From Natronomonas aquatica (lineage in GTDB: Archaea; Halobacteriota; Halobacteria; Halobacteriales; Haloarculaceae), in NCBI RefSeq assembly GCF_024449025.1, contig NZ_JAHLKM010000001.1, positions 248,001-312,000 of the forward strand: 64,000 bases of DNA. Direction: 5' to 3'. The notes below the pieces were generated by a model. It saw only the letters and a list, made by a program, of their open reading frames with translations, was not told the origin of the DNA and did not search any database. A program made the position numbers and the translations under genes. Numbering within the stretch: the first letter of the stretch is position 1; each line of letters begins with the position of its first letter. Positions 1-64,000 of this stretch are shown here, piece by piece.

Positions 1-1
1 C

Positions 2-976
2 ACCATCGAGGACTCCCCGGAGATGCGCCGCAAGTACGCCCGCTTCGTCGCCCAAGAGGTCGCAAACGACGGCCGGCTGCCACCGTTTACCGACGAGGCG
101 ATCGAGGAGATCATCCTCGAGGCTCGCCGCCGGGCGGGACGGAAGGGACACCTGACGCTGAAATTCCGGGACCTGGGCGGGCTCGTCCGGGTCTCGGGCG
201 ACATCGCCCGCGCGGAGGGACGGGAACACACCCGGCGGGATGACGTCCTCGAGGCGAAAGCGCGGTCCCGATCGATCGAACAGCAGCTGGCCGACGACTA
301 CATCGAGCGCCGCAAGGACTACGAGCTCACCGTCAACGAGGGCGACGTCGTCGGCCGCGTCAACGGGCTAGCGGTCATGGGCGAGGACTCGGGAATCGTC
401 CTCCCCGTCATGGCCGAGGTCGCCCCCAGCCAGGGGCCCGGCGACGTCATCGCCACCGGCCAACTCAAGGAGATGGCCCAGGAGGCAGTCTCGAACGTCT
501 CGGCGATCATCAAGAAGTTCTCCGACGAGGACATCTCAGAGAAGGACGTCCACATCCAGTTCGTCCAGGCCGGCGAGGGCGGTGTCGACGGCGACTCGGC
601 CTCGATCACGGTCGCGACAGCCGTCATCTCGGCGCTGGAGAACATCCCGGTCCGACAGGACATGGCGATGACCGGCTCGCTTTCAGTCCGCGGGGACGTC
701 CTGCCGGTCGGCGGCGTCACCCACAAGATCGAGGCCGCCGCCAAGTCCGGGCTGGATACGGTGATCATCCCGAAGGCCAACGAGCAGGACGTGATGATCG
801 AAGACGAGTACAAGGACCAAATCGAGATCGTCCCGGTCTCGCACATCTCCGAAGTACTCGACGTGGCGCTGGCGGGTGAGCCTGCTAAGGACTCGCTGAT
901 CGATCGTCTGAAGAGCATCACCGGCTCCGCTCTCGAACAGCGTGAGGTCGGGACGACCAACCCGAGCCCCCAGTAA
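2..976 (+). CDS. lonB: LonB ATP-dependent protease, C-terminal part (partial, 5' end outside window)
   Basis: This is the 3' part of the membrane-anchored archaeal Lon protease. The reading frame is open from base 2 with no start, so the AAA+ ATPase part lies upstream of the window. What remains is the end of the AAA+ lid and the complete proteolytic domain. The Ser-Lys dyad is visible: Ser in GDSAS (codon 596-598) and Lys in HKIEAA (codon 725-727). The segment MTGSLSVRGDVLPVGGV is also diagnostic of Lon. LonB degrades damaged and regulatory proteins at the inner face of the membrane. Many haloarchaeal lonB genes carry an intein in the ATPase part, but that part cannot be seen here. The next gene starts 4 nt downstream, so the two may be co-transcribed. 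Confidence 0.95.
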   Translation, partial: TIEDSPEMRRKYARFVAQEVANDGRLPPFTDEAIEEIILEARRRAGRKGHLTLKFRDLGGLVRVSGDIARAEGREHTRRDDVLEAKARSRSIEQQLADDYIERRKDYELTVNEGDVVGRVNGLAVMGEDSGIVLPVMAEVAPSQGPGDVIATGQLKEMAQEAVSNVSAIIKKFSDEDISEKDVHIQFVQAGEGGVDGDSASITVATAVISALENIPVRQDMAMTGSLSVRGDVLPVGGVTHKIEAAAKSGLDTVIIPKANEQDVMIEDEYKDQIEIVPVSHISEVLDVALAGEPAKDSLIDRLKSITGSALEQREVGTTNPSPQ

Positions 977-979
977 CGC

Positions 980-1822
980 GTGCCCCGGTGGGTCGCCTTC
1001 GCGGCGCTCACCCTCTCTTTGCTAACGGTACTTCTGTTTTCGGCGCGGCGCTCCGGACAGTTCGTCGAGGACGCCACGGTCGAGCCGCCCCGGCGGTCCG
1101 GTGCCGGCTTTCCCGACGGCGCCGACCACCTCGAGGCGATCGACGCGTCGACTCCGGGCCCGACTTTTGACCCGGAGTCGGGTCCGGGCCCGACTCCGGG
1201 TCCGGATCCAGAATCCACGGTGAACCGTGTTCCGAAGACTGCCTTGCTCGCGAACGTCGCCGTCTCTCACCTTATTTTCGCGGCCGTCCTTTCGGTCGGG
1301 ATCGTCCTCGCCGGGATCCCGCTGTCGACGCTCGGGATCGGTGGAGACGGTTCCGTTCCGGTGGCGATCGGCCTCGGCGTCGCCGTCGGGCTCGCGATCG
1401 CGACCGGGAACGTCCTGCTCGGGGGGATAGCGAACGCCCTCGAGGCCGATCCGAGCGGCCCGCTCCGGGAACTGCTCGCCCCCGATTCGCCCCGGGGGTG
1501 GGCACTGTTGCTGTTCGTCGTGTTGCCGATCATCGCCGGGTTCGAAGAGCTTCTGTTCCGGGGCGTGTTGATCGGCGCCTTCGCCGCCGGCTTCGGGCTC
1601 TCCCCGTGGGCGCTCGCGGTCGGCTCCTCGGTCGTCTTCGGGGCCGGCCACGGCGCACAGGGGTGGATCGGGATCGCCGCGACCGCACTGCTCGGGTTCG
1701 TCCTGGCGGCGGTCTTCGTCCTGACGGGCAGTCTGCTCGTCGTCGTGATCGCCCACTACATCGTCAACGCCGTCGAGTTCGGCCTCATCGAGGGGCTCGG
1801 CTACGAGCCGTTCGGTGGGTGA
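980..1822 (+). CDS. CPBP/CAAX-type intramembrane metalloprotease
   Basis: A 280-residue membrane protein with a GTG start 4 nt after the lonB stop. A first membrane segment (residues about 5-21) is followed by a low-complexity Pro/Gly/Asp linker (STPGPTFDPESGPGPTPG), encoded by a repetitive GGGCCCGACTC-rich stretch at about 1155-1210. Several further membrane spans follow. The family (CPBP, formerly Abi, PF02517) is recognised by EELLFRG (the EExxxR glutamate motif) and by FGAGH, the downstream His motif, which together bind zinc in the membrane. Such proteases act as CAAX prenyl endopeptidases or in bacteriocin immunity, and the substrate here is unknown. The position directly behind lonB suggests a joint role in membrane protein quality control, but that is inference. 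Confidence 0.85.
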   Translation: MPRWVAFAALTLSLLTVLLFSARRSGQFVEDATVEPPRRSGAGFPDGADHLEAIDASTPGPTFDPESGPGPTPGPDPESTVNRVPKTALLANVAVSHLIFAAVLSVGIVLAGIPLSTLGIGGDGSVPVAIGLGVAVGLAIATGNVLLGGIANALEADPSGPLRELLAPDSPRGWALLLFVVLPIIAGFEELLFRGVLIGAFAAGFGLSPWALAVGSSVVFGAGHGAQGWIGIAATALLGFVLAAVFVLTGSLLVVVIAHYIVNAVEFGLIEGLGYEPFGG

Positions 1823-1846
1823 CCGGCCCGAGAACAGTGCCGGCGT

Positions 1847-2530
1847 TTACTGGCTGCCGTCCCCGGACTCCGAATCCACGGAGATTCCGGCCTCGAGGAG
1901 CCCATAAAACGGCGCGGCGCCGGTGTCGACCGCCGGTCGGAACTCGTCGGGGACCGCGTGGGCGTTCCCGTAGAACTCCGATTCGGTCTCCGGCGTCAGA
2001 AGGGTCCCGTCGCCGAGCTGGAGGAGCGCCGGCGCGGCCGACCCCAAGGCCCACTCCTCGCGTTCGACCCAGTCGGGACCGAACCGAAAGAGGACGCCGA
2101 AAGAGAACTGTCCGGCCTTGACCGCCTGTGCCTTCGAGGGGAAGCGGTCGGCCTCCTCGGCTTCGAACTCGGCGTCGCTCATCCAGGCGATGGCCGCGCC
2201 CTCCTCGAAGAGGACGAGATAGACGTCCCACGACAGCGTCCGATCGAAGACCGCCCAAACGCTCCGCGGGCCGACGGTCCCGAATTCGACGCTGAACGCC
2301 GGGGCCGATCGGCCGGTCTCCCCGGTGGGTTCGTCGACGAACCGCCCGTCGTAGCTCGGGACCTGGACGCCCCGGTGGTGGTAGACGAGCCCCTCGATCT
2401 CCGTCTCGGAGGTGACCGCGTCCCAGAAGTCCAGGGCACCCTCGGCTTCGAGACGGTCGAAGAACTCCGGATAGACCTTGATCTCGCGTTCGAACTCGCC
2501 CTGCGGGGGGCGCTCGAAGTCGTCGACCAT
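1847..2530 (-). CDS. Uncharacterised haloarchaeal protein
   Basis: A 227-residue soluble acidic protein that I do not recognise. The frame is open further upstream, but that part would overlap the divergent Cys-rich gene and is rich in Arg. The ATG at 2530 (MVDDFERPPQGEFERE) gives a typical acidic N-terminus, so I chose it. The protein has many aromatic residues (FFDRLEAEGALDFWD, RSVWAVFDRTLSWDVYLVLFE) and reads like a compact alpha/beta domain. It has no membrane span, cysteine cluster or catalytic motif that I can name. It converges on the CPBP protease gene and is divergent from the small Cys-rich gene at 2727. Confidence 0.75.
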   Translation of the reverse strand: MVDDFERPPQGEFEREIKVYPEFFDRLEAEGALDFWDAVTSETEIEGLVYHHRGVQVPSYDGRFVDEPTGETGRSAPAFSVEFGTVGPRSVWAVFDRTLSWDVYLVLFEEGAAIAWMSDAEFEAEEADRFPSKAQAVKAGQFSFGVLFRFGPDWVEREEWALGSAAPALLQLGDGTLLTPETESEFYGNAHAVPDEFRPAVDTGAAPFYGLLEAGISVDSESGDGSQ

Positions 2531-2726
2531 CAGACGGACACCCCCTGTCCGGGGAACGGCGGACGGGCCTGTCGTATCGCGTTCGGCTGATACATACCGT
2601 GACAGGGGAGTTCGATACCGATGAGTGTTTTGTCCTCGGGGCGGCCGGACGCGGGAACCGGGCGCCGGGACGACAGCGACACACGCCGGCGAAAGGCTTT
2701 CCGCCGAAACGACAATAGACCCCGTT

Positions 2727-2933
2727 ATGTCGACGACCATCGACACGCCACTCGAGGACGAGCCCTGTGCGTACTGCGGTTCGCGGATCTTCGATCACGA
2801 CCCGATCTGTGTGCGCGATTGCGCCGAAGACTGTGGGTCACCGGAATATTTCTGTAACTACGCGTGTCTGTCGACCTACATCGAGGCAAACGGGTTGACG
2901 ACGGGGAACGCCTGCGAGTGGACTCCGACGTGA
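2727..2933 (+). CDS. Small Cys-rich putative zinc-binding protein
   Basis: A 68-residue protein starting at an ATG with MSTTIDTPLED. It contains CAYCGSRIFDHDPIC, then a Cys pair (DCAEDC) and FCNYACLSTY, seven or more cysteines arranged as in MYM/TRASH-like treble-clef zinc fingers. Small single-domain zinc fingers like this are abundant in haloarchaea and mostly of unknown function. Suggested roles include nucleic-acid or protein binding. A longer frame upstream is in an Arg-rich region and is unlikely to be coding. The next small zinc-ribbon gene follows on the same strand 63 nt later. Confidence 0.75.
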   Translation: MSTTIDTPLEDEPCAYCGSRIFDHDPICVRDCAEDCGSPEYFCNYACLSTYIEANGLTTGNACEWTPT

Positions 2934-2996
2934 AACGGACGGGACAGCACCGGTCGCCGCGAAAGAGCTATGCCCGCGACGCCCGCATCGATACCC

Positions 2997-3122
2997 ATGT
3001 CAGGACGCGCGGGCTCAGATTGTCCCGAGTGCGGCGGTCAGCTACAGTCCGAGGACGGGATGGTCTACCGCTGTCGGGACTGCGGGCGGGAATTCGATTC
3101 GGCCGACGTCTTCCTGATCTGA
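2997..3122 (+). CDS. Tiny zinc-ribbon protein (41 aa)
   Basis: An ATG-started 41-residue reading frame with two CxxC knuckles, CPEC at residues 9-12 and CRDC at residues 26-29, spaced as in a rubredoxin/zinc-ribbon fold (CPECGGQLQ ... YRCRDCGREFDSADVF). The ending in an aromatic/acidic DSADVFLI tail is typical of haloarchaeal micro zinc fingers. It lies 63 nt behind another small Cys-rich gene and ends 2 nt before the stop of the convergent cgi121 gene. Function is unknown. Confidence 0.75.
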   Translation: MSGRAGSDCPECGGQLQSEDGMVYRCRDCGREFDSADVFLI

Positions 3123-3124
3123 GA

Positions 3125-3631
3125 CTATCGCTCGACGACGAGCAGCGCGACCCGCTCTAGGACGAGCGCCTCGAGGCCGGCGTCGGTCGCCGCCAGTTCG
3201 GCCGCGCCGATGTCGTAAAACGAGCGGACCCGATCGTCGTCGTACCCGCCGAGCGTGGTCTCCTCGAGGAGAAGTCCGTCGACCGCCTCGGCGGCCGCCT
3301 CCTCGTCGCCGGGACCATCGACGACGACGACGAGCGGTGTCTCGCCCGTCGAGACGCCCATCTCCATCGCCCGGTCGATCTGTCGTCGGCCGGCCGCGTA
3401 CAGGGTTATCTCGACGCCGCGATCACGGACGATGCCTTCGCCGCGCTCTCGCTCGCGGTCGGCCACTTCGAGGGCGCGTTCGAGGTGGCGCCGGGAGACG
3501 ACGTAACGGGCGTCGAACGCCTGGACTGTCACGCCGTTGGCGCCGCCGATCGAACCGAGCCGATCGACGAACGCGTCGACGTCGCCGAAGCGATCGCCGC
3601 CGATCTCGACTTTCCCTTCGAGGAGTTTCAC
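3125..3631 (-). CDS. cgi121: KEOPS complex subunit Cgi121
   Basis: A 168-residue protein matching the Cgi121 subunit of KEOPS, the complex that makes N6-threonylcarbamoyladenosine at position 37 of ANN-decoding tRNAs. Cgi121 binds Bud32 and the tRNA CCA end. Seen here: VDAFVDRLGSIGGANGVTVQAFDARYVVSRRHLERALEVA, then GVEITLYAAGRRQIDRAMEMG, the usual Cgi121 core. I chose the GTG at 3631 (VKLLEG) because a strong purine-rich Shine-Dalgarno-like GGGGGAG stands just before it. A further in-frame GTG at 3655 would overlap hel308 by 11 nt. It is the second gene of a hel308-cgi121 unit, a neighbour pair kept in many haloarchaea. Confidence 0.88.
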   Translation of the reverse strand: MKLLEGKVEIGGDRFGDVDAFVDRLGSIGGANGVTVQAFDARYVVSRRHLERALEVADRERERGEGIVRDRGVEITLYAAGRRQIDRAMEMGVSTGETPLVVVVDGPGDEEAAAEAVDGLLLEETTLGGYDDDRVRSFYDIGAAELAATDAGLEALVLERVALLVVER

Positions 3632-3644
3632 GGTCGCTCCCCCA

Positions 3645-5921
3645 TCAGAAATCACCGAGGCTGGATTGGTCCTCGCCGCCGTCGGGAGTCGATCCGCGTT
3701 CGGACGCCGGTTCGCCGTCCGCTCGGGATTGCGGCGTCACCGACGCGTCGGGCGTCACGCCGTCCATGTCCGGATCCCGGTGGCCGGCGGCCTCGAGGAC
3801 GTTCTCGGCGGTCTTCTCGCGGTCCCGAAGCGCGGCCAACACCACGGGCTTTTCTGCGTTCCGGAGCTCCGCCCGGGTCTCGATCCCGGCATCGTAGAGG
3901 CGTCTCGCGCGCTTGCGGCCGACGCCGCGGACGCCAGCCAGGTCGATGAGTTCCCCGCCGACGCCGTGTTGGACCCGCTTTCTGGCCTCCCGGATCGCGC
4001 CCACACAGTCGAGACCGAGTTCGCCGGCCAGCGATTCGGCGGCCCCGAGCAGCCACTCGGCGGTGTCGACCTTCCCGCGGATGTCGCCGGGGCCGACGCC
4101 GTACCGTTCGGCGATCGCCTCCTCGTCGAGTTCGCTCGCCCAGTCTTCGAGCATCCGGGCGGTCTTCAGCGCCGACAGCCAGTCTTCGAAGCGTTCCTCC
4201 TCGAACTCGCTGGGGGTCGCGCCGAGGAACTCCGCCTCCCGTTCGTAGGCCAGCATGGTGTACTCCTCGCGGTCGCCCGACCGGAGGTAGAGTTCGTACA
4301 TGTCGGGCGTCCGGGCGACGAGGTGATACAGCCCAAGCACCGTCGGACCGGTCGCGTCCCCGAGGCCGTCGATGATCTCGGCGGCGCTCATCGGGTCGAG
4401 ATACAGCCGCGAGACGGTATGTCCGAGGTTCGTCGCCTCGATCCCCCCGCCCCGTTCGACGAAGCCGTTGCGGTCGAGGTACTCCAGCGTCGAGTCGACG
4501 ATCCGTTCGAGGTTGTCGTTGCCGTCGCCCCCCTCGCGGTACTGGGTCGCATACAGCGTCCGGCCGAGGAACTCGAGCAGTGCCGCCCGCGAGTCGGCAA
4601 AGCCGGAGGCGATCGTCGCGAGCAGGTGGGTTCGCATCGACGGCTCGCGCGCGAGTTTCGACTCGACGGGTTCGGGATCGGCCCAGACGTACCGATCTAA
4701 GAGTTCGTCGAGTTCGTCGTGGCCGTCGGCCAAAAGCAGCGCCTCACCGTAGGGGTCCCGCCCCGGACGGCCGGCCCGGCCCATCATCTGATGCACTTCG
4801 AGCACCGACAGTGGCTTCATCCCGCCGACGTCCCCGGAATAGCGCCGCCAATCGCGGACGACGACCCGGCGGGAGGGGGTGTTCACGCCGGCCGCAAGCG
4901 TCGGCGTCGCGGAGACGACCTTGATGAGCCGAGCCCGGAAGGCGTCCTCGACGAGAGAGCGGTGTTCGCTCGAACAGCCGGCATGATGGAAGGCAGCGCC
5001 CTTCTCGACGCAGGCGGCCAGATCCTCGCTCGTTTCGGTATCGGAGACGCCACGGGTCTCCTCGGCCAGTTCCGCGAGCTTCCGGCGTTCGTCGTCGTCG
5101 ATCCCGTCGGCGGTCGTGTTCGCGAGCCGCTTTGCCGCCCCTTCGGCGTTCCGCCTGGAGTTGACGAAGACGAGCGTCGAGCCGCCCTCCGCGAGAGTCT
5201 CCCGGACGATCGCCTCGGTCGGCTTCTCGTTCGATCCCACCCGGAGTTCGCGCTGTGAGCCGTCGCCGAAATGGAGCGCCTGCCCGTAGTGGACGCCCTT
5301 TTTCAGATCGATCGGCCGCCAGGTCGAGTCGACGAGTTCTGCGTCGAGCCACTCGGCCAGCGTTTCGGCGTTGCCGACGGTCGCCGACAGCGCGACGACC
5401 TGCAGGTTCGGGTTGATCCGCCGGAGTTTCGCCAGCGTCACCTCCAGCGTCGGCCCCCGGTTGGGGTCGTCGACGAGGTGTACCTCGTCGGCGACCACAC
5501 AGTCGAGGTCCTCGACCCACGGCGCGCCGTTCCTGACGAGCGAGTCGACCTTCTCGCTCGTGGCGACGATGACGTCCTTATCGGCGAGCCACTCGCCGCT
5601 GTCTTCGTAGTTGCCGGTCGCGACGCCGATCGAGACGCCCTCGGACTCGAACGCCGAGAACTCCTCGCGCTTCTCGCTCGCCAGCGCCCGAAGCGGCACG
5701 ATATACAGCGCCTTCCCGCCCCGGTCGACGGCCGACAGCATCGCGAGTTGGGCGATGAGCGTCTTGCCGCTGGCGGTCGGGACCGAAGCGACGAGGCTTT
5801 CGCCCTCGGCGACGCCGGCCTCGACGGCCTCGGCCTGTGGCGGGTACAGCGACTCGATGCCCTCCTCGCGGAGCTGTTCGGCGAACCACGCGGGCACGCC
5901 GGACACGTCGACGACGTCCAT
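3645..5921 (-). CDS. hel308: ATP-dependent DNA helicase Hel308
   Basis: A 758-residue Ski2-like superfamily 2 helicase that unwinds lagging strands at stalled forks with 3'-5' polarity. Motifs in order: Q-motif region [13 protein letters not shown], Walker A VPTASGKT (about residues 45-52), DEVH box in ADEVHLVDD, motif III ALSAT, motif [14 protein letters not shown], then the winged-helix and ratchet domains and a C-terminal helix-hairpin-helix ([22 protein letters not shown]) that grips single-stranded DNA. The frame is open far upstream, but homology begins at [17 protein letters not shown], so I use the ATG at 5921. Co-oriented with cgi121, and divergent from the histidine kinase gene. Confidence 0.95.
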
Positions 5922-6005
5922 CGCCTTCGAGTTGTGCGTCACCGAATGTAAATGATCGTATCCCCGTCGACCCGGACCGCTTCGACGGCTGAAGCTCGGG
6001 AAACC

Positions 6006-6013
6006 GTTTTTAT
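6006..6013 (+). promoter_or_regulatory. TATA-like box for the histidine kinase gene
   Basis: A T/A-rich run (TTTTTATT) centred about 26 nt upstream of the ATG at 6036. This is the spacing expected for a haloarchaeal leaderless transcript starting at or next to the start codon. It stands out sharply from the G+C-rich surroundings. Confidence 0.5.
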
Positions 6014-6035
6014 TCCGCAGTCCCAATAATTGACG

Positions 6036-7841
6036 ATGGCGTCTGACCTCCGCGGATCCCGGTCCGGCCAGCGGGACGTGTCGGTCCTGCACGTCGACGA
6101 CGATCGGTCCGTGCTGGATCTGACAGCCGCGTTCCTCGACAGCGAACTCGATTCGGTTTCGGTCGCGACGACGACGAACCCCGAGGAGGCACTCGATCGC
6201 TTGTCGGGCGAACGGTTCGACTGTGTAATAAGCGACTACGACATGCCCGGGCTGGACGGGCTGGAGCTTTTCGAGGCGATCCGGGAGGAGCACCCGCTCG
6301 TCCCGTTCGTGCTCTATACCGGCAAGGGAAGCGAGGAGATCGCGAGTCGGGCTGTCAACGCCGGCGTCACCGGCTACTTCCAGAAAGGCGGCCCCGACCA
6401 GCAGCGCCGACTCGCGAACCGAATCGAGCAGGCCGCCGCCGAGTACCGGACAAAGATCGAGGCCGACCGCTACTCGACGGTCCTCCGTGCGCTCGAGTAC
6501 CCGATCTACGTCGTCGACGAGACCGGTGTCTTCTCGTACGTCAACGATCCGTTCCTCGAGATGACCGGCTACGACCGCGGGGAGATCGTCGGGAGCGGAA
6601 CGGATATCATCAAAGGCGACGAGGCGGTGGCCACGGCCGAAAGGAAACTCGGAGAGATCCTCTCGAGTGAAGGTCCCGATACCGCCCAGTTTGGGGTCGA
6701 TATCGTCCCGAAGGACGGCGATCCGATCCCGTGTCGGGATCACATGGGCGTTCTCCCATACGAGGGCGAGGAGTTCCGCGGCAGCGTCGGCATCCTGCGG
6801 GATATCAGCGACGAAAAACGGCGCGAGACCGAACTCGAACGCCGGACGCGCGCGATGGAGAAAGCCCCGATCGGGATCGTACTCGTCGACCCGAACCGGG
6901 AAGACGACCCGATAACGTACGTCAACGACCGGTTCCTCGGGATGACCGGCTACGACCGCGAGGAGGCCATCGGCCGGAACTGCCGGTTCCTCCAGGGACC
7001 CGAAACGCGGGCCGACCCCGTCGCGGAACTCCGGGGGGCGATCGAGGAGGGCGAGTCGACGACCGTCGAGCTCCGGAACTACCGGAAGGACGGAGAGATG
7101 TTCTGGAACCAGGTCACGATCAGCCCGATCCGCGACGAGTCGGGCGAGATCGACCGCTGGATCGGCTTCCAGAAGGACGTCACCGAGTACAAGCGGCGCG
7201 AACGGGAACTCGGACGACAGAACGATCGGCTCGAACGGTTCGCGGAGATCGTCTCTCACGATCTCCGGTCGCCGATGAGCGTCGCCGAAGGTCGTATCGA
7301 ACTCCCAAAGGGGAGGATCGACGACGGGAGCGGGGAACTCGACGCCGCCCTCGATGCGCTCGGCCGCATGGAGACGATCGTCGAGGACACGCTCACGCTG
7401 GCACGGCAGGGCCATACGGTCGGCGAGCGCGAGGTCGTCTCGCTCGAAGCGGCGGCCGAGGCGTCCTGGCGGACCTCCGATACCGCCGATGCGACGCTCG
7501 AGACCGACGCCGACGTCGAGATCTACGCCGACGGGGACCGGCTCCGGACCCTCCTGCAGAACCTCTTCATGAACGCCGCCAGACACGCCGGACCGGCGGC
7601 GACCGTCCGTCTCGGCGCTATCGACGGGGGATTTTATGTTGCGGACGACGGGCCGGGGATCCCGGAGGAGAAGCGGGAGGCGATCTTCGAACCCGGTCAC
7701 ACGACCGCCGAGACCGGGACCGGGTTCGGGCTCACGATCGTCCGGGAGATCGTCGAGGCCCACGGCTGGGAGATCACCGTGACCGAAAGCGAGGGTGGCG
7801 GGGCCCGCTTCGACGTCGTGGGAATCGAAAAGGCGGCGTGA
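6036..7841 (+). CDS. Hybrid sensor histidine kinase: REC-PAS-PAS-HisKA-HATPase
   Basis: A 601-residue soluble signal transducer. The N-terminal receiver domain (about residues 15-125) has the acidic pocket VDDD and the phospho-acceptor Asp in [11 protein letters not shown], with the switch Thr/Ser (LYTGKG) and Lys (YFQKGG). Two PAS domains follow (about 140-250 and 265-385); the second has NCRFLQG, the flavin-type LOV signature NCRFLQ, so blue-light or redox sensing through FMN is possible. The kinase core has the H-box VSHDLRSP, the N-box [11 protein letters not shown] and the G-boxes DDGPGIP and GTGFGLTIV. No membrane span is present. I chose ATG 6036 over the TTG 6 nt upstream because of the TATA spacing. 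It is orphan: no response regulator is adjacent. Confidence 0.92.
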
Positions 7842-7893
7842 GGTCCGGCGACCCGCCCGTCACGCCTTTATTCGCCTCGGTCGAATGGTGGCT

Positions 7894-8136
7894 ATGAAGG
7901 TCCGATTCGATCGCGAGACGTGTATCGGGATGTTCCAGTGTACGGCCGAGTGGGACGCCTTCGAGCGCAACGAAACGGAGGGAAAAGCCGACCTCGACGG
8001 CGGCGTAGAAACCGACCCGGACGTCTTCGAGCGCGAGATTCCCGAAGACGCCGAACTCGACGCGAAGTTCGCCGCCCGGGCCTGTCCGGTTGACGCGATC
8101 GAGGTATACGACGACGAGGGCGAAAAGATCGTCTAG
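7894..8136 (+). CDS. Small single-cluster ferredoxin
   Basis: An 80-residue acidic ferredoxin of the bacterial monocluster type. It shows CIGMFQC near the N-terminus and CPVDAIEVYD near the C-terminus, with the intervening acidic insertion (DLDGGVETDPDVFEREIPED) common in halophiles. Only three cysteines are visible in the usual cluster positions, which suggests a [3Fe-4S] cluster, or a [4Fe-4S] cluster with one non-Cys ligand. It probably works as a small cytosolic electron carrier; the partner is unknown. The ATG at 7894 starts the conserved MKVRFDRETC. Confidence 0.85.
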   Translation: MKVRFDRETCIGMFQCTAEWDAFERNETEGKADLDGGVETDPDVFEREIPEDAELDAKFAARACPVDAIEVYDDEGEKIV

Positions 8137-8194
8137 GTCCCGGCGTAACGATTATCACGCTGGGCGGTAGATTATCCCCGTGAGGGTGTCACAC

Positions 8195-8308
8195 ATGTCC
8201 GGACGCGATAGCTCCGAGATGGGACGGCTCTATGAGTGGGCATCGCTGACCGGCGATCGGCTGCCGGAGGAGTACGAACCCGGTACGCCCGGCAGCGACC
8301 CGAACTGA
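8195..8308 (+). CDS. Small hypothetical protein (37 aa)
   Basis: A short ATG frame starting MSGRDSSEMGRLYEWASLTG and ending in an acidic, proline-containing tail (LPEEYEPGTPGSDPN). The A/T-rich GATTATCC at about 8169-8176 stands roughly 23 nt upstream and could be a TATA element for a leaderless message. The amino-acid content is typical of haloarchaeal micro-proteins and the codons end mostly in C or G, but nothing links it to a family. Confidence 0.4.
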   Translation: MSGRDSSEMGRLYEWASLTGDRLPEEYEPGTPGSDPN

Positions 8309-8388
8309 TACTGCCGGCTGTAACGTTTCATCTCGTCCGAACCTCGCGGCGTGGTATCCGGCACGGAACGACTACGGAACGCGCCGGT

Positions 8389-9303
8389 CTACTGGATCTT
8401 CCCGTACTGTTCGGAGAGCTTCGCCGCCGCCTCGTCCATCAGTTCGGCCTCGTAGTCGTCGAGTTCCCACTCGACGACCTCCTCGACACCGTCGGCGCCG
8501 AGTTTGACCGGCACCCCGAAGGCGGTGTCCTCGTAGCCGTACTCGCCGTCGAGCACGATCGATCCGGGCAGCACCTCGCCCGTATCTTCGAGCACCGCCT
8601 CGACCATGTGGGCGACGCCGGTCGCGGGGCCCCACTGGGTGGCGCCCTTCCGGGAGATGACGTCCATCGCGGATTCCTGGAGGTCCTCGAGGATCTCTTC
8701 TTTCTCGTCGGCGTCGAACGTTGGATCGGCGCCGTCGACTCGGACCTTCGAGAAGACGGGAGCCTGTGCGTCGCCGTGTTCGCCGAGGATCGTCGCCTCG
8801 ACGTTCTTGACGGGGACGTCGAACCGCTCGGAGAGGACGTACCGGAACCGTGCGGAATCGAGTCGGCCGCCGAACCCGATCACCTTCTGTCGGTCGCGAT
8901 CGCCCGCCTCATAGAGGTGGCGGTTCAGCAGGTCGACCGGGTTCGAGGTCGTGATCGAGACGTAATCGTCGTTGTGCTCGTCGAGCGAGGCGCCGATATC
9001 AGCCATGATCGGCGCGTTGTCGCCCGCGAGATCGATCCGAGTCTGGCCCTCCTTGCGGGGGATGCCGGCCGTGATGACGACGACGTCAGAGCCGGCAGTG
9101 TCCTCGTACTCGCCCTGGACGACGGTCGTGTTCGACTCGTAGGCGGTCCCGTGGTTCGCGTCGGCAGCCTGGCCGATCGTCGTCTCACGCTGGTCGGGGA
9201 TGTCTACGAACACGAGTTCGTCGACGATATCGCGCAACGCGAGGTTATAGCCCGCGGCGGCGCCGACGGTCCCGGCGGCGCCGATGATGCTGACCTTGCT
9301 CAT
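8389..9303 (-). CDS. mdh: Malate dehydrogenase (halophilic, LDH-like type)
   Basis: A 304-residue NAD-dependent (S)-malate dehydrogenase, oxidising malate to oxaloacetate in the TCA cycle. It belongs to the tetrameric LDH-like MalDH group known from Haloarcula. The dinucleotide fold is seen in [13 protein letters not shown], with VFVDIPD as the acidic strand that binds the ribose. The mobile-loop region is [13 protein letters not shown], the substrate-binding SNPVD follows, and the catalytic His is in ILGEHGDAQ. Acidic surface residues are abundant. Divergent from uvrA across about 150 nt. Confidence 0.95.
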
Positions 9304-9449
9304 ACCGTTCGGAGAGGGACACGGCAGCCGATTAACTCTTGTTGTTTGTCAGTGGACGCGCCGGGGAGCCGACCGAAAGCCGATCTCAGTTCCCCGTTCA
9401 GGCGGCCGCAACCGACAGGATTTCCCCCCCTCGAACCCTTCCGTCGGTA

Positions 9450-12383
9450 ATGACCGACGACATCGTCGTCCGCGGTGCCTCCGAGCACAACCTGAAGGAC
9501 ATCGACGTGTCCATTCCCCGCGAGGAGTTCACCGTCGTCACCGGGCTGTCGGGGTCGGGCAAGTCGTCGCTGGCCTTCGAGACCGTCTACGCCGAGGGCC
9601 AGCGCCGCTACATCGAATCGCTTTCCGCCTACGCCCGGAACTTCCTCGGCCAGATGGACAAACCGCAGGTCGAAAAAGTCGAAGGCCTCTCGCCGGCGAT
9701 CTCGATCGATCAGAAGAACGCCGCCAACAACCCCCGATCGACCGTCGGGACCGTCACCGAACTCCACGATTACCTCCGGCTCCTGTACGCCCGTGTCGGG
9801 ACGCCACACTGCCCCGAGTGCGGCCGGGAGGTCGGCGAGCAGAGCGCCCAACAGATGGTCCGGCGGCTGCTCGAGCTCCCGGAGGGGACCCGCGCGAAGC
9901 TGTGTGCGCCCGTCGTCCGCGACCAGAAGGGCGCCTTCGAGGACCGCTTCGAGGAACTCGTAAGCGAGGGATACACCCGGATCGAAGTCGACGGCGAGGA
10001 GTACGACCTCTCCGTCGAGACGCCCGACCTCGACGAGAACTACGACCACACGATCGACGTCGTCGTCGACCGCGTGAAACTCTCCGAGGGGAGCCGTTCC
10101 CGGATCACCGACTCCGTCGAGACGGCCCTCGAGGAGGCCGGCGGCGTTCTGAAGGTCGTCTTCCCCGACCCGCCCGCGGAGACGGAAATCGGCTCTGAAT
10201 CCCGCAGCACGGGCGATCTCGCCGGCGAAGACGACGACAGGCTCGTCGTGGAGTTCTCCGAGGAACTGGCCTGTACGCACTGTGGGATCGACCTGCCGGA
10301 AATCGAGACGCGGTCGTTTTCGTTTAACTCCCCCCACGGTGCCTGCCCCGAATGTGACGGCATCGGCGAGACGAAGGAGGTCGACGAGGACCTCGTCGTC
10401 ACCGATCCCTCGAAACCGATCAAGGAGGTCTTCGAGCCGTGGAGCTACAGCCGCTCGTACTACCGGACCCGGCTGGACAGCGTCGCGGCCCACTTCGGCG
10501 TGAGCGTCGGGACGCCCTTCAAGGAGCTACCGGAGGAGGTCCGACGGCAGTTCCTCTACGGGACCGACGGGGAGGTCGTCTTCGAGCGACGAACGAAGAA
10601 CGGCACGAGACGCAAGGAGAAACGCTTCGAGGGCGTGATTCCGAACCTCGATCGCCGGTACATCGAGACCGACTCCGAGAGCACCCGCGAACACATCGAG
10701 GATTACATGGCGACGACGACGTGCCCCGCGTGTGAGGGTACCCGGCTGAAACCCGAATCGAGGGCCGTCCTGGTCGGCGGAACCTCGATCACCGATGTCA
10801 ACAGGCTGTCGATCGGCGACGCTCTGGAACACTTCGAGGGCCTCGAGGCCGACCTCGACGACCGCCAGCGAAAGATCGCCGAGGAGATACTGAAAGAGAT
10901 CCGCGCCCGACTCGGGTTCATGGAGGAGGTGGGCCTCGAGTATCTGACGCTCGATCGGGAGGCGTCGACGCTTTCGGGCGGCGAGAGCCAGCGGATCCGG
11001 CTGGCGACGCAGGTCGGGTCAGGGCTCGTCGGGGTGCTGTACGTGCTCGATGAGCCCTCGATCGGACTCCACCAGCGCGACAACGACAAACTGCTGGACA
11101 CCCTGGAGGGACTCCGCGATCTCGGCAACACCCTCGTCGTCGTCGAACACGACGAGGAGACGATGTGGCGCGCCGACAACGTCATCGACATGGGCCCCGG
11201 CCCCGGCAAGCGCGGCGGCGAGGTCGTCGTCAACGGCGACGTCGAGGACGTGATGGCCGCCGACCGCTCCGTCACGGGCGATTATCTCGCCGGCCGCCGG
11301 TCGATTCCGGTTCCGGAGAAGCGCCGCGATCCCGAGGGCTACCTGACCGTCCGGGGGGCCCGCCAGCACAACCTGAAGAACATCGATGTCGACGTCCCGC
11401 TCGGCTGTTTCACCGCCATCACCGGAGTGTCGGGGTCGGGCAAGTCGACGCTCCTCCACGAAATCATTTATAAAGGACTCGTCCGCCGGATGAACGACAC
11501 CGACGTCTTCCCCGGCGACCACGACGACATCGAGGGGATCGAGGAGGTCGAAACCGTCCGGCTCATCGACCAGTCCCCGATCGGCCGGACCCCCCGGTCG
11601 AACCCGGCGACCTACACCGGCGTCTTCGATCACATCCGGGAGCTGTTCGCCGAGACGAAGCTCTCGAAACAGCGCGGATACAAGAAGGGCCGCTTTTCGT
11701 TCAACGTCAAGGGCGGCCGGTGTGAGGCCTGCGGCGGACAGGGCACCGTCAAGATCGACATGAACTTTCTTTCGGACGTCTACGTCCCCTGCGAGGAGTG
11801 CGAGGGGGCCCGGTACAACGACGAGACGCTGGAGGTCACGTACAAGGGCGCTACGGTCTCGGACGTCCTCGAGATGGAGGTCGACGAGGCCTACGACTTC
11901 TTCGAGAGCCACAGCGGCATCCGCCGTCGGCTGAAGCTTCTGAAAGACGTCGGACTCGGATACATGCGGCTCGGCCAGCCCTCGACGACGCTGTCAGGCG
12001 GTGAGGCCCAGCGGGTCAAACTCGCCGAAGAACTCGGCAAACGCGACAGCGGCGACGCGCTGTATCTCCTCGACGAGCCGACGACCGGCCTCCACAGCGA
12101 GGACGAGCGCAAACTGATCGACGTCCTCCATCGGCTCACCGAGGACGGCAACACGGTCGTGGTCGTCGAACACGAACTCGATCTAGTGAAAAACGCCGAC
12201 CACCTCGTCGATCTGGGACCCGAGGGCGGCGAGGGCGGCGGCCGACTCGTCGCCGAGGGGACACCCGAGGCGGTCGCCCGGACCGAGGCCTCCCACACGG
12301 GGCGGTACCTCCGGGATCACCTCCCGGCGATCGATCTGGAGGGCCCCCGGGGCGGCGGCCGACGGGCCGCCGGCGACGACTGA
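9450..12383 (+). CDS. uvrA: Excinuclease ABC subunit A (UvrA)
   Basis: A 977-residue DNA damage sensor of bacterial-type nucleotide excision repair, which haloarchaea acquired from bacteria. Two ABC ATPase modules are visible: Walker [10 protein letters not shown] near residue 31 and GVSGSGKST near residue 650, with signature motifs LSGGESQR and LSGGEAQR. Zinc-finger cysteines are in [24 protein letters not shown] and [14 protein letters not shown]. The frame extends upstream, but homology begins at [19 protein letters not shown]. uvrB and uvrC are not in this window. The gene is divergent from mdh and convergent with the surface protein gene. Confidence 0.97.
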
Positions 12384-12423
12384 TCGGCCGTTTACGCTGC
12401 CGGAAGCGAAACAGGAGGCGGCC

Positions 12424-15400
12424 TCAACTCCAGTACCCGAGCACGTGAATCACCCCGACGAGGGCCGCACTGCCGATGGCGTGTCGGGCACCGATCCCCC
12501 CGAGAAGGCCGCCGAGCGGGCCGAGCAGGTTTTCGAGCGGCGATCCGTCGTCCGAGCCGTCATCGGCCGGCTCGTCGCCAGTATCGGTTTCGTTTCCGTT
12601 CCCGTTTTCGCTCCCGCTCCCGTTCGGCTCGACCGTTAGCTGGCCGGTAACGTCGTCATCGGCAGTCGCGATCGTGTAGGTGTACTCGCCGGGGTCGAGG
12701 TCGACGGGGTCGTCGAACGCGACGGTCGCCGACTCACCCTCCTCGAGTTCGAGAGTCCGGCTGTCGATCGTCCCGCCGTCGACCGAAAGCGTGACCGACT
12801 GGCCGTCGGGAACGTGGCCGGTGTTCTCGACAGTCGCCGAGACGTTCGCCGGCGTCTCGCCCCGCGTGACGGTCCTCGCCTCGGTGTGGTCGGCGATCTC
12901 GTAGTCGACGAAGGGTTCGTCGGCGCCGATCGGGACGGCCGGCCGTTTCTCGAGGAGCTTCTGGTCGACGTAGAACTCGACGTCGATCTCGTCGTCGAGG
13001 CCGAACTCCGAGAGGTCCCGTGTCACGCTGAACGATCCGTCCTCGGCGATGTCGATGTCGTCGATCGTCGCCCGGATCGGCTCGGTCCGGTTGTCCGCGA
13101 CCAGCTGGATCGAGATCTCGGTTCCCGGCGCGAGGTTCGTCCGCCCGGAGAGCGTCGATTCGTCGGTGACCCTGATGACCGGGCGATCGCGGCTGTCGGT
13201 CCGGTTGTACTCGACGGACCGTTCCTCGACCGTGACGAGCCGGGTTTCGGGTCGGGGATCGGCGTGCGCGTCGTAGTAGGGGAAATGCGGCGCGGCGTCG
13301 TTGGGCTCGACCGCGGCGTGATCGACGGTCTCGAACCAGTCGGTCTCGCCGGTCGCCGCGTACCCGAACCGGAACCGGTACTCGTCGCCGGCCTCGATCT
13401 CCCGGTCGAACGGCCCCGAGTCACGCGTATCGAGGACGAGATAGTATCGATCGATGACGAACTGGCTTCCGTTCTGGGCCATCGGCTCGTGGACCATGTA
13501 CAGGTCGCCGTCTGTCGACCCCTCCAGGTCGAACTTCGCGGCGCGTTCGCCGGTGTTCGAGTCCGGATTGGTCTGTTCGGCCTCGAGCATGAACCCGTCG
13601 GGGAACTCCAGGAGTGTCTCGAGCGTTCCGTGGTCGATCTCGATGTCTTCCCCCTCGCCGAGCCGTTCGTCGAGCCACGAGACGAGACCGGTGAGCCCGT
13701 CGGCCTCGACCTCGAAGACGAGCCGGTCGCCCTTCGCGACGGTCCGGCGCTGGGTCAGGGAGCCCTCCAGTTCCCCGAGTTCGTCCTCCCCTTCGTACTC
13801 GCTCGGGCTGCCCTCCGGGGCGACGTACGTCGTGACGTTATCGAAGCCGTCCGTGTCGGTGATCCTGAGGTTCGAGCGATCCATCGGGCGCTCGAAGTCC
13901 GGAACCCCGTCCTCGCGGACGGTAACCGATCCCCAGGCGCCGGCGACCAGCCTGAACCGCTCGGGCTGGAGCGGGCGGGCGAGCGGGCCGACGCCGTTCA
14001 CCCAGCGGAACCCCTCGAGGTCGCTGGCACCCCCCTCGAAGGAGACGTCGTCGAAGCCTTCGTGGCCGGGGTCGTGGAGATAGCTCGTCACCTGTCCGCT
14101 TTCGGCGGCGTAGGCCTCCTCGCTGAGGACGTTCGTCCCGAGCAGGCGCGTGTTGATCCGGATCGTCGTATCGCCCTCGACGTGGAGGATATCGAAGTAG
14201 TTCGTCGGGGCCCGGTCCTCGCCGAGCCGATCGCCGCCGACCATGACGTACGCTTCGTTCGTGTTCTCAAGCGAGAGGTCGATCTCGACGATGTTGCCGG
14301 CCTCGACCTCGTAAACGTCGCTTCCGAACTCGGCATCGACGTCGGACTCCTCGGCGCTGACGGCGGTCGTGTCGCTGGCTGCCGTACGCACCGTCTCGTA
14401 GTTGAAGTTGTACGTACCCTCCGGGAGCGACTCGAAGGTCATGGGAGCCTCTTCCCCGGGCTCGACGCCGCGGATCACGATCTTCGACTCGCTGCGGTAG
14501 ACGTGTTCGACGGCGCGGATCTCCTCGCCCTTGAAGACCTCGAATAGCTCGTCTGCGTCCAGTGTCTCCGCGGAGACGTACACGTCGAACGACTGATACT
14601 GTAGCGAGGAGTCGAAACGCACGCTCGTCTCCGCGCCCGGGCCGCCGGAATCGACCGTTCCGTCGGCCTGTGTTGCCGTCAGTTCGTCGACCCGAAGCCG
14701 GAAGCTGTTATCGGCGGCGGGAACGACGTCCTCGCCGTCGGAGACGATGTACCGGCCGGATTCGGCCCACGGGCTCGTTTCGATCGTCGCCGTCGTTCCG
14801 TCCGTCCGTACCGACGCGGCGGGGACCTGATCCCCGAGGCCCTCCTCGTCGGGGTCGAACTCGTAGAGTGCGTAGTCGGTTCCGGACTCGAGGTTCGAGG
14901 CTTCGATCTCCAGTCCGCGCTGGTCTACGACCCCCGGGACGGAGTCGAACCCGTCCTTGTTGGTGCTGTAGGTAACTCGCTCGAGTGTCACTCCGGCGCT
15001 GTCCTCGTCTGAGCCCCCGGTGTCATCGACTTCGACGTCGACGCTGTAGTCGTTGTCGTCGACCGACGCCGCAAGCGGGTGTTCGAGCGTGAGGTCGACG
15101 GTCGTCGAGAGATCGGTCGTCGTCCCCGAGGATGCGTCGACGTCGAACGTTATAGTCGAACCGTCCGTTTCGACGTCCCCGTCGATCGTAGCGCCGCCCC
15201 CGACGTCGACGCTCGGCCCGCCGACGATCGCGTCGCTCGGCCACCCCGAAAGTTCGACGGTCACCGTCGCCGGGCCGTCGGTCGTGTTGATCCCGGAGGC
15301 CTCGATGTCGATCCGGTGGCTCTCCTCGGTTCCGATCCACGCCGAATCGTCCTCGATTGTCACGCCGTCGACCGTCGGATCGGCGGCGGCCGGCGCGGCG

Positions 15401-15558
15401 AGAAGGGACAGCGCCCCGACGACGACGGCGAGAACACAGCACAACGCGAGCCCGAAGCGGGCGCTCCGTGGGGCCGAAACGGACGGTACCGTCTGGCCGG
15501 CGGATCCGACAGCGTCGCGGCGTTCGGCGGGCCGGGAACCGGGGGGAGTCATCGACAT
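12424..15558 (-). CDS. Large secreted BGTF-type surface protein
   Basis: A 1044-residue exported protein. The N-terminus has an Arg-containing region followed by a signal peptide (about residues 33-60, LALCCVLAVVVGALSLLAAPAAA). Beta-rich repeats follow, including the domain with VEAGNIVEIDLSLENTNEAYV and a second, similar module near the C-terminus, resembling the BGTF surface domains found in haloarchaeal S-layer-like proteins. A CARDB-like domain (ARTVTRGETPANVSATVENT...) precedes a Ser/Gly/Asn/Asp-rich stalk (NGSGSENGNGNETDTGDEP). The very C-terminus is hydrophobic (HAIGSAALVGVIHVLGYW) but lacks the PGF triplet and basic tail expected for archaeosortase processing. Several N-glycosylation sequons (for example NTT, NRT, NGS) are seen. 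Likely cell-surface; the exact role is unknown. Confidence 0.85.
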   Translation of the reverse strand: MSMTPPGSRPAERRDAVGSAGQTVPSVSAPRSARFGLALCCVLAVVVGALSLLAAPAAADPTVDGVTIEDDSAWIGTEESHRIDIEASGINTTDGPATVTVELSGWPSDAIVGGPSVDVGGGATIDGDVETDGSTITFDVDASSGTTTDLSTTVDLTLEHPLAASVDDNDYSVDVEVDDTGGSDEDSAGVTLERVTYSTNKDGFDSVPGVVDQRGLEIEASNLESGTDYALYEFDPDEEGLGDQVPAASVRTDGTTATIETSPWAESGRYIVSDGEDVVPAADNSFRLRVDELTATQADGTVDSGGPGAETSVRFDSSLQYQSFDVYVSAETLDADELFEVFKGEEIRAVEHVYRSESKIVIRGVEPGEEAPMTFESLPEGTYNFNYETVRTAASDTTAVSAEESDVDAEFGSDVYEVEAGNIVEIDLSLENTNEAYVMVGGDRLGEDRAPTNYFDILHVEGDTTIRINTRLLGTNVLSEEAYAAESGQVTSYLHDPGHEGFDDVSFEGGASDLEGFRWVNGVGPLARPLQPERFRLVAGAWGSVTVREDGVPDFERPMDRSNLRITDTDGFDNVTTYVAPEGSPSEYEGEDELGELEGSLTQRRTVAKGDRLVFEVEADGLTGLVSWLDERLGEGEDIEIDHGTLETLLEFPDGFMLEAEQTNPDSNTGERAAKFDLEGSTDGDLYMVHEPMAQNGSQFVIDRYYLVLDTRDSGPFDREIEAGDEYRFRFGYAATGETDWFETVDHAAVEPNDAAPHFPYYDAHADPRPETRLVTVEERSVEYNRTDSRDRPVIRVTDESTLSGRTNLAPGTEISIQLVADNRTEPIRATIDDIDIAEDGSFSVTRDLSEFGLDDEIDVEFYVDQKLLEKRPAVPIGADEPFVDYEIADHTEARTVTRGETPANVSATVENTGHVPDGQSVTLSVDGGTIDSRTLELEEGESATVAFDDPVDLDPGEYTYTIATADDDVTGQLTVEPNGSGSENGNGNETDTGDEPADDGSDDGSPLENLLGPLGGLLGGIGARHAIGSAALVGVIHVLGYWS

Positions 15559-15647
15559 ACGGCTGTATAGGGGACCGTTCTCGACGCCGCGTTATCAAGC
15601 GTCGTCGCGGTTCAGTTTCCGATACTGAGTCGGAGCGAAAGTTGATT

Positions 15648-15656
15648 TATACTGGC
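15648..15656 (+). promoter_or_regulatory. TATA-like box for the zinc-ribbon membrane protein gene
   Basis: GATTTATAC lies about 24 nt before the ATG at 15676 in otherwise G+C-rich DNA. This spacing suits a leaderless transcript. Confidence 0.5.
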
Positions 15657-15675
15657 GGAGTAGAGCCGAACGACT

Positions 15676-16062
15676 ATGCCGTCGTGTCGGAACTGTGGCA
15701 CCGGGGTAAAGGACAGCGACAACTTCTGTCCGACGTGTGCGACGCCGCAGAACGACGAAGCGAGCCGACGGCTCAACGAGTATATCGACAAACGGGCCCG
15801 AGGGCTGGGCGGCGGGGGCCACGGGCCCGACGGCCTCCGGCGTCGGCTGCAGTACGCCGTCGGCTACGTGGCGCTCGTCGCCGGTCTGACGACGCTGACT
15901 GCCGGCGCCGGGGTCTTTTTTCTCCTCGCGGGGCTGGTCGTGCTCCCGCCGGTACAGTCTCTCGCCGAGACACAGCTGGGTCGACCGCTCGGAGACCGGC
16001 CGACCGCGGCCGCCGCCGGAGCGCTCTTCGTCGCCGGGACCGCGGCGTTCGTCTTCGTCTGA
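15676..16062 (+). CDS. Zinc-ribbon membrane protein
   Basis: A 128-residue protein. The N-terminus carries a zinc ribbon (CRNCGTGVKDSDNFCPTC, residues 4-21), the common zinc_ribbon_2 module. A charged linker follows (ASRRLNEYIDKRARGLGGGG), then two or three hydrophobic segments (about residues 60-95 and 108-128). The C-terminus ends inside the last hydrophobic stretch. Proteins with this layout occur widely in haloarchaea with no known function. Confidence 0.8.
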   Translation: MPSCRNCGTGVKDSDNFCPTCATPQNDEASRRLNEYIDKRARGLGGGGHGPDGLRRRLQYAVGYVALVAGLTTLTAGAGVFFLLAGLVVLPPVQSLAETQLGRPLGDRPTAAAAGALFVAGTAAFVFV

Positions 16063-16111
16063 TCGACGCGTCGGCCTGCAAACTTATTCCACTGGACTGT
16101 GAGGGACCGGT

Positions 16112-16786
16112 ATGGAACCCGTCAGTATCGGGCTAGTCCTCGTGGGGCTGGCGCTAGTGTTCTTCGGAGCAGCGCTTTCTGTGTATGCGACCGCGCTTTT
16201 GGGCTTTCTCATCGGCGGCTTCGGCGGGTACGTCGTCGCACCACAGGTCCTGGGCACGCTCGGTGCGAGCGGGCCCGTCGGGCTGGCCGTCGCCGTCGTC
16301 CTCGGGGGCGGGCTCGGGGCCGCCCTGGCGTACGTCGCCCTCTCGTTTGCGACCTCGATCCCCGCCTTCGTCGTCGGCGCCTACATCGGGCTGTACGTCG
16401 TCACGCCGATCTTCACCGAGGGCGGTCTCGTCCGGTATCTCGTGATGATCCTCGGCGGGGCCGTCGGCGCCCTGCTGGGCTTTACGCTCACGAAGTTCGC
16501 GCTGATGTTCATCACCGCCTTCATCGGCTCGGCGTTCGCCTCGCGGTCGCTCACGGTCGCGGATTTCACCGCGGTCCGCGACAACGTCTCGCTCGATCCA
16601 GTCCTGTTCGATCCGCTCGGATCGACGCCGATCCTCGGGTTCGAACTGCCGCTTTTCGGGATCCTGTTCGTCCTCGGCGTCCTCTCACAGATCGGGCTGT
16701 TCAAGCTCGGGTGGGTCACCCGCCTCGCGGCGGTTCTACCCGGGATCGGACGGGTACTCGGGAACGGGAGCGGCGACGAGGCCTGA
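16112..16786 (+). CDS. Polytopic membrane protein, TMEM198/DUF4203-like
   Basis: A 224-residue protein with about six to seven hydrophobic spans rich in Gly and Ala (FGAALSVYATALLGFLIGGFGGYVV, LAVAVVLGGGLGAALAYVAL and others), resembling DUF4203/TM7S3-TM198 type proteins. No catalytic motif is seen. A/T-rich ACTTATTCC at about 16082-16090 stands roughly 26 nt upstream of the ATG, so the transcript may be leaderless. It follows the zinc-ribbon membrane protein by 49 nt on the same strand and is convergent with the next gene. Confidence 0.8.
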   Translation: MEPVSIGLVLVGLALVFFGAALSVYATALLGFLIGGFGGYVVAPQVLGTLGASGPVGLAVAVVLGGGLGAALAYVALSFATSIPAFVVGAYIGLYVVTPIFTEGGLVRYLVMILGGAVGALLGFTLTKFALMFITAFIGSAFASRSLTVADFTAVRDNVSLDPVLFDPLGSTPILGFELPLFGILFVLGVLSQIGLFKLGWVTRLAAVLPGIGRVLGNGSGDEA

Positions 16787-16792
16787 CCCGGA

Positions 16793-17629
16793 TCAGCGTT
16801 CGGCGGTGAAGACCTTCGAGTCGACGTGAAGTTCGAGATCGATCTGCTCCTCGAGGACGTTCAGTGCGCTCGATATCCGGGGGTGGGCCGCGACGTAGAG
16901 GTGTGCGATCGCGCCGACCTCCTCCAGTCGCCCCGAGAGCATGCTGACGAAGTCGTAGGTCGTCCGCAGATCGAACGACTGGACGATATCCGAGAGGATG
17001 TCGAACTCGACCGATACCGTCCGCCCCGGGGTGTAGTGGGCGTCGATGACGCGGGAGATCGTCTCGCCGAGATCGCTCGGGCCGAGCCGCCGGTCGAGTT
17101 CGACGAGTTCGATCGGGGCCGAGGCGAGATCGAGATCGAGATCGGGGGCGAACCCCCCCTCGAGGGGACGGCGCTTCGTCGTCATGACGACCGTCCGTCC
17201 GGGCCACCCCTCGAGCCGCCGGTGGAGCAGCCGTATCCGCGCTTTCGGCTTTTTGGTGACGACGATCGCCAGATCGCTCCCGGCGAGGAAATGGATCCGG
17301 GCGTTGTCCGCGACGTCGCTTTCGGTCGGCGCCTTCACCAGGACGTTCCCGCTGCGGCCGATCTCGGCGGCGATGTGTGCGTTTCCCTCGATCGCGTTCC
17401 GGGCGTGTTCGCCGAGATGCTCCGTGAACGCATCGGTTATCGACGCTTCGTCGTGTTCCTTCCCGGTCGCGCCACAGTAGGGACACGACCACTGCAACCG
17501 GAAATCAGCCTTCACTACGCGTCCGGAGTGGTGATCGAACAGGTGCGACCCGATCGTCCGATCGAGCCGTTCGCGGCTGTCCGACCAGGCCGAGAACCCA
17601 CAGTGTCGGCATCGCCATTTGTGTACCAT
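16793..17629 (-). CDS. Two-zinc-finger protein with degenerate RecA-like domain
   Basis: A 278-residue protein. The N-terminus has two Cys/His fingers: WRCRHCGFSAWS followed by HLFDHH, and CPYCGATGKEHD followed by HLGEHARN. The remainder resembles the P-loop-less KaiC/RecA-like proteins of haloarchaea: GNVLVKAPTESD replaces the usual Walker A strand-loop, and TVSVEFDILSDIVQSFDLR followed by the GRLEEVGAIAHLYV strand corresponds to the Walker B region. A similar segment order is seen in the protein at 52154. No ATP-binding lysine is present, so it is probably a non-enzymatic signalling or regulatory protein. Function is unknown. Confidence 0.75.
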   Translation of the reverse strand: MVHKWRCRHCGFSAWSDSRERLDRTIGSHLFDHHSGRVVKADFRLQWSCPYCGATGKEHDEASITDAFTEHLGEHARNAIEGNAHIAAEIGRSGNVLVKAPTESDVADNARIHFLAGSDLAIVVTKKPKARIRLLHRRLEGWPGRTVVMTTKRRPLEGGFAPDLDLDLASAPIELVELDRRLGPSDLGETISRVIDAHYTPGRTVSVEFDILSDIVQSFDLRTTYDFVSMLSGRLEEVGAIAHLYVAAHPRISSALNVLEEQIDLELHVDSKVFTAER

Positions 17630-17783
17630 GTCTACCGGATCGCTCCCGTCCGGTCGGTCGGTTCGGGATTATTTAACCCGTCGGACAGTATCGTTCACCG
17701 AGGGTCCAATCCGGGGCCGAAAGCGTCGTCGGATCGATCGATACCGTCCGTAGATTGAAATATACGAGAACGGAAACACCGCC

Positions 17784-17945
17784 GTGAACCGTATCGGTAC
17801 CACACGACGGGCGGGGTCAGCGGGGAAACGCCGACCGGCCGCCGGGACAGGGACGGAGGCGGGAACGGGAACGGGAACCGGACCGAGAACGGGAACCGGA
17901 ACGAGGACCGGAACGAAGACGGGAACGGGAACGCCGGGGGCCTGA
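17784..17945 (+). CDS. Possible 53-aa Gly-Thr repeat peptide
   Basis: A GTG frame coding a basic N-terminal part (VNRIGTTRRAGSAGKRRP) followed by a Gly-Thr repeat (GTGTEAGTGTGTG and onward) produced by the GGGAAC repeat. A TATA-like AAATATA lies about 24 nt upstream, which would fit leaderless expression. The composition is unlike other proteins of the window: basic and low-complexity. It may simply be a simple-sequence repeat without coding function. Confidence 0.2.
   Translation: MNRIGTTRRAGSAGKRRPAAGTGTEAGTGTGTGPRTGTGTRTGTKTGTGTPGA
17860..17937 (+). repeat. GGGAAC/GGAACG hexamer-like simple repeat
   Basis: About 78 nt of imperfect tandem GGGAACG, GGAACC and GGACCG units, with almost no T on the + strand. 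Such strand-asymmetric purine tracts can expand by slippage. It sits directly in front of the HEAT-repeat gene (ATG 17962). Confidence 0.7.
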
Positions 17946-17961
17946 TCACGGATCGCACAGC

Positions 17962-19284
17962 ATGAACTCGAGAAAGACCGACAGCGACGGATCAGGAAAC
18001 TGGCTGGATCGGCTGGAGGACGCGGAGTTCTCGGAGACCGACGAGAGGATCGACGGATCGGTGCTCGAACCGCCGATCGACGGCGGCGACGTCCCGGAAC
18101 TGTGCCGACTCCTGGCGGGTGCAGACCGGCCGGCGATCAGACGGAGCGCGGCCGAGGCGCTCGGCAGTCTGGCCGGGACAGAGACGGAGTATTCGACGCG
18201 TCTCTTCGAGGCGCTACGGCGGGCGGCGCTCGGGGACGACGACCCGACGGTACGGGCGGCGGCGATCGACGCGCTGTACGGCCACGATCCGGGGGAGATC
18301 GACCGGCTGGCGGGGACGATACGGCGGTCACTCGAACGCAACGGCGAGGCCGGGACGGAAGCGTTCTTCCGTCGCTGGCTGGCCGCCGATCGGGCGGGGT
18401 TCCGGCTGGTCGCCGCGGCCGCGATGGGCGATATCGCCGACGGGAGCGTCCGGGCGGACCTCGAAGCTTCGTTCGACGATCCGGACCGCCGGGTCCGGAC
18501 GCGCGCGATCGAAGCCTACGGCGGGATCGACGGGGCGGACGCCGAACCGCTCGCGGGGATGTTGCGGGCCGACGATCGGATGGTCCGCCGGGCGGCGGCC
18601 GAAGCGCTCGCGGCTATCGGCACCGAGGCGGCGCTCTCGGCGCTTTTGCCCGCCGCGGAGGCGGACGACGAGAGACTGCGGCGGATCGCGGTCGAACGGC
18701 TCGGCGGGCTGGACCGAAAACGGACCGCGGACGTCCTCACGAAAGCAGTCCGGGACCGATCACGGACCGTCCGTCGGGAAGCGATCGGGTCGCTGATCGA
18801 ACTCTACACCGACGGGGACTCGGTACGTCCCGCGGAGGTCCGGGACCGCCTAGTCGAGGGTTCGAAACCGGCCGAGACGGCCGAACTAGCGGATCTGCTG
18901 GCCGACGTCGTGACCACGAGGGGAGAGGGGGACGGCGGCGAGCGGCCGGCGATCAGACGACAGGCGGCCTGGCTTCTCGGCGAAGCCACGGACCGCACGG
19001 ACCGGGCGGACGTTCACTGCCGGCTCGTCGACGCACTCGATAGCCCGGACGAACCCGCCGCGGAGATCGCAGCGGCGTACCTGCGGAGACTTGAGGGCGA
19101 AAAGCTCGAGGCGGAGCTCCGCTCGGCGAGCAGGGCTCCGGACCTCACTCCCGAAGCCAGATCCCGGGCGGAGTCGGTGCTCGATTCGATCAAGCGGAAC
19201 GCCGCCGCCGAGATCGAGAGCCGATCGATCGAGTACACGTACGTCAGACGCCCCGACGACTACACGGAGAAACACGGCGACTGA
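17962..19284 (+). CDS. HEAT-repeat protein
   Basis: A 440-residue helical-repeat protein. Many units of about 30 residues can be read, for example RPAIRRSAAEALGSLAG, DPTVRAAAIDALYG, DRRVRTRAIEAYGGI, DRMVRRAAAEALAAIG, DERLRRIAVERLGGL and SRTVRREAIGSLIEL. These are PBS-lyase-type HEAT repeats that make a solenoid for protein binding. No catalytic domain is attached. The start is the first ATG (MNSRKTDSDGS). It is single, between a purine repeat and an oxidoreductase gene. Its partner is unknown. Confidence 0.88.
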   Translation: MNSRKTDSDGSGNWLDRLEDAEFSETDERIDGSVLEPPIDGGDVPELCRLLAGADRPAIRRSAAEALGSLAGTETEYSTRLFEALRRAALGDDDPTVRAAAIDALYGHDPGEIDRLAGTIRRSLERNGEAGTEAFFRRWLAADRAGFRLVAAAAMGDIADGSVRADLEASFDDPDRRVRTRAIEAYGGIDGADAEPLAGMLRADDRMVRRAAAEALAAIGTEAALSALLPAAEADDERLRRIAVERLGGLDRKRTADVLTKAVRDRSRTVRREAIGSLIELYTDGDSVRPAEVRDRLVEGSKPAETAELADLLADVVTTRGEGDGGERPAIRRQAAWLLGEATDRTDRADVHCRLVDALDSPDEPAAEIAAAYLRRLEGEKLEAELRSASRAPDLTPEARSRAESVLDSIKRNAAAEIESRSIEYTYVRRPDDYTEKHGD

Positions 19285-19385
19285 GACGGGATCGGAGACC
19301 GGCCGGGGATCGAGGGGTACCGACCGGAACCGACCGGCCGTGGCGTTGCGGTGGATATTTGACCGCTGGCCGCTCCCTATCGTGT

Positions 19386-20471
19386 ATGTACGACGTCCTC
19401 GTCGTGGGTGCCGGCCCGTCGGGGTCGCGGTTCGCCCGGTCGGCCGCCGAAGTGGGCCGCGATGTGCTGGTCTTAGAATCCGGCGAGATCGGCCAGCCGC
19501 TGGCCTGTTCGGGCCACGTCAGCCTCGATATCTGGGATTTCGTTCCGAGATCGGCCCGCGAGCGACTCCGACAAAACGAGGTCTCCGGCGCCCGGTTCCA
19601 CCTCGGCGGCGCCGACAGCCGGGCGTACCGGTTTTATAAGACGGGAGTCGTCTCGAACACGATCGACCGGGTCGAACTCGACCGAACGCTCGCCGAGTGT
19701 GCCCGCGAAGCCGGCGCGAGGATCCGGACCGGACACACCGTCACGGGCGTCGAGGAACGCCCCGACCGCGTCGAGGTGACGGCGGCGGGGCCGGACGGTG
19801 TCGAACGCTTCGAGGCGCGGCTCGTCTGTGGCGCCGACGGCCCCCGATCGAAGGTCCGGAGCCAGCTCGGACTGCCGGAACCGGCGGAACTGTTACACGG
19901 TGTTTTGGGGTTCGACCCCCGGGCCGACCACGAGGACTTCGTCGACGTTCACCTGACCGTGCCGCGTTTTTTCGCCTGGCGGATCCCCCGCGGTGAGGCG
20001 GGCGTCGAGTACGGGCTGGCGGTCCCGCCGGGCGAGAACGCCGCCGGCCGGTTCGACGAACTGGTCGACGACTACGACGCCGACATCGAACGCCGGTGTT
20101 CGGGCGCGATCCCGATCGGTCCACCCGACCGGACGGTCGGAACGAGGAGTTTCCTCGTCGGGGACGCTGCCGGCCAGACCAAACCCTTCACCGGCGGCGG
20201 TATTCTCTACGGGATGCGGGCGGCCGACGTCGCGGCGGAGACGATCGACCCGGACAACCCGGCGACGGTACAGGAGTACGAACACGCCTGGCGGTCGGAG
20301 CTGGGTCGCGATCAGGCGATCGGGAAGGCGATCCGGGCCGGCTACTCGCTTCCCGAACCGATACAGCGGGTCGGTCTCCGGACACTCTCCGGGGAGATCG
20401 GCGTCCACATGGACCGACCGACGTCGCTTTTCTCGCTCGAACAGCTCCGGGCGATGCTGTCGTGGAGATGA
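19386..20471 (+). CDS. FAD-dependent oxidoreductase, geranylgeranyl-reductase family
   Basis: A 361-residue flavoprotein. The N-terminus has the FAD Rossmann motif VVGAGPSGSRFA (residues 6-17) with the acidic strand end LVLESG. Further typical marks are CSGHVS, the region of the family's conserved Cys, CGADGPRSKVR (the GD motif of group 2 flavoproteins) and FLVGDAAGQTKPFTGGGI. These match the geranylgeranyl reductase group, which saturates the isoprenoid chains of archaeal membrane lipids or menaquinone. Which substrate this one uses cannot be told. I use ATG 19386 (MYDVLVVGAG). It is followed 25 nt later by a conserved haloarchaeal gene on the same strand. Confidence 0.88.
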   Translation: MYDVLVVGAGPSGSRFARSAAEVGRDVLVLESGEIGQPLACSGHVSLDIWDFVPRSARERLRQNEVSGARFHLGGADSRAYRFYKTGVVSNTIDRVELDRTLAECAREAGARIRTGHTVTGVEERPDRVEVTAAGPDGVERFEARLVCGADGPRSKVRSQLGLPEPAELLHGVLGFDPRADHEDFVDVHLTVPRFFAWRIPRGEAGVEYGLAVPPGENAAGRFDELVDDYDADIERRCSGAIPIGPPDRTVGTRSFLVGDAAGQTKPFTGGGILYGMRAADVAAETIDPDNPATVQEYEHAWRSELGRDQAIGKAIRAGYSLPEPIQRVGLRTLSGEIGVHMDRPTSLFSLEQLRAMLSWR

Positions 20472-20496
20472 TCCGATCCCGGCGCGGAGAGAAACC

Positions 20497-21075
20497 ATGA
20501 ACACGGACGCCAACGGGGACATGCCGGGACACACTGAGGGCCCGTTCCGCGTACTTCCGGGGCGGAACGACGACGAGTGGCTGCTTCTCGACGTCACGTC
20601 GGCCGATCCGGTCTACGTTCCCCGCTCGGCGGTTCCGGACGTCTCGGTCGGCAACCGGATCGACGGAACGCTCGAGTGGGGGGGCGAGGAACCGACGCTC
20701 GTCGACGCGACCGTCGAATCGACGACCCGGTTCAGGTTCCGCCGGACCGACGAGCCGATCTTCGAGGCCGCGACGTCCTGTTTCGAGGCCGCGCGGGCGA
20801 CCGGCGACGCGATGGGTTCGCGGGTGACCTACGACACCGATCGCAACCCCAACGGGGTCCTCTACACTTTCGCCGCCCAGCCGGGAGAACGGGACCTCTT
20901 TGCGGAGTTCGAGGACGGGACGAAACCGCTCGAACCGCTCGTCGCCCGCGCCGCCGAGAACGCCGATCCGCCCTTCTCGGTGTGGGTTCTCGATCCGGAC
21001 GAGCCGTTCGTCGCCGTGTATATCGTTCTCGATCCCGACGGACTCTTGGCGCAGACGATGGCCGATACCTACTGA
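20497..21075 (+). CDS. Conserved haloarchaeal protein (DUF6663-like)
   Basis: A 192-residue acidic soluble protein beginning MNTDANGDMPGHTEGPFRVL. It resembles the haloarchaeal DUF6663 family in my recollection, but that assignment was not checked. The central part (EATSCFEAARATGDAMGSRVTYDTDRNPNGVLYTFAAQPGERDLFAEFEDG) is the most family-like. It follows the FAD oxidoreductase by 25 nt, so both may be one transcript. Its last 7 nt overlap the end of the convergent esterase gene. Confidence 0.7.
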   Translation: MNTDANGDMPGHTEGPFRVLPGRNDDEWLLLDVTSADPVYVPRSAVPDVSVGNRIDGTLEWGGEEPTLVDATVESTTRFRFRRTDEPIFEAATSCFEAARATGDAMGSRVTYDTDRNPNGVLYTFAAQPGERDLFAEFEDGTKPLEPLVARAAENADPPFSVWVLDPDEPFVAVYIVLDPDGLLAQTMADTY

Positions 21076-22022
21076 TCGACGCCGAAGGCCGTCCGGAGCT
21101 GCGAGGCGATATCCTCGATCGCCCGGTCGGCCCCCTCGAGGTGTTCGTAGAGGCTGAGAAACGCGTGGATCTGTGACTCATAGTGGAGCCGCGTCGTCCC
21201 GACGCCCGCGGCCTCGAGCCGATCGGCGTAGGCTCGCCCCTCGTCGACGAGCGGATCGAACCCGGCCGTCAGGACCGTCGCCGGGGGCAGCCCCGAGAGG
21301 TCCCGCGCCCGGATCGGGAACGCGTACTGGTTCCCGAGATCCGCGGGATCGGTGTACTGCTCGTGGTACCACTCGATGCTGTCGATCTCGAGGAAGTATC
21401 CCGTTCCGTTCTCGTCGTAGGAGTCGAACCACCGCAGCTCGGGGTGGCTGACGGCCGGATACAACAGAAGCTGGTGGGACAGTTCCGGCCCGTTTCGGTC
21501 GCGGGCCGCAAGCGCGACGGCCGCAGCGAGGTTCCCGCCGGCGCTGTCGCCGCCGACCGCGACCCGGTCGGGATCGCCGCCGAGATCGGCCGCGTGCGTC
21601 GCGGCCCACTCGGTCGCGGCATAACAGTCCTCGAAGCCCGCCGGGAACGGGTGTTCGGGGGCGCGCCGGTACTCGACGGAGACGACGAGACAGCCGGCGT
21701 CGTTCGTCAGCCGCCGGCAGAGCCCGTCGTAGGCCTCGATCGAGCCCCGGACCCAGCCCCCGCCGTGAAAGAAAACGAAAACGGGGAACGGGCCCTCCCC
21801 CGCCGGTGCGTAGAGCCGAAGCGGGATCGGGCCCTCGGGCCCCTGGATCTCGATGTCGGTCCGCTCGCCGACCGGTTCGGGGTCCTCGACGGCAAACAGC
21901 TCCTCTAAGAGCTGTCGGCCGGCGTCGACCGAAAGCGTCGACGATGGGGGGGCGATCCCCGATCCGAGTTCCTCGAGCAGTGCGGCAGCCTGTGGGTCGA
22001 GTTCGTCGTCGCGTGCTGACAT
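21069..22022 (-). CDS. Alpha/beta hydrolase (HSL-type esterase)
   Basis: A 317-residue esterase of the hormone-sensitive-lipase group. It has the oxyanion motif HGGGW (in FFHGGGWVRGS), the nucleophile elbow GDSAG, a catalytic Asp in GFDPLVDEGRAYADRL and a catalytic His in HAFLSLY. These enzymes cut short-chain acyl esters. A GTG 12 nt upstream could extend it to MCERMSARDDE, but the ATG at 22022 is more likely. No lipid-metabolism partner is adjacent. Divergent space to cheY is absent, since both genes run on the - strand. Confidence 0.92.
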   Translation of the reverse strand: MSARDDELDPQAAALLEELGSGIAPPSSTLSVDAGRQLLEELFAVEDPEPVGERTDIEIQGPEGPIPLRLYAPAGEGPFPVFVFFHGGGWVRGSIEAYDGLCRRLTNDAGCLVVSVEYRRAPEHPFPAGFEDCYAATEWAATHAADLGGDPDRVAVGGDSAGGNLAAAVALAARDRNGPELSHQLLLYPAVSHPELRWFDSYDENGTGYFLEIDSIEWYHEQYTDPADLGNQYAFPIRARDLSGLPPATVLTAGFDPLVDEGRAYADRLEAAGVGTTRLHYESQIHAFLSLYEHLEGADRAIEDIASQLRTAFGVDQ

Positions 22023-22071
22023 GCGTTCACACACGGGACGACGGCTTGTTATACCCTATTATCGGACACGA

Positions 22072-22431
<360 letters not shown>

Positions 22432-22547
22432 GGATGGGCGTACTTGCCGGGAATACGGATCGGGATTATATAATCGCCCGAGCGATATCGGGCGCCGATA
22501 CCGCGGGAACCTGCGGATTTATCCCGTCACCGGACACCCGGAGCGGT

Positions 22548-22967
22548 ATGGACGCAGTCTACGAGAACACCGTCCGGTTCGAGGAAACGGACGCTCAGGG
22601 GATCGTCTTCTACGGCAACTACGCGACCTATCAGGACGAGACGTTCACCGAATACCTCGCGGCCGTCGGCCACCCCTACGACGAGATACGCGACCGCGGC
22701 TGGGACCTCCACGTGGTCAACATGGAGTTGAATTACCGCAAGCCGGCCCGGTTCCGCGACCGGTTGTCCAACTCGATGCGGGTGCATCGGATCGAACAAT
22801 CCAGTATCGGGTTCGAATACGAGTGTCACAACGCCGACGGCGAGCTTCTCGTCGACGGGACGGTCACCCACGTCGTCGTCGACGACTCCGGATCGCCGAC
22901 CGACGTTCCGACGGAGCTCCGAGAGGCGGTTCTCGACTATCAGGACGACCCACCGGAGGGCGTCTGA
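22548..22967 (+). CDS. Hotdog-fold acyl-CoA thioesterase (4HBT family)
   Basis: A 139-residue protein starting MDAVYENTVRFEETDAQGIVFYGNYATYQDE. The Asp in ETDAQGIVFYGNY is the catalytic residue position of the 4-hydroxybenzoyl-CoA thioesterase/YbgC family. The hotdog core continues with LNYRKPARFRDRL and IEQSSIGFEYECHNADGELLVDGTVTHVVVD. It hydrolyses an acyl-CoA thioester; the acyl group is unknown. I start at ATG 22548, not further upstream, because homology begins there. Confidence 0.88.
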   Translation: MDAVYENTVRFEETDAQGIVFYGNYATYQDETFTEYLAAVGHPYDEIRDRGWDLHVVNMELNYRKPARFRDRLSNSMRVHRIEQSSIGFEYECHNADGELLVDGTVTHVVVDDSGSPTDVPTELREAVLDYQDDPPEGV

Positions 22968-23025
22968 AGGATCCGTCCGTCGACGCGTCGGCAGTTTCTT
23001 TTCGATCGCTCCCCGAACCTGCGAT

Positions 23026-23415
23026 ATGGACGCCTCCGAGATCGTCGCCAGACTCGAGTTGAACCTGATGAGTCTGGGGATCTACGTCGAGCGACACGAC
23101 CGCGAGTCGGGGACGCTCCACGTCGAGTACGAGACCGCCGACGCGGGCCTGACACAGGTGGATCTCGGCCACGTCAGCACGGAGCTGCGGGACGCCTACG
23201 AAGACGGCTGGAAGCCCGAAGACTGCCGGTTTTGGGTGTTCGATACGGAGGGTGGATTCCACGGCGAGTGGTTCCTCCGGGCCGGCTGGCTCCGGGCCCT
23301 AGAGCGGGGCGATCTCACCGAGACCGATTTCTCGACGCTCGTGCTCTCGGCGAGAGAGCCGGCCGAGGAGCCGCCGGCCGAGGTGCCGGCGTTCGGCGGC
23401 GACACCCCAGCGTGA
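23026..23415 (+). CDS. Uncharacterised haloarchaeal protein
   Basis: A 129-residue acidic protein that I do not recognise. It starts MDASEIVARLELNLMSLGIY and has an alpha/beta look with aromatic residues (CRFWVFDTEGGFHGEWFLRAGWLRALERG). The tail is Pro/Glu-rich (EPAEEPPAEVPAF) and probably disordered. No membrane span or metal site is seen. It follows the thioesterase by 58 nt on the same strand. Confidence 0.7.
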   Translation: MDASEIVARLELNLMSLGIYVERHDRESGTLHVEYETADAGLTQVDLGHVSTELRDAYEDGWKPEDCRFWVFDTEGGFHGEWFLRAGWLRALERGDLTETDFSTLVLSAREPAEEPPAEVPAFGGDTPA

Positions 23416-23482
23416 GCCGCCTAAAAAAAGCGACGGCAGGGCCGAATGGGTCGGAGCCCAAACATCGGATCGCTCCCGGCAG

Positions 23483-23490
23483 AATTTATG
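23483..23490 (+). promoter_or_regulatory. TATA-like box for the SDR gene
   Basis: AATTTATG is centred about 27 nt ahead of the ATG at 23514, the standard spacing for a leaderless haloarchaeal transcript. Confidence 0.55.
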
Positions 23491-23513
23491 CCGGCGCCGG
23501 GCGACACGAAACC

Positions 23514-24275
23514 ATGCGATTCGAAAACGAGACGGTGTTGATCACCGGCGCCGGCGCCGGGATCGGCCGTGAGACCGCGCTGAGGATCGCCGACGAGGGG
23601 GGGTTCGTGGTCGTCACCGACGTGGACGAAGACGGCGGCGACGGAACCGTCGAGGCGATCGAGGACGCCGGCGGCGAGGCCGTCTTTCAGGAACTCGACG
23701 TGACCGACGCCGACGCCTTCGAGGCGGTCGTCGCGACGGCGACCGAGGAGTACGGGCTCGACGGGCTCGTCAACAACGCCGGGGTCATCCAATCGCCGGC
23801 GGACACCGAGGACGTGAGCGAATCGACCTTCGAACACGTTATCGACGTGAACGTCCGGGGCGTCTGGAACGGGTGTCGGGCCGCCCTGCCGCGTTTCAAA
23901 TCGCAGGGCGGCGGTTCGATCGTCAACGTCGGGTCGCTGGCGTCGTTTCTCGGGCTGCCCAAACAGTCGGCCTACTCGCTGAGCAAGGGCGCAGTGATGA
24001 ACTTCACCCGATCGGTCGCCGCGGAGGCGGGGAGCGAGGGTGTCCGGGCGAACGCCGTCTGTCCGGGGTTCGTCGAGACCTCGATGGGCGAGGCGTACTT
24101 CGAGTCGATGCCCGACCCCGAGAAGGCCAAAGAGCGGGCGAAGCGTCAGTACCCGCTCGGTCGGCTCGCCCGCCCCGGGGAAGTCGCCGACGCGATCGCC
24201 TTCCTGCTCTCCGAGGAAGCGTCCTTCATCACGGGACACGGTCTCGTCGTCGACGGCGGGTACTCGGTGAGTTGA
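23514..24275 (+). CDS. Short-chain dehydrogenase/reductase (SDR)
   Basis: A 253-residue classical SDR oxidoreductase. The cofactor motif is TGAGAGIG near residue 11, with an Asp after the second strand (VTDVDEDG) that favours NAD(H). NNAGV is followed by the catalytic Ser in VNVGSLASFLG and the YxxxK pair in YSLSK. The C-terminal GRLARPGEVADAIAFLLSEEASFITGHGLVVDGGYS is characteristic of the FabG-like group. The substrate is not evident. The start is the ATG at 23514, supported by the upstream TATA box. Confidence 0.92.
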   Translation: MRFENETVLITGAGAGIGRETALRIADEGGFVVVTDVDEDGGDGTVEAIEDAGGEAVFQELDVTDADAFEAVVATATEEYGLDGLVNNAGVIQSPADTEDVSESTFEHVIDVNVRGVWNGCRAALPRFKSQGGGSIVNVGSLASFLGLPKQSAYSLSKGAVMNFTRSVAAEAGSEGVRANAVCPGFVETSMGEAYFESMPDPEKAKERAKRQYPLGRLARPGEVADAIAFLLSEEASFITGHGLVVDGGYSVS

Positions 24276-24355
24276 ATCGGTCCGATCTCGGTCGTGATCA
24301 CGATCCCTGTTCCGGAACTCGAAGGATTATACGCCCACCGATCCAATCCGCTGGC

Positions 24356-24544
24356 ATGGAATTCAGTCTGCCCGTCTCGCTCGGCGCGCTGCTCGCGATC
24401 GTAGTCGTCGGGATCGGCGGCCTCGTCGGCGGCGGCATGATGGCCCTCGAGACGACGCTCATGATGGTCGCGCCGTCGATGCTCGTCTTCGGTTTGATCG
24501 CGTTCGCGCTGGGGATGAAACACGGGGAGTATCGTACGAGCTGA
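24356..24544 (+). CDS. Small two-span membrane protein (62 aa)
   Basis: A 62-residue protein: one hydrophobic span at about residues 6-29 (SLGALLAIVVVGIGGLVGGG), a second at about 33-53 (TTLMMVAPSMLVFGLIAFAL), and a short hydrophilic tail (GMKHGEYRTS). A TATA-like GATTATAC at about 24325-24332 stands about 28 nt upstream. It looks like one of the small conserved haloarchaeal membrane proteins. Function is unknown. Confidence 0.7.
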   Translation: MEFSLPVSLGALLAIVVVGIGGLVGGGMMALETTLMMVAPSMLVFGLIAFALGMKHGEYRTS

Positions 24545-24627
24545 GAGCGATACTGTCGGCGTCGGCCGTTCGGCGATCGAGCGGACGCGACGAGGGAACT
24601 TGTCACATCTCCGGATGAGCACCCCCC

Positions 24628-24954
24628 ATGGTAGGGACAATCGAAAGCGACGCCGTCATCGTCACCGGAGCGAGTTCGGGAATCGGCCGGGAGGGCGTCA
24701 ACGTGACGCTCGCCCGGGAGGGCATCGACGTGGCGCTCGCCGCCTGCCGCGAAGAGCGACTCGAAGAACTCGCCGACCGGGTCGAATCCGAAACGGACGC
24801 CGAGGAGGACGCGATCGCGACGTACCGGGAGCTGATCGATACCGCCGGGGCGGCCGACGACCCCGTCACCGAGGACCTCGCCGTGCCGATCCTCTCCGAC
24901 GGAGAGGTCCATCGTACCGAGTTCCGCGGGTTCCGGACGGAGTATCGGGACTGA
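24628..24954 (+). pseudogene. Chimeric remnant: SDR N-terminus joined to ferritin-like C-terminus
   Basis: An intact 108-codon frame that looks like two gene pieces joined. Residues 1-55 are an SDR N-terminus: IVTGASSGIG cofactor loop, then LAREGIDVALAACREERLEELADRVE. After about residue 56 it turns into the last helix pair of a ferritin/DPS-like protein: AEEDAIATYRELIDTA, DDPVTEDLAV, then HRTEFRGFRTEY, with a Glu and a His in positions typical of iron ligands. The second half of the SDR (catalytic Tyr/Lys) and the first helices of the ferritin are missing. It probably arose by a deletion between two neighbouring genes and is unlikely to be functional. That it stays in frame is notable. Confidence 0.65.
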
Positions 24955-25493
24955 GAACGGCCGGATCCGAACCGCGGGCGGTCGAGGACCACGCCTCCGG
25001 GTGAGGGGTAGCGGAATGCTCGGTTCCCGGACGAAGCGGGGAAACTGCCGAGACGTTTTCTTCGGTAGGCTTTCGTTCGGTGTTCGTACTCCATCGCACG
25101 CAGTTACTGCCAAAGCCATAAATTTTATACCAATTCGGACTATGTATGTAATTGTAATGCTCGTTGATAAATACGTGCGTTCATCGTTCAACGCGAAAAC
25201 CGAACGAAGACGCACGAAACCATATCCCGATACGCCGAAGGGGGGATCCCGCCAGGCCCGGTGACCGCGCGGTAGAACGGCTCAGGCACCTGCTGTCCAG
25301 TGGTCGGTTCGAAATAGATCCATCGGCACAAACCGTTGCCTGTCGGTTCGCTCAGCATACGTCCGACCACTCCCTGTCTTCGGTGGGACCGCCATCCCGT
25401 CGATGCCCACTCATGGGGCACCCTTTTTCGACCGCGGCGTCTCGACGTCAGCGGTGGCTCCGCGTCCCTCCCGAAAACGTTCAGAAAGCGACG
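24955..25493. other. 539-nt intergenic region with atypical A/T-rich segment
   Basis: No convincing gene. A visibly A/T-rich block runs from about 25105 to 25185 and contains TAAATTTTATACC (about 25120-25132), a strong TATA-like element. A short basic frame follows (ATG 25157, MLVDKYVRSSFNAKTERRRT). Its basic content differs from haloarchaeal proteins, so I do not call it a gene. The opposite strand has a 77-codon frame (25188-25421) with no recognisable family. The region may be a decayed mobile element or plasmid-derived DNA; no terminal repeats were seen. Confidence 0.5.
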
Positions 25494-26585
25494 CTACGCC
25501 TCGAAGCCCGATTCGAACCGAAACGTCCCGTCGCGCTGGACGATCTCGCCGTCGACTTCGATGAACGAGTCTTCCGACATGTCGACGATCATATCGACGT
25601 GGACCGCCGACTCGTTGGCCTCCCGGTCTTCGCCGACACACTCGTCGTAGGCGCGGCCGACCGCCATGTGGACGGTATCGCCCATCTTCTCGTCGAAGAG
25701 CATGTTGTAGGTGAACCGATCGATATCGCGGTTCATCCCGATCCCGAGTTCGCCAAGCCGGGCGGCGCCGGGGTCGGTGTTCAACACCTCGGTCAGGAGG
25801 TCCCCGTTCTTTTCGGCGGCGTGGTCGACGACTTCTCCGCCCTCGAAGACGAGGTGGGCATCCGTGATCTCCCGACCCTGGTGATACAGCGGCAGATCGA
25901 AGAGCACCTCCCCCTCGACGCTGTCGGGAACGGGCGCGGTGAAGACCTCCCCACCGGGGAGGTTCTTTTCGGCGTGATCGTTGAGCGTCTTCATGCCGTC
26001 GAGCGACATCCTGACGTCTGTCGTCTCGCCGCTTTTGATCTGGATCTCGCTGGCGGGATCGAGGATCTCGACCATCCGTTCTTGATGTTCGCGCTGGGCG
26101 TCCCAGTCTTTGTTGATCGCGTCCCACACGAAGTTCTCGTAGGCTTCGGTACTCATGTTCGCGAGCTGGGCGTTCCCCGGCGAGGGGAACTGCGTGAGAC
26201 ACCACCGCCGCGAGAGGGCGGCCTCCTGGACGGGCTGGTTGGCCTTCGAGTGGGCGGCCTGCTTTTCGGGGGCGACGTCGCTTTGCTCGGTCGCGTTCGT
26301 CTCCCCGCGGACGCGGATCAACACGTCGCTTTCCTCGTAGAGAGCCTTCGTGTGCGTCGGCGTCTCGAGGTCGTCGGCGTCGACCGAACGGAGGTAGGCC
26401 CGCTGTGCCCGGCTGTCGCTGGCGAGATACGTCGGCGTCGCCCCGCGGTCGCCGACGGCCTTATGGAGTGCGACGGCCAGATCCTCGGCCACGCTCGGGG
26501 CGCTGATGACGACGTTGTCGCCCGCCTGTACGTCCGTCGAGTGATCGACGATGATCTCGGCGTGTTCGCGGATCCGTGGATCCAT
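25494..26585 (-). CDS. M29-family aminopeptidase (AmpS-type), paralogue 1
   Basis: A 363-residue co-catalytic metallopeptidase of family M29 that removes N-terminal amino acids. Seen are GGEVFTAPVPDSVEGEVLFD (first Glu ligand), AHLVFEGGEVVDHAAE (second Glu), LGELGIGMNRDIDRF, FDEKMGDTVHMAVGRAY (His ligand) and SAVHVDMIVDMSEDS (His and Asp ligands). All metal ligands of the family appear present. The frame is open upstream, but the conserved start is MDPRIREHAEIIVDHS at ATG 26585. A second copy with the same motifs lies at 42958-44073. Confidence 0.92.
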   Translation of the reverse strand: MDPRIREHAEIIVDHSTDVQAGDNVVISAPSVAEDLAVALHKAVGDRGATPTYLASDSRAQRAYLRSVDADDLETPTHTKALYEESDVLIRVRGETNATEQSDVAPEKQAAHSKANQPVQEAALSRRWCLTQFPSPGNAQLANMSTEAYENFVWDAINKDWDAQREHQERMVEILDPASEIQIKSGETTDVRMSLDGMKTLNDHAEKNLPGGEVFTAPVPDSVEGEVLFDLPLYHQGREITDAHLVFEGGEVVDHAAEKNGDLLTEVLNTDPGAARLGELGIGMNRDIDRFTYNMLFDEKMGDTVHMAVGRAYDECVGEDREANESAVHVDMIVDMSEDSFIEVDGEIVQRDGTFRFESGFEA

Positions 26586-26718
26586 ACCGGTTGTCGGGCC
26601 GGAGGCGTCTATACGCTTGTGGTGGCGGCTCGCAAGCGGAGAGGACCGGGAGGACCCGTCGTCAGTCGGCGCTGCGACGAGAGATACGACTAAGTCCCAC
26701 CACTGCCAAACGCGTGAT

Positions 26719-27027
26719 ATGTGGCGGCGGGAGGACACGGACGTCACCTGTATCGCGTGCGGGGAGACGCTCGACCGCGCCGACGCCCGCGAGTACGACA
26801 AACACGGCGACCGCTGGAACCGCCGCGAAAAGACCTTCGAACACCTGTGTAAACCCTGCTACCGGGAGCTGTGCCACCAGCCGCGGGAGGGGCTCGAGGC
26901 ACTGCTCGTCGGGCTGGAGGGGGACCCCGTTACCGGAAGGGAATTCGTCGAACGCTACTATGAGGCCCTCGAGGAAGGGATCGAGGAGCCGGACGGCGAA
27001 GACGGCAGACACGACGGGAAACGCTGA
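26719..27027 (+). CDS. Zinc-finger protein, haloarchaeal conserved
   Basis: A 102-residue protein starting MWRREDTDVTCIACGETL. CIAC (residues 11-14) and CKPC with a later Cys/His (LCKPCYRELCHQP) form a likely zinc-binding site separated by about 35 residues. The second half is helical and acidic (ALLVGLEGDPVTGREFVERYYEALEEGIEEPDGEDG). Function is unknown. Located 47 nt upstream of the RNase R gene on the same strand, so co-expression is possible. Confidence 0.8.
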   Translation: MWRREDTDVTCIACGETLDRADAREYDKHGDRWNRREKTFEHLCKPCYRELCHQPREGLEALLVGLEGDPVTGREFVERYYEALEEGIEEPDGEDGRHDGKR

Positions 27028-27074
27028 CCCCCTCCCTCGCAACGACTAACTGTACCACCGCCCAACCGTCCGGT

Positions 27075-28379
27075 ATGAGTGACCGCGACGAGCAGGCCTA
27101 CGCCGGCACGGCGGAGGGACAGGGCCCCGTCAGAATCGACGAGGAACTCGCCCGCCACCTCGAGAACAAACGCGAGGAACTCTTCGAGGAGTTCGAGATC
27201 CGCGACGAGTTTCCGAACGAGGTACTCACCGAGGCCGAAGAGCGAGCCTCGGATCCCGAAGGCGACATCGAGGCGGAACTGGAGGACCGGCGGGATCTCC
27301 GTGATCTGACGACGTGGACGACCGATCCCGCCGACGCCCAGGACTTCGACGACGCGATCTCGGTCGAACGGACCGATGAGGGATACCGGCTGTGGGTCCA
27401 CATCGCTGACGTCACCCACTACGTGAACCCGGAGACGACGATGTGGGAGGAGGCACAGAAGCGCGGAAACACCGTCTATCTGCCCGCCTATACCGTCCAC
27501 ATGCTCCCGCCGATCCTCGCCGAGACCGTCTGCTCTCTGGTCCCCAACGAGGACCGACTCGCCCACACCGTCGAGATGCACATCGACGGGGAGACGCTCT
27601 CACACGAGTCGATCGACATCTACAAGTCCGTCATCCACTCCGACGCCCGCCAGACGTACAACGACTGCGAGGACCGCCTCGAGGATCCCGACGCGCCGCT
27701 GTACGAGGAGAACAACCTCGCGTACGAACTCGCCGAACGGCTCCACGAACAGCGCAAGGAGGACGGCTCGCTCGTGTTGAACCCCAAACGCGACCGGGCC
27801 CACACCATCATCGAGGAGTGTATGCTGAAGGCCAACAAGGCCGTCACCCACGAACTCCAGTGGAACCGGGGGCTGGAGGCGATGTTCCGCGTCCACCCCC
27901 AGCCGACGCCACAGGAGTGGGACGAGGCGCTCCAGGAGATCCAGGACCTCGACGGCGTCTCCATCCCCGGTGACGCGTGGGACGACCCCCGGAAGGCGGT
28001 CAACGCGACGCTCGAGGAAGCGCCCGGACGACAACTCGATAAGATCCAGTGGGCCGTGATGAAAGTGATGCCGCGAGCCAAGTACATGTCGGATCCCTTC
28101 GGCGGCCATCACGCGCTGAACTTCGAGATCTACGGGCACTTCACCTCGCCGATCCGGCGGCTCTCGGATCTTGTCAACCACTGGATCATCTACACGAACG
28201 AGGTCCCCGAGGGGATCGCCGACCTCTGTGATCACGCCAGCGACAAACAGAAGGACGGAGAAACCTGCGAGCGGATCTACAAGGATTTCCTGGAGGAGGT
28301 CGGGCTGGATCCCCACGCGGTCAACAACCGCGGGATCGAGGTCGTCGAGGATTCCGCTGACGCCGAGTATACAGTCTGA
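27075..28379 (+). CDS. rnr: RNase R-like exoribonuclease (RNB domain)
   Basis: A 434-residue ribonuclease of the RNB/RNase II superfamily that degrades RNA from the 3' end. The catalytic Asp cluster is in TDPADAQDFDDAIS (about residues 93-106), followed by WVHIADVTHYV, RGNTVYLPAYTVHMLP and, near the C-terminus, HFTSPIRRLSDLVNHW, all RNB hallmarks. At 434 residues it is shorter than bacterial RNase R because the cold-shock and S1 domains are missing. This compact form is the haloarchaeal type; archaea of this group use it as an exosome substitute. Confidence 0.93.
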   Translation: MSDRDEQAYAGTAEGQGPVRIDEELARHLENKREELFEEFEIRDEFPNEVLTEAEERASDPEGDIEAELEDRRDLRDLTTWTTDPADAQDFDDAISVERTDEGYRLWVHIADVTHYVNPETTMWEEAQKRGNTVYLPAYTVHMLPPILAETVCSLVPNEDRLAHTVEMHIDGETLSHESIDIYKSVIHSDARQTYNDCEDRLEDPDAPLYEENNLAYELAERLHEQRKEDGSLVLNPKRDRAHTIIEECMLKANKAVTHELQWNRGLEAMFRVHPQPTPQEWDEALQEIQDLDGVSIPGDAWDDPRKAVNATLEEAPGRQLDKIQWAVMKVMPRAKYMSDPFGGHHALNFEIYGHFTSPIRRLSDLVNHWIIYTNEVPEGIADLCDHASDKQKDGETCERIYKDFLEEVGLDPHAVNNRGIEVVEDSADAEYTV

Positions 28380-28383
28380 CAGA

Positions 28384-28842
28384 TCACTCCTCCGTCGTCA
28401 CGTCCGCCATCCGTTCGGTGAAATCCCACGTGTAGAGTTTACTCGGTTCGATCCGGATCCGGACTTCCTCGCGGCCGGCATCGAGCAGCCAAGTCGCGAG
28501 TTCGTTGTCCGTGCCGTCGAGGTACCGAATCAAAAGCCTCTCGAGCAACGCCTTGTCCTCGTCGGGTTCGATCGTCGCCGTCCCGGCCCCTCGAACGCCC
28601 TTGTACGGCGGCCGGTTGTCGGAGATCTCGAAGGCGACGTCGGGGGTGGCATCCAGATAGCGGACGATATCGGCATCAGCACCGGTCGCACAGTGGAGTG
28701 TCCCGTCCTCGTAGCGATACCAAAGCGACAGCATCCACAACCCGCCGGCGGGCGTCCGACACGCCAGCCGGATCGGAACGGTCGCCTCCGCGAGATAGGA
28801 TTCGGCTTCCGCCTCCGACCACGCGCCAGTCCACGTCGGCAT
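28384..28842 (-). CDS. Pyridoxamine 5'-phosphate oxidase-like flavin-binding protein
   Basis: A 152-residue split-barrel protein of the PNPOx-like family: PIRLACRTPAGGLWMLSLWYRYEDGTLHCAT, then PDVAFEISDNRPPYKGVRGAGTATI and VRIRIEPSKLYTWDF. These are the barrel strands that bind FMN or F420 at a dimer interface. The substrate is unknown; many members are F420-dependent reductases or heme-utilisation proteins. Convergent with the RNase R gene, 4 nt apart. Confidence 0.82.
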   Translation of the reverse strand: MPTWTGAWSEAEAESYLAEATVPIRLACRTPAGGLWMLSLWYRYEDGTLHCATGADADIVRYLDATPDVAFEISDNRPPYKGVRGAGTATIEPDEDKALLERLLIRYLDGTDNELATWLLDAGREEVRIRIEPSKLYTWDFTERMADVTTEE

Positions 28843-28864
28843 ACGTTGGGTACGGGACGAGATA

Positions 28865-29293
28865 CTAATTACCTGACGGGATATTCCCTCGGTACTCGTA
28901 ATTCCTTGCCCAGTTTATCGACGGGTGGTTCAGATCGGCTTCAAACCGGAGTTCCATTTTTTGTTTGGTCGCTTCGTCGATAGAGATCCAGTATAGTTGC
29001 TCGGTTTCGGGATACCGAACGACGAACGCGTCAATCTCGTCGTGATATGTCTTTTCGTGGTATTCCCCGTTCGCCGTCGTCTGTGAGTGTGTATTGAACC
29101 GGATGGTCTCCGGCTTGTTTTCCCATGCTGTTTTGCACTGAATACGGTGCAGTTTTCCGCTGTCATCAACGATCAGATCGTACTTGTCGTTGTCCCCAAA
29201 CGGAACCGAAACGCTGTATCCGTCCGAGATCAGTTCGTGGATTATTTTTGATTCGGTCGCATCTCCGCGGTGCTTGGTGTTTTGATCGGCCAA
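28865..29293 (-). CDS. PD-(D/E)XK nuclease (group I intron-associated PDDEXK_11-like)
   Basis: A 142-residue protein matching the PDDEXK_11 family, first described with group I introns. The domain begins at NTKHRGDATESKIIHELI and continues YSVSVPFGDNDKYDLIVDD (active-site Asp), GKLHRIQCKTAW (the QxK form of the (D/E)xK motif). Later ANGEYHEKTYHDEIDAFVVRYPE and LYWISIDEA are also typical. I start at the TTG at 29293: TATA-like TTTTATCA lies about 28 nt upstream on this strand. A GTG at 29365 would add a Cys-rich piece without homology. The gene is visibly richer in A/T than its neighbours and sits just downstream of the 3' end of tRNA-Asp, pointing to horizontal arrival. Confidence 0.8.
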   Translation of the reverse strand: MADQNTKHRGDATESKIIHELISDGYSVSVPFGDNDKYDLIVDDSGKLHRIQCKTAWENKPETIRFNTHSQTTANGEYHEKTYHDEIDAFVVRYPETEQLYWISIDEATKQKMELRFEADLNHPSINWARNYEYRGNIPSGN

Positions 29294-29317
29294 TGCATCT
29301 GACGACAGACGAGGGAA

Positions 29318-29325
29318 TGATAAAA
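29318..29325 (-). promoter_or_regulatory. TATA-like box for the PD-(D/E)XK nuclease gene
   Basis: TTTTATCA on the - strand, centred about 28 nt before the TTG start at 29293. It supports leaderless expression and the choice of TTG over the distant GTG. Confidence 0.45.
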
Positions 29326-29400
29326 CAACATCATCGCGTAACGACTGAGAACAACAGCAGGACACGTGTAAGTAGTCATCGCGATTCGTCGAAAGAAGAG

Positions 29401-29473
29401 CGCCCGAGGCGGGATTTGAACCCGCGTCACAACCGTGACAGGGTTGTATGATGGGCCACTACACCACCCGGGC
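29401..29473 (-). tRNA. tRNA-Asp (GTC)
   Basis: A 73-nt tRNA on the - strand. The acceptor strands GCCCGGG and CTCGGGC pair (one G-U), with discriminator G as expected for tRNA-Asp. The anticodon arm ACAACC-CTGTCAC-GGTTGT gives loop CTGTCAC with anticodon GTC. The T arm is GCGGG-TTCAAAT-CCCGC. No intron is present. The CCA end is not encoded. The A/T-richer nuclease gene lies directly 3' of it, a common arrangement for DNA inserted at a tRNA. Confidence 0.95.
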
Positions 29474-29577
29474 TCCCTGCACTATCGGGTAGCCGGGTTC
29501 GAACCTTAAGGCTTTCCAAAGGGCCGTGCCGCGGTTCGGTCTCACATGCCGGGGCGACGGCCGTCAGTGTTCGACGG

Positions 29578-30615
29578 TTACTCCGGTTTGAGCCCCTCGC
29601 CCTGGACGCGCATGACGGCCTCGCCGTCCGGGAGGTTCGGCGCGTCGACGAGCTTGACGATCCGTTTGTCCGCCTTCGATTTCTTTAGATACATCCGGAA
29701 CGTGGATTTGTGCCCGAGGATGTTGCCGCCGATGGGCTTGGTCGGGTCGCCGAAGAAGGAGTCGGGGTTCGACTGGACCTGGTTCGTGACGACGGTGGCG
29801 GCGTTATAGAGGTTTCCGACCCGGTCGATGTCGTGGAGGTGTTTGTTGAGTTTCTGCTGGCGGTCTGCGAGTTCGCCACGGCCGACGTACTCGGCCCGGA
29901 AGTGAGCGGTCAACGAGTCGACGCAGACCAGCCGGACTGGATACTCGTCGTCCTCGTGTTCGGCGGCGATCTCCTGGGCCTTCTCGGCGAGTAAGATCTG
30001 GTGGTTGGAGTTGAACGCCTTCGCGACGTGGATCTTGTCGAGGAACGCCTCGACGAGTTCCTCCATCGCGTCCTCGTCGTCGGGCGTGCCGTCGATATCT
30101 CGGTCCTCCATGGCCGCCTCGATGGCTTCCTCGGGGAGCCCGCGAACCATTTCGTCGATCCGTTCCGGGCGGAAGGTATCCTCGCTGTCGATGAAGACAC
30201 AGCGACCGTGCAGACCGCCGGCGTCGGCCGGAAGCTGGACGTTCACCGCGAGTTGGTGGGTGACCTGGGATTTGCCGGCGCCGAACTCGCCGTACACTTC
30301 GGTGATCGACTGGGTCTCGACGCCACCGCCGAGCATGTCGTCGATCTCCGGAATGAGCCACTCGAGTTTGCCGATCTGTTCCCGCCGTTCCAGAACGTCC
30401 GATCCGGTCTCGAAGCTGCCGATGTCGGCGGCCTCGCGGGCAGCCTGGATGATGTCGTTGGCGTTGGATTCGCCGACATCGGCGGTGTTCGAGAGCTCGC
30501 CGGGGCTGGCGACCGCGATGCTCTGATACGATTCGTAACCGTTCTCCCGGAGCTTGTCCGCCGTCGCCGGGCCGACGCCCGGCAGTTCCTCTAGGTCTTC
30601 TGCGCTTGCTGCCAT
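29578..30615 (-). CDS. radA: DNA repair and recombination protein RadA
   Basis: A 345-residue archaeal recombinase (Rad51/RecA homologue) that forms filaments on single-stranded DNA and drives strand exchange. The N-terminal helix-hairpin-helix domain has [19 protein letters not shown]. The polymerisation/linker region follows, then Walker [10 protein letters not shown] (about residues 105-113), Walker [17 protein letters not shown] and the L2 region [25 protein letters not shown]. No intein is present. The start is [13 protein letters not shown] at ATG 30615, with TATA-like GACTTTAT on the - strand about 30 nt upstream. Confidence 0.97.
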
Positions 30616-30746
30616 ACCTGTCGTTGTGTCCGCCCGGTACATAAAGTCTCGTTAACAGCTTACTGAAAGTGAAACCGCAGGACACCACGCATCCGAAAAC
30701 CGAGAGGGTCCGAAACTTTAGGAGGAAAGAGCGACCGGCGACGGAT

Positions 30747-31349
30747 TCATCCCCACGGGTGGGCATCGCCCTCTGGCCACATGGGATACCAGTAGGCGGT
30801 ATCGTCCTCGGTGTTCAGTTCGCCGTCGAGGTTGCTCTCGAGTTTGAACTCGACCCGTTCGTCCCGCTCTCGGCCGCCAGCGGGGACGAACGGGTAATAC
30901 GCGCCGCGCCGGAAGGAGTAGATCCAGTACGCGGTCGTCCCCTCGCGTTCGAACGCGAAAAGCGCCGCGAGCAACCGGGATCCGAACCCCGCCTCGATGA
31001 GGGTCTCGGCAGCGAAGTGGACGCTCGTGACGAGGTCCTCGAAGTCCCGGTCGCGAAGCACGATCCAGTGATACCCGTGGCTGTCCTCGATGAACGAGGC
31101 CGTCGTTCCCGTCTCCTCCTCGCCGAGTTCCAGGACCGCCTCGACTTCCCGTCGTGCGTCCCGGAACGCGGTGCTGTCGACGTTCGCGAAACAGAGCGCC
31201 GCGTCGCCGGTCGGTTCGAAACCCAGATCCGCTTCCATGGTCAGATACGCCGTCGACATCCCGAAGAGATCCTCGGGGTCGGCCTCCCGCGCCGCGTCCG
31301 TTTCCGCACTCAATCCGAGCGCCTGCCGGATCGTATCGAAAACACCCAT
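30747..31349 (-). CDS. pspAB: PspA-associated protein PspAB
   Basis: A 200-residue protein starting MGVFDTIRQALGLSAETD and matching the PspAB family that accompanies PspA/HtpX-type membrane-stress genes in archaea and actinobacteria. Characteristic parts are EDLFGMSTAYLTMEADLGF, TTASFIEDSHGYHWIVLRDRDFEDLVTSVHFAAETLIEAGFGSRLLAALFAF and WIYSFRRGAYYPFVP. It is thought to take part in the membrane stress response; its biochemical role is unknown. No pspA or htpX gene is adjacent here. The gene is divergent from the candidate RNA locus at 31463. Confidence 0.82.
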   Translation of the reverse strand: MGVFDTIRQALGLSAETDAAREADPEDLFGMSTAYLTMEADLGFEPTGDAALCFANVDSTAFRDARREVEAVLELGEEETGTTASFIEDSHGYHWIVLRDRDFEDLVTSVHFAAETLIEAGFGSRLLAALFAFEREGTTAYWIYSFRRGAYYPFVPAGGRERDERVEFKLESNLDGELNTEDDTAYWYPMWPEGDAHPWG

Positions 31350-31434
31350 CGTGTGTATCCCGAACGCGACGGGCAAAGTACGTTACCGTCACCCCGGAGG
31401 TCGTGATCGAGTGGAGGCGGGGCCGGACATCCAA

Positions 31435-31442
31435 TTTATATA
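31435..31442 (+). promoter_or_regulatory. TATA box of candidate structured RNA, copy 1
   Basis: TTTATATA, the best TATA match in this area. It lies 22 nt before the A of the conserved ATG at 31465 (about 26 nt centre to A). The identical octamer with identical spacing precedes copy 2 at 56275. Confidence 0.7.
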
Positions 31443-31462
31443 CGAGGACGCGGCCACCGCCC

Positions 31463-31560
31463 GTATGCGCTGAGCGATCGTCGGTGATCCGCCGGGGCGG
31501 GAGGGTGCGAAAGCACCGTAGCGGAACACGGGTCACCGGAAGAGCTGTTCCGCCTGTTCG

Positions 31561-31561
<1 letters not shown>
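31463..31561 (+). ncRNA. Candidate structured small RNA, copy 1
   Basis: No protein frame of size fits here, yet the sequence shares with 56303-56384 an upstream TATA box at the same distance, a CCGTATG..CTGAGCG start, the identical 18-nt block GATCCGCCGGGGCGGGAG (31486-31503) and identical CCGCCTGTTCGC (31550-31561). Foldable parts: helix A 31482-31490 with 31530-31538 (one G-U); a GNRA hairpin GGTGC-GAAA-GCACC (31504-31517) absent from copy 2; helix B 31521-31527 (GCGGAAC) with 31547-31553 (GTTCCGC), which would cross helix A as a pseudoknot. Helix A is supported by base changes on both sides between the copies. The 3' end is not known and reaches the ligA stop. I do not recognise it as a named RNA family. 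Confidence 0.6.
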
Positions 31562-34811
<3,250 letters not shown>

Positions 34812-34922
34812 GGAAACCACCGGATACGTGCCCTATGTCCGGGGAACGCATGGTACTTTTGATACGGCTCCCGTCGGACGGATCCGACCGGTCCGGCGGA
34901 ATCGGTCACCGGCGGCGACCGG

Positions 34923-36113
34923 TCACTCCCTGACCCCGAACCGGACTGTCGGGGTCGGCGCGATCTTGAGCAACACGGGGAGAGTGACGACCGCGATGGC
35001 GATCTCGAACCCGCCGGCGACGACGAACGCGGCGAAATAATCGTACCGGGTGGCGAGCCAACCGCCGACGAGGATGCCCCCGAGAAAGCCGAGACTCCCG
35101 AAGATGTTGAATCCCCCCATGGCGGCGCCGCGCTCGGTCGGGTCGACCAGATCGGTGACGAGCGCCATCGTCGCGGGCGCGACGAGCGCCCCGAGGACGC
35201 CGACGACGGCCATCCCGAGCGCGGCCGTCCCGACGGTCGGTGCGAGCCCGACCGAGAGGATGGCGGTCCCGAACCCGGCCGACCCGGCGACGATCGGAAC
35301 GACGCGGCCGATCCGATCGGAGAACGCCCCGAAAGGGTATTGCAACAGCGCGAAGGGGACGAAGAAACACGCGAGCAACAGCCCGATCCCGGAGGGTTCG
35401 AGATCGAACGTATCCCGGAAGTAGAAGGTACCGATGAGGCCGAAGAACCCCGCGGCGAACCGGTCGGCGAAGCCGAACGCGAAGGGGACGGCGAGTTCCG
35501 GCGTCCGGCGGATGCTGGCGAGGGCGTCCCCGAGACTGCTGGACCGATCCGGGGTCCGGTCCGGAAGCGTCCAGGTCACCGCCGCCACGGTCGACAGCAG
35601 CGCCGCGGCGACGAGAATTGGCGCGAGCGGGCCGAACGTATACAGCCCCCCGCCGACGGGGGCCCCCAGCGCCGCCCCGAGCCCGATCGCGAGACCGGCC
35701 GCACCCATGTTGCGGCCGTGGCCGCCGTCGAGATCCATGAGCATCGTGATCGAAAGCGAGAACGCGCCGATGGTGAACGCCCCCTCGACGAACCGGAGCG
35801 CGAGGGCGGTTCGGAAATCACCGACGCCGGCGAGTACGAGCGCCGCCAGGGCCAGATACGCGACGGTCCCGCCGAGTGCGCCGATGACGATGAAGGGGAG
35901 CCGCCGACCGAACCGATCTGAAAGCGCCCCCCAGACGGCCGAAAACAGCACGAATGCCAGAAGCTGGGAAGCCAGAAACGCGGTCCCGGCGTCGACGGTC
36001 GAGCCGCCGCCGAGCGCCGCCGCGAGCCGGTCGACACCGGGATAGACTAAAAGCTGGGTGAAGAGGACGGCGAAGACGACTGCCGAAAGCCGAGCCCGCT
36101 CGCTGTTTCTCAC
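34923..36113 (-). CDS. Major facilitator superfamily transporter
   Basis: A 396-residue polytopic protein with about 12 hydrophobic spans. The MFS loop motif between spans 2 and 3 is GALSDRFGRR, echoed in the second half by GAFSDRIGR. The first half ends near TLPDRTPDRSSSLGDALASIRR (cytosolic central loop). It resembles drug/proton antiporters of the DHA1 group. The substrate is unknown. No regulator is adjacent. Confidence 0.9.
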   Translation of the reverse strand: MRNSERARLSAVVFAVLFTQLLVYPGVDRLAAALGGGSTVDAGTAFLASQLLAFVLFSAVWGALSDRFGRRLPFIVIGALGGTVAYLALAALVLAGVGDFRTALALRFVEGAFTIGAFSLSITMLMDLDGGHGRNMGAAGLAIGLGAALGAPVGGGLYTFGPLAPILVAAALLSTVAAVTWTLPDRTPDRSSSLGDALASIRRTPELAVPFAFGFADRFAAGFFGLIGTFYFRDTFDLEPSGIGLLLACFFVPFALLQYPFGAFSDRIGRVVPIVAGSAGFGTAILSVGLAPTVGTAALGMAVVGVLGALVAPATMALVTDLVDPTERGAAMGGFNIFGSLGFLGGILVGGWLATRYDYFAAFVVAGGFEIAIAVVTLPVLLKIAPTPTVRFGVRE

Positions 36114-36177
36114 ACGGAACGGTACGGTCCGGAGCTATCTTAAACCAGCGAGAGACACACCGACGGTCGGGGGCCGA

Positions 36178-37932
36178 TCAGCCGTCACCCCAGACGTCCG
36201 AAAGCGGGTGGTCGTCGACGGAGTCGGCGTTCGAACGGCGCCCCGTCCGGCCGTGGGTATCGGATCCACCCCGATCGCCGACGGCCCGGGCGGGATCGAA
36301 CGCTGGAAGCTCCGGACGCTCGATCCGATCGACCTGATCTTCGAACCACGGCGGCATATCGGAGCGGGCGCGCTCGAACAGATCCAAAAGCGAACTGTCG
36401 GCGAGATACGTCGTGCCGTGATCGTCGGGGGCCCGGACGACCCGCCCGCAGGCCTGGATCACCGTCCGGAGCGCCGTCCTGTAGTACCAGTTCCACTGGC
36501 CGTCCTCGAGCCGCCGTGCGACCCGGGAGTCGTTCGTGTTCGGGTACGGTGCCTTACAGAGCACCTGCCACCGGCAGAGGTCGCCAGCGAGATCCAGCGC
36601 CTCCTCCATTTTCACGGAAACGAACACGTCGGGGTCGTCGCTCCGCTTCCAGCCCGCGAGGGCGGCGTCTCTGTTCTCGCGGTCGTGGCCACGGATCCGT
36701 CCGGCGACGCCGAACTCCGAAAGGAGGTCCCCGAGCCGATCGGCGATGTCGTAGGAGTGGGCGTGGATCAGCCCTTTCTCGTCTCCGTGTTTCGCCATCA
36801 GCCGGACGACCGTCCGGGCCACCCCCGGCAGCGTCTCCTCGCGGTGTTCGTAGGTCATCTTCCCCTGTGTCACGTCGTACAGCGGCCGGTTCTCCACCGG
36901 AAACGTGTGGGGGACGTCGACCAAAGCGACGGATCCGGGATCGAGCCCAGCCCCGCGACAGAAGGCCGCCTTGTCGAGGATCGTCGCCGAGAGCAGCGCG
37001 AACCGTTCGCCGCGGCTCCAGACGGTGTGATGCAGGTACCGGGCCGGGTCCAGCGGCTTGATCGAGACGGCGCCGCCGCGGGGGTCCTCCCGGGTGCCGC
37101 GGTCCGACTGGTCGGCGACCCAGACGGTCGGGCTCTCCGTGTCTCTGAGATCCTCGAGAAACCACTTCAGATCCCGGGTCAACTCGGCGAGTCGGTCGCG
37201 CTCTTCGGCCTCGGCCTCGGTGAGTTCGACCCGGCCGCGGAGCTCCTTTTGCCGTCGGCCGCAGGTCTCGAGCAGCCGTTCGGCGTACGGTTCGACGTCG
37301 GAAACGTCCTCGATATCGGGCGGCCGACACGACCCCCAGACTGGCACCGACGACGGGGACAGCTCGATCGTCGCGTACATCTCAGCCCACTCGGCGAGGC
37401 CGTGGGCCTCGTCGACGACGACGACGTCGCGCTCGCCGAACACCTCGCTGCCGGCCGTCTGCATGAAGTACGCGAGCGTCATCGCCGCTATCGGACGGTT
37501 CGAGGCGATCGCCCGGTCGGAGAAGTACGGACACCGGTGTTTGACCGGGCAGTCGAACCCGCGTTCGCGCGAACAGGGAGCCCGGTTGACCGGCGTCGAG
37601 GTCTCCCCCGGCAGGATACACGTGTAGTTCGGTTTCCCCCGGATGACGCTCAGGTCGTCGAGCAACTCGTCGCCGGCGACGTCATCGAGCTGGGAGACCT
37701 GTGGTGTGGTGTAATAGGCGCCGGTCGGCAGACTCGGCGCGGCCTCGCCGTCCCGGCGGGCACAGCCCGCGATCGCCCGCGCCAGAAGCGACTTGCCGCT
37801 TCCCGTCGGGGCACGGACCAAAACGACCTCGTTGCCCGCCTCGAAGGCGGCGCGGATGTCCCGGAGGGCCTGCTCCTGTGCGCCCCGAAACGAGGGGGCG
37901 GGAAACTCCTCGACGATGCGCGTCGGATCCAC
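36178..37932 (-). CDS. XPD/DinG-type superfamily 2 DNA helicase
   Basis: A 584-residue helicase with a GTG start. Walker A is VRAPTGSGKSLLARAIAG (about residues 39-56). Four cysteines (YTCILPG, APCSRERGFDCPVKHRCPYF) sit where XPD and DinG bind a [4Fe-4S] cluster. The DEAH box is VVVDEAHGLAEW; SATI, then the C-terminal QACGRVVRAPDDHGTTYLAD (motif VI) follow. It unwinds DNA 5' to 3' in repair. The frame ends with a disordered Asp/Arg-rich tail. It lies between an MFS gene and rfcS on the same strand. Confidence 0.9.
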   Translation of the reverse strand: MDPTRIVEEFPAPSFRGAQEQALRDIRAAFEAGNEVVLVRAPTGSGKSLLARAIAGCARRDGEAAPSLPTGAYYTTPQVSQLDDVAGDELLDDLSVIRGKPNYTCILPGETSTPVNRAPCSRERGFDCPVKHRCPYFSDRAIASNRPIAAMTLAYFMQTAGSEVFGERDVVVVDEAHGLAEWAEMYATIELSPSSVPVWGSCRPPDIEDVSDVEPYAERLLETCGRRQKELRGRVELTEAEAEERDRLAELTRDLKWFLEDLRDTESPTVWVADQSDRGTREDPRGGAVSIKPLDPARYLHHTVWSRGERFALLSATILDKAAFCRGAGLDPGSVALVDVPHTFPVENRPLYDVTQGKMTYEHREETLPGVARTVVRLMAKHGDEKGLIHAHSYDIADRLGDLLSEFGVAGRIRGHDRENRDAALAGWKRSDDPDVFVSVKMEEALDLAGDLCRWQVLCKAPYPNTNDSRVARRLEDGQWNWYYRTALRTVIQACGRVVRAPDDHGTTYLADSSLLDLFERARSDMPPWFEDQVDRIERPELPAFDPARAVGDRGGSDTHGRTGRRSNADSVDDHPLSDVWGDG

Positions 37933-38014
37933 ACGCGATCGAGGGGCTGCGCCGTTCTAAAGTGTCCGGTTCGGATCGGCGATCAGCCCTCCGGATCACC
38001 GCGTGCGGACACCG

Positions 38015-40291
38015 TTACTCCTCGAGCGCGAGCGACGCGAGAAGCGCCTCGAGTTGGATCTGCTCGTTCGCCCCGGCCGTGATCCGGTAGTCGGCCTCGC
38101 CGATCCGCTCCATCAGCCGGACGGCCTCCCGTTCGGAGAGGTCGAACTCCCAGACCGACCGGTGCATCTGGTCGATGATGTCGCCGCCGGCGATCCCCAC
38201 GTCCGTCAGGAGCGAATCGAGCTGCGCACGGGAAGCGGTGAAATCACCCGAAAGCGCCGCCGTGACCATCTCACGGATCTCCTCGGGGCGGGCCGTCGAG
38301 GTGATCGTATAGACCGCCTCCTCGTCGACGACGCCTCCCATCACCGCGGCGGCCTGCAGGCCGTTGATTGCCTTCCGCATGTCCCCGTCGGCGGCGTACA
38401 CTAAGGCGTCCATCCCGTCGTCGGTCAGTTCGATCCCCTCTACCTCGGCGATGACCTCGATCTGTTCGGCGACGGCGTCGTCACCCAGCGGCGAGAACCG
38501 AAAGACCGCACACCGCGATTGGATCGGGTCGATGATCTGCGAGGAGTAGTTACACGAGAGGATAAAACGGGTGTTATCGGAGAACTGTTCCATCGTCCGC
38601 CGGAGCGCTGACTGGGCGTCGCTGGTGTTGTGTGTCAAGATACCGTTAGCGAGCATGAAGTTGGGAGTGCCCTCCATACTAATGTTGTACGCTTTCCCAC
38701 GGTGACTGTGTTCGATCCGTCGTATTTCCGCGGTCTGAACGGGTTTTACTCCACCATCGGAGACGAGCGCGGGTTCGAATTCGTCCCTTTCGTAATGTTC
38801 GTCATGGGGGAGTGCACCGTCACCGACGACGACAAACGTGTAATCGTCGCCGTATGTTTCCATGAACTCCCTAACCTTATCCGGCTGGCCCCAGAGTTCG
38901 GCGACCCCTTTGACCTCGATTACTGTATCATCAAGCAAGAAGTCTGGATGGAAAACCGAATCGGATAGCTCGAATTCCGGTTCGTATTCGTAGTCGATCC
39001 CGGTGTCTTGTAGTGCCTTCGCGACTTCGTATTCCCAGTCAGATCGGACGAGGTGACCGAGTTCTTCGCTGTGTCTGATATTTCCTCCCGTCGGTTCGTG
39101 TCCTTGCAGTGCTTCCGAAACCTTCTGTGCAACCTCCGGGTCACGCATCGGGTTGTTGTCGCCCGTGATATCATAAACAGGGTATTCACAATTTTCCGTG
39201 CTCTTCTCGATAACCTCCGTCTTTCTTTCCTCGTCCAAGTTGGCCCACCACTCGGCGGAAGCGTTTCCGATCTTTTCTTTCACCGTTTCGGGGTCAGCAT
39301 CGACGACCCACTCGTCCCAAGAGGTATCGGATCGCAGCTCGCTGATCTGTTCGCAGAATTCCTCGATCGTCTGTTCATCCATCTCCCAGACGGAAACGCC
39401 GTGGAACTCTCCCCCGTAGTTCGGGTTATTGTCCCCCGATAGCCGCCCGTCGGAGAGCTTCTCGATGATCTTTTCGCGGCGATCGTTCGACCACTCGACG
39501 CCGTGCATCGGATTGCCTCGGCCCTGCATCTCCCGACTGTGCCCTTCGTTCTTACAGTCGACAGAGCAGAACCGACCCGCCGTCCAAGCGCCACAGACAT
39601 CGCACTGAGAGACACCCACGTCATCTTTCAAGTCGGCTATTTCGTCACCGGGCGATAGTTCCCGGAGTTCTTTTTCGACGAGCCGCCCATCATCCCCGAC
39701 CACGAAGAACGGATGACCGAGACTCGCAAGAACTGTCCGGTCGTCCTCCAATTCAACTTCGAAGAAGTCCGCGACACCGGAATCCACGAGTTTGCCCGTG
39801 TCAGACTGTATTTCGTTCGTCCCGAAATCAACGGACGGTATCGGCTCACCGTCGGTGGCTACCTCCTCTATCGGTTTCACTTCCGGTGAGGACGGATACC
39901 CAGTGATGACTTTCGTTTCGGGCGGCACACACAACGCGTCGGCCTCATCGAGGAAGATGATCCGGTGGTCGTAGCCGCCGAAGGAGGCCCGTGCGAAGCT
40001 CTTGATCCGGTCGCGGACCACGTCGATCCCGCGCTGGTCGGAGGCGTTGAGTTCGAGGAAGTTCTCCTGCCAGTCGTCGCCGTAGATCTCTCTGGCGATA
40101 GCTATCGATGAAGTGGTTTTCCCAGTACCGGCCGGGCCGGCGAACAGAAGATGCGGCAATTCTTGCTGGTTAATGTAGTTCAGAAGCCGTGCCGTGATGT
40201 CGTCGTGGCCGACGACCTCATCGAGCGACTGTGGTCGGTATTTCTCGATCCAGATCTCCCGCCCGCGATCCTCGGCGGCGGCCTCGCTCAT
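38015..40291 (-). CDS. rfcS: Replication factor C small subunit with in-frame intein
   Basis: A 758-residue precursor of the clamp-loader small subunit. The N-extein (residues 1-120) has Walker A GPAGTGKTT and Walker B FLDEADAL. An intein of 435 residues follows directly after DEADAL. The C-extein (203 residues) starts TSDAQSALRRTME, with SCNYSSQIIDPIQSRC (arginine-finger region) and the collar domain. The spliced protein would be 323 residues, the normal length. RfcS with RfcL opens the PCNA ring at primer ends. The precursor must splice for a working clamp loader. It is divergent from samp2. Confidence 0.96.
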   Translation of the reverse strand: MSEAAAEDRGREIWIEKYRPQSLDEVVGHDDITARLLNYINQQELPHLLFAGPAGTGKTTSSIAIAREIYGDDWQENFLELNASDQRGIDVVRDRIKSFARASFGGYDHRIIFLDEADALCVPPETKVITGYPSSPEVKPIEEVATDGEPIPSVDFGTNEIQSDTGKLVDSGVADFFEVELEDDRTVLASLGHPFFVVGDDGRLVEKELRELSPGDEIADLKDDVGVSQCDVCGAWTAGRFCSVDCKNEGHSREMQGRGNPMHGVEWSNDRREKIIEKLSDGRLSGDNNPNYGGEFHGVSVWEMDEQTIEEFCEQISELRSDTSWDEWVVDADPETVKEKIGNASAEWWANLDEERKTEVIEKSTENCEYPVYDITGDNNPMRDPEVAQKVSEALQGHEPTGGNIRHSEELGHLVRSDWEYEVAKALQDTGIDYEYEPEFELSDSVFHPDFLLDDTVIEVKGVAELWGQPDKVREFMETYGDDYTFVVVGDGALPHDEHYERDEFEPALVSDGGVKPVQTAEIRRIEHSHRGKAYNISMEGTPNFMLANGILTHNTSDAQSALRRTMEQFSDNTRFILSCNYSSQIIDPIQSRCAVFRFSPLGDDAVAEQIEVIAEVEGIELTDDGMDALVYAADGDMRKAINGLQAAAVMGGVVDEEAVYTITSTARPEEIREMVTAALSGDFTASRAQLDSLLTDVGIAGGDIIDQMHRSVWEFDLSEREAVRLMERIGEADYRITAGANEQIQLEALLASLALEE
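38627..39931 (-). mobile_element. RfcS intein with NUMOD3 and PD-(D/E)XK-type nuclease region
   Basis: A 435-codon protein intron. Splicing residues: Cys1 (CVPPETKVITG), the block-B His in LASLGHP (His73), the C-terminal block YNISMEGTPNFMLANGILTHN with His-Asn, and Thr as +1. The middle is not LAGLIDADG. It has a four-Cys finger (Cys110, 113, 122, 126), NUMOD3-like DNA-binding motifs (GRGNPMHG, GDNNPNYGG, GDNNPMRD) and a nuclease-like region with SDWEYEVAKAL, HPDFLLDD and IEVKG (Glu/Asp/Glu-x-Lys; about 38897-39046). The stretch is visibly richer in A/T than the exteins. It sits at the Walker B site used by other archaeal RFC inteins. Confidence 0.9.
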
Positions 40292-40407
40292 AGACGGAGA
40301 TGGCTCCCGTCAGTCATAAACTTCCCGAGACGGAAGGAAAGCGTCGCCGTATCGGGTCGGGGGCGAGAAACGGCACGCTGAAACGGCTCGGATCCCGTAT
40401 TCGTCGT

Positions 40408-40608
40408 ATGGAGGTGACGTGTGACGTCGTCGGCGGGGAGACCCACGAACTCGAGGTGGCCGCCGACGCGACCTACGGCGACGTCCTCGAGGCGGTCGGG
40501 CTCTCGACACAGGAGGCGTCGGTACTCGTCGACGACAGTCCCGTCCCGGAGGATCGGCCCGTCGATACCGGTTCGGTTCGGGTCATCCGACTCATAAAGG
40601 GCGGATGA
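40408..40608 (+). CDS. samp2: Ubiquitin-like small archaeal modifier protein SAMP2
   Basis: A 66-residue beta-grasp protein ending in Gly-Gly (RLIKGG), the C-terminus that is adenylated by UbaA and joined to lysines of target proteins or used as sulfur carrier in tRNA thiolation. The body VTCDVVGGETHELEVAADATYGDVLEAVGLS, then VLVDDSPVPEDRPVD, matches Haloferax SAMP2. A Lys directly precedes the Gly pair, as in SAMP2. The stop codon overlaps the start of the GNAT gene (ATGA). Confidence 0.92.
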   Translation: MEVTCDVVGGETHELEVAADATYGDVLEAVGLSTQEASVLVDDSPVPEDRPVDTGSVRVIRLIKGG

Positions 40609-40958
40609 CGACGACGCGGCCGGCGGTCCCCGGAGAGTACATCGCCGTTCGATCGATCCTCGAGGGCGCGCTGCTGGAGGTCGAGGCGGGGCTTCTCCGC
40701 CGGTCGTCGGTCCTCGTCGCGATCGAGGACGGTCGGATCCTGGGGGCGCTCGTACTCCGGGGCTCCGAGATCGAGGCGATCGCGGTCCGGCCGAAGCGCC
40801 GAGGGAAGGGGGTCGGCTCGGGGCTGATCCGGGAGGCGGCAACGCGCCGCCCGCGTCTGTCGGCCGGGTTCGATCCGGCGGTCCGACCCTTCTACGAGGC
40901 GCTCGGCTTCGAGGTGGTGTCTGACGGAGGGCGGTGTCGGGGAGTCCGCCAGCCATAG
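40605..40958 (+). CDS. GNAT-family N-acetyltransferase coupled to samp2
   Basis: A 117-residue acetyltransferase. The acetyl-CoA loop is IAVRPKRRGKGVGSGLIREA (motif A, R/QxxGxG/A as KRRGKGVGSG), with a C-terminal FDPAVRPFYEALGFEVV (motif B). It is short for a GNAT but has the full core. Its start overlaps the samp2 stop, so translation is probably coupled. Acetylation of lysines competing with SAMP ligation is one thinkable link, but this is inference. Confidence 0.85.
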   Translation: MTTTRPAVPGEYIAVRSILEGALLEVEAGLLRRSSVLVAIEDGRILGALVLRGSEIEAIAVRPKRRGKGVGSGLIREAATRRPRLSAGFDPAVRPFYEALGFEVVSDGGRCRGVRQP

Positions 40959-41034
40959 CGGAGAGAGCCCGCGCGCTCGATCCGCGCCCTCCGACGATCG
41001 CACCAGACCGCTTTTGCTCGCACTGTTGGATTGT

Positions 41035-41304
41035 ATGGATATGGGCACGACATCCACAACCGGGACGGATCGACGCATCTCGTCGCCGTCGAATCCGGTC
41101 GGGTACGTCGCCGTTCTCGCAGCGCTGGTGACGGGCATCATCCACCTGGTGGCGACGATCCTCGCGCTCTTTGCGTTCGAGGGCTGGAGCCTCGAGGCGT
41201 TCTACAGGGGCGGGAGCCCCAACCCGATCCTGGTCGTCACGAAAGGCACCGAGGCCGTTCTCGCCGTCTGTGCGGTTTATCTGTACGTCGACGCGGAGAG
41301 GTGA
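41035..41304 (+). CDS. Small membrane protein (89 aa)
   Basis: An 89-residue protein with a Thr/Ser-rich start (MDMGTTSTTGTDRRISSPSNP) and two hydrophobic segments: GYVAVLAALVTGIIHLVATILALFAFEGW (about residues 23-51) and ILVVTKGTEAVLAVCAVYLYV (about 65-85). An ATG two codons in could also be the start. It resembles small conserved haloarchaeal membrane proteins (the GIIHL...FEGW layout) but the function is unknown. Confidence 0.7.
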   Translation: MDMGTTSTTGTDRRISSPSNPVGYVAVLAALVTGIIHLVATILALFAFEGWSLEAFYRGGSPNPILVVTKGTEAVLAVCAVYLYVDAER

Positions 41305-41471
41305 GCGTCGAAGACGGCCCCGAAAGCGGACGGACGGTCACCCCCGAAGCCATCATCCGAGACGGGGGAGACACTGATCGAAGGAACGCGGACGCTCCGC
41401 TCGATCGCGACCGTCTTCGACGCTGAAAGGCTCGATGTGACCGGGGCTGTCGCCGAACTCGGCGTCTGCCG

Positions 41472-42257
41472 CTACGACTGACGGGGCTCGGCGGAGGCGG
41501 CCCGCGCGCCGTCCCACCGGACCTGCCCCTCGTGGCACAGTTTGTCCAGATGTGCCCGGACCGTCCGGCCGGCGAGATCGCGGACGCCCTCGAGGTCCTT
41601 TTCGTAGGCGGCATCGAGGACGTCGGCGACAGTCCGGTTGCCCGCTTCGACGGCGGCGAGCACCCGACGTTCTCGGTCGAGCCGGTGGCGGATCAGCCGC
41701 TCGCAGGTTTTTCTGGGCTCGTCGATGACGGGACCGTGAGCCGGGAACAGCCGGGACGGGTCCATCGCGTAGATCCGACGGAGGGAGGTGAGGTACGCGC
41801 GCATATCCCCCTCGGGCGCACCGACGACGACGCTGCCCTCGGCGACGGCCAGATCGCCGGTCACGATCCCATCGTCGAGTTCGAAGGCGACGTGTTCGAC
41901 GGCGTGTCCCGGCGTCTCGCGGACGGTCACGGTGCCGTCGCCGACCGGGATAGTCGTCCCCTCCCGGAAGGTCCGATCCGGTTCGAGGCCGGCCGCGTCG
42001 GCGAACGCTGCGGCCCGTCCGTACCGACACCATACCGCCGCGTCGGCGCGCTCGGCGCAGGCGGCGACCCGGCCGACGTGATCCGGGTGGTGGTGGGTGA
42101 CGGCGACGTGGCCGACGCGTTCGAGTGTCGCCTCGAGCCGTTCGTCGGCCACGGCGGGATCGACGAGCAGGGCGTCCTCGACGCCGACGACGTGGGCGGC
42201 GGTCCGACCGCCCGGCGCTCGCGTCGGAACCTCGAGTGGAATCCGTTCGAGCCGCAT
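41472..42257 (-). CDS. MBL-fold metallo-hydrolase
   Basis: A 261-residue metallo-beta-lactamase-fold protein. Metal-binding motifs: THHHPDHVGRV (HxHxDH type, first residue T-H-H-H-P-D-H), TPGHAVEHVAF (His), VTGDLAV (bridging Asp) and LFPAHGPVI (His). The C-terminal domain (RLIRHRLDRERRVLAAVEAGNRTVADVLDAAYEKD) is the winged-helix extension of the LACTB2/glyoxalase-II-like group. The substrate is not known. It is divergent from RNase P RNA. Confidence 0.9.
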   Translation of the reverse strand: MRLERIPLEVPTRAPGGRTAAHVVGVEDALLVDPAVADERLEATLERVGHVAVTHHHPDHVGRVAACAERADAAVWCRYGRAAAFADAAGLEPDRTFREGTTIPVGDGTVTVRETPGHAVEHVAFELDDGIVTGDLAVAEGSVVVGAPEGDMRAYLTSLRRIYAMDPSRLFPAHGPVIDEPRKTCERLIRHRLDRERRVLAAVEAGNRTVADVLDAAYEKDLEGVRDLAGRTVRAHLDKLCHEGQVRWDGARAASAEPRQS

Positions 42258-42371
42258 GCCGCCACGTCGGCCGCGAGGAGGTTAATAGTGCAGGGATCGC
42301 GGCAGTCGGGCCCACCGACGGCGACGGCGTGGACGCACCTGAACGCGCCGACGATGTCGATCACCGAACGG

Positions 42372-42377
42372 CTTAAA
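42372..42377 (+). promoter_or_regulatory. TATA-like box for RNase P RNA
   Basis: CTTAAA in GGCTTAAACC, roughly 20-25 nt before the first paired base of the RNase P RNA. It is the only A/T-rich spot in the interval. Confidence 0.4.
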
Positions 42378-42393
42378 CCACCGACCGGCTTAC

Positions 42394-42846
42394 CTTCGGT
42401 CGGCAGAGGAAGCCCGGTTCCCGTGAGCGGGGCGGCGTCGCCGCCCTGCCCATGAGGAAAGTCCCCCCACCCTCCGGGCAGGTGACCGGGCGCAAGCCCG
42501 GGGCGGGAGACCGCCGGCGCTGGAACAGAAACGGGACCACCCGCCCCGACCGATGAGACGCGTTCGGCCGTCAAAACGGCCGGCGGCGTTCGCGGGGTCA
42601 CCCCGCGAACGCGCGAACCGACCCGCAAGGGAAGGGAGTTAACCCGTCGAGGGCTGGGCGGTCGTCATCGACGACCGCCACGCGAGCGGCGTCAGCCGCG
42701 AGCCGACGGGCGGGAACGGATGGAACGGCGAACCCTCACCGGTGCAAGCCCGTCGCCACTGGTAGCCCGGAGACGCGGCGGGCGCTCAGCCGAATGCCGG
42801 GCCGAACAGAAGGGGGCTTACTCTCCTCAGCCGTCACCGACCGAAG
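42394..42846 (+). ncRNA. rnpB: RNase P RNA (archaeal type A)
   Basis: The catalytic RNA of RNase P, which trims tRNA 5' leaders. Helix P1 is formed by CTTCGGTCGG (42394-42403) and CCGACCGAAG (42837-42846), defining both ends. Conserved region I GAGGAAAGTCC is at 42454-42464. ACAGAAAC is found near 42527, and conserved regions IV/V ACAGAAGGGGGCTTAC at 42806-42821, matching the universally conserved core. Length about 453 nt, as in haloarchaea. Exact mature ends are set from P1 pairing only. Confidence 0.93.
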
Positions 42847-42957
42847 AGCGGCGGGTCCGGAGATCGGGGCTCGGACCGTCGGCTCCCGGAGTGTCTCGCG
42901 GACCTCCCCGGATGTCACGACGTCGTCACCGTCCGCCTCGAGCTTCGAGGAACCGCT

Positions 42958-44073
42958 CTACCGTTCGGCGGCGAACCCCTCCTCGAACCGGAGGACGCCG
43001 TTCCGCTGGATCACCTCGCCGTCGACCTCGATGAACGAACCCTCCGAGACGTCGGCGATCAGATCGACGTGGACCGCCGAGTCGTTTCCGGACTCGCCCT
43101 CGGGGAGGTTGGCGTCGTAGGCGCGGCCGAGCGCGAGATGGACGGTATCGCCCATCTTCTCGTCGAAGAGGATGTTGTCCGTGACGCGGTCGATCCCGCG
43201 GTTCATTCCGATCCCGAGCTCGCCAAGCCGCCGTGCGCCGGCGTCGGTCTCGAGGACGCTCTCGATGACGTCACCGCCCTGTTCGGCGTCGAAATCGACG
43301 ACTTCGCCCTCCTCGAAGACCAGCCGGACGTCCCGGACGCGGCGGCCGTTGATCGTCATCGGCACGTCGAAGAAGACCTCACCGGTCGTCCCGTACGGCG
43401 CGGTGAACACCTCACCGGAAGGGAGGTTATGGGAATCGTAGGCGACCGAGGCCGCCGAGTTCACCGCGGTCCGACCGTCGATCGACATCCTGACGTCGGT
43501 TCTCGGCCGGTCGGGGCGGTCCGTGACGAGCCGTACCTCCGATCCCGCATCGAGGATCGCCTTCAGTTCCGCCATCGTTTCCGCCAGCGCCTCCCAATCC
43601 CGGAGGACGGCTTCGTAAACGAACGACTGGTACTCCTCGTAGGCCATCCCTGCCTGCTGTGCGAGGCTGCGGGTCGGGTGGACAGTCGAGACCCAGTCGG
43701 TGTCCAGCCGCGCTTCCCGAACCTCGCGGCGGGCGTTGGAGTACGCCTGTCGGGTGTCGCTTTCGACGTCAGCCGTCGCCGCCGTGTTCCGGCCGCCGCC
43801 GAGCCGAAGGTAGACGTCGGCGTTCTCGAACAGCGCCAGTTCGTGGCCCCCGAGGTCGAACTCGCCGTCGCGGGCAGACAGGTAGGCCCGGGAGATCTCC
43901 CCGGAACCGTACGTCGTCACGACGTTCGCGCCGATCTCCCCGAGCCGCTCGGCGACCGCGACCCCGAGTTCGTGGGCGCCCTCGGCGACGTCTACGACGA
44001 CGTCGTCCCCGGGATCGACTCTCGCGCTCCACTCGACCAGCACGGCGGCGTGTTCGCGTACGCGTTCGTCCAT
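42958..44073 (-). CDS. M29-family aminopeptidase (AmpS-type), paralogue 2
   Basis: A 371-residue metallopeptidase with the same family motifs as the protein at 25494: SGEVFTAPYGTTGEVFFDVP (Glu ligand), VRLVFEEGEVVDFDAEQGG (Glu), LGELGIGMNRGIDRVTDN, FDEKMGDTVHLALGRAYD (His) and SAVHVDLIADVSEGSFIEVDG (His, Asp). The N-terminus MDERVREHAAVLVEWSARVDPGD matches its paralogue. The two proteins differ mainly in the N-terminal half. Duplicate M29 peptidases may share peptide turnover. ATG 44073 is the clear start. Confidence 0.92.
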   Translation of the reverse strand: MDERVREHAAVLVEWSARVDPGDDVVVDVAEGAHELGVAVAERLGEIGANVVTTYGSGEISRAYLSARDGEFDLGGHELALFENADVYLRLGGGRNTAATADVESDTRQAYSNARREVREARLDTDWVSTVHPTRSLAQQAGMAYEEYQSFVYEAVLRDWEALAETMAELKAILDAGSEVRLVTDRPDRPRTDVRMSIDGRTAVNSAASVAYDSHNLPSGEVFTAPYGTTGEVFFDVPMTINGRRVRDVRLVFEEGEVVDFDAEQGGDVIESVLETDAGARRLGELGIGMNRGIDRVTDNILFDEKMGDTVHLALGRAYDANLPEGESGNDSAVHVDLIADVSEGSFIEVDGEVIQRNGVLRFEEGFAAER

Positions 44074-44201
44074 ACACGGCGTTCGGGACGGATTGGTTTA
44101 TAAACTGTTCGTACAGGAGCCGATCGGTGTCCGAATTCCGGCAGCCCGAGAATACGAGAACCGGACGGAAATTTTAGGTGGTCGCTCGTTCGGGTACACG
44201 T

Positions 44202-44747
44202 ATGCCACGTGTCGACTACGTCTCACAGGAGGATCTCGACGACGAGTACGCCGACCTCATCGTCTCCTCGCTCCAGCCCGGCAAACGGATCAACGTCTAC
44301 AGCGCGATCGGAAACAACCCGGAAGTGCTTGCTGGCTTTCGGGCGTTTCTCGGGTCGCTGTGGGACCACTCCGGGCTATCCGACCGCCAGCGGGAGATCG
44401 TCATCCTCACCGCGGCTTCGGAGTTCGGTTCGGCCTACGAGTGGCACCAGCACGTCAACGTCGGTACCGACGCAGGGCTCACCCCCGAGGAGATCGCGGC
44501 GATCGGCCGCGACGACCGGACCGGGTTCCCGATCGACGAACAGGCCCTCATCGCCTACACCCGTGCGGTCGTCCGGGGTCGGGTGACCGACGCGCTCCAC
44601 GAGGCGGTCGAATCGGAACTCGGGGCCGAGGCGACCATCGGGGCCGCATCGACCGCCGCGGGATACGCCGCGCTCGGACAGGTGATCGACGCACTCGGCG
44701 TCGAGATCGAGGACGGTGACGAGTTCGCGGGCTGGGATCCGAGGTAA
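44202..44747 (+). CDS. Carboxymuconolactone decarboxylase/AhpD-like protein
   Basis: A 181-residue helical protein starting MPRVDYVSQEDLDDEYADLI. The AhpD-like core reads GLSDRQREIVILTAASEFGSAYEWHQHVNVGTDAGLTPEEIAAI. The CxxC pair of true AhpD is replaced by SEFGSAYEWHQH, so it is of the non-peroxidase, CMD-like group. The reaction is unknown. A/T-rich ATTTTAG at about 44171-44177 stands roughly 28 nt upstream of the ATG and suggests leaderless transcription. Confidence 0.85.
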   Translation: MPRVDYVSQEDLDDEYADLIVSSLQPGKRINVYSAIGNNPEVLAGFRAFLGSLWDHSGLSDRQREIVILTAASEFGSAYEWHQHVNVGTDAGLTPEEIAAIGRDDRTGFPIDEQALIAYTRAVVRGRVTDALHEAVESELGAEATIGAASTAAGYAALGQVIDALGVEIEDGDEFAGWDPR

Positions 44748-44893
44748 GAAAGCGGTCAGGGAACCGACGGCGGTGATCGGTGCGATCCCCATGCCTGCGG
44801 GCGGACTCGGGACGACGGTTCTTGTCGTCGGACTCTGTGTACTCCTCCCGGATATCGGACCCGAACGGTAGGCGGGACGCCTCCGCTCTGCGG

Positions 44894-45988
44894 CTACCCG
44901 TCGAGAACCTCGGCCGCCAGTTCGGTCGCCTCGGTCCCATCGAGCGGCCCCGCCTCGGCCAACCGATCGAGCAGCCGGGAGACCTGTTCGTCGGTCGGCT
45001 CGCCGCCCGCCCGTTCGATCAGCTTCCGGGCGCCGCCGCGACCGGTCCCCTCCCCGAAGACGAGATCGCGCCGGCCGCCGAACTCGGCGGGATCGAACGG
45101 CTCGAAGACGCTCGGCTCCTCGAGCATGGCCGCGGTGTGGATCCCGGCCTCGTGGCTGGTGACCTCCCCGCCGAGGACCGCCTTCCGGGGGTCGACGTCC
45201 TCCGCGAGGATCTCGAGTACCTCCAGACAGACCGGGATGAGTTCGTCGGCCTCGACGTCGAGGGCCGATTCCCCCGCGAGGGCGTCGGCGACGACGACCT
45301 CCTCTAAGGCGGCGTTACCGGCGCGCTCGCCGAGGTTCGCGACGCTCAGATCGGCCTTCCCGACGCCCATTTCGGCCGCCGTCAGCGTGTTGGCCGTCCC
45401 GACGCCCAGATCCTCGTGAAAGTGGACGCCCGCCCGCGAGAGATCGACACCGCCCGACGAGAGGTCCTCGAGCAACGATTCGACGTACCCCGGCGTCCGG
45501 GCGCCGACCGTGTCGGCCAGCCCCAGATGGGCCGGATAGGAGAACCGCTCGAAGGCCTCGATCAGCCGGGCAGGGTCGGTCCGGAAGGCGTCCATGAGCG
45601 TCAGCGTCATCGGGAGCCCGTACTCGCGGACGTGATCGATCGCGTCGTCGATGATCTCGAGCATCTCCCCGTACTCTTTGTCCATCACGTGTTCGAGTTG
45701 GCCCGCCGAAAGCGGCGCGAAGACGTCGATCCGGTCCGCGTCGGCCTCGGCGACGGCGTCGATGTCGCCGGGGACGGCGCGGGCGATCCCCTCGATCGCG
45801 GCGTCGGTCTCGGCCGCGAGCCGCCGGGTGGCTTCCCTGTCCTCTTCGCCGGTGATCGGGAAGCCGACCTGGATCACTGAGACGCCGAGCCGGTCGAGTT
45901 CGCAGCCGGCCGCGACTTTCTGATCGGCGGTGTAGGAGCGACCGGGCATCTGGCCGCCCTCCCGGAGCGTCACGTCGGTCAACCGCAT
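44894..45988 (-). CDS. HMGL-like acyltransferase/lyase (isopropylmalate/homocitrate synthase family)
   Basis: A 364-residue TIM-barrel enzyme starting MRLTDVTLREGGQMPGRSYTADQ: the DxTLREG motif provides the catalytic Arg and metal-binding Asp. The metal-binding His pair is in AGVHFHEDLGVGTANTL and GERAGNAALEEVV follows. The family joins acetyl-CoA to a 2-oxo acid (citramalate, isopropylmalate, homocitrate synthase) or cleaves HMG-CoA. No regulatory LeuA dimer domain is present. Its ATG overlaps the stop of the CaiB-type gene (ATGA), so both are co-translated and probably share a pathway. Confidence 0.85.
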   Translation of the reverse strand: MRLTDVTLREGGQMPGRSYTADQKVAAGCELDRLGVSVIQVGFPITGEEDREATRRLAAETDAAIEGIARAVPGDIDAVAEADADRIDVFAPLSAGQLEHVMDKEYGEMLEIIDDAIDHVREYGLPMTLTLMDAFRTDPARLIEAFERFSYPAHLGLADTVGARTPGYVESLLEDLSSGGVDLSRAGVHFHEDLGVGTANTLTAAEMGVGKADLSVANLGERAGNAALEEVVVADALAGESALDVEADELIPVCLEVLEILAEDVDPRKAVLGGEVTSHEAGIHTAAMLEEPSVFEPFDPAEFGGRRDLVFGEGTGRGGARKLIERAGGEPTDEQVSRLLDRLAEAGPLDGTEATELAAEVLDG

Positions 45989-47202
45989 CAGATGACCCCC
46001 TGTTCCCGGAGCGTTTCGAGGTCCTCCTCGGAGAGATCGAGGCGGTCGCGGAACACCGCCTCGTTGTGCTCGCCGTGGCGCGGGCCCGCATGGGAGACCG
46101 CGCCCGGCGTCCGCGAGAACTTCGGCACCGTGTTCGGCGTCTTCAACGGACCGACGTCCTCGTCTTCGATCTCGACGATATCGTTCCGTGCCCGGAACTG
46201 CTCGTCCTCGAAGACCTCGGCGATGTCGTTGATCGGGCCGACGATGGCGTCGTTTTCCTCCATGATGTCGATCGCGTCCTCGGTGGAGCGCTGTCGGGTC
46301 CACGCCTCGATGACCGCGTCCATCTCGTCGGCGTTCTCGACGCGTTTTTCGTTCGTCTCGAAGCGCTCGTCTCCGATCAGCTCCGGACGGTCGATCGCGT
46401 GCATGACCCGCTCGAAGATCGCCTGCGCCGAGGCCGACAGCGCGATGTACCCGTCCGCGGTCTCATAGACACCGCGCGGCGCGGCGTTCGGGTGTTGGTT
46501 ACCGGTCCGCCCGGGGACGTTGCCTTTCTTGTCGTACTGTTCGACGTCGCTGACGAACAGCCGAAAGAGCGGCTCGTAGAGGCTGACGTCGATTACCTGC
46601 CCCTCACCGCTCGCGTTCGCGCCGACGTCGCGTTCGAAGACCGCGAACATCGTCGACTGGACGGCGAACAGTGCGGCGACGAGATCCGCGAGGCTGATCG
46701 GCGGGAGCAACGGCTCCTGATCCGGGAACCCGTTGACGTGGGCCCACCCGGACATCGCCTCGGCGACGGTCCCGAAGCCGGGTTTGTGCGACATCGGGCC
46801 CGTCTGGCCGTACCCGGAGATACGCACGAAGATGATCCCCTCGTTGACCCCTTTGAGCGTTTCGTAGCCGAGGTCCCACTCCTCCATCTTGCCCGGCCGG
46901 AAGTTCTCGAAGACGACGTCGGCCTCCTCGACGAGTTCCAAAGCGAGGTCGCGCCCGTCGTCGCTCTTGAGATCCAGCGTGATACACTGTTTGTTCCGGC
47001 CGATCGACTTCCACCACAGCGAGGTCCCGTTCTCCATCGGCGGCCAATCGCGGAGCGGATCGGTATGCTCCGGATGTTCGACCTTCACGACGTCGGCGCC
47101 GAAATCGGCGAGAAGCATCGTCGCGAACCCGCCGCTTATCATGCCCGAGAAGTCGACGACGTTGAGCCCCGCCAGCGGGCCGCCGGAACCGTTCGCTGTC
47201 AT
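45988..47202 (-). CDS. CaiB/BaiF family CoA-transferase
   Basis: A 404-residue family III CoA-transferase: LAGLNVVDFSGMISGGFATMLLADFGADVVKVEHPEHTDPLRD at the N-terminus, then LDLKSDDGRDLALELVEEADVVFENFRPGKMEEWDLGYE, where the Asp acceptor of the CoA thioester (NFRPG region, about residue 200 in family members) follows, and GQTGPMSHKPGFGTVAEAMSG. Donor and acceptor are unknown. It is the first gene of a two-gene operon with the HMGL-like enzyme. Haloarchaeal relatives include mesaconyl-CoA transferase of the methylaspartate cycle, but that identity is not established here. Confidence 0.9.
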   Translation of the reverse strand: MTANGSGGPLAGLNVVDFSGMISGGFATMLLADFGADVVKVEHPEHTDPLRDWPPMENGTSLWWKSIGRNKQCITLDLKSDDGRDLALELVEEADVVFENFRPGKMEEWDLGYETLKGVNEGIIFVRISGYGQTGPMSHKPGFGTVAEAMSGWAHVNGFPDQEPLLPPISLADLVAALFAVQSTMFAVFERDVGANASGEGQVIDVSLYEPLFRLFVSDVEQYDKKGNVPGRTGNQHPNAAPRGVYETADGYIALSASAQAIFERVMHAIDRPELIGDERFETNEKRVENADEMDAVIEAWTRQRSTEDAIDIMEENDAIVGPINDIAEVFEDEQFRARNDIVEIEDEDVGPLKTPNTVPKFSRTPGAVSHAGPRHGEHNEAVFRDRLDLSEEDLETLREQGVI

Positions 47203-47353
47203 TATACCCGACAGATGAGTCGTCCTGTAGGAATAAAGCCCGAGGGTACGATACCACGCGTTTGCGATGGCGTGTGAGACCGATAACCACTCGCCTGCGA
47301 ACGGTTCCGTCGCGTCAAGTTATTAGTAGGCCGGGGGAATCGAACCATGCGTG

Positions 47354-48058
47354 ATGAACCGGACGCTCGGAGCGCTCGATACACATCGGGAAGACATCCT
47401 CAGAGGAATGCGCGACGGTGCCCCGGCGGCGCTCGGGACCGTTCCCTACGGTCTCGTGTTGGGGATCGCCGCCGTGAGCATCGGCCTCACACTGCCACAG
47501 GCGACGGGGCTGGCCGCGTTCGTCTTCGCGGGGCTGGCGTCGCTTACGATGGTCGATCTCCTCGGCGGTGGAGCCTCGATCGCCGTGGCCATCGCCGCGG
47601 CGCTCATCGTGAACTTCCGGTTTACGATGTATAGCGCCTCGATCGCCCCCCACCTCGAGGAGTTGGGGCGCGTCTGGCGCTGGACGCTCCCGTTCTTTCT
47701 CGTCGGCCCGGTCTACGCCATCGCCCTGAACGCGTACGAACGGGGGCGGGCGGACCACCACGGGTGGTACTTCCTCGGCGTCGCGATACCCTCCTGGACC
47801 GTCTGGGTCGTCGGAACCGTCGTCGGCGTGGTGGTCGGCGCGGGCGTGCCCGAGTCCTTACAACTCGGCTTCGCCGTCCCGCTGATCTTCATCGCCATCA
47901 TCGTCCGGTTTCTCGAGGACGTTCCGACGGTCCTGGCGGCGGTCGCCGGCGGCGGTGGGGCGGTCGCCGTCGTCGACTTGCCGTTCAATCTGGGACTTTT
48001 GGTCGGTACCGCCGTCGGAATTTTGGTCGGCTTCGCGGCACAGGCGGTGCGAGGATGA
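47354..48058 (+). CDS. azlC: AzlC family transporter subunit
   Basis: A 234-residue membrane protein with about six to eight spans. The AzlC family signature is GMRDGAPAALGTVPYGLVLGIAAVSIGL, then IVNFRFTMYSASIAPHL. With AzlD it exports branched-chain amino acids (BrnFE/AzlCD type). A GTG one codon upstream (47351) is also possible. The stop overlaps the azlD start (ATGA). The mRNA is probably bicistronic. Confidence 0.9.
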   Translation: MNRTLGALDTHREDILRGMRDGAPAALGTVPYGLVLGIAAVSIGLTLPQATGLAAFVFAGLASLTMVDLLGGGASIAVAIAAALIVNFRFTMYSASIAPHLEELGRVWRWTLPFFLVGPVYAIALNAYERGRADHHGWYFLGVAIPSWTVWVVGTVVGVVVGAGVPESLQLGFAVPLIFIAIIVRFLEDVPTVLAAVAGGGGAVAVVDLPFNLGLLVGTAVGILVGFAAQAVRG

Positions 48059-48390
48059 CGGACTACGGCAGTCTCGTCATCTGGATGGCGATCGCCGTGG
48101 TTGCCGTCGGAACCTGGGTCTTTCGGACCGTCTTCGTCGTCCTGTTCGGGCTGTTGGACGACGTACCCCAGCGGGTTCACCGGATACTGGCGCTCATCCC
48201 TGCGGCGGTCATCGCGGCGATCGTCGCGCCGGATCTGTTCCTTCGTGAGGGCGCACTCGCGGTCGGAATCGACAACGAACAGCTGCTGGCCGGCATCGTC
48301 GCCTTCGTCGTCGCGTGGTATACCGAGAACATGTTCGTCACGATCGTCGTCGGGATGGGAACGCTGTGGACGCTACTTTTTATCGTGTGA
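48055..48390 (+). CDS. azlD: AzlD family transporter subunit
   Basis: A 111-residue protein with four hydrophobic segments (VIWMAIAVVAVGTWVFRTVFVVLFG, RILALIPAAVIAAIVAPDLF, LAGIVAFVVAWYTENMFVTIVVGMGTLWTLLF), the AzlD layout. It is the small partner of AzlC for branched-chain amino-acid efflux. Its ATG overlaps the azlC stop. Convergent with the siroheme reductase gene, 31 nt apart. Confidence 0.88.
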   Translation: MTDYGSLVIWMAIAVVAVGTWVFRTVFVVLFGLLDDVPQRVHRILALIPAAVIAAIVAPDLFLREGALAVGIDNEQLLAGIVAFVVAWYTENMFVTIVVGMGTLWTLLFIV

Positions 48391-48421
48391 CCGCCGCCGG
48401 CAGCAGAGCAAAACAGCCCGA

Positions 48422-50176
48422 TCAGTCGTCGGCGGGCGAGGGGGTCGGGGAAGCGTCCATCTCCGTCTCCTCGGCGTAGGGGTACCACGTCATCTTCGTG
48501 TTCCCCAGATACGGGTCCTCGTAGGAGGTCTCCTCGGGTTCGGCGAGCCCGTTGAGTTCGTCCTCGTCGTGGCGGTCGATGAACTCCCGGAACGACTCCT
48601 TGCCGTCGCTCGCCTCGTCGTAGATCCGAAGCAGGTTCCGGATGTAACCGGGGACCTCGTCGGCGGCGACGCGCATCTCGACCCAGTCGGCGAACTGCGG
48701 GTTCTCCCCGAGGCCGCCGCCGAGCCCGATGTCGAACGCCTCGACGGGCTCGCCGTCCTTGCGGGTCTTCATCCCGCGCAGGGAGATGTCGGCGATCTGT
48801 GGCTGGGCACAGGAGGCCGTACAGCCCGACAGATGGATGTGGAAATCGTCGATCCCGTCGGGCAACTCGACGTTGTCCTTCAGCCAGCGGGCGTACCGGA
48901 CCATCCGGTTTTTCGTCTCGACGATCGAAAGCGAGCAAAACTCGGTGCCGGTACAGGCGATCGAACCGCGAAGGAACGGGTGGGGGTCCGGGGAGTAGTA
49001 CTCGAGTACGTCCTCCGAGAGGAAATCGTCGAGGTCCTCCTCCGCGATGTCGGCGACGATGACGTTCTGACGCTGGGTGAGTCCGATCATCTCCGAGCCG
49101 TAGGCCTCGGCGAGGTCGGCGAGTTCGATGACGTCTTCGGCGCCCATCCGACCGACGAGCACAGACAGCCCGACGAAATAGTTCCCGTCGGTCTGTTCGT
49201 GGACGCCGACGTAGTCGCCGATCTCGTCGTTGCGTCCGGCGTTGTAGGTGTACTCCTCGCGGAGCCCATCGCCGGCCGACCGGAGTTCGAACTCGACGTA
49301 GTCCTCCTGTAGGACGCGGCGGAGCTTCTCGGGGCCCCACTCGTCGACGAGGAACTTGATACGGGCGTTAAAGCGATCCTCGCGGTCGCCGTGATCGCGG
49401 AACAGCGCGGAGACCCCGCCGGCGACTTCGGGGACCTCCTCGGGCGTGACGAAGACGTCGATATCGCGGGCAAAGCGCGGTTCCTTCCGGGAGAGGCCGC
49501 CGCCGACGGTGACGTTGAAGCCCTTCCGTTCCTCGCCGTCGATCTCCTTGCTCGCGGGCTCGAAGCCCAGATCGTTGATCTCCGCCTGTCCGGAGCCGCG
49601 GGTATCGCCGGTGACGGCTACTTTCCACTTCCGGGGGAGGTTCGCGTAGTCGTCGTTACCCTTGAACGTCTCGTGGAGCTCCTGGATGACCGGCCACGCG
49701 TCGAGGTGTTCTTTCGCGTCCCGGCCGGCGACGGGCGAACCGACGATGTTCCGCCACGAGTCGCCACACGCCTGGATCGTCGAGAGATCGTTCGCTTCGA
49801 GCTTCTCGAAGATCTCGGGGACGTCCTGCAGCTGGATCCAGTGTAGCTGGATCGACTGTCTGGTCGTCCAATCGCAGTAAGCGCCGCCGAACTCCGGGTT
49901 CTCGACCGGACCCCGGGCGTACTCGTCGGCGATCTCGCCGACGACCCGGAGCTGTTCGGGCGTCAACCGCCCGTTCGGCGTCCCGATCCGCATCATGAAG
50001 TACGACTCCTGGCCCTTCCGCTGGTGGTACAGCCCCCACCACTTGAACCGCTCGAACCACGCGTCGCGTTCGTCCTCGGGGATGGCGTTCCAGCCCTCCT
50101 CGGCGAACCGATAGAGATGCTCGCGGACGTCGGTCCCGTAGACCTCGTCTTTCCAGCCTTCGACCTTGCTCGGCAT
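48422..50176 (-). CDS. Nitrite/sulfite reductase, siroheme and [4Fe-4S] (ferredoxin-dependent)
   Basis: A 584-residue hemoprotein made of two ferrodoxin-like nitrite/sulfite reductase half-domains. RQSIQLHWIQL and GSPVAGRDAKEH are in the first half. The cluster/siroheme cysteines are CTGTEFC and CTASCAQPQIADISLRG (HLSGCTASC). It reduces nitrite to ammonia or sulfite to sulfide by six electrons from ferredoxin in assimilation. NirA and Sir share this architecture and no nasA nitrate reductase or cys gene is adjacent, so I do not choose. Starts at ATG 50176. Confidence 0.9.
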   Translation of the reverse strand: MPSKVEGWKDEVYGTDVREHLYRFAEEGWNAIPEDERDAWFERFKWWGLYHQRKGQESYFMMRIGTPNGRLTPEQLRVVGEIADEYARGPVENPEFGGAYCDWTTRQSIQLHWIQLQDVPEIFEKLEANDLSTIQACGDSWRNIVGSPVAGRDAKEHLDAWPVIQELHETFKGNDDYANLPRKWKVAVTGDTRGSGQAEINDLGFEPASKEIDGEERKGFNVTVGGGLSRKEPRFARDIDVFVTPEEVPEVAGGVSALFRDHGDREDRFNARIKFLVDEWGPEKLRRVLQEDYVEFELRSAGDGLREEYTYNAGRNDEIGDYVGVHEQTDGNYFVGLSVLVGRMGAEDVIELADLAEAYGSEMIGLTQRQNVIVADIAEEDLDDFLSEDVLEYYSPDPHPFLRGSIACTGTEFCSLSIVETKNRMVRYARWLKDNVELPDGIDDFHIHLSGCTASCAQPQIADISLRGMKTRKDGEPVEAFDIGLGGGLGENPQFADWVEMRVAADEVPGYIRNLLRIYDEASDGKESFREFIDRHDEDELNGLAEPEETSYEDPYLGNTKMTWYPYAEETEMDASPTPSPADD

Positions 50177-50262
50177 GTCCCAATACAGTGCTCCGAACCA
50201 TATACGCCCGCCCGTGGCGTCAATCCTCCCCGCGGCTCGCGCTTACCGGACACTGTTGCTGG

Positions 50263-50604
50263 TTACTCGTCCGGCAAAGCGAGACGCCGGCGACGGACGG
50301 GGACGTGGACGCTCCCGGGGTCGACCCCGAAGAACCGTCCCGCCTCGGGGTCGACCACGCGGCCGAGCGTCAGCCAATCGGTGACGCCGCTCTCGCCACA
50401 CTCGATACACTGGCCGGCGATCCGTCCCTCGATGTTCGGGTAGTCGACGCCGATATCGACGAACCCCTCCGCGAGGAAATCCGCCATCTCACACGAGCAA
50501 AAGTCGTGGCGGGCGAGCCACCAGAGGTCGGAAACGTTGATCTGACGGGTGTCGTTGACGCTCAGCCACGCCCCGTCGTCGAGTTGGTGTACCGAGGTCG
50601 GCAT
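50263..50604 (-). CDS. Cys-containing small haloarchaeal protein
   Basis: A 113-residue acidic protein starting MPTSVHQLDDGAWLSVNDTRQINVSDLWWLARHDFCSC. Cysteines in FCSCEMADFL and GQCIECGESGVTDW could bind a metal. The remainder (LTLGRVVDPEAGRFFGVDPGSVHVPVRRRRLALPDE) is unrecognised. The open frame upstream of 50604 has a different composition and is not used. It sits upstream of the siroheme reductase gene on the same strand with 86 nt between, so a functional link is possible but unproven. Confidence 0.7.
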   Translation of the reverse strand: MPTSVHQLDDGAWLSVNDTRQINVSDLWWLARHDFCSCEMADFLAEGFVDIGVDYPNIEGRIAGQCIECGESGVTDWLTLGRVVDPEAGRFFGVDPGSVHVPVRRRRLALPDE

Positions 50605-50830
50605 ACCGGAGGATACACGCCCGGTACCGGTAAGGCCGTTGCCACCGACATCGATTACCGAGTGTCGGGCAGTCCGGCGACGGAACGTTTCGGGAAAACC
50701 GGATGACAGCGCCGGGATCGGAGATTCAGGCCCGTCAAAGGTAGAGGCAACAGGATCCGGGATCCGGGAGTCCGGGTAGCGTTTACGGGTGCAGCGTGTA
50801 TTAAGAACGTCTGTATCGTACAAAGCAGTG

Positions 50831-50914
50831 ATGACAGACCGACCGCGGGAGACGACACGGCAACACACCTCCGCCGACGTCGCCCCCGAGCTGTACGAGG
50901 AGGATTCACGATGA
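50831..50914 (+). CDS. Micro-ORF (27 aa) overlapping the next small gene
   Basis: An ATG frame coding MTDRPRETTRQHTSADVAPELYEEDSR-stop. TATA-like GTATTAAG (50798-50805) lies about 29 nt upstream, fitting a leaderless message. Its TGA overlaps the ATG of the next, better supported small gene (ATGA), so it may act as a leader that feeds ribosomes to it or as a small protein itself. Confidence 0.4.
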   Translation: MTDRPRETTRQHTSADVAPELYEEDSR

Positions 50915-51036
50915 CGGGGCGACTTGACGAGACTGACGAGGACTCGGTCGATAAAAGCCACCTCGAGGACATCGAGGACGGCTGTGGCTGTGCGGAAATC
51001 TGGGAACACCTCTCCGACGAGCGTGACGAGGGGTAG
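50911..51036 (+). CDS. Small Cys-containing haloarchaeal protein (41 aa)
   Basis: A 41-residue acidic protein: MTGRLDETDEDSVDKSHLED then IEDGCGCAEIWEHLSDERDEG. The closely spaced GCGC followed by EIWEHL recalls small conserved haloarchaeal proteins of unknown function. The extreme acidity is typical of halophile coding DNA. Translationally coupled to the 27-aa frame before it. Confidence 0.65.
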   Translation: MTGRLDETDEDSVDKSHLEDIEDGCGCAEIWEHLSDERDEG

Positions 51037-51090
51037 GTCGTTTTCACCGGGGCGGGATGTTTTTGAGGCTCGTCGTCGTACGCGGTTCCA

Positions 51091-51744
51091 ATGAGCGACC
51101 AGCCGGGGCGCGAGCCGCCGACCGACCGGAAGTCACCGGTCGGGGAGCCGGTCATCCGCCGCGATCCGCGGATCGCCGGCGAGGGGGCCGTGCGGTTCGA
51201 TCCGGACGACCCCGAGAGCCTCGCGGAGGCGGCCGACACCGTCGGCCGGTTCGCCGAAAACACCGCCGGCGGCGAGGACAACGTCTACATGCTCCGGGGC
51301 GCGGCGGCCTGTGCCGCCCTCGTCCGGGGGACCGGCTCCTACAAGGTCGCGGCCGAACGCGCCGACGGCGACGCGACGGTCTCGTTTATCCGGAAGTGGG
51401 CCCGCGTCCACGATCTGCCGCGGTCGATCCGCAGACACGTCGCGCTGGGCGAGATCGCGCCGACCGCGGCAAAGCACATCGCCCGCGTCTCCGGAGAGTC
51501 ACGCTTTCTGCTTGCGTGGGCGGCGCTCGATCACGATCTGACGGTCCGGGAGATCCGGTCGATTGCCTCCCTGGTCAACGAGGGAAGAAGCGTCGAGGCG
51601 GCGCTGGCCGCCGAAGGGATCGACCTCGGGCGCCTGTCGGTGTCGTTGCCGCCGGCGACGTACCGAGAGTTGCGCCGCCGTGCCGCCCTCGAGGGGACCG
51701 ATCCCGGCGAGATCATCGACCGCGCGCTCGGCGAGTACCTCTAA
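51091..51744 (+). CDS. Haloarchaeal protein with ParB-like helix-turn-helix region
   Basis: A 217-residue protein. The middle part IRKWARVHDLPRSIRRHVALGEIAPTAAKHIARVSGESRFLLAWAALDHDLTVREIRSIA follows the ParB/KorB HTH pattern (LP..IR..V..G.I....A..IA ... L..W...... L.V.EI..I). The C-terminus VSLPPATYRELRRRAALEGTDPGEIIDRALGEYL looks like a ribbon-helix-helix or coiled oligomerisation part. The N-terminus is disordered. It probably binds DNA; no ParA partner is adjacent. It lies 41 nt before tRNA-Lys and its att-like duplication. Confidence 0.72.
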   Translation: MSDQPGREPPTDRKSPVGEPVIRRDPRIAGEGAVRFDPDDPESLAEAADTVGRFAENTAGGEDNVYMLRGAAACAALVRGTGSYKVAAERADGDATVSFIRKWARVHDLPRSIRRHVALGEIAPTAAKHIARVSGESRFLLAWAALDHDLTVREIRSIASLVNEGRSVEAALAAEGIDLGRLSVSLPPATYRELRRRAALEGTDPGEIIDRALGEYL

Positions 51745-51785
51745 CCGAAAGAGTTTATCGCGGGCCACGGCAATAACTGTACTGT

Positions 51786-51859
<74 letters not shown>

Positions 51860-51998
51860 TATCTGTCCTGAACACCTAACGAACGGTGCCGAGCGACAGC
51901 GAGGCCCGCTCGGGTTCCCGTGAGGGACGGAACGGCTCGGGGGATTGAACCCTGCAGGTCGCAGCGATCGAGCGAAGCGAGATCGACCACCCTGCTCC

Positions 51999-52021
51999 GG
52001 TTCAACTCCCTCTCGGCCCGT
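51999..52021 (+). repeat. att-like direct repeat, downstream copy
   Basis: Identical 23-base copy of the tRNA-Lys 3' end (see 51838-51860), 161 bp further on. It is preceded by unrelated sequence (CCACCCTGCTCC), so only the T-arm/acceptor end is duplicated. This fits the outer boundary of a deleted or very short integrated element. Confidence 0.85.
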
Positions 52022-52120
52022 GCAGGGAGACGGTGAGCGGAGCGACCCGTCGATCGAACCCGTGAGTGTAACGAACGGCGACCGGCGGAACCCCGGGTGA
52101 GGAACCGCCCCGGTAAACAA

Positions 52121-52129
52121 TAATTTAAG
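52121..52129 (+). promoter_or_regulatory. TATA-like box for the gene at 52154
   Basis: TAATTTAAG, centred about 29 nt upstream of the ATG at 52154, in G+C-rich surroundings. It supports leaderless expression. Confidence 0.5.
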
Positions 52130-52153
52130 TCGGCTCCGCTCCCGTGGTTTCCC

Positions 52154-52732
52154 ATGGACTACGACCTCGCTATCGAGAACGCACCGGAGACGATCCCGGG
52201 CGGAACCGGAATTCTCCTCATCCACCCCAGCACGGGGGAGACCGACCGCATCGATACCGACTTTCTGAAGACCGACACCGATCGGATCCTCGTCATCTCG
52301 ACGCGGACGACCGCCCGCGAGGTCCAACAGAAACTGGAGTACTACGACGTCGACGAGACCAAAGCCGACATCCTCGATACGCTGTCGGTCGAGCGAGGCT
52401 ACTCGCGGCGCTCCTCGGAACACGTCCACTACGTCTCCGCGCCCGACGATCTCGAGGGGATCACGGAGACGACGCGGGAGTTCCTCTCCGAACACGACGG
52501 CAAACGGCGGATCAGCCTCGATTCGGTGACCGAACTGGCGTATTACGCCGACGAGGAACGGGCGCTGGAGACGGTTGGGAAGCTGCTGGAGCTGCTCGAA
52601 GAATACGACGCCGTCGGGCTCTTTCACCTCTCGGAGGAGGTCCACGACGAGGCCGACGTCGAGGCGTTCAAGGAGCTCTTCGCCGGGATCGTCTATCTCG
52701 ATCCGGACGGGAACGTCGAGACGGAGTTCTGA
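52154..52732 (+). CDS. Uncharacterised haloarchaeal protein, RecA/KaiC-like without P-loop
   Basis: A 192-residue acidic protein. GGTGILLIHPSTGETDRID occupies the position of a P-loop strand but lacks the GKT/S lysine. ILVISTRTTAREVQQKLEYYDVD follows, then RISLDSVTELAYYADEERALETVGKLLELLEEYDAVGLFHL, similar to the Walker B strand and following helix of KaiC/GvpD-like proteins. The same segment order appears in the zinc-finger protein at 16793. Probably a regulatory or scaffold protein; no function is known. Confidence 0.72.
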   Translation: MDYDLAIENAPETIPGGTGILLIHPSTGETDRIDTDFLKTDTDRILVISTRTTAREVQQKLEYYDVDETKADILDTLSVERGYSRRSSEHVHYVSAPDDLEGITETTREFLSEHDGKRRISLDSVTELAYYADEERALETVGKLLELLEEYDAVGLFHLSEEVHDEADVEAFKELFAGIVYLDPDGNVETEF

Positions 52733-52768
52733 TCGGGACGGAAAGAACAGCGGAAACCCCGGGGGAGA

Positions 52769-53638
52769 TCAGTAGAACTCGCGGACGAGATCCATCGCGT
52801 CCTCGGGCGCACCCTCGGGGATCTCCGTCATGGGCGCCTCGACGCCCTCGCGTTTCTCGTAGCCGACGGAGGATTCGTTCTGATAGATGACACCCTGATA
52901 CTCCTTGTTGCGATCGAGGATGAGTTCCTTGGCCGCGTCGTAGTCGGTGCGGTCGTGCTCGAAGTCCTCGTCGCCGACGTCGACGATCGTATCGCGGAAG
53001 TAATCGTAGGTGTCGACGTCGTTGAACGTCACACACGGCGAGTAGACGTTCACGAAGCCGAAGCCGTCGTGCTCGATGGCCTCCTGGACGATCTCGGCGT
53101 GTCGCTGTGAGTCCGAGGAGAACGACTGAGCGATGAACGTACCGCCGGACGCGAGCGCCAGCGCGAGGGGGTTGATCGGCTGCTGGTTGGTGCCGTCCGG
53201 CGAGGTCGAGGTCTCGAAGTCCTCACGGGAGGTCGGGGAGAACTGCCCCTTCGTCAGCCCGTAGATCCGGTTGTCCATGACGATATACGTCATGTCGACG
53301 TTCCGACGGACCGCGTGGACGAAGTGGCCGGCCCCGATCGAGTAGCCGTCGCCGTCGCCGCCGGCGACCATCACTTCGAGTTCGGGGTTGGCTATCTTCA
53401 CGCCCGTCCCGACCGGCAGCGCGCGGCCGTGGACGCCGTGTAACGCGTAGCTGTGCATGTACGTGCCGATCTTGCCGGAACAGCCGATCCCGGCGACGAC
53501 GAACGTGTTGTCGGGGTCGTTGCCGGTGTTTGCAAGCGCCTTCATCATGCCGTTCATCGTCCCGAAGTCGCCGCAACCGGGACACCACGTCGGCTGTTTG
53601 TCGGATTTGAAGTCGATAAATCGGGTGTCTGAACTCAT
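52769..53638 (-). CDS. korB: 2-oxoacid:ferredoxin oxidoreductase, beta subunit
   Basis: A 289-residue thiamine-diphosphate-binding subunit. The TPP/Mg motif is VAGGDGDGYSIGAGHFVHAVRRNVDMTYIVMDNRIYGLTKGQ (GDG ... N). CPGCGDFG and GIGCSGKI supply cysteines of the [4Fe-4S] cluster, with a third Cys in SPCVTFND. It decarboxylates a 2-oxo acid to acyl-CoA with ferredoxin as acceptor; YGLTKGQFSPTS is the form seen in 2-oxoglutarate-type KorB. Its start overlaps the korA stop (ATGA). Confidence 0.93.
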   Translation of the reverse strand: MSSDTRFIDFKSDKQPTWCPGCGDFGTMNGMMKALANTGNDPDNTFVVAGIGCSGKIGTYMHSYALHGVHGRALPVGTGVKIANPELEVMVAGGDGDGYSIGAGHFVHAVRRNVDMTYIVMDNRIYGLTKGQFSPTSREDFETSTSPDGTNQQPINPLALALASGGTFIAQSFSSDSQRHAEIVQEAIEHDGFGFVNVYSPCVTFNDVDTYDYFRDTIVDVGDEDFEHDRTDYDAAKELILDRNKEYQGVIYQNESSVGYEKREGVEAPMTEIPEGAPEDAMDLVREFY

Positions 53639-55404
53639 TGTCGGGCCTCCATCTCCGCCGGTTCGCCGAGCGCCGCGTTGACCTCCTCGGCGAGTTCGTC
53701 CGCCTTGAACCGGACGCCGTTGTACTTGTTGATGCGTTTCACGCGGGTCAAAGCGTCGTGTTCGACGAGATCGGCGAACTGCCCCGTCGCGTTACACTCG
53801 ACGACGATGGTCTCCTCGGCCGCCTCGATCTCCTCCGTGAGATCCGGCCGGGGGAAGATGTACGGAACCGAGATGAACCGGACGTCGATATCCTTCTCCG
53901 CCAGAATGGTCATCGCCTCCCGCATCGCACCCTCGTTGGAGCCCCACGAGACGACGAGCGTGTCGGCCTCGGCGTCGCCGAACTCCCGGTAGTCCCAGTC
54001 TTCCTGCTCTCGTGCGGTCTCGACTTTCCGTTCGCGTTTGTCCACCTGTTCGACCCGCATCTCCGTGTCCTCCGTTCGTCGGCCCAACTCGTCGTGTTCG
54101 AGGCCGGTCGACATGTGGGCACCGCCCTCCGTGCCGGGGAGCGACCGGGGGCTGACCCCGTCGTCGGTGACGGCGTGGGGCTTGAACTGCCCCTTCTCGT
54201 TTTGCCACTCATCGATGTCGGACTCGTCGACGACCTTTCCGCGGTCGATCTCGACCGAATCCATGTCGAACTCTTCGGGGGAGAACGTCTGTTCGGTGAC
54301 CGCCAGGGCGAGATCTCCGGTGAGATACACCGGGATCTGGTACTTCTCGGCGAGGTTGAACGCCTCGATCGTCCTGTGGAAACACTCGGCGATGGTCGTC
54401 GGCGCCAGAACGAACCGGGGGATCTCGCCGTGACCGCCGTAGAGCATCCCTTCGAGGTCGCCCTGCTCCTGTTTGGTCGGCATTCCGGTCGAGGGCCCCG
54501 AGCGCATGACGTTACAGATCACCAGTGGCGTCTCGGAGGTGGCGACGAGGCCGAACGTCTCCGTCATCAGGTCGATCCCCGGACCCGAGGTAGCCGTCAT
54601 CGATCTCGCGCCCGCCCGGGCGGCGCCCAGCGCCATGTTGATCGCCGAGAGTTCGTCCTCGGCCTGGACGACGATCCCACCGTAGTTTTCGATCCGCCCT
54701 TTCAGATACTCCATTACGTCCGTTGCGGGCGTGATGGGGTAGCCGGCGTAGAACCGACAGCCGGCGACCAGGGCGCCCATCCCGATCGCCTCGTCGCCGT
54801 TCAGGAGGACGTAGTCGTTGTCCGTCGTCTCCAGTTCGTAGGACGTCGTGAGATCGTACTCTTCCTCGACGTGCTCGGCACCGAGTCGGGCCGCCGTCTT
54901 GTTGTTCTCGACGATCGCTTCGCCTTTGTCCCCGAACCGCTTTTCGAGCGACTCGTCGAGGTACTCGATTTTGAACCCGGACACGGAACACGCCGCCCCG
55001 AGCGCAACGATGTTCCGCATGATCGCTCCGCCGGCGTCCTCGGCCAGCCGTTTCAGCGGAACGTCGAGGCCAGTCATCTCACCGGGGGCTTCGAAGTCGG
55101 ACATCATCGATCGCTCGCCGTCGTAGATGATGATGGAGTCCTCGTGGAGTTCATCGAGGTTCTCATCGACGGTCCGCTGGGTGAGCGCGATCAGGATATC
55201 GAGTCTATCGACGACGCTCTCGACGCGGTCGACCGACGTCCGTACCTTGTAGGCGGTGTACCCGCCACGGATCCGCGACGCGAAGTCCTTCGAGGTAAAG
55301 ACGTGACGCCCCGCACGGGAGAGCGCCTGGGCGAAGATCTTCCCGGTTGAGTCGATCCCGTCGCCGGCTTCCCCGCCGACGGCCCAGTTTAGGTCCTCTG
55401 GCAT
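53635..55404 (-). CDS. korA: 2-oxoacid:ferredoxin oxidoreductase, fused gamma-alpha subunit
   Basis: A 589-residue fusion. The N-terminal gamma domain (about residues 1-185) has GGEAGDGIDSTGKIFAQALSRAGRHVFTSKDFASRIRGG. The alpha domain begins with GMGALVAGCRFYAGYPITPATDVMEYL, containing the family motif YPITP, and goes on TATSGPGIDLMTETFGL. The C-terminal domain VSWGSNEGAMREAMTILAEKD binds CoA. The gamma-alpha fusion is the usual haloarchaeal KorA arrangement. With KorB it acts in the TCA cycle (2-oxoglutarate to succinyl-CoA); substrate assignment is from similarity only. Confidence 0.93.
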   Translation of the reverse strand: MPEDLNWAVGGEAGDGIDSTGKIFAQALSRAGRHVFTSKDFASRIRGGYTAYKVRTSVDRVESVVDRLDILIALTQRTVDENLDELHEDSIIIYDGERSMMSDFEAPGEMTGLDVPLKRLAEDAGGAIMRNIVALGAACSVSGFKIEYLDESLEKRFGDKGEAIVENNKTAARLGAEHVEEEYDLTTSYELETTDNDYVLLNGDEAIGMGALVAGCRFYAGYPITPATDVMEYLKGRIENYGGIVVQAEDELSAINMALGAARAGARSMTATSGPGIDLMTETFGLVATSETPLVICNVMRSGPSTGMPTKQEQGDLEGMLYGGHGEIPRFVLAPTTIAECFHRTIEAFNLAEKYQIPVYLTGDLALAVTEQTFSPEEFDMDSVEIDRGKVVDESDIDEWQNEKGQFKPHAVTDDGVSPRSLPGTEGGAHMSTGLEHDELGRRTEDTEMRVEQVDKRERKVETAREQEDWDYREFGDAEADTLVVSWGSNEGAMREAMTILAEKDIDVRFISVPYIFPRPDLTEEIEAAEETIVVECNATGQFADLVEHDALTRVKRINKYNGVRFKADELAEEVNAALGEPAEMEARQ

Positions 55405-55566
55405 GCTACATCGGGATTCTACACGACGGACGTTAAGCCTTCTGAATACGACTATTGTGGTTCGCTATCCACCGAATACGCGCCGAACGGGGGACTCCGA
55501 TCGGGCGAGCGATGGACAGCCACCGCCTTCGAAAGCGCCTTGCCGCCGGAGCGGCCCATATCACGT

Positions 55567-56214
55567 ATGGATCCTTTCGAGACGACCGTAGCCGGAGTCC
55601 GCGAACTCGGGACGGACGCGGTCGCGATCGACGTCACGACGCCGGCGGCGTTCAGCGCGCGTCCGGGACAGTTCGTCAAGCTCTCGACGACGATCGGCGG
55701 CGAGACGGTCGGCCGTTTTTATACTATCTCCTCGCCCGATACGGACGATACGTTCGAACTCACCGTCAGTTACGATCCCGAGGAGGGGGGAGACTTCAGC
55801 GAATATCTGCTCTCGCTCGAGACCGGCGATCCGATCACGGTCACCGGCCCGTTCGGCGACAACTACTACGAGGACGAATCGCGGGTCGTCGTGCTCGCCG
55901 GCGGTCCCGGGATTGGCCCCGCCGTCGCGATCGCCGAACGCGCGCTTGCCGACGGAGGGAACGCGGCGATCGTCTATCGCGACGACGAGCCCGTCCACGA
56001 GGACCGACTCGCGGCGCTCTCGGTCGCGGGGGCAGAGGTACTCGTCCTTACCGAATCGACGGCGCTTACTGACGCCGTGGGTGACGTCCTCACCGGTACG
56101 GCCGACGAGCAGGTGTTCGTGTACGGTTTCGCCGGCTTCCTCGAGGACGCCGAAGACGCACTCGAGGACGCAGGCGCCCCCATGGATGGATCAAAAGCCG
56201 AGAATTTCGGCTGA
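55567..56214 (+). CDS. FAD-dependent ferredoxin-NADP reductase-like protein
   Basis: A 215-residue flavoprotein of the ferredoxin reductase family. FAD binding: GRFYTISSPD (RxYS/T type), GGDFSEYLLSLETGDPITVTGPFGDNY. The nucleotide-binding half has VVLAGGPGIGPAVAIAERAL and ends FVYGFAGFLEDAEDALEDAGAPMDGSKAENFG. It transfers electrons between NAD(P)H and a small iron-sulfur protein. No ferredoxin gene is adjacent, but korAB next door is ferredoxin-dependent. The ATG at 55567 begins the conserved MDPFETTVAG. Confidence 0.87.
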   Translation: MDPFETTVAGVRELGTDAVAIDVTTPAAFSARPGQFVKLSTTIGGETVGRFYTISSPDTDDTFELTVSYDPEEGGDFSEYLLSLETGDPITVTGPFGDNYYEDESRVVVLAGGPGIGPAVAIAERALADGGNAAIVYRDDEPVHEDRLAALSVAGAEVLVLTESTALTDAVGDVLTGTADEQVFVYGFAGFLEDAEDALEDAGAPMDGSKAENFG

Positions 56215-56274
56215 AGGCCGGACAGACGGTCCCCCGCCGGATCGCCCCGAACACTGCCGTCCGGCGGCATTTGG

Positions 56275-56282
56275 TTTATATA
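56275..56282 (+). promoter_or_regulatory. TATA box of candidate structured RNA, copy 2
   Basis: TTTATATA, identical to the element at 31435 and at the same distance (22 nt) from the A of the conserved ATG at 56305. The 22-nt spacers share few bases apart from GGCC near the middle and CCGT at the end, so the spacing is conserved beyond the sequence. Confidence 0.7.
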
Positions 56283-56302
56283 GGATGCCGGGACCAGCGG
56301 CC

Positions 56303-56384
56303 GTATGACCTGAGCGTTCGCCGCGATCCGCCGGGGCGGGAGTGTGGCATACGGATCGCGATCGGAAGCGTGCCGCCTGTTCGC
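56303..56384 (+). ncRNA. Candidate structured small RNA, copy 2
   Basis: Second copy of the element at 31463. It starts GTATGACCTGAGCG, keeps the 18-nt block (56325-56342) and the 12-nt block CCGCCTGTTCGC (56373-56384), and lacks the GNRA hairpin of copy 1. Helix A is CGCGATCCG (56322-56330) with CGGATCGCG (56352-56360), 9 perfect pairs; relative to copy 1 at least two pairs changed on both sides (G-C to C-G, T-A to C-G). GTGGCA (56344-56349) can pair with TGCCGC (56371-56376), again crossing helix A. It ends close to the 3' end of the convergent epimerase gene. No protein frame explains it. Confidence 0.6.
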
Positions 56385-56416
56385 CAGCTACACCGACAGT
56401 CGGGCGACCGCGCCTG

Positions 56417-56800
56417 TCAGTGTTCGACGAACTCGATCAGTACGCCGCCGGTGGATCCCGGATGCAGGAAGGCGACCTGATGGCCCCAGGCCCCCTGCCG
56501 TGGCTCCGAATCGATGAGTTCGACGCCGACCGCTTCGGCGGTCTCGAGCGCCCGGTTTATATCGTCCGTCTCGACGGCGACATGGTGGACCCCGTCGCCG
56601 TTCTCCTCGAGATAGCGTGCGACCGTTCCCTCACCCGTCGGCTCTAAGAGCTCGAAATAGCCGTTTTCGAGTTCGAGAAAGATGATCTTGAGTCCCTCGA
56701 ACCGCTCCTCGTGGGCGATCGAACAGCCGAGCAGATCCTCATAGAGGAACGCGAGCCCCTCGGCGTCCTCGGTCGCGACGCCGACGTGATCGAAGCGCAT
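56417..56800 (-). CDS. mce: Methylmalonyl-CoA epimerase
   Basis: A 127-residue vicinal-oxygen-chelate protein: FDHVGVATEDAEGLAFLYEDLLG (first metal His), VHHVAVETDDINRALETAEAVGVELIDSEPRQGAWGHQVAFLHPGSTGGVLIEFVEH (second His, then the Glu/His end). It interconverts (S)- and (R)-methylmalonyl-CoA and works with the mutase encoded 77 nt upstream on the same strand, on the propionyl-CoA to succinyl-CoA route. Confidence 0.93.
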   Translation of the reverse strand: MRFDHVGVATEDAEGLAFLYEDLLGCSIAHEERFEGLKIIFLELENGYFELLEPTGEGTVARYLEENGDGVHHVAVETDDINRALETAEAVGVELIDSEPRQGAWGHQVAFLHPGSTGGVLIEFVEH

Positions 56801-56877
56801 ATCGGCGGTTCGGGAGCCGCCATTAAAAACGCGCGGGAAAGGTGACGACAGAGAGAATCGAGACCAGTCCGGCTCTT

Positions 56878-58548
56878 TCAGCCGTTGTATTCGCCGAAAA
56901 CGTCGCGCAGCGCGTTGCAGACCTCGCCGGTCGTCGCGTAGATCTTTACCGCGTCGACGATGTAGGGCATGACGTTTTGGTCGCTTTCGGCAGCGTCCTT
57001 CAGTGCCGCGAGAGCGGCGTCGACAGCCTCGCTATCTCTGTCTTCCCGGATCTCCTCGACCCGTTCGCGCTGCCGGCGCTGCTCCTCTTCGCTGACCTCC
57101 TCGATGTCCTCTTTGGGGTCTTCGTCGACCTCGTACTCGTTGACGCCGACGATGACTCGCTCACCGGTTTCGATCTCCCGCTGGCGCTCGAAGGCGACGT
57201 CCTGGATCTGCCGTTGGGCCCACTGGTCTTCGACCGCCTGCCGCATCCCGCCGCGTTCGTCGACCTCCTCGAGGAGTTCGAACGCCTCGCGTTCGAGCTC
57301 GTCGGTGAGGTGCTCGACGTAGTACGATCCCGCGAGCGGATCGATCGTATCGGCCGCGCCGGATTCGTGGGCGAGGATCTGCTGGGTTCGAAGCGCCGTC
57401 CGGACGGACTGTTCGGTCGGCAACGAGAGCGCCTCGTCCTTGCCGTTGGTGTGGAGGCTCTGGGTGCCGCCAAGTACCGCCGCCAGCGCCTGATAGGCCA
57501 CCCTGACGACGTTGTTCTCGACCTGCTGGGCGGTCAGCGTCGAGCCGGCCGTCTGGGTGTGGAACTTCAGCTGTTTCGACGCGGGCTTTTCGGCGTCGAA
57601 CCGGTCCTCCATGATCCGGTACCACATCCGACGGGCCGCCCGGAACTTCGCGACCTCCTCGAGGATGTTGTTGTGGGCGTTGAAAAAGAAGGACAGCTGC
57701 GGCGCGAACTCGTCGACGTCGAGGCCGGCGTCGATCGCGGCTTCGACGTACTCGATGCCGTCGCCGAGCGTGAAGGCCAGCTCCTGTGCGGCCGTCGAGC
57801 CCGCCTCCCGAATGTGGTAACCCGAGATAGAGATCGTGTTGAAGCTCGGGACCTCCTCGGCACAGAACTCGAAGATATCGGTGATGATCCGCATCGACGG
57901 CTCCGGCGGGAAGATGTAGGTGTTCCGCGCCATGTACTCTTTGAGGATGTCGTTTTGGATGGTGCCGCGCAACTCCTCGCGATCGACGCCCTGTTTGTCG
58001 CCGACGGCGATGTACATCGCCAGAAGAACCGACGCGGGCGCGTTGATAGTCATCGATGTCGACACTTCGTCCAGTGGGATCCCCTCGAAGACGGTCTCCA
58101 TATCGTCCAGCGAGTCGATCGCGACGCCGCTTTTGCCGACCTCCCCCTCCGCCATCGGCGAATCCGAGTCGTACCCCATCTGGGTCGGGAGATCGAACGC
58201 CATCGAGAGACCGGTCTGGCCCTCGTCCAGCAGGTAGTTGAACCGCTCGTTCGTTTCGCTGGCCGTCCCCATCCCGGCGTACTGCCGCATCGTCCACATC
58301 CGGCCGCGGTACATCGTCGAGTAGACGCCGCGGGTGTACGGCGCCTCGCCCGGGTATCCGAGCTCCTCCCCGTAGTCGAGATCGGACACGTCGTCGGGGG
58401 TATATAACGGGTCGATTTCCTGTCCCCCGGTGTCGGTCGTGAACGCCTCTTTCCGCTCCCCAAAGCGATCGACGGTCGGACCGTAGGTCTCCTCGTCCCA
58501 GCGGTCGTATCCCTCCCGGATCGATTCGAGATCGTCGGGATCGAACAT
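56878..58548 (-). CDS. Methylmalonyl-CoA mutase, large (catalytic) subunit
   Basis: A 556-residue TIM-barrel subunit of adenosylcobalamin-dependent mutase. Typical segments: [97 protein letters not shown] and the C-terminal tail [30 protein letters not shown]. It lacks the cobalamin-binding domain (DxHxxG), so that must be supplied by a small subunit elsewhere. It starts [20 protein letters not shown] at ATG 58548. It is followed by mce. Confidence 0.94.
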
Positions 58549-58606
58549 TACTGGTAGATTCGGACGCGTCGGCTTAAGGGTTGGCGAGACGGCCGAGGTC
58601 AGTCCG

Positions 58607-59332
58607 TCAGACCCCGTCGGCGCGCTCCGATTTCGCGTCTTTCGCCCCTTCGACCGTCTCCCTGACGGCGTCGACCCCCTCGTCGTGGACCAGATCGCCC
58701 ACGATGACGGTATCGGCGTGCCGGCCCATCTCGTAGGCAGCGTCGTAATCCCCGATACCGCCGCCGTAGAAGACGCGGGCCTCCTCGGCGGCGTCGGCCG
58801 CGGCCCGGACGATCTCGGTGTCGCCGAAGATTCCCGAATACTCGATGTAGACGATCCGCTGTCCGAACATTCGTTCCGCGATCTCCGCGTAGGCGGCGAC
58901 CTCGTCGGCGTCGATATCACAGTCGGCCTCGGTGTACCTCGCGACCGACGAGTCGGGATTGAGCACGATATACGCCTCGGTGAACGTCGAGCCCCAGTCG
59001 ATGTCGTCGTCGAGGCGGGCCCACTCCTTGTGAGCGCCGGTCATCCAGAACACGTCGCCGGCGTTGAGTACTACCGGAACCAGATAGCCGTCGAGCCCCT
59101 CGCGGTGGACGACCGCGCCGACGTTGGAGGGCTCGATGTAGACCGGGATATCGTACGCCGTCGTTGCCTCGACGACGCGAGCCATCTTCTCTTCGGTCAT
59201 GCCGGTCGTCCCGCCGATCTCGAGCGCATCGGTTCCGGTCGCACAGACGTCCTGGAACGTCTCGCCCTCCACGAGCGTCTTGTCGGGATCGATCTTCACG
59301 ATGTGGTCCCACTCTGCCCAGGGCGCGGTCAT
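58607..59332 (-). CDS. Phosphoglycerol geranylgeranyltransferase (GGGP synthase)
   Basis: A 241-residue TIM-barrel enzyme that joins sn-glycerol-1-phosphate to geranylgeranyl diphosphate, making the first ether bond of archaeal lipids. [15 protein letters not shown] begins the barrel; [39 protein letters not shown] and [33 protein letters not shown] (phosphate-binding loops) are seen. It is the haloarchaeal group I type. The start is [10 protein letters not shown] at ATG 59332. Lies between the mutase and topA genes on the same strand. Confidence 0.94.
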
Positions 59333-59400
59333 ACACCGTCTGTGTCCGTGAGCGGCTAAAACCGCTTCGACATCCCCCGACTCGTCCGACTCGCTTCCGG

Positions 59401-61902
59401 TCAGTCGGCGGCCGCGCTCGCGTTCGCCGCAGCCTGCCACTCGCGAAGCCGATCACCGGAGACGCCCTGGACGTCGTCGGCGACGGCGTCGGCGTCGGCG
59501 GCCCGGAGATCCTCGATCGACTCGATCCCGGCGGCGGCGAGTTTCTCGGCAGTCTTGGCGCCGACCCCGTCGAGGTCCTCGATTTCGGAGGCCGCCTGTC
59601 GCTCCCTGTAGTCGGCGTAGTTGCAGATCGGACAGCCGAGGTCCCATGGGTCGTCGTCAGCCCCGTCGGTGACGAGGAGATGGGGGAGGTCGTGCTCCTC
59701 ACAGCGTCCCTCGGTCACTTCGATGTCGCCGCGTCGCGGCAACGGCAGGGAGTATTCGCACTCGGGATACCGGGTACAACCCACGAGCCGCGAGCCGTTC
59801 CGGAGCCGTTTGATCGCTAGTTCGCCGCCGTGTTCCGTTCCACACTCGGGGCAGACACCGATGACCTCGTCGTCGGTATCGTCGGCCTCCTCGGACTTAC
59901 ACTGCGGACAGCCGTGAACGAACGTGCTCCGGCCGGCAAGCATCTTCACGTGCCTGAGATCGTGTTCGGAACAGGTCTCCTCGAGGACGGTCGGTTCGCC
60001 CTGGTTCGGCAACGGCAGCGTGTACCGACACTCGGGGAAGCCGTCACAGCCGACGAAGTACGAGCCCTGCCGGGATCGGCGGACGAGCAGGCTCTCGCCG
60101 CACTCGGGACACGACCCCAGCGTCCGGTCTGCCTTCATCGACTCCCGGAGGTGTTCGCCGACGGCCTCCCGGGAGTCGTGGAGTTCCTCGAAGATCGCCT
60201 CGAGCATCTCACGGGACTCGTCGGTCACCTCCTCGAGGTCCTTCTCGCCGTCGACGATCGCCTGCATGTCGGCCTCCAGTTGGGCCGTCATCCCCTCGTC
60301 GACGATCCGGTCGGCGAACTTCTCGGCGGCCTCGACGACGGCGACGGCCAGCTTCGTCGGTCGCGGCGGATCGCTCTCGATGTATCCCCGGTCGTAGAGC
60401 TTCTGGAGGGTGTTGTGTCTGGTCGATTTCGTCCCGATACCGAGGTCGGCCATCTCCTCGATGAGCCGGGACTGTCCCCGGCGTCGGGGCGGCTGGGTCT
60501 GTTTGGCCTCGATGCGGGCGTCCTCGACGTCGAGCAGTTCGCCCTCCTCGACGGCGGGGACGTGGTTCTCCGCGGTCGAGCGGTACGGGTACACCTCGTG
60601 GTAGCCAGGATCGACGAGCCGCTTGCCGTTGGATTTCAACAGACAGCCGTTGGCGTCGGCGACGACCTTCAGGTGCTCCCACTCGGCGGCGTCGGCGACC
60701 GTCGCAAAGAAGTGTCTGACGACGAGCTCGTAGACCTCCCACTCGTCGTCGGAGAGACCGTCCCGGTCTGGGATCTCGCCAGTCGGGTGGATCGGCGGGT
60801 GGTCGGTGGTCTCCTCGTCACCCTCAGTCGGCTCGATATCCTCGGCCGCCAGAAGCGACTCGGCGTCCTCCGAAAAGAGGTAGTGGCCGGTGAACTCCGA
60901 GAGCAGCGCCTCGGGGTCGAGATCGTCCGGGTAGACGGTGTTGTCCGTCCGCGGGTAGGTGATGTAGCCGGCGGTGTAGAGTTCCTCGGCGACGCTCATC
61001 GCCTTCTGGGCGGAGAGGCCGACCGAACTCGCGGCACTGATATACCGGGTCGTATCGAACGGAGCCGGCGGCTCGTCGGTCCGGGTCCGCCGGCGGACGG
61101 ACTCGACGATCGCCTCGCGGGCACCCTGTAGCCGTTCGAACGCCTCGGTCGCGTCGGCCTCGTTCCAGACGCGTTCTTTCTCTTTGCCGTCCTCGCGTCT
61201 GAAGTACTGGGCCTCGAAGGCGGTGTCGGCCTGCAGCAGGTCCGCGAACAGCTCCCAGTAGTCGTCGGGTTCGAAGGCCTGGATCTCCCGCTCGCGGTCG
61301 ACGATGAGCTTTAGCGTCGGCGACTGGACCCGTCCGACTGAGATGAAATCCTCCCCGAGTTGGCCGGCCGAAAGCGAAAGAAAGCGAGTGAGCGCGGCCC
61401 CCCACAGCAGATCGATGATCTGTCGGGCCTCACCGGCCGCCGCGAGATCGAAGTCCAGATCGTCGGGGTTTCCGAACGCCTCGCGGACCTCGTTTTCGGT
61501 GATCGAGGAGAAACGAACCCGTTCGATCGGGATATCGGTCTCCTCGCGGATCAGTTCGTAGGCTTCCTTGCCGATGAGTTCGCCCTCCCGGTCGTAGTCG
61601 GTCGCGATCGTCGCCCGGTCGGCGCGTCCGGACAGTTCCTTGAGCGTCCGGACGATGTTCTCCTGGGTCGGCGTCTTGACGATGTCCGCCTCGACGAGTT
61701 CGGCGGGCTGGACGTCGCGCCAGTCGGCGTACTCCGGCGGGAAGTCGACGCCGACGACGTGCCCCGAGAGCCCGACACAGCGTTTCTCGCCCCAGCGGTA
61801 GACGTTGACGCCGTTGCGCCGCCCCGTGGACGCGGTGTCGTCCGAGAGGATCTCGGCGATCCGGCGCGCTGCGTTGTCTTTTTCGGTAACGATGAGTTCC
61901 AC
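59401..61902 (-). CDS. topA: DNA topoisomerase I (type IA)
   Basis: An 833-residue type IA topoisomerase that relaxes negative supercoils. [35 protein letters not shown] (DxDxE). The catalytic Tyr is in [14 protein letters not shown]. Three zinc modules follow (CPECGESLL ... CDGFPEC; CPQC... ; CPECGTEHG ... CTRYPEC) and a C-terminal helix-hairpin-helix ([19 protein letters not shown]). I choose the GTG at 61902 (VELIVTEKD): the open frame runs on to a TTG at 61935 but homology starts here and an A/T-rich TTGAAAAAC lies about 28 nt upstream. Confidence 0.95.
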
Positions 61903-62011
61903 GTTGGCTCCGGGTACGCCGACTCCGTTTTTCAACCTTTCGTCGAAACGCTTTCGAACCGAAGGAGAACGCCTGCGAGCGTGTACGCGCGCGATCAGCC
62001 CTCGGGCGATG

Positions 62012-63496
62012 TCAGCCGTCCAGCCGCTCGCGCAACAGTTCGTTGACCGTTCCGGGGTCCGCGCTGCCCTGTGTCTTCCCCATGACCTGTCCGACGAGGA
62101 AGTTCAGCGCGCCGTCCTCGCCGGCGTGGTAGTCCTCGACTGCACCGGCGTTCTCCTCGATCGCCTCCGCGACGGCGGTTTCGACGACGTCAGCGTCGGT
62201 CTTGCCGAGGCCCTCCCGTTCGACGATCCCGTCCGGGTCGAGCCCGTCGTCGAGCATCCGCCGGAGGACGATCTCCTCGGCGTTCTTGACGGTGATCTCC
62301 TCGGCGTCGACTAGCTCGACGAGCCGGGTGAACTCCTCGAGGCGGTCCTCGACGTCCGTGATCGACATGTCCCGGTAGTTGAGCTCCCCGAGGAGGTTGT
62401 CGGCGACCCACGTCGCGGCGGTATCGGGGTCGAAAGAGCCCGCGATCCGTTCGTAGAAGTCCGCGACCTGCTTCGTCGAGGTGAGTTTTTCGGCGGATTC
62501 CCGATCGAGACCGAACTCCTCGCGGAACCGCTCCCGTCGGGCGTCCGGCAGTTCGGGGATCTCGATTTCGTCTTTCCAGTCGGAGACCCGAAGCGGCGGG
62601 AGATCCGCCTCACGGAAGTACCGGTAGTCCTTCTCGGCCTCCTTCGAGCGCATCGAGACGGTGATCCCGCGGGACTCGTCCCAGTGGCGGGTCTCCTGTT
62701 CGACCTCCCGGCCGCGCTGGATCGCGTTCTTCTGTCGTGTCTCCTCGTAGGCCAGCGCTTTCTCGGCACCCTTGTGACTGGAGATGTTCTTCACTTCGGT
62801 CCGGTTGGCCGATTCGAGCGTTTCCCCGTCGATATCGCCGTCCCCGGCGCTACGCTCGACGATCGAGAGGTTCGCGTCGACCCGCAGGCTGCCGTTCCGG
62901 GTGACGTCGAAGACGCCGAGGTACTCGAGCACCTCGGTGAGCTTCGTGAGGAAGGCCCGCGCCTCCGCGGCGCTCCGGAAGTCGGGCTCGGTAACGATCT
63001 CCATGAGCGGTGTTCCAGCGCGGTTGTAGTCGACGAGCGTGTACTCGGCGGTGTCGATCGAGCCGCCGGCGTGCGAGAGACTGCCCGGATCCTCCTCGAG
63101 GTGGGCGCGTTCGATCCCGACGGTCCGGCGCTCGCCGTCGACGCTGAATTCGAGTTCGCCGCCGTCACAGATCGGGGCGTCGTACTGGGTGATCTGGAAG
63201 TTCTTGGGTAGATCCGGGTAGTAGTAGTTCTTCCGGTGAAACCGGGTCTCCTCGGGGATCTCCGAATCGAGGGCCTTCCCGACCTTGACGGCGGCCTCGA
63301 CGGCGCCCTCGTTGAGCACCGGCAGGGCGCCGGGGAGGCCGAGACAGACGGGACAGGTCCGGGTGTTCGGCGCCTCGTCGTCGGCCGTGTCGGTCGAACA
63401 GCCACAGAAGATCTTCGTCGCCGTCTCGAGTTGGACGTGAACCTCGAGGCCGATGACGGCCGTGAGATCGCGCTGCTCGGCGGTCTGTGCGGTCAT
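62012..63496 (-). CDS. gatB: Aspartyl/glutamyl-tRNA amidotransferase subunit B
   Basis: A 494-residue subunit of GatCAB, which converts Glu-tRNA-Gln (and Asp-tRNA-Asn) to the amide forms. GLEVHVQLETATKIFCGCSTD, PNTRTCPVCLGLPGALPVLNE (Zn cysteines), HRKNYYYPDLPKNFQITQYD and VDYNRAGTPLMEIVTEPD are family hallmarks. The C-terminal YqeY-like domain ends GQVMGKTQGSADPGTVNELLRERLDG. The start is MTAQTAEQRDLTAVIGLEV at ATG 63496. gatA and gatC are not adjacent. Confidence 0.96.
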   Translation of the reverse strand: MTAQTAEQRDLTAVIGLEVHVQLETATKIFCGCSTDTADDEAPNTRTCPVCLGLPGALPVLNEGAVEAAVKVGKALDSEIPEETRFHRKNYYYPDLPKNFQITQYDAPICDGGELEFSVDGERRTVGIERAHLEEDPGSLSHAGGSIDTAEYTLVDYNRAGTPLMEIVTEPDFRSAAEARAFLTKLTEVLEYLGVFDVTRNGSLRVDANLSIVERSAGDGDIDGETLESANRTEVKNISSHKGAEKALAYEETRQKNAIQRGREVEQETRHWDESRGITVSMRSKEAEKDYRYFREADLPPLRVSDWKDEIEIPELPDARRERFREEFGLDRESAEKLTSTKQVADFYERIAGSFDPDTAATWVADNLLGELNYRDMSITDVEDRLEEFTRLVELVDAEEITVKNAEEIVLRRMLDDGLDPDGIVEREGLGKTDADVVETAVAEAIEENAGAVEDYHAGEDGALNFLVGQVMGKTQGSADPGTVNELLRERLDG

Positions 63497-63604
63497 TACG
63501 CTCCTGTTTTCGCGCGGAGGCTTTAGCCTAACGACAGCCGTCGGCGGGAACACCCGGGGAGGTGTCGGGTACAGGCTGAAGTCGCCCCGCCCCGTACCGC
63601 CGGT

Positions 63605-64000
63605 ATGGACCGGCGATCGTATCTCTCGGCGCTCGGGGTCGTCGCCGCCGGCTCCCTCGCCGGGTGTAGCGGGAACGGGTCGGGCGACGGGGGCTCGGAC
63701 GGCGAAGAGTCGGACGGTTCGGAGCCGGACGGCGCCGATACGGACGGCTCCGACACCGTCGGAGTCACCGTCGAGACGGTCACCGAAGGGCTCGAGCATC
63801 CGTGGGGGGTCGCCTTCCTGCCGGACGGAAAGCGACTGCTCGTGACGGAGCGTGACGCCGGGCGACTGTCCCTCGTCGATCGGGAAAGCGGCGAGCGAGA
63901 ACCGCTCGGCGGTACACCCGAAGTGTACGCCGGGGGACAGGGCGGACTCCTCGACGTCGCCGTCCATCCGGGCTTCCCGGACGAGCCGTGGGTGTATCTG
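63605..64000 (+). CDS. PQQ-dependent sugar dehydrogenase-like lipoprotein (partial, 3' end outside window)
   Basis: The first 132 codons of a secreted protein. MDRRSYLSALGVVAAGSLAGC contains a twin-arginine signal (RRSYL) and lipobox (LAGC), so it is exported by Tat and lipid-anchored. A Gly/Ser/Asp-rich stalk follows. The start of a beta-propeller then reads LEHPWGVAFLPDGKRLLVTERDAGRLSLVD and GGQGGLLDVAVHPGFP, the N-terminal blades of aldose sugar dehydrogenase (PQQ, Gdh/YliI family). The rest lies beyond the window. Confidence 0.88.
   Translation, partial: MDRRSYLSALGVVAAGSLAGCSGNGSGDGGSDGEESDGSEPDGADTDGSDTVGVTVETVTEGLEHPWGVAFLPDGKRLLVTERDAGRLSLVDRESGEREPLGGTPEVYAGGQGGLLDVAVHPGFPDEPWVYL

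Follow-up and report, generated by a model that had tools for sequence, protein, structure and literature searches.

A multicopy family of predicted leaderless small RNAs in haloarchaea with a start-any-stop frame, an H-type pseudoknot and a shared promoter box

Ribosome-bound RNAs that have no protein product have been documented in haloarchaea (PMC6104027, PMC12482152). The rancRNA_s194 and other ribosome-associated sRNAs of H. volcanii resemble the RNAs described here in being short, intergenic and haloarchaeal, and s194 also has its own TATA box; s194 differs, however, in being reported as conserved within Haloferax only, at >94% identity, and for the published H. volcanii ribosome-associated sRNAs no description was found of a family in many copies, of a pseudoknot or of a start-X-stop frame (PMC6104027, PMC12482152). 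Another H. volcanii transcript, sRNA_61, is 111 nt long and has a high ribosome occupancy. Minimal ORFs at which ribosomes are trapped or drop off are exemplified by the lambda bar minigenes and the AUG-stop uORFs of plants. As in the RNAs described here, these stop at once or one codon after the start, but they are located within mRNAs or leaders whereas a discrete, structured, multicopy RNA would begin with the frame reported below. A literature search found no such RNA family, and a class that reaches 38 copies in a genome and occurs in roughly half of the genomes sampled from this well-studied archaeal order appears to be previously unrecognised.

The copy examined in most detail is located on the plus strand at positions 56275-56384 of the window, the 64,000-nt stretch of the Natronomonas aquatica genome analysed here. 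An earlier note, made from the sequence alone, described a TATA octamer, a 9-bp helix A and a crossing helix in this copy, and all three are present at those places. The TATA box (TTTATATA, 56275-56282), apparent in the sequence and in the consensus of a 23-copy alignment, has its first T 30 nt 5′ of an ATG and is followed, between TATA and +1, by a promoter box (CGGGACCA, 56289-56296; consensus CGNGRCCA) evident from the alignments and from matches at other genes of the predicted regulon discussed below. At the predicted +1 there is a leaderless two-codon ORF, ATG ACC TGA (56305-56313). Helix A is formed by CGCGATCCG (56322-56330) with CGGATCGCG (56352-56360), and the crossing helix B, with 7 pairs, by GTGGCAT (56344-56350) with GTGCCGC (56370-56376), all four arms being identified by covariation. 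The conserved loop 1 (..GGCGGGAGT; 56331-56343) crosses helix B, loop 3 (56361-56369) is variable in the alignments, and helix B is followed by a 3′-tail (CTGTTCGC, 56377-56384) that tail comparison shows to be conserved, with CTGYYCGC, CTGCTCGC and CTGTCAGC as family variants. The search pattern suggested earlier, containing ATG-N3-CTGAGCG, has zero matches within the window because its spacer is off by one; the actual motif is ATG-N2-CTGAGCG (ATG ACC TGA GCG).

A covariance model recognises exactly two copies in the window, 56275-56386 and 31435-31563, with scores of 111.5 and 101.3 bits versus 12.6 bits for the next best place, both copies being among the 23 oriented sequences from which the model was built. 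The second, also on the plus strand, has a TATA box at 31435-31442, the promoter box CGCGGCCA at 31449-31456, the ORF ATG CGC TGA at 31465-31473, helix A at 31482-31491/31529-31538, helix B at 31521-31527/31547-31553 and a tail at 31554-31561. It also contains a GNRA hairpin (31504-31517), an example of the hairpins inserted in some copies. The two copies are 25 kb apart, have 81% identity over only ~72 nt, and their flanks differ. The window also holds the archaeal RNase P RNA (42408-42826) and tRNA genes at 51786-51859 and 29401-29473.

BLASTN searches with the stretch identified 7 copies in the N. aquatica genome and matches in 20 of 40 relatives. With the covariance model, 18 copies score above 64 bits in N. 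aquatica, separated by a gap from the next match at 28.5 bits, and the RNA is present in all 20 genomes of the genus, in 73 of the 96 at the taxonomic family level (maximum 38 copies per genome) and in 164 of the 293 at the order level (~56% of those sampled), representing 48 of 87 genera. In a sample of the phylum, all 28 positive genomes fell inside the order and none was found outside. Members are present on contigs named as Natronomonas, Haloferax, Halorussus, Halolamina, Halosimplex, Halobellus, Halobacterium and others, and in the genus that matches the Haloferax scores, 15 of 15 genomes are positive, nearly all with two strong copies. Neither window copy has a match in Rfam 15 at the gathering score and, up to an E of 10, the 56275 copy has only chance-level matches.

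Helix A, with 9 to 10 bp, and helix B, with 7 bp, cross to form an H-type pseudoknot supported by covariation on both helices. Among 23 copies, 95.1% of the cells in the alignment are paired versus 82.2% when shuffled, and among 88 copies these values are 97.3% and 71.8%. In the 88-copy alignment, both sides have changed in 16 of 17 pairs, with 346 double-changed cells versus 93 in the shuffles, and shifting the partner by one base reduces pairing to about 31%; as this alignment was fitted to helix A and not to helix B, helix B provides the more independent test. Nested folding of a single RNA scored worse than its shuffles (z = +1.74), which a pseudoknot would explain since the folding program cannot represent one. 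Two single strands of the pseudoknot, GCGGGAG and CUGUUCGC, are conserved. An additional helix between GCGGG in loop 1 and YUCGC in the tail could pair in 85% of cells, lacks covariation support and was rejected. Inspection of the alignments for C/D boxes, and for hairpins with an ACA, revealed no features of C/D or H/ACA guide RNAs, consistent with the Rfam result.

Throughout the family, the TATA box has its first T 30-31 nt 5′ of the start codon, which places this codon at the expected site of transcription initiation in haloarchaea; a TATA box 28 nt upstream has been called optimal (PMC6104027). All 18 N. aquatica copies have, at the expected +1, ATG or GTG, one codon and then TGA, TAA or TAG. 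Of 213 distinct copies, 193 have RTG-NNN-stop at the +1 predicted by the TATA position (GTG in 137 and ATG in 56; TGA in 171, TAA in 15 and TAG in 7), an arrangement found at only 2 of 17,756 offsets elsewhere in the RNAs and 46 of 110,055 in the flanking genome, a background of 0.0001-0.0004 per offset (~0.04% at most). The second codon can be any sense codon, mostly for Thr, Arg or Pro, and in four further copies the stop directly follows the start (ATG TGA or GTG TGA). Translation of the frame is probable. In 96% of the parsed copies the start of helix A lies 14-17 nt from +1 and 5-8 nt past the stop, and the mRNA entry of a ribosome positioned on such a frame would end at about the start of the pseudoknot. 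The stop-codon readthrough signal of gammaretroviruses consists of a stop, an 8-nt spacer and an H-type pseudoknot, and so has a similar stop-to-pseudoknot spacing. Since RNA length is not restricted to multiples of three, there is no conserved frame beyond the stop, and termination rather than readthrough is likely.

The CGNGRCCA box between TATA and +1 is kept across the RNA family but is not confined to it. The promoter pattern occurs at 32 places in the N. aquatica genome, versus 1 for a reversed-pattern control, and at 138 versus 5 in eight other genomes. In N. aquatica, it precedes leaderless or nearly leaderless genes for a type IV pilin (PF07790), a T2SSE ATPase (PF00437), a TctA-like protein (PF01970), a secreted PLD protein (PF13091; PLDc_2) and, by a weak match, a Cas4-like nuclease (PF01930). 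In Haloferax, the box is 5′ of genes for DUF7382 pilin-like, Cas4-like, DUF7857, T2SSE and DUF7283 proteins, an OB-fold protein (weak) and a ParA-like ATPase, and in the genomes that we take to be those of N. pharaonis and N. moolapensis it is 5′ of PLD, DUF7382, DUF3006, T2SSE and TctA genes. The DUF7382 and OB-fold genes are likewise counted as leaderless. Across the order, the box can be seen 5′ of most Cas4-like genes and of many TctA genes. Natural transformation in the methanogens Methanococcus and Methanoculleus requires type IV-like pili, a TctA-like protein and an OB-fold protein, and the transformation genes there (pili, TctA-like, OB-fold, nuclease) are of the same kinds as the genes that carry the box, although no regulatory RNA or promoter box was seen described for that system (PMC10133366). 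Based on this resemblance, we name the set a predicted DNA-uptake regulon. The shared box makes it likely that the RNAs belong to such a competence-like regulon, and it also predicts the members of this haloarchaeal regulon, such regulons being little known in archaea. Nearly all genomes of the order have Cas4-like and TctA genes whereas only 56% of those sampled have the RNA, which is therefore no obligatory component of the machinery for uptake. Correlating the presence and absence of the RNA with these two genes was uninformative, both being near universal. At one locus (L396; G000:C19:88307-88328, minus strand), a perfect regulon promoter is followed by short tandem repeats (cacgggccgcatcaac units) with neither an RNA nor a long ORF. 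At another (L494; G043:C1:1735083, minus strand), the ORF that follows the box resembles by eye a TnpB-type transposon protein and, in G002:C1:1215861-1216635, an RNA copy lies immediately 3′ of a Cas4-like gene on the same strand.

The comparisons establish an RNA family with a pseudoknot, a start-any-stop frame at fixed spacing and a shared promoter box; transcription itself, and every step beyond it, we infer from these sequences. The family is almost certainly real and its members are very probably transcribed autonomously, in agreement with the earlier proposal that this is an RNA gene, driven by a promoter of its own, in which a pseudoknot is conserved. That proposal missed the ~18 copies per genome, the spread through the order, the leaderless start-X-stop frame and the occurrence of the promoter box at DNA-uptake-type genes as well. 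Taken as a whole, the evidence somewhat favours leaderless, autonomous sRNAs that engage ribosomes and are made together with the DNA-uptake-type regulon. Each RNA would be transcribed from a TATA promoter with the dedicated CGNGRCCA box, starting at the start codon; a ribosome would initiate on this leaderless 5′-codon, synthesise a Met-X dipeptide and terminate while the pseudoknot abuts its mRNA entry, and the folded domain would thus never be unwound. Made with the genes for type IV pili and DNA processing, the RNA would most likely act in trans when the regulon is on, either on translation or as a ribosome-held regulator. Ribosome loading as the working mechanism has a probability close to, but below, even. 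More tentatively, these RNAs might constitute a multicopy ribosome-capturing class in which the minigene parks a terminating ribosome at the pseudoknot and which, being on with the natural-transformation regulon, reprogrammes translation during DNA uptake. The design of start codon, one codon, stop and pseudoknot makes a specific and testable prediction, namely that ribosomes are part of an RNA device.

Doubtful, yet the strongest of the alternatives, is an ordinary family of trans-acting, base-pairing sRNAs that find mRNAs through loop 3 or loop 1, with the ORF serving only to protect the 5′-end or to bar elongating ribosomes. Dispersed autonomous copies and a variable loop 3 are consistent with this, as are the many intergenic sRNAs of H. 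volcanii, some ribosome-associated and without a protein product (PMC12482152, PMC6104027). The most conserved single strands, however, face each other and do not vary with targets, there is no seed-like conserved free 5′-end, and this reading does not account for the constant spacing between stop and pseudoknot.

RTGNNCTGA is unlikely to be an RNA motif for structure or protein binding with only a resemblance to start-X-stop. In ~7% of copies ATC, ATT or GTC (chiefly ATC or ATT) occupies the start-codon position, some of them with the TGA kept, as such a motif would allow, and translation may therefore be unneeded in some copies. But were RTGNNCTGA only an RNA motif, TGG and sense codons would be expected among the non-TGA copies, and it is TAA and TAG that replace TGA. 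A third-codon stop is clearly lacking in only three copies; TGG occurs once, in the N. pharaonis orthologue (ATG CGC TGG TAG), where the next in-frame codon is a stop. ATG and GTG are, moreover, freely interchangeable, and the motif is positioned exactly at the leaderless +1.

The RNA copies are intergenic, with upstream neighbours that are co-directional or divergent, and downstream of the 18 N. aquatica copies the next gene is convergent, co-directional or distant. A cis-acting leader or attenuator of an adjoining gene is very unlikely, given that variety: at some loci a co-directional gene does begin within about 100-200 nt 3′ of the RNA, but elsewhere the next gene is convergent or far away, and a separate TATA-like box immediately precedes some of the co-directional genes. 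The earlier view that this is not a cis-riboswitch is therefore upheld, the 18 copies having no constant co-directional gene downstream. In the window each copy points, as had been noted, at a convergent gene's 3′-end, but the variety among the 18 copies means that this is not a family trait, and because neighbours and orientation differ among the 18 copies, the general antisense role raised in that context is unsupported.

Copies that are dispersed and variable in number, with a promoter box common to the regulon, might also be DNA elements, either decoy promoters that titrate the transcription factor of the regulon or a mobile repeat. A transcript is, however, to be expected from the ORF and the covarying pseudoknot, plasmids have no match to the RNA family and viral contigs only weak and unconvincing ones (27 and 24 bits), and at the fre-mce slot the copies are both diverged and syntenic between species, making a DNA element highly improbable. 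This fre-RNA-mce arrangement is kept in three other Natronomonas genomes, a fourth keeping the mce side, and the RNAs in the slot have diverged with compensated changes in their helices. A recent segmental duplication without function or conserved structure, the refuting case named earlier and suggested by two similar stretches 25 kb apart, is excluded by these diverged orthologues and the covariation, and its probability is negligible in view also of the short match, the different flanks and the order-wide family. One genome (G122, contig 1) has 37 RNA matches, many with near-identical promoters (TTTATATCCGAGAGCGGGACCA), which suggests a recent expansion of the copies in that genome.
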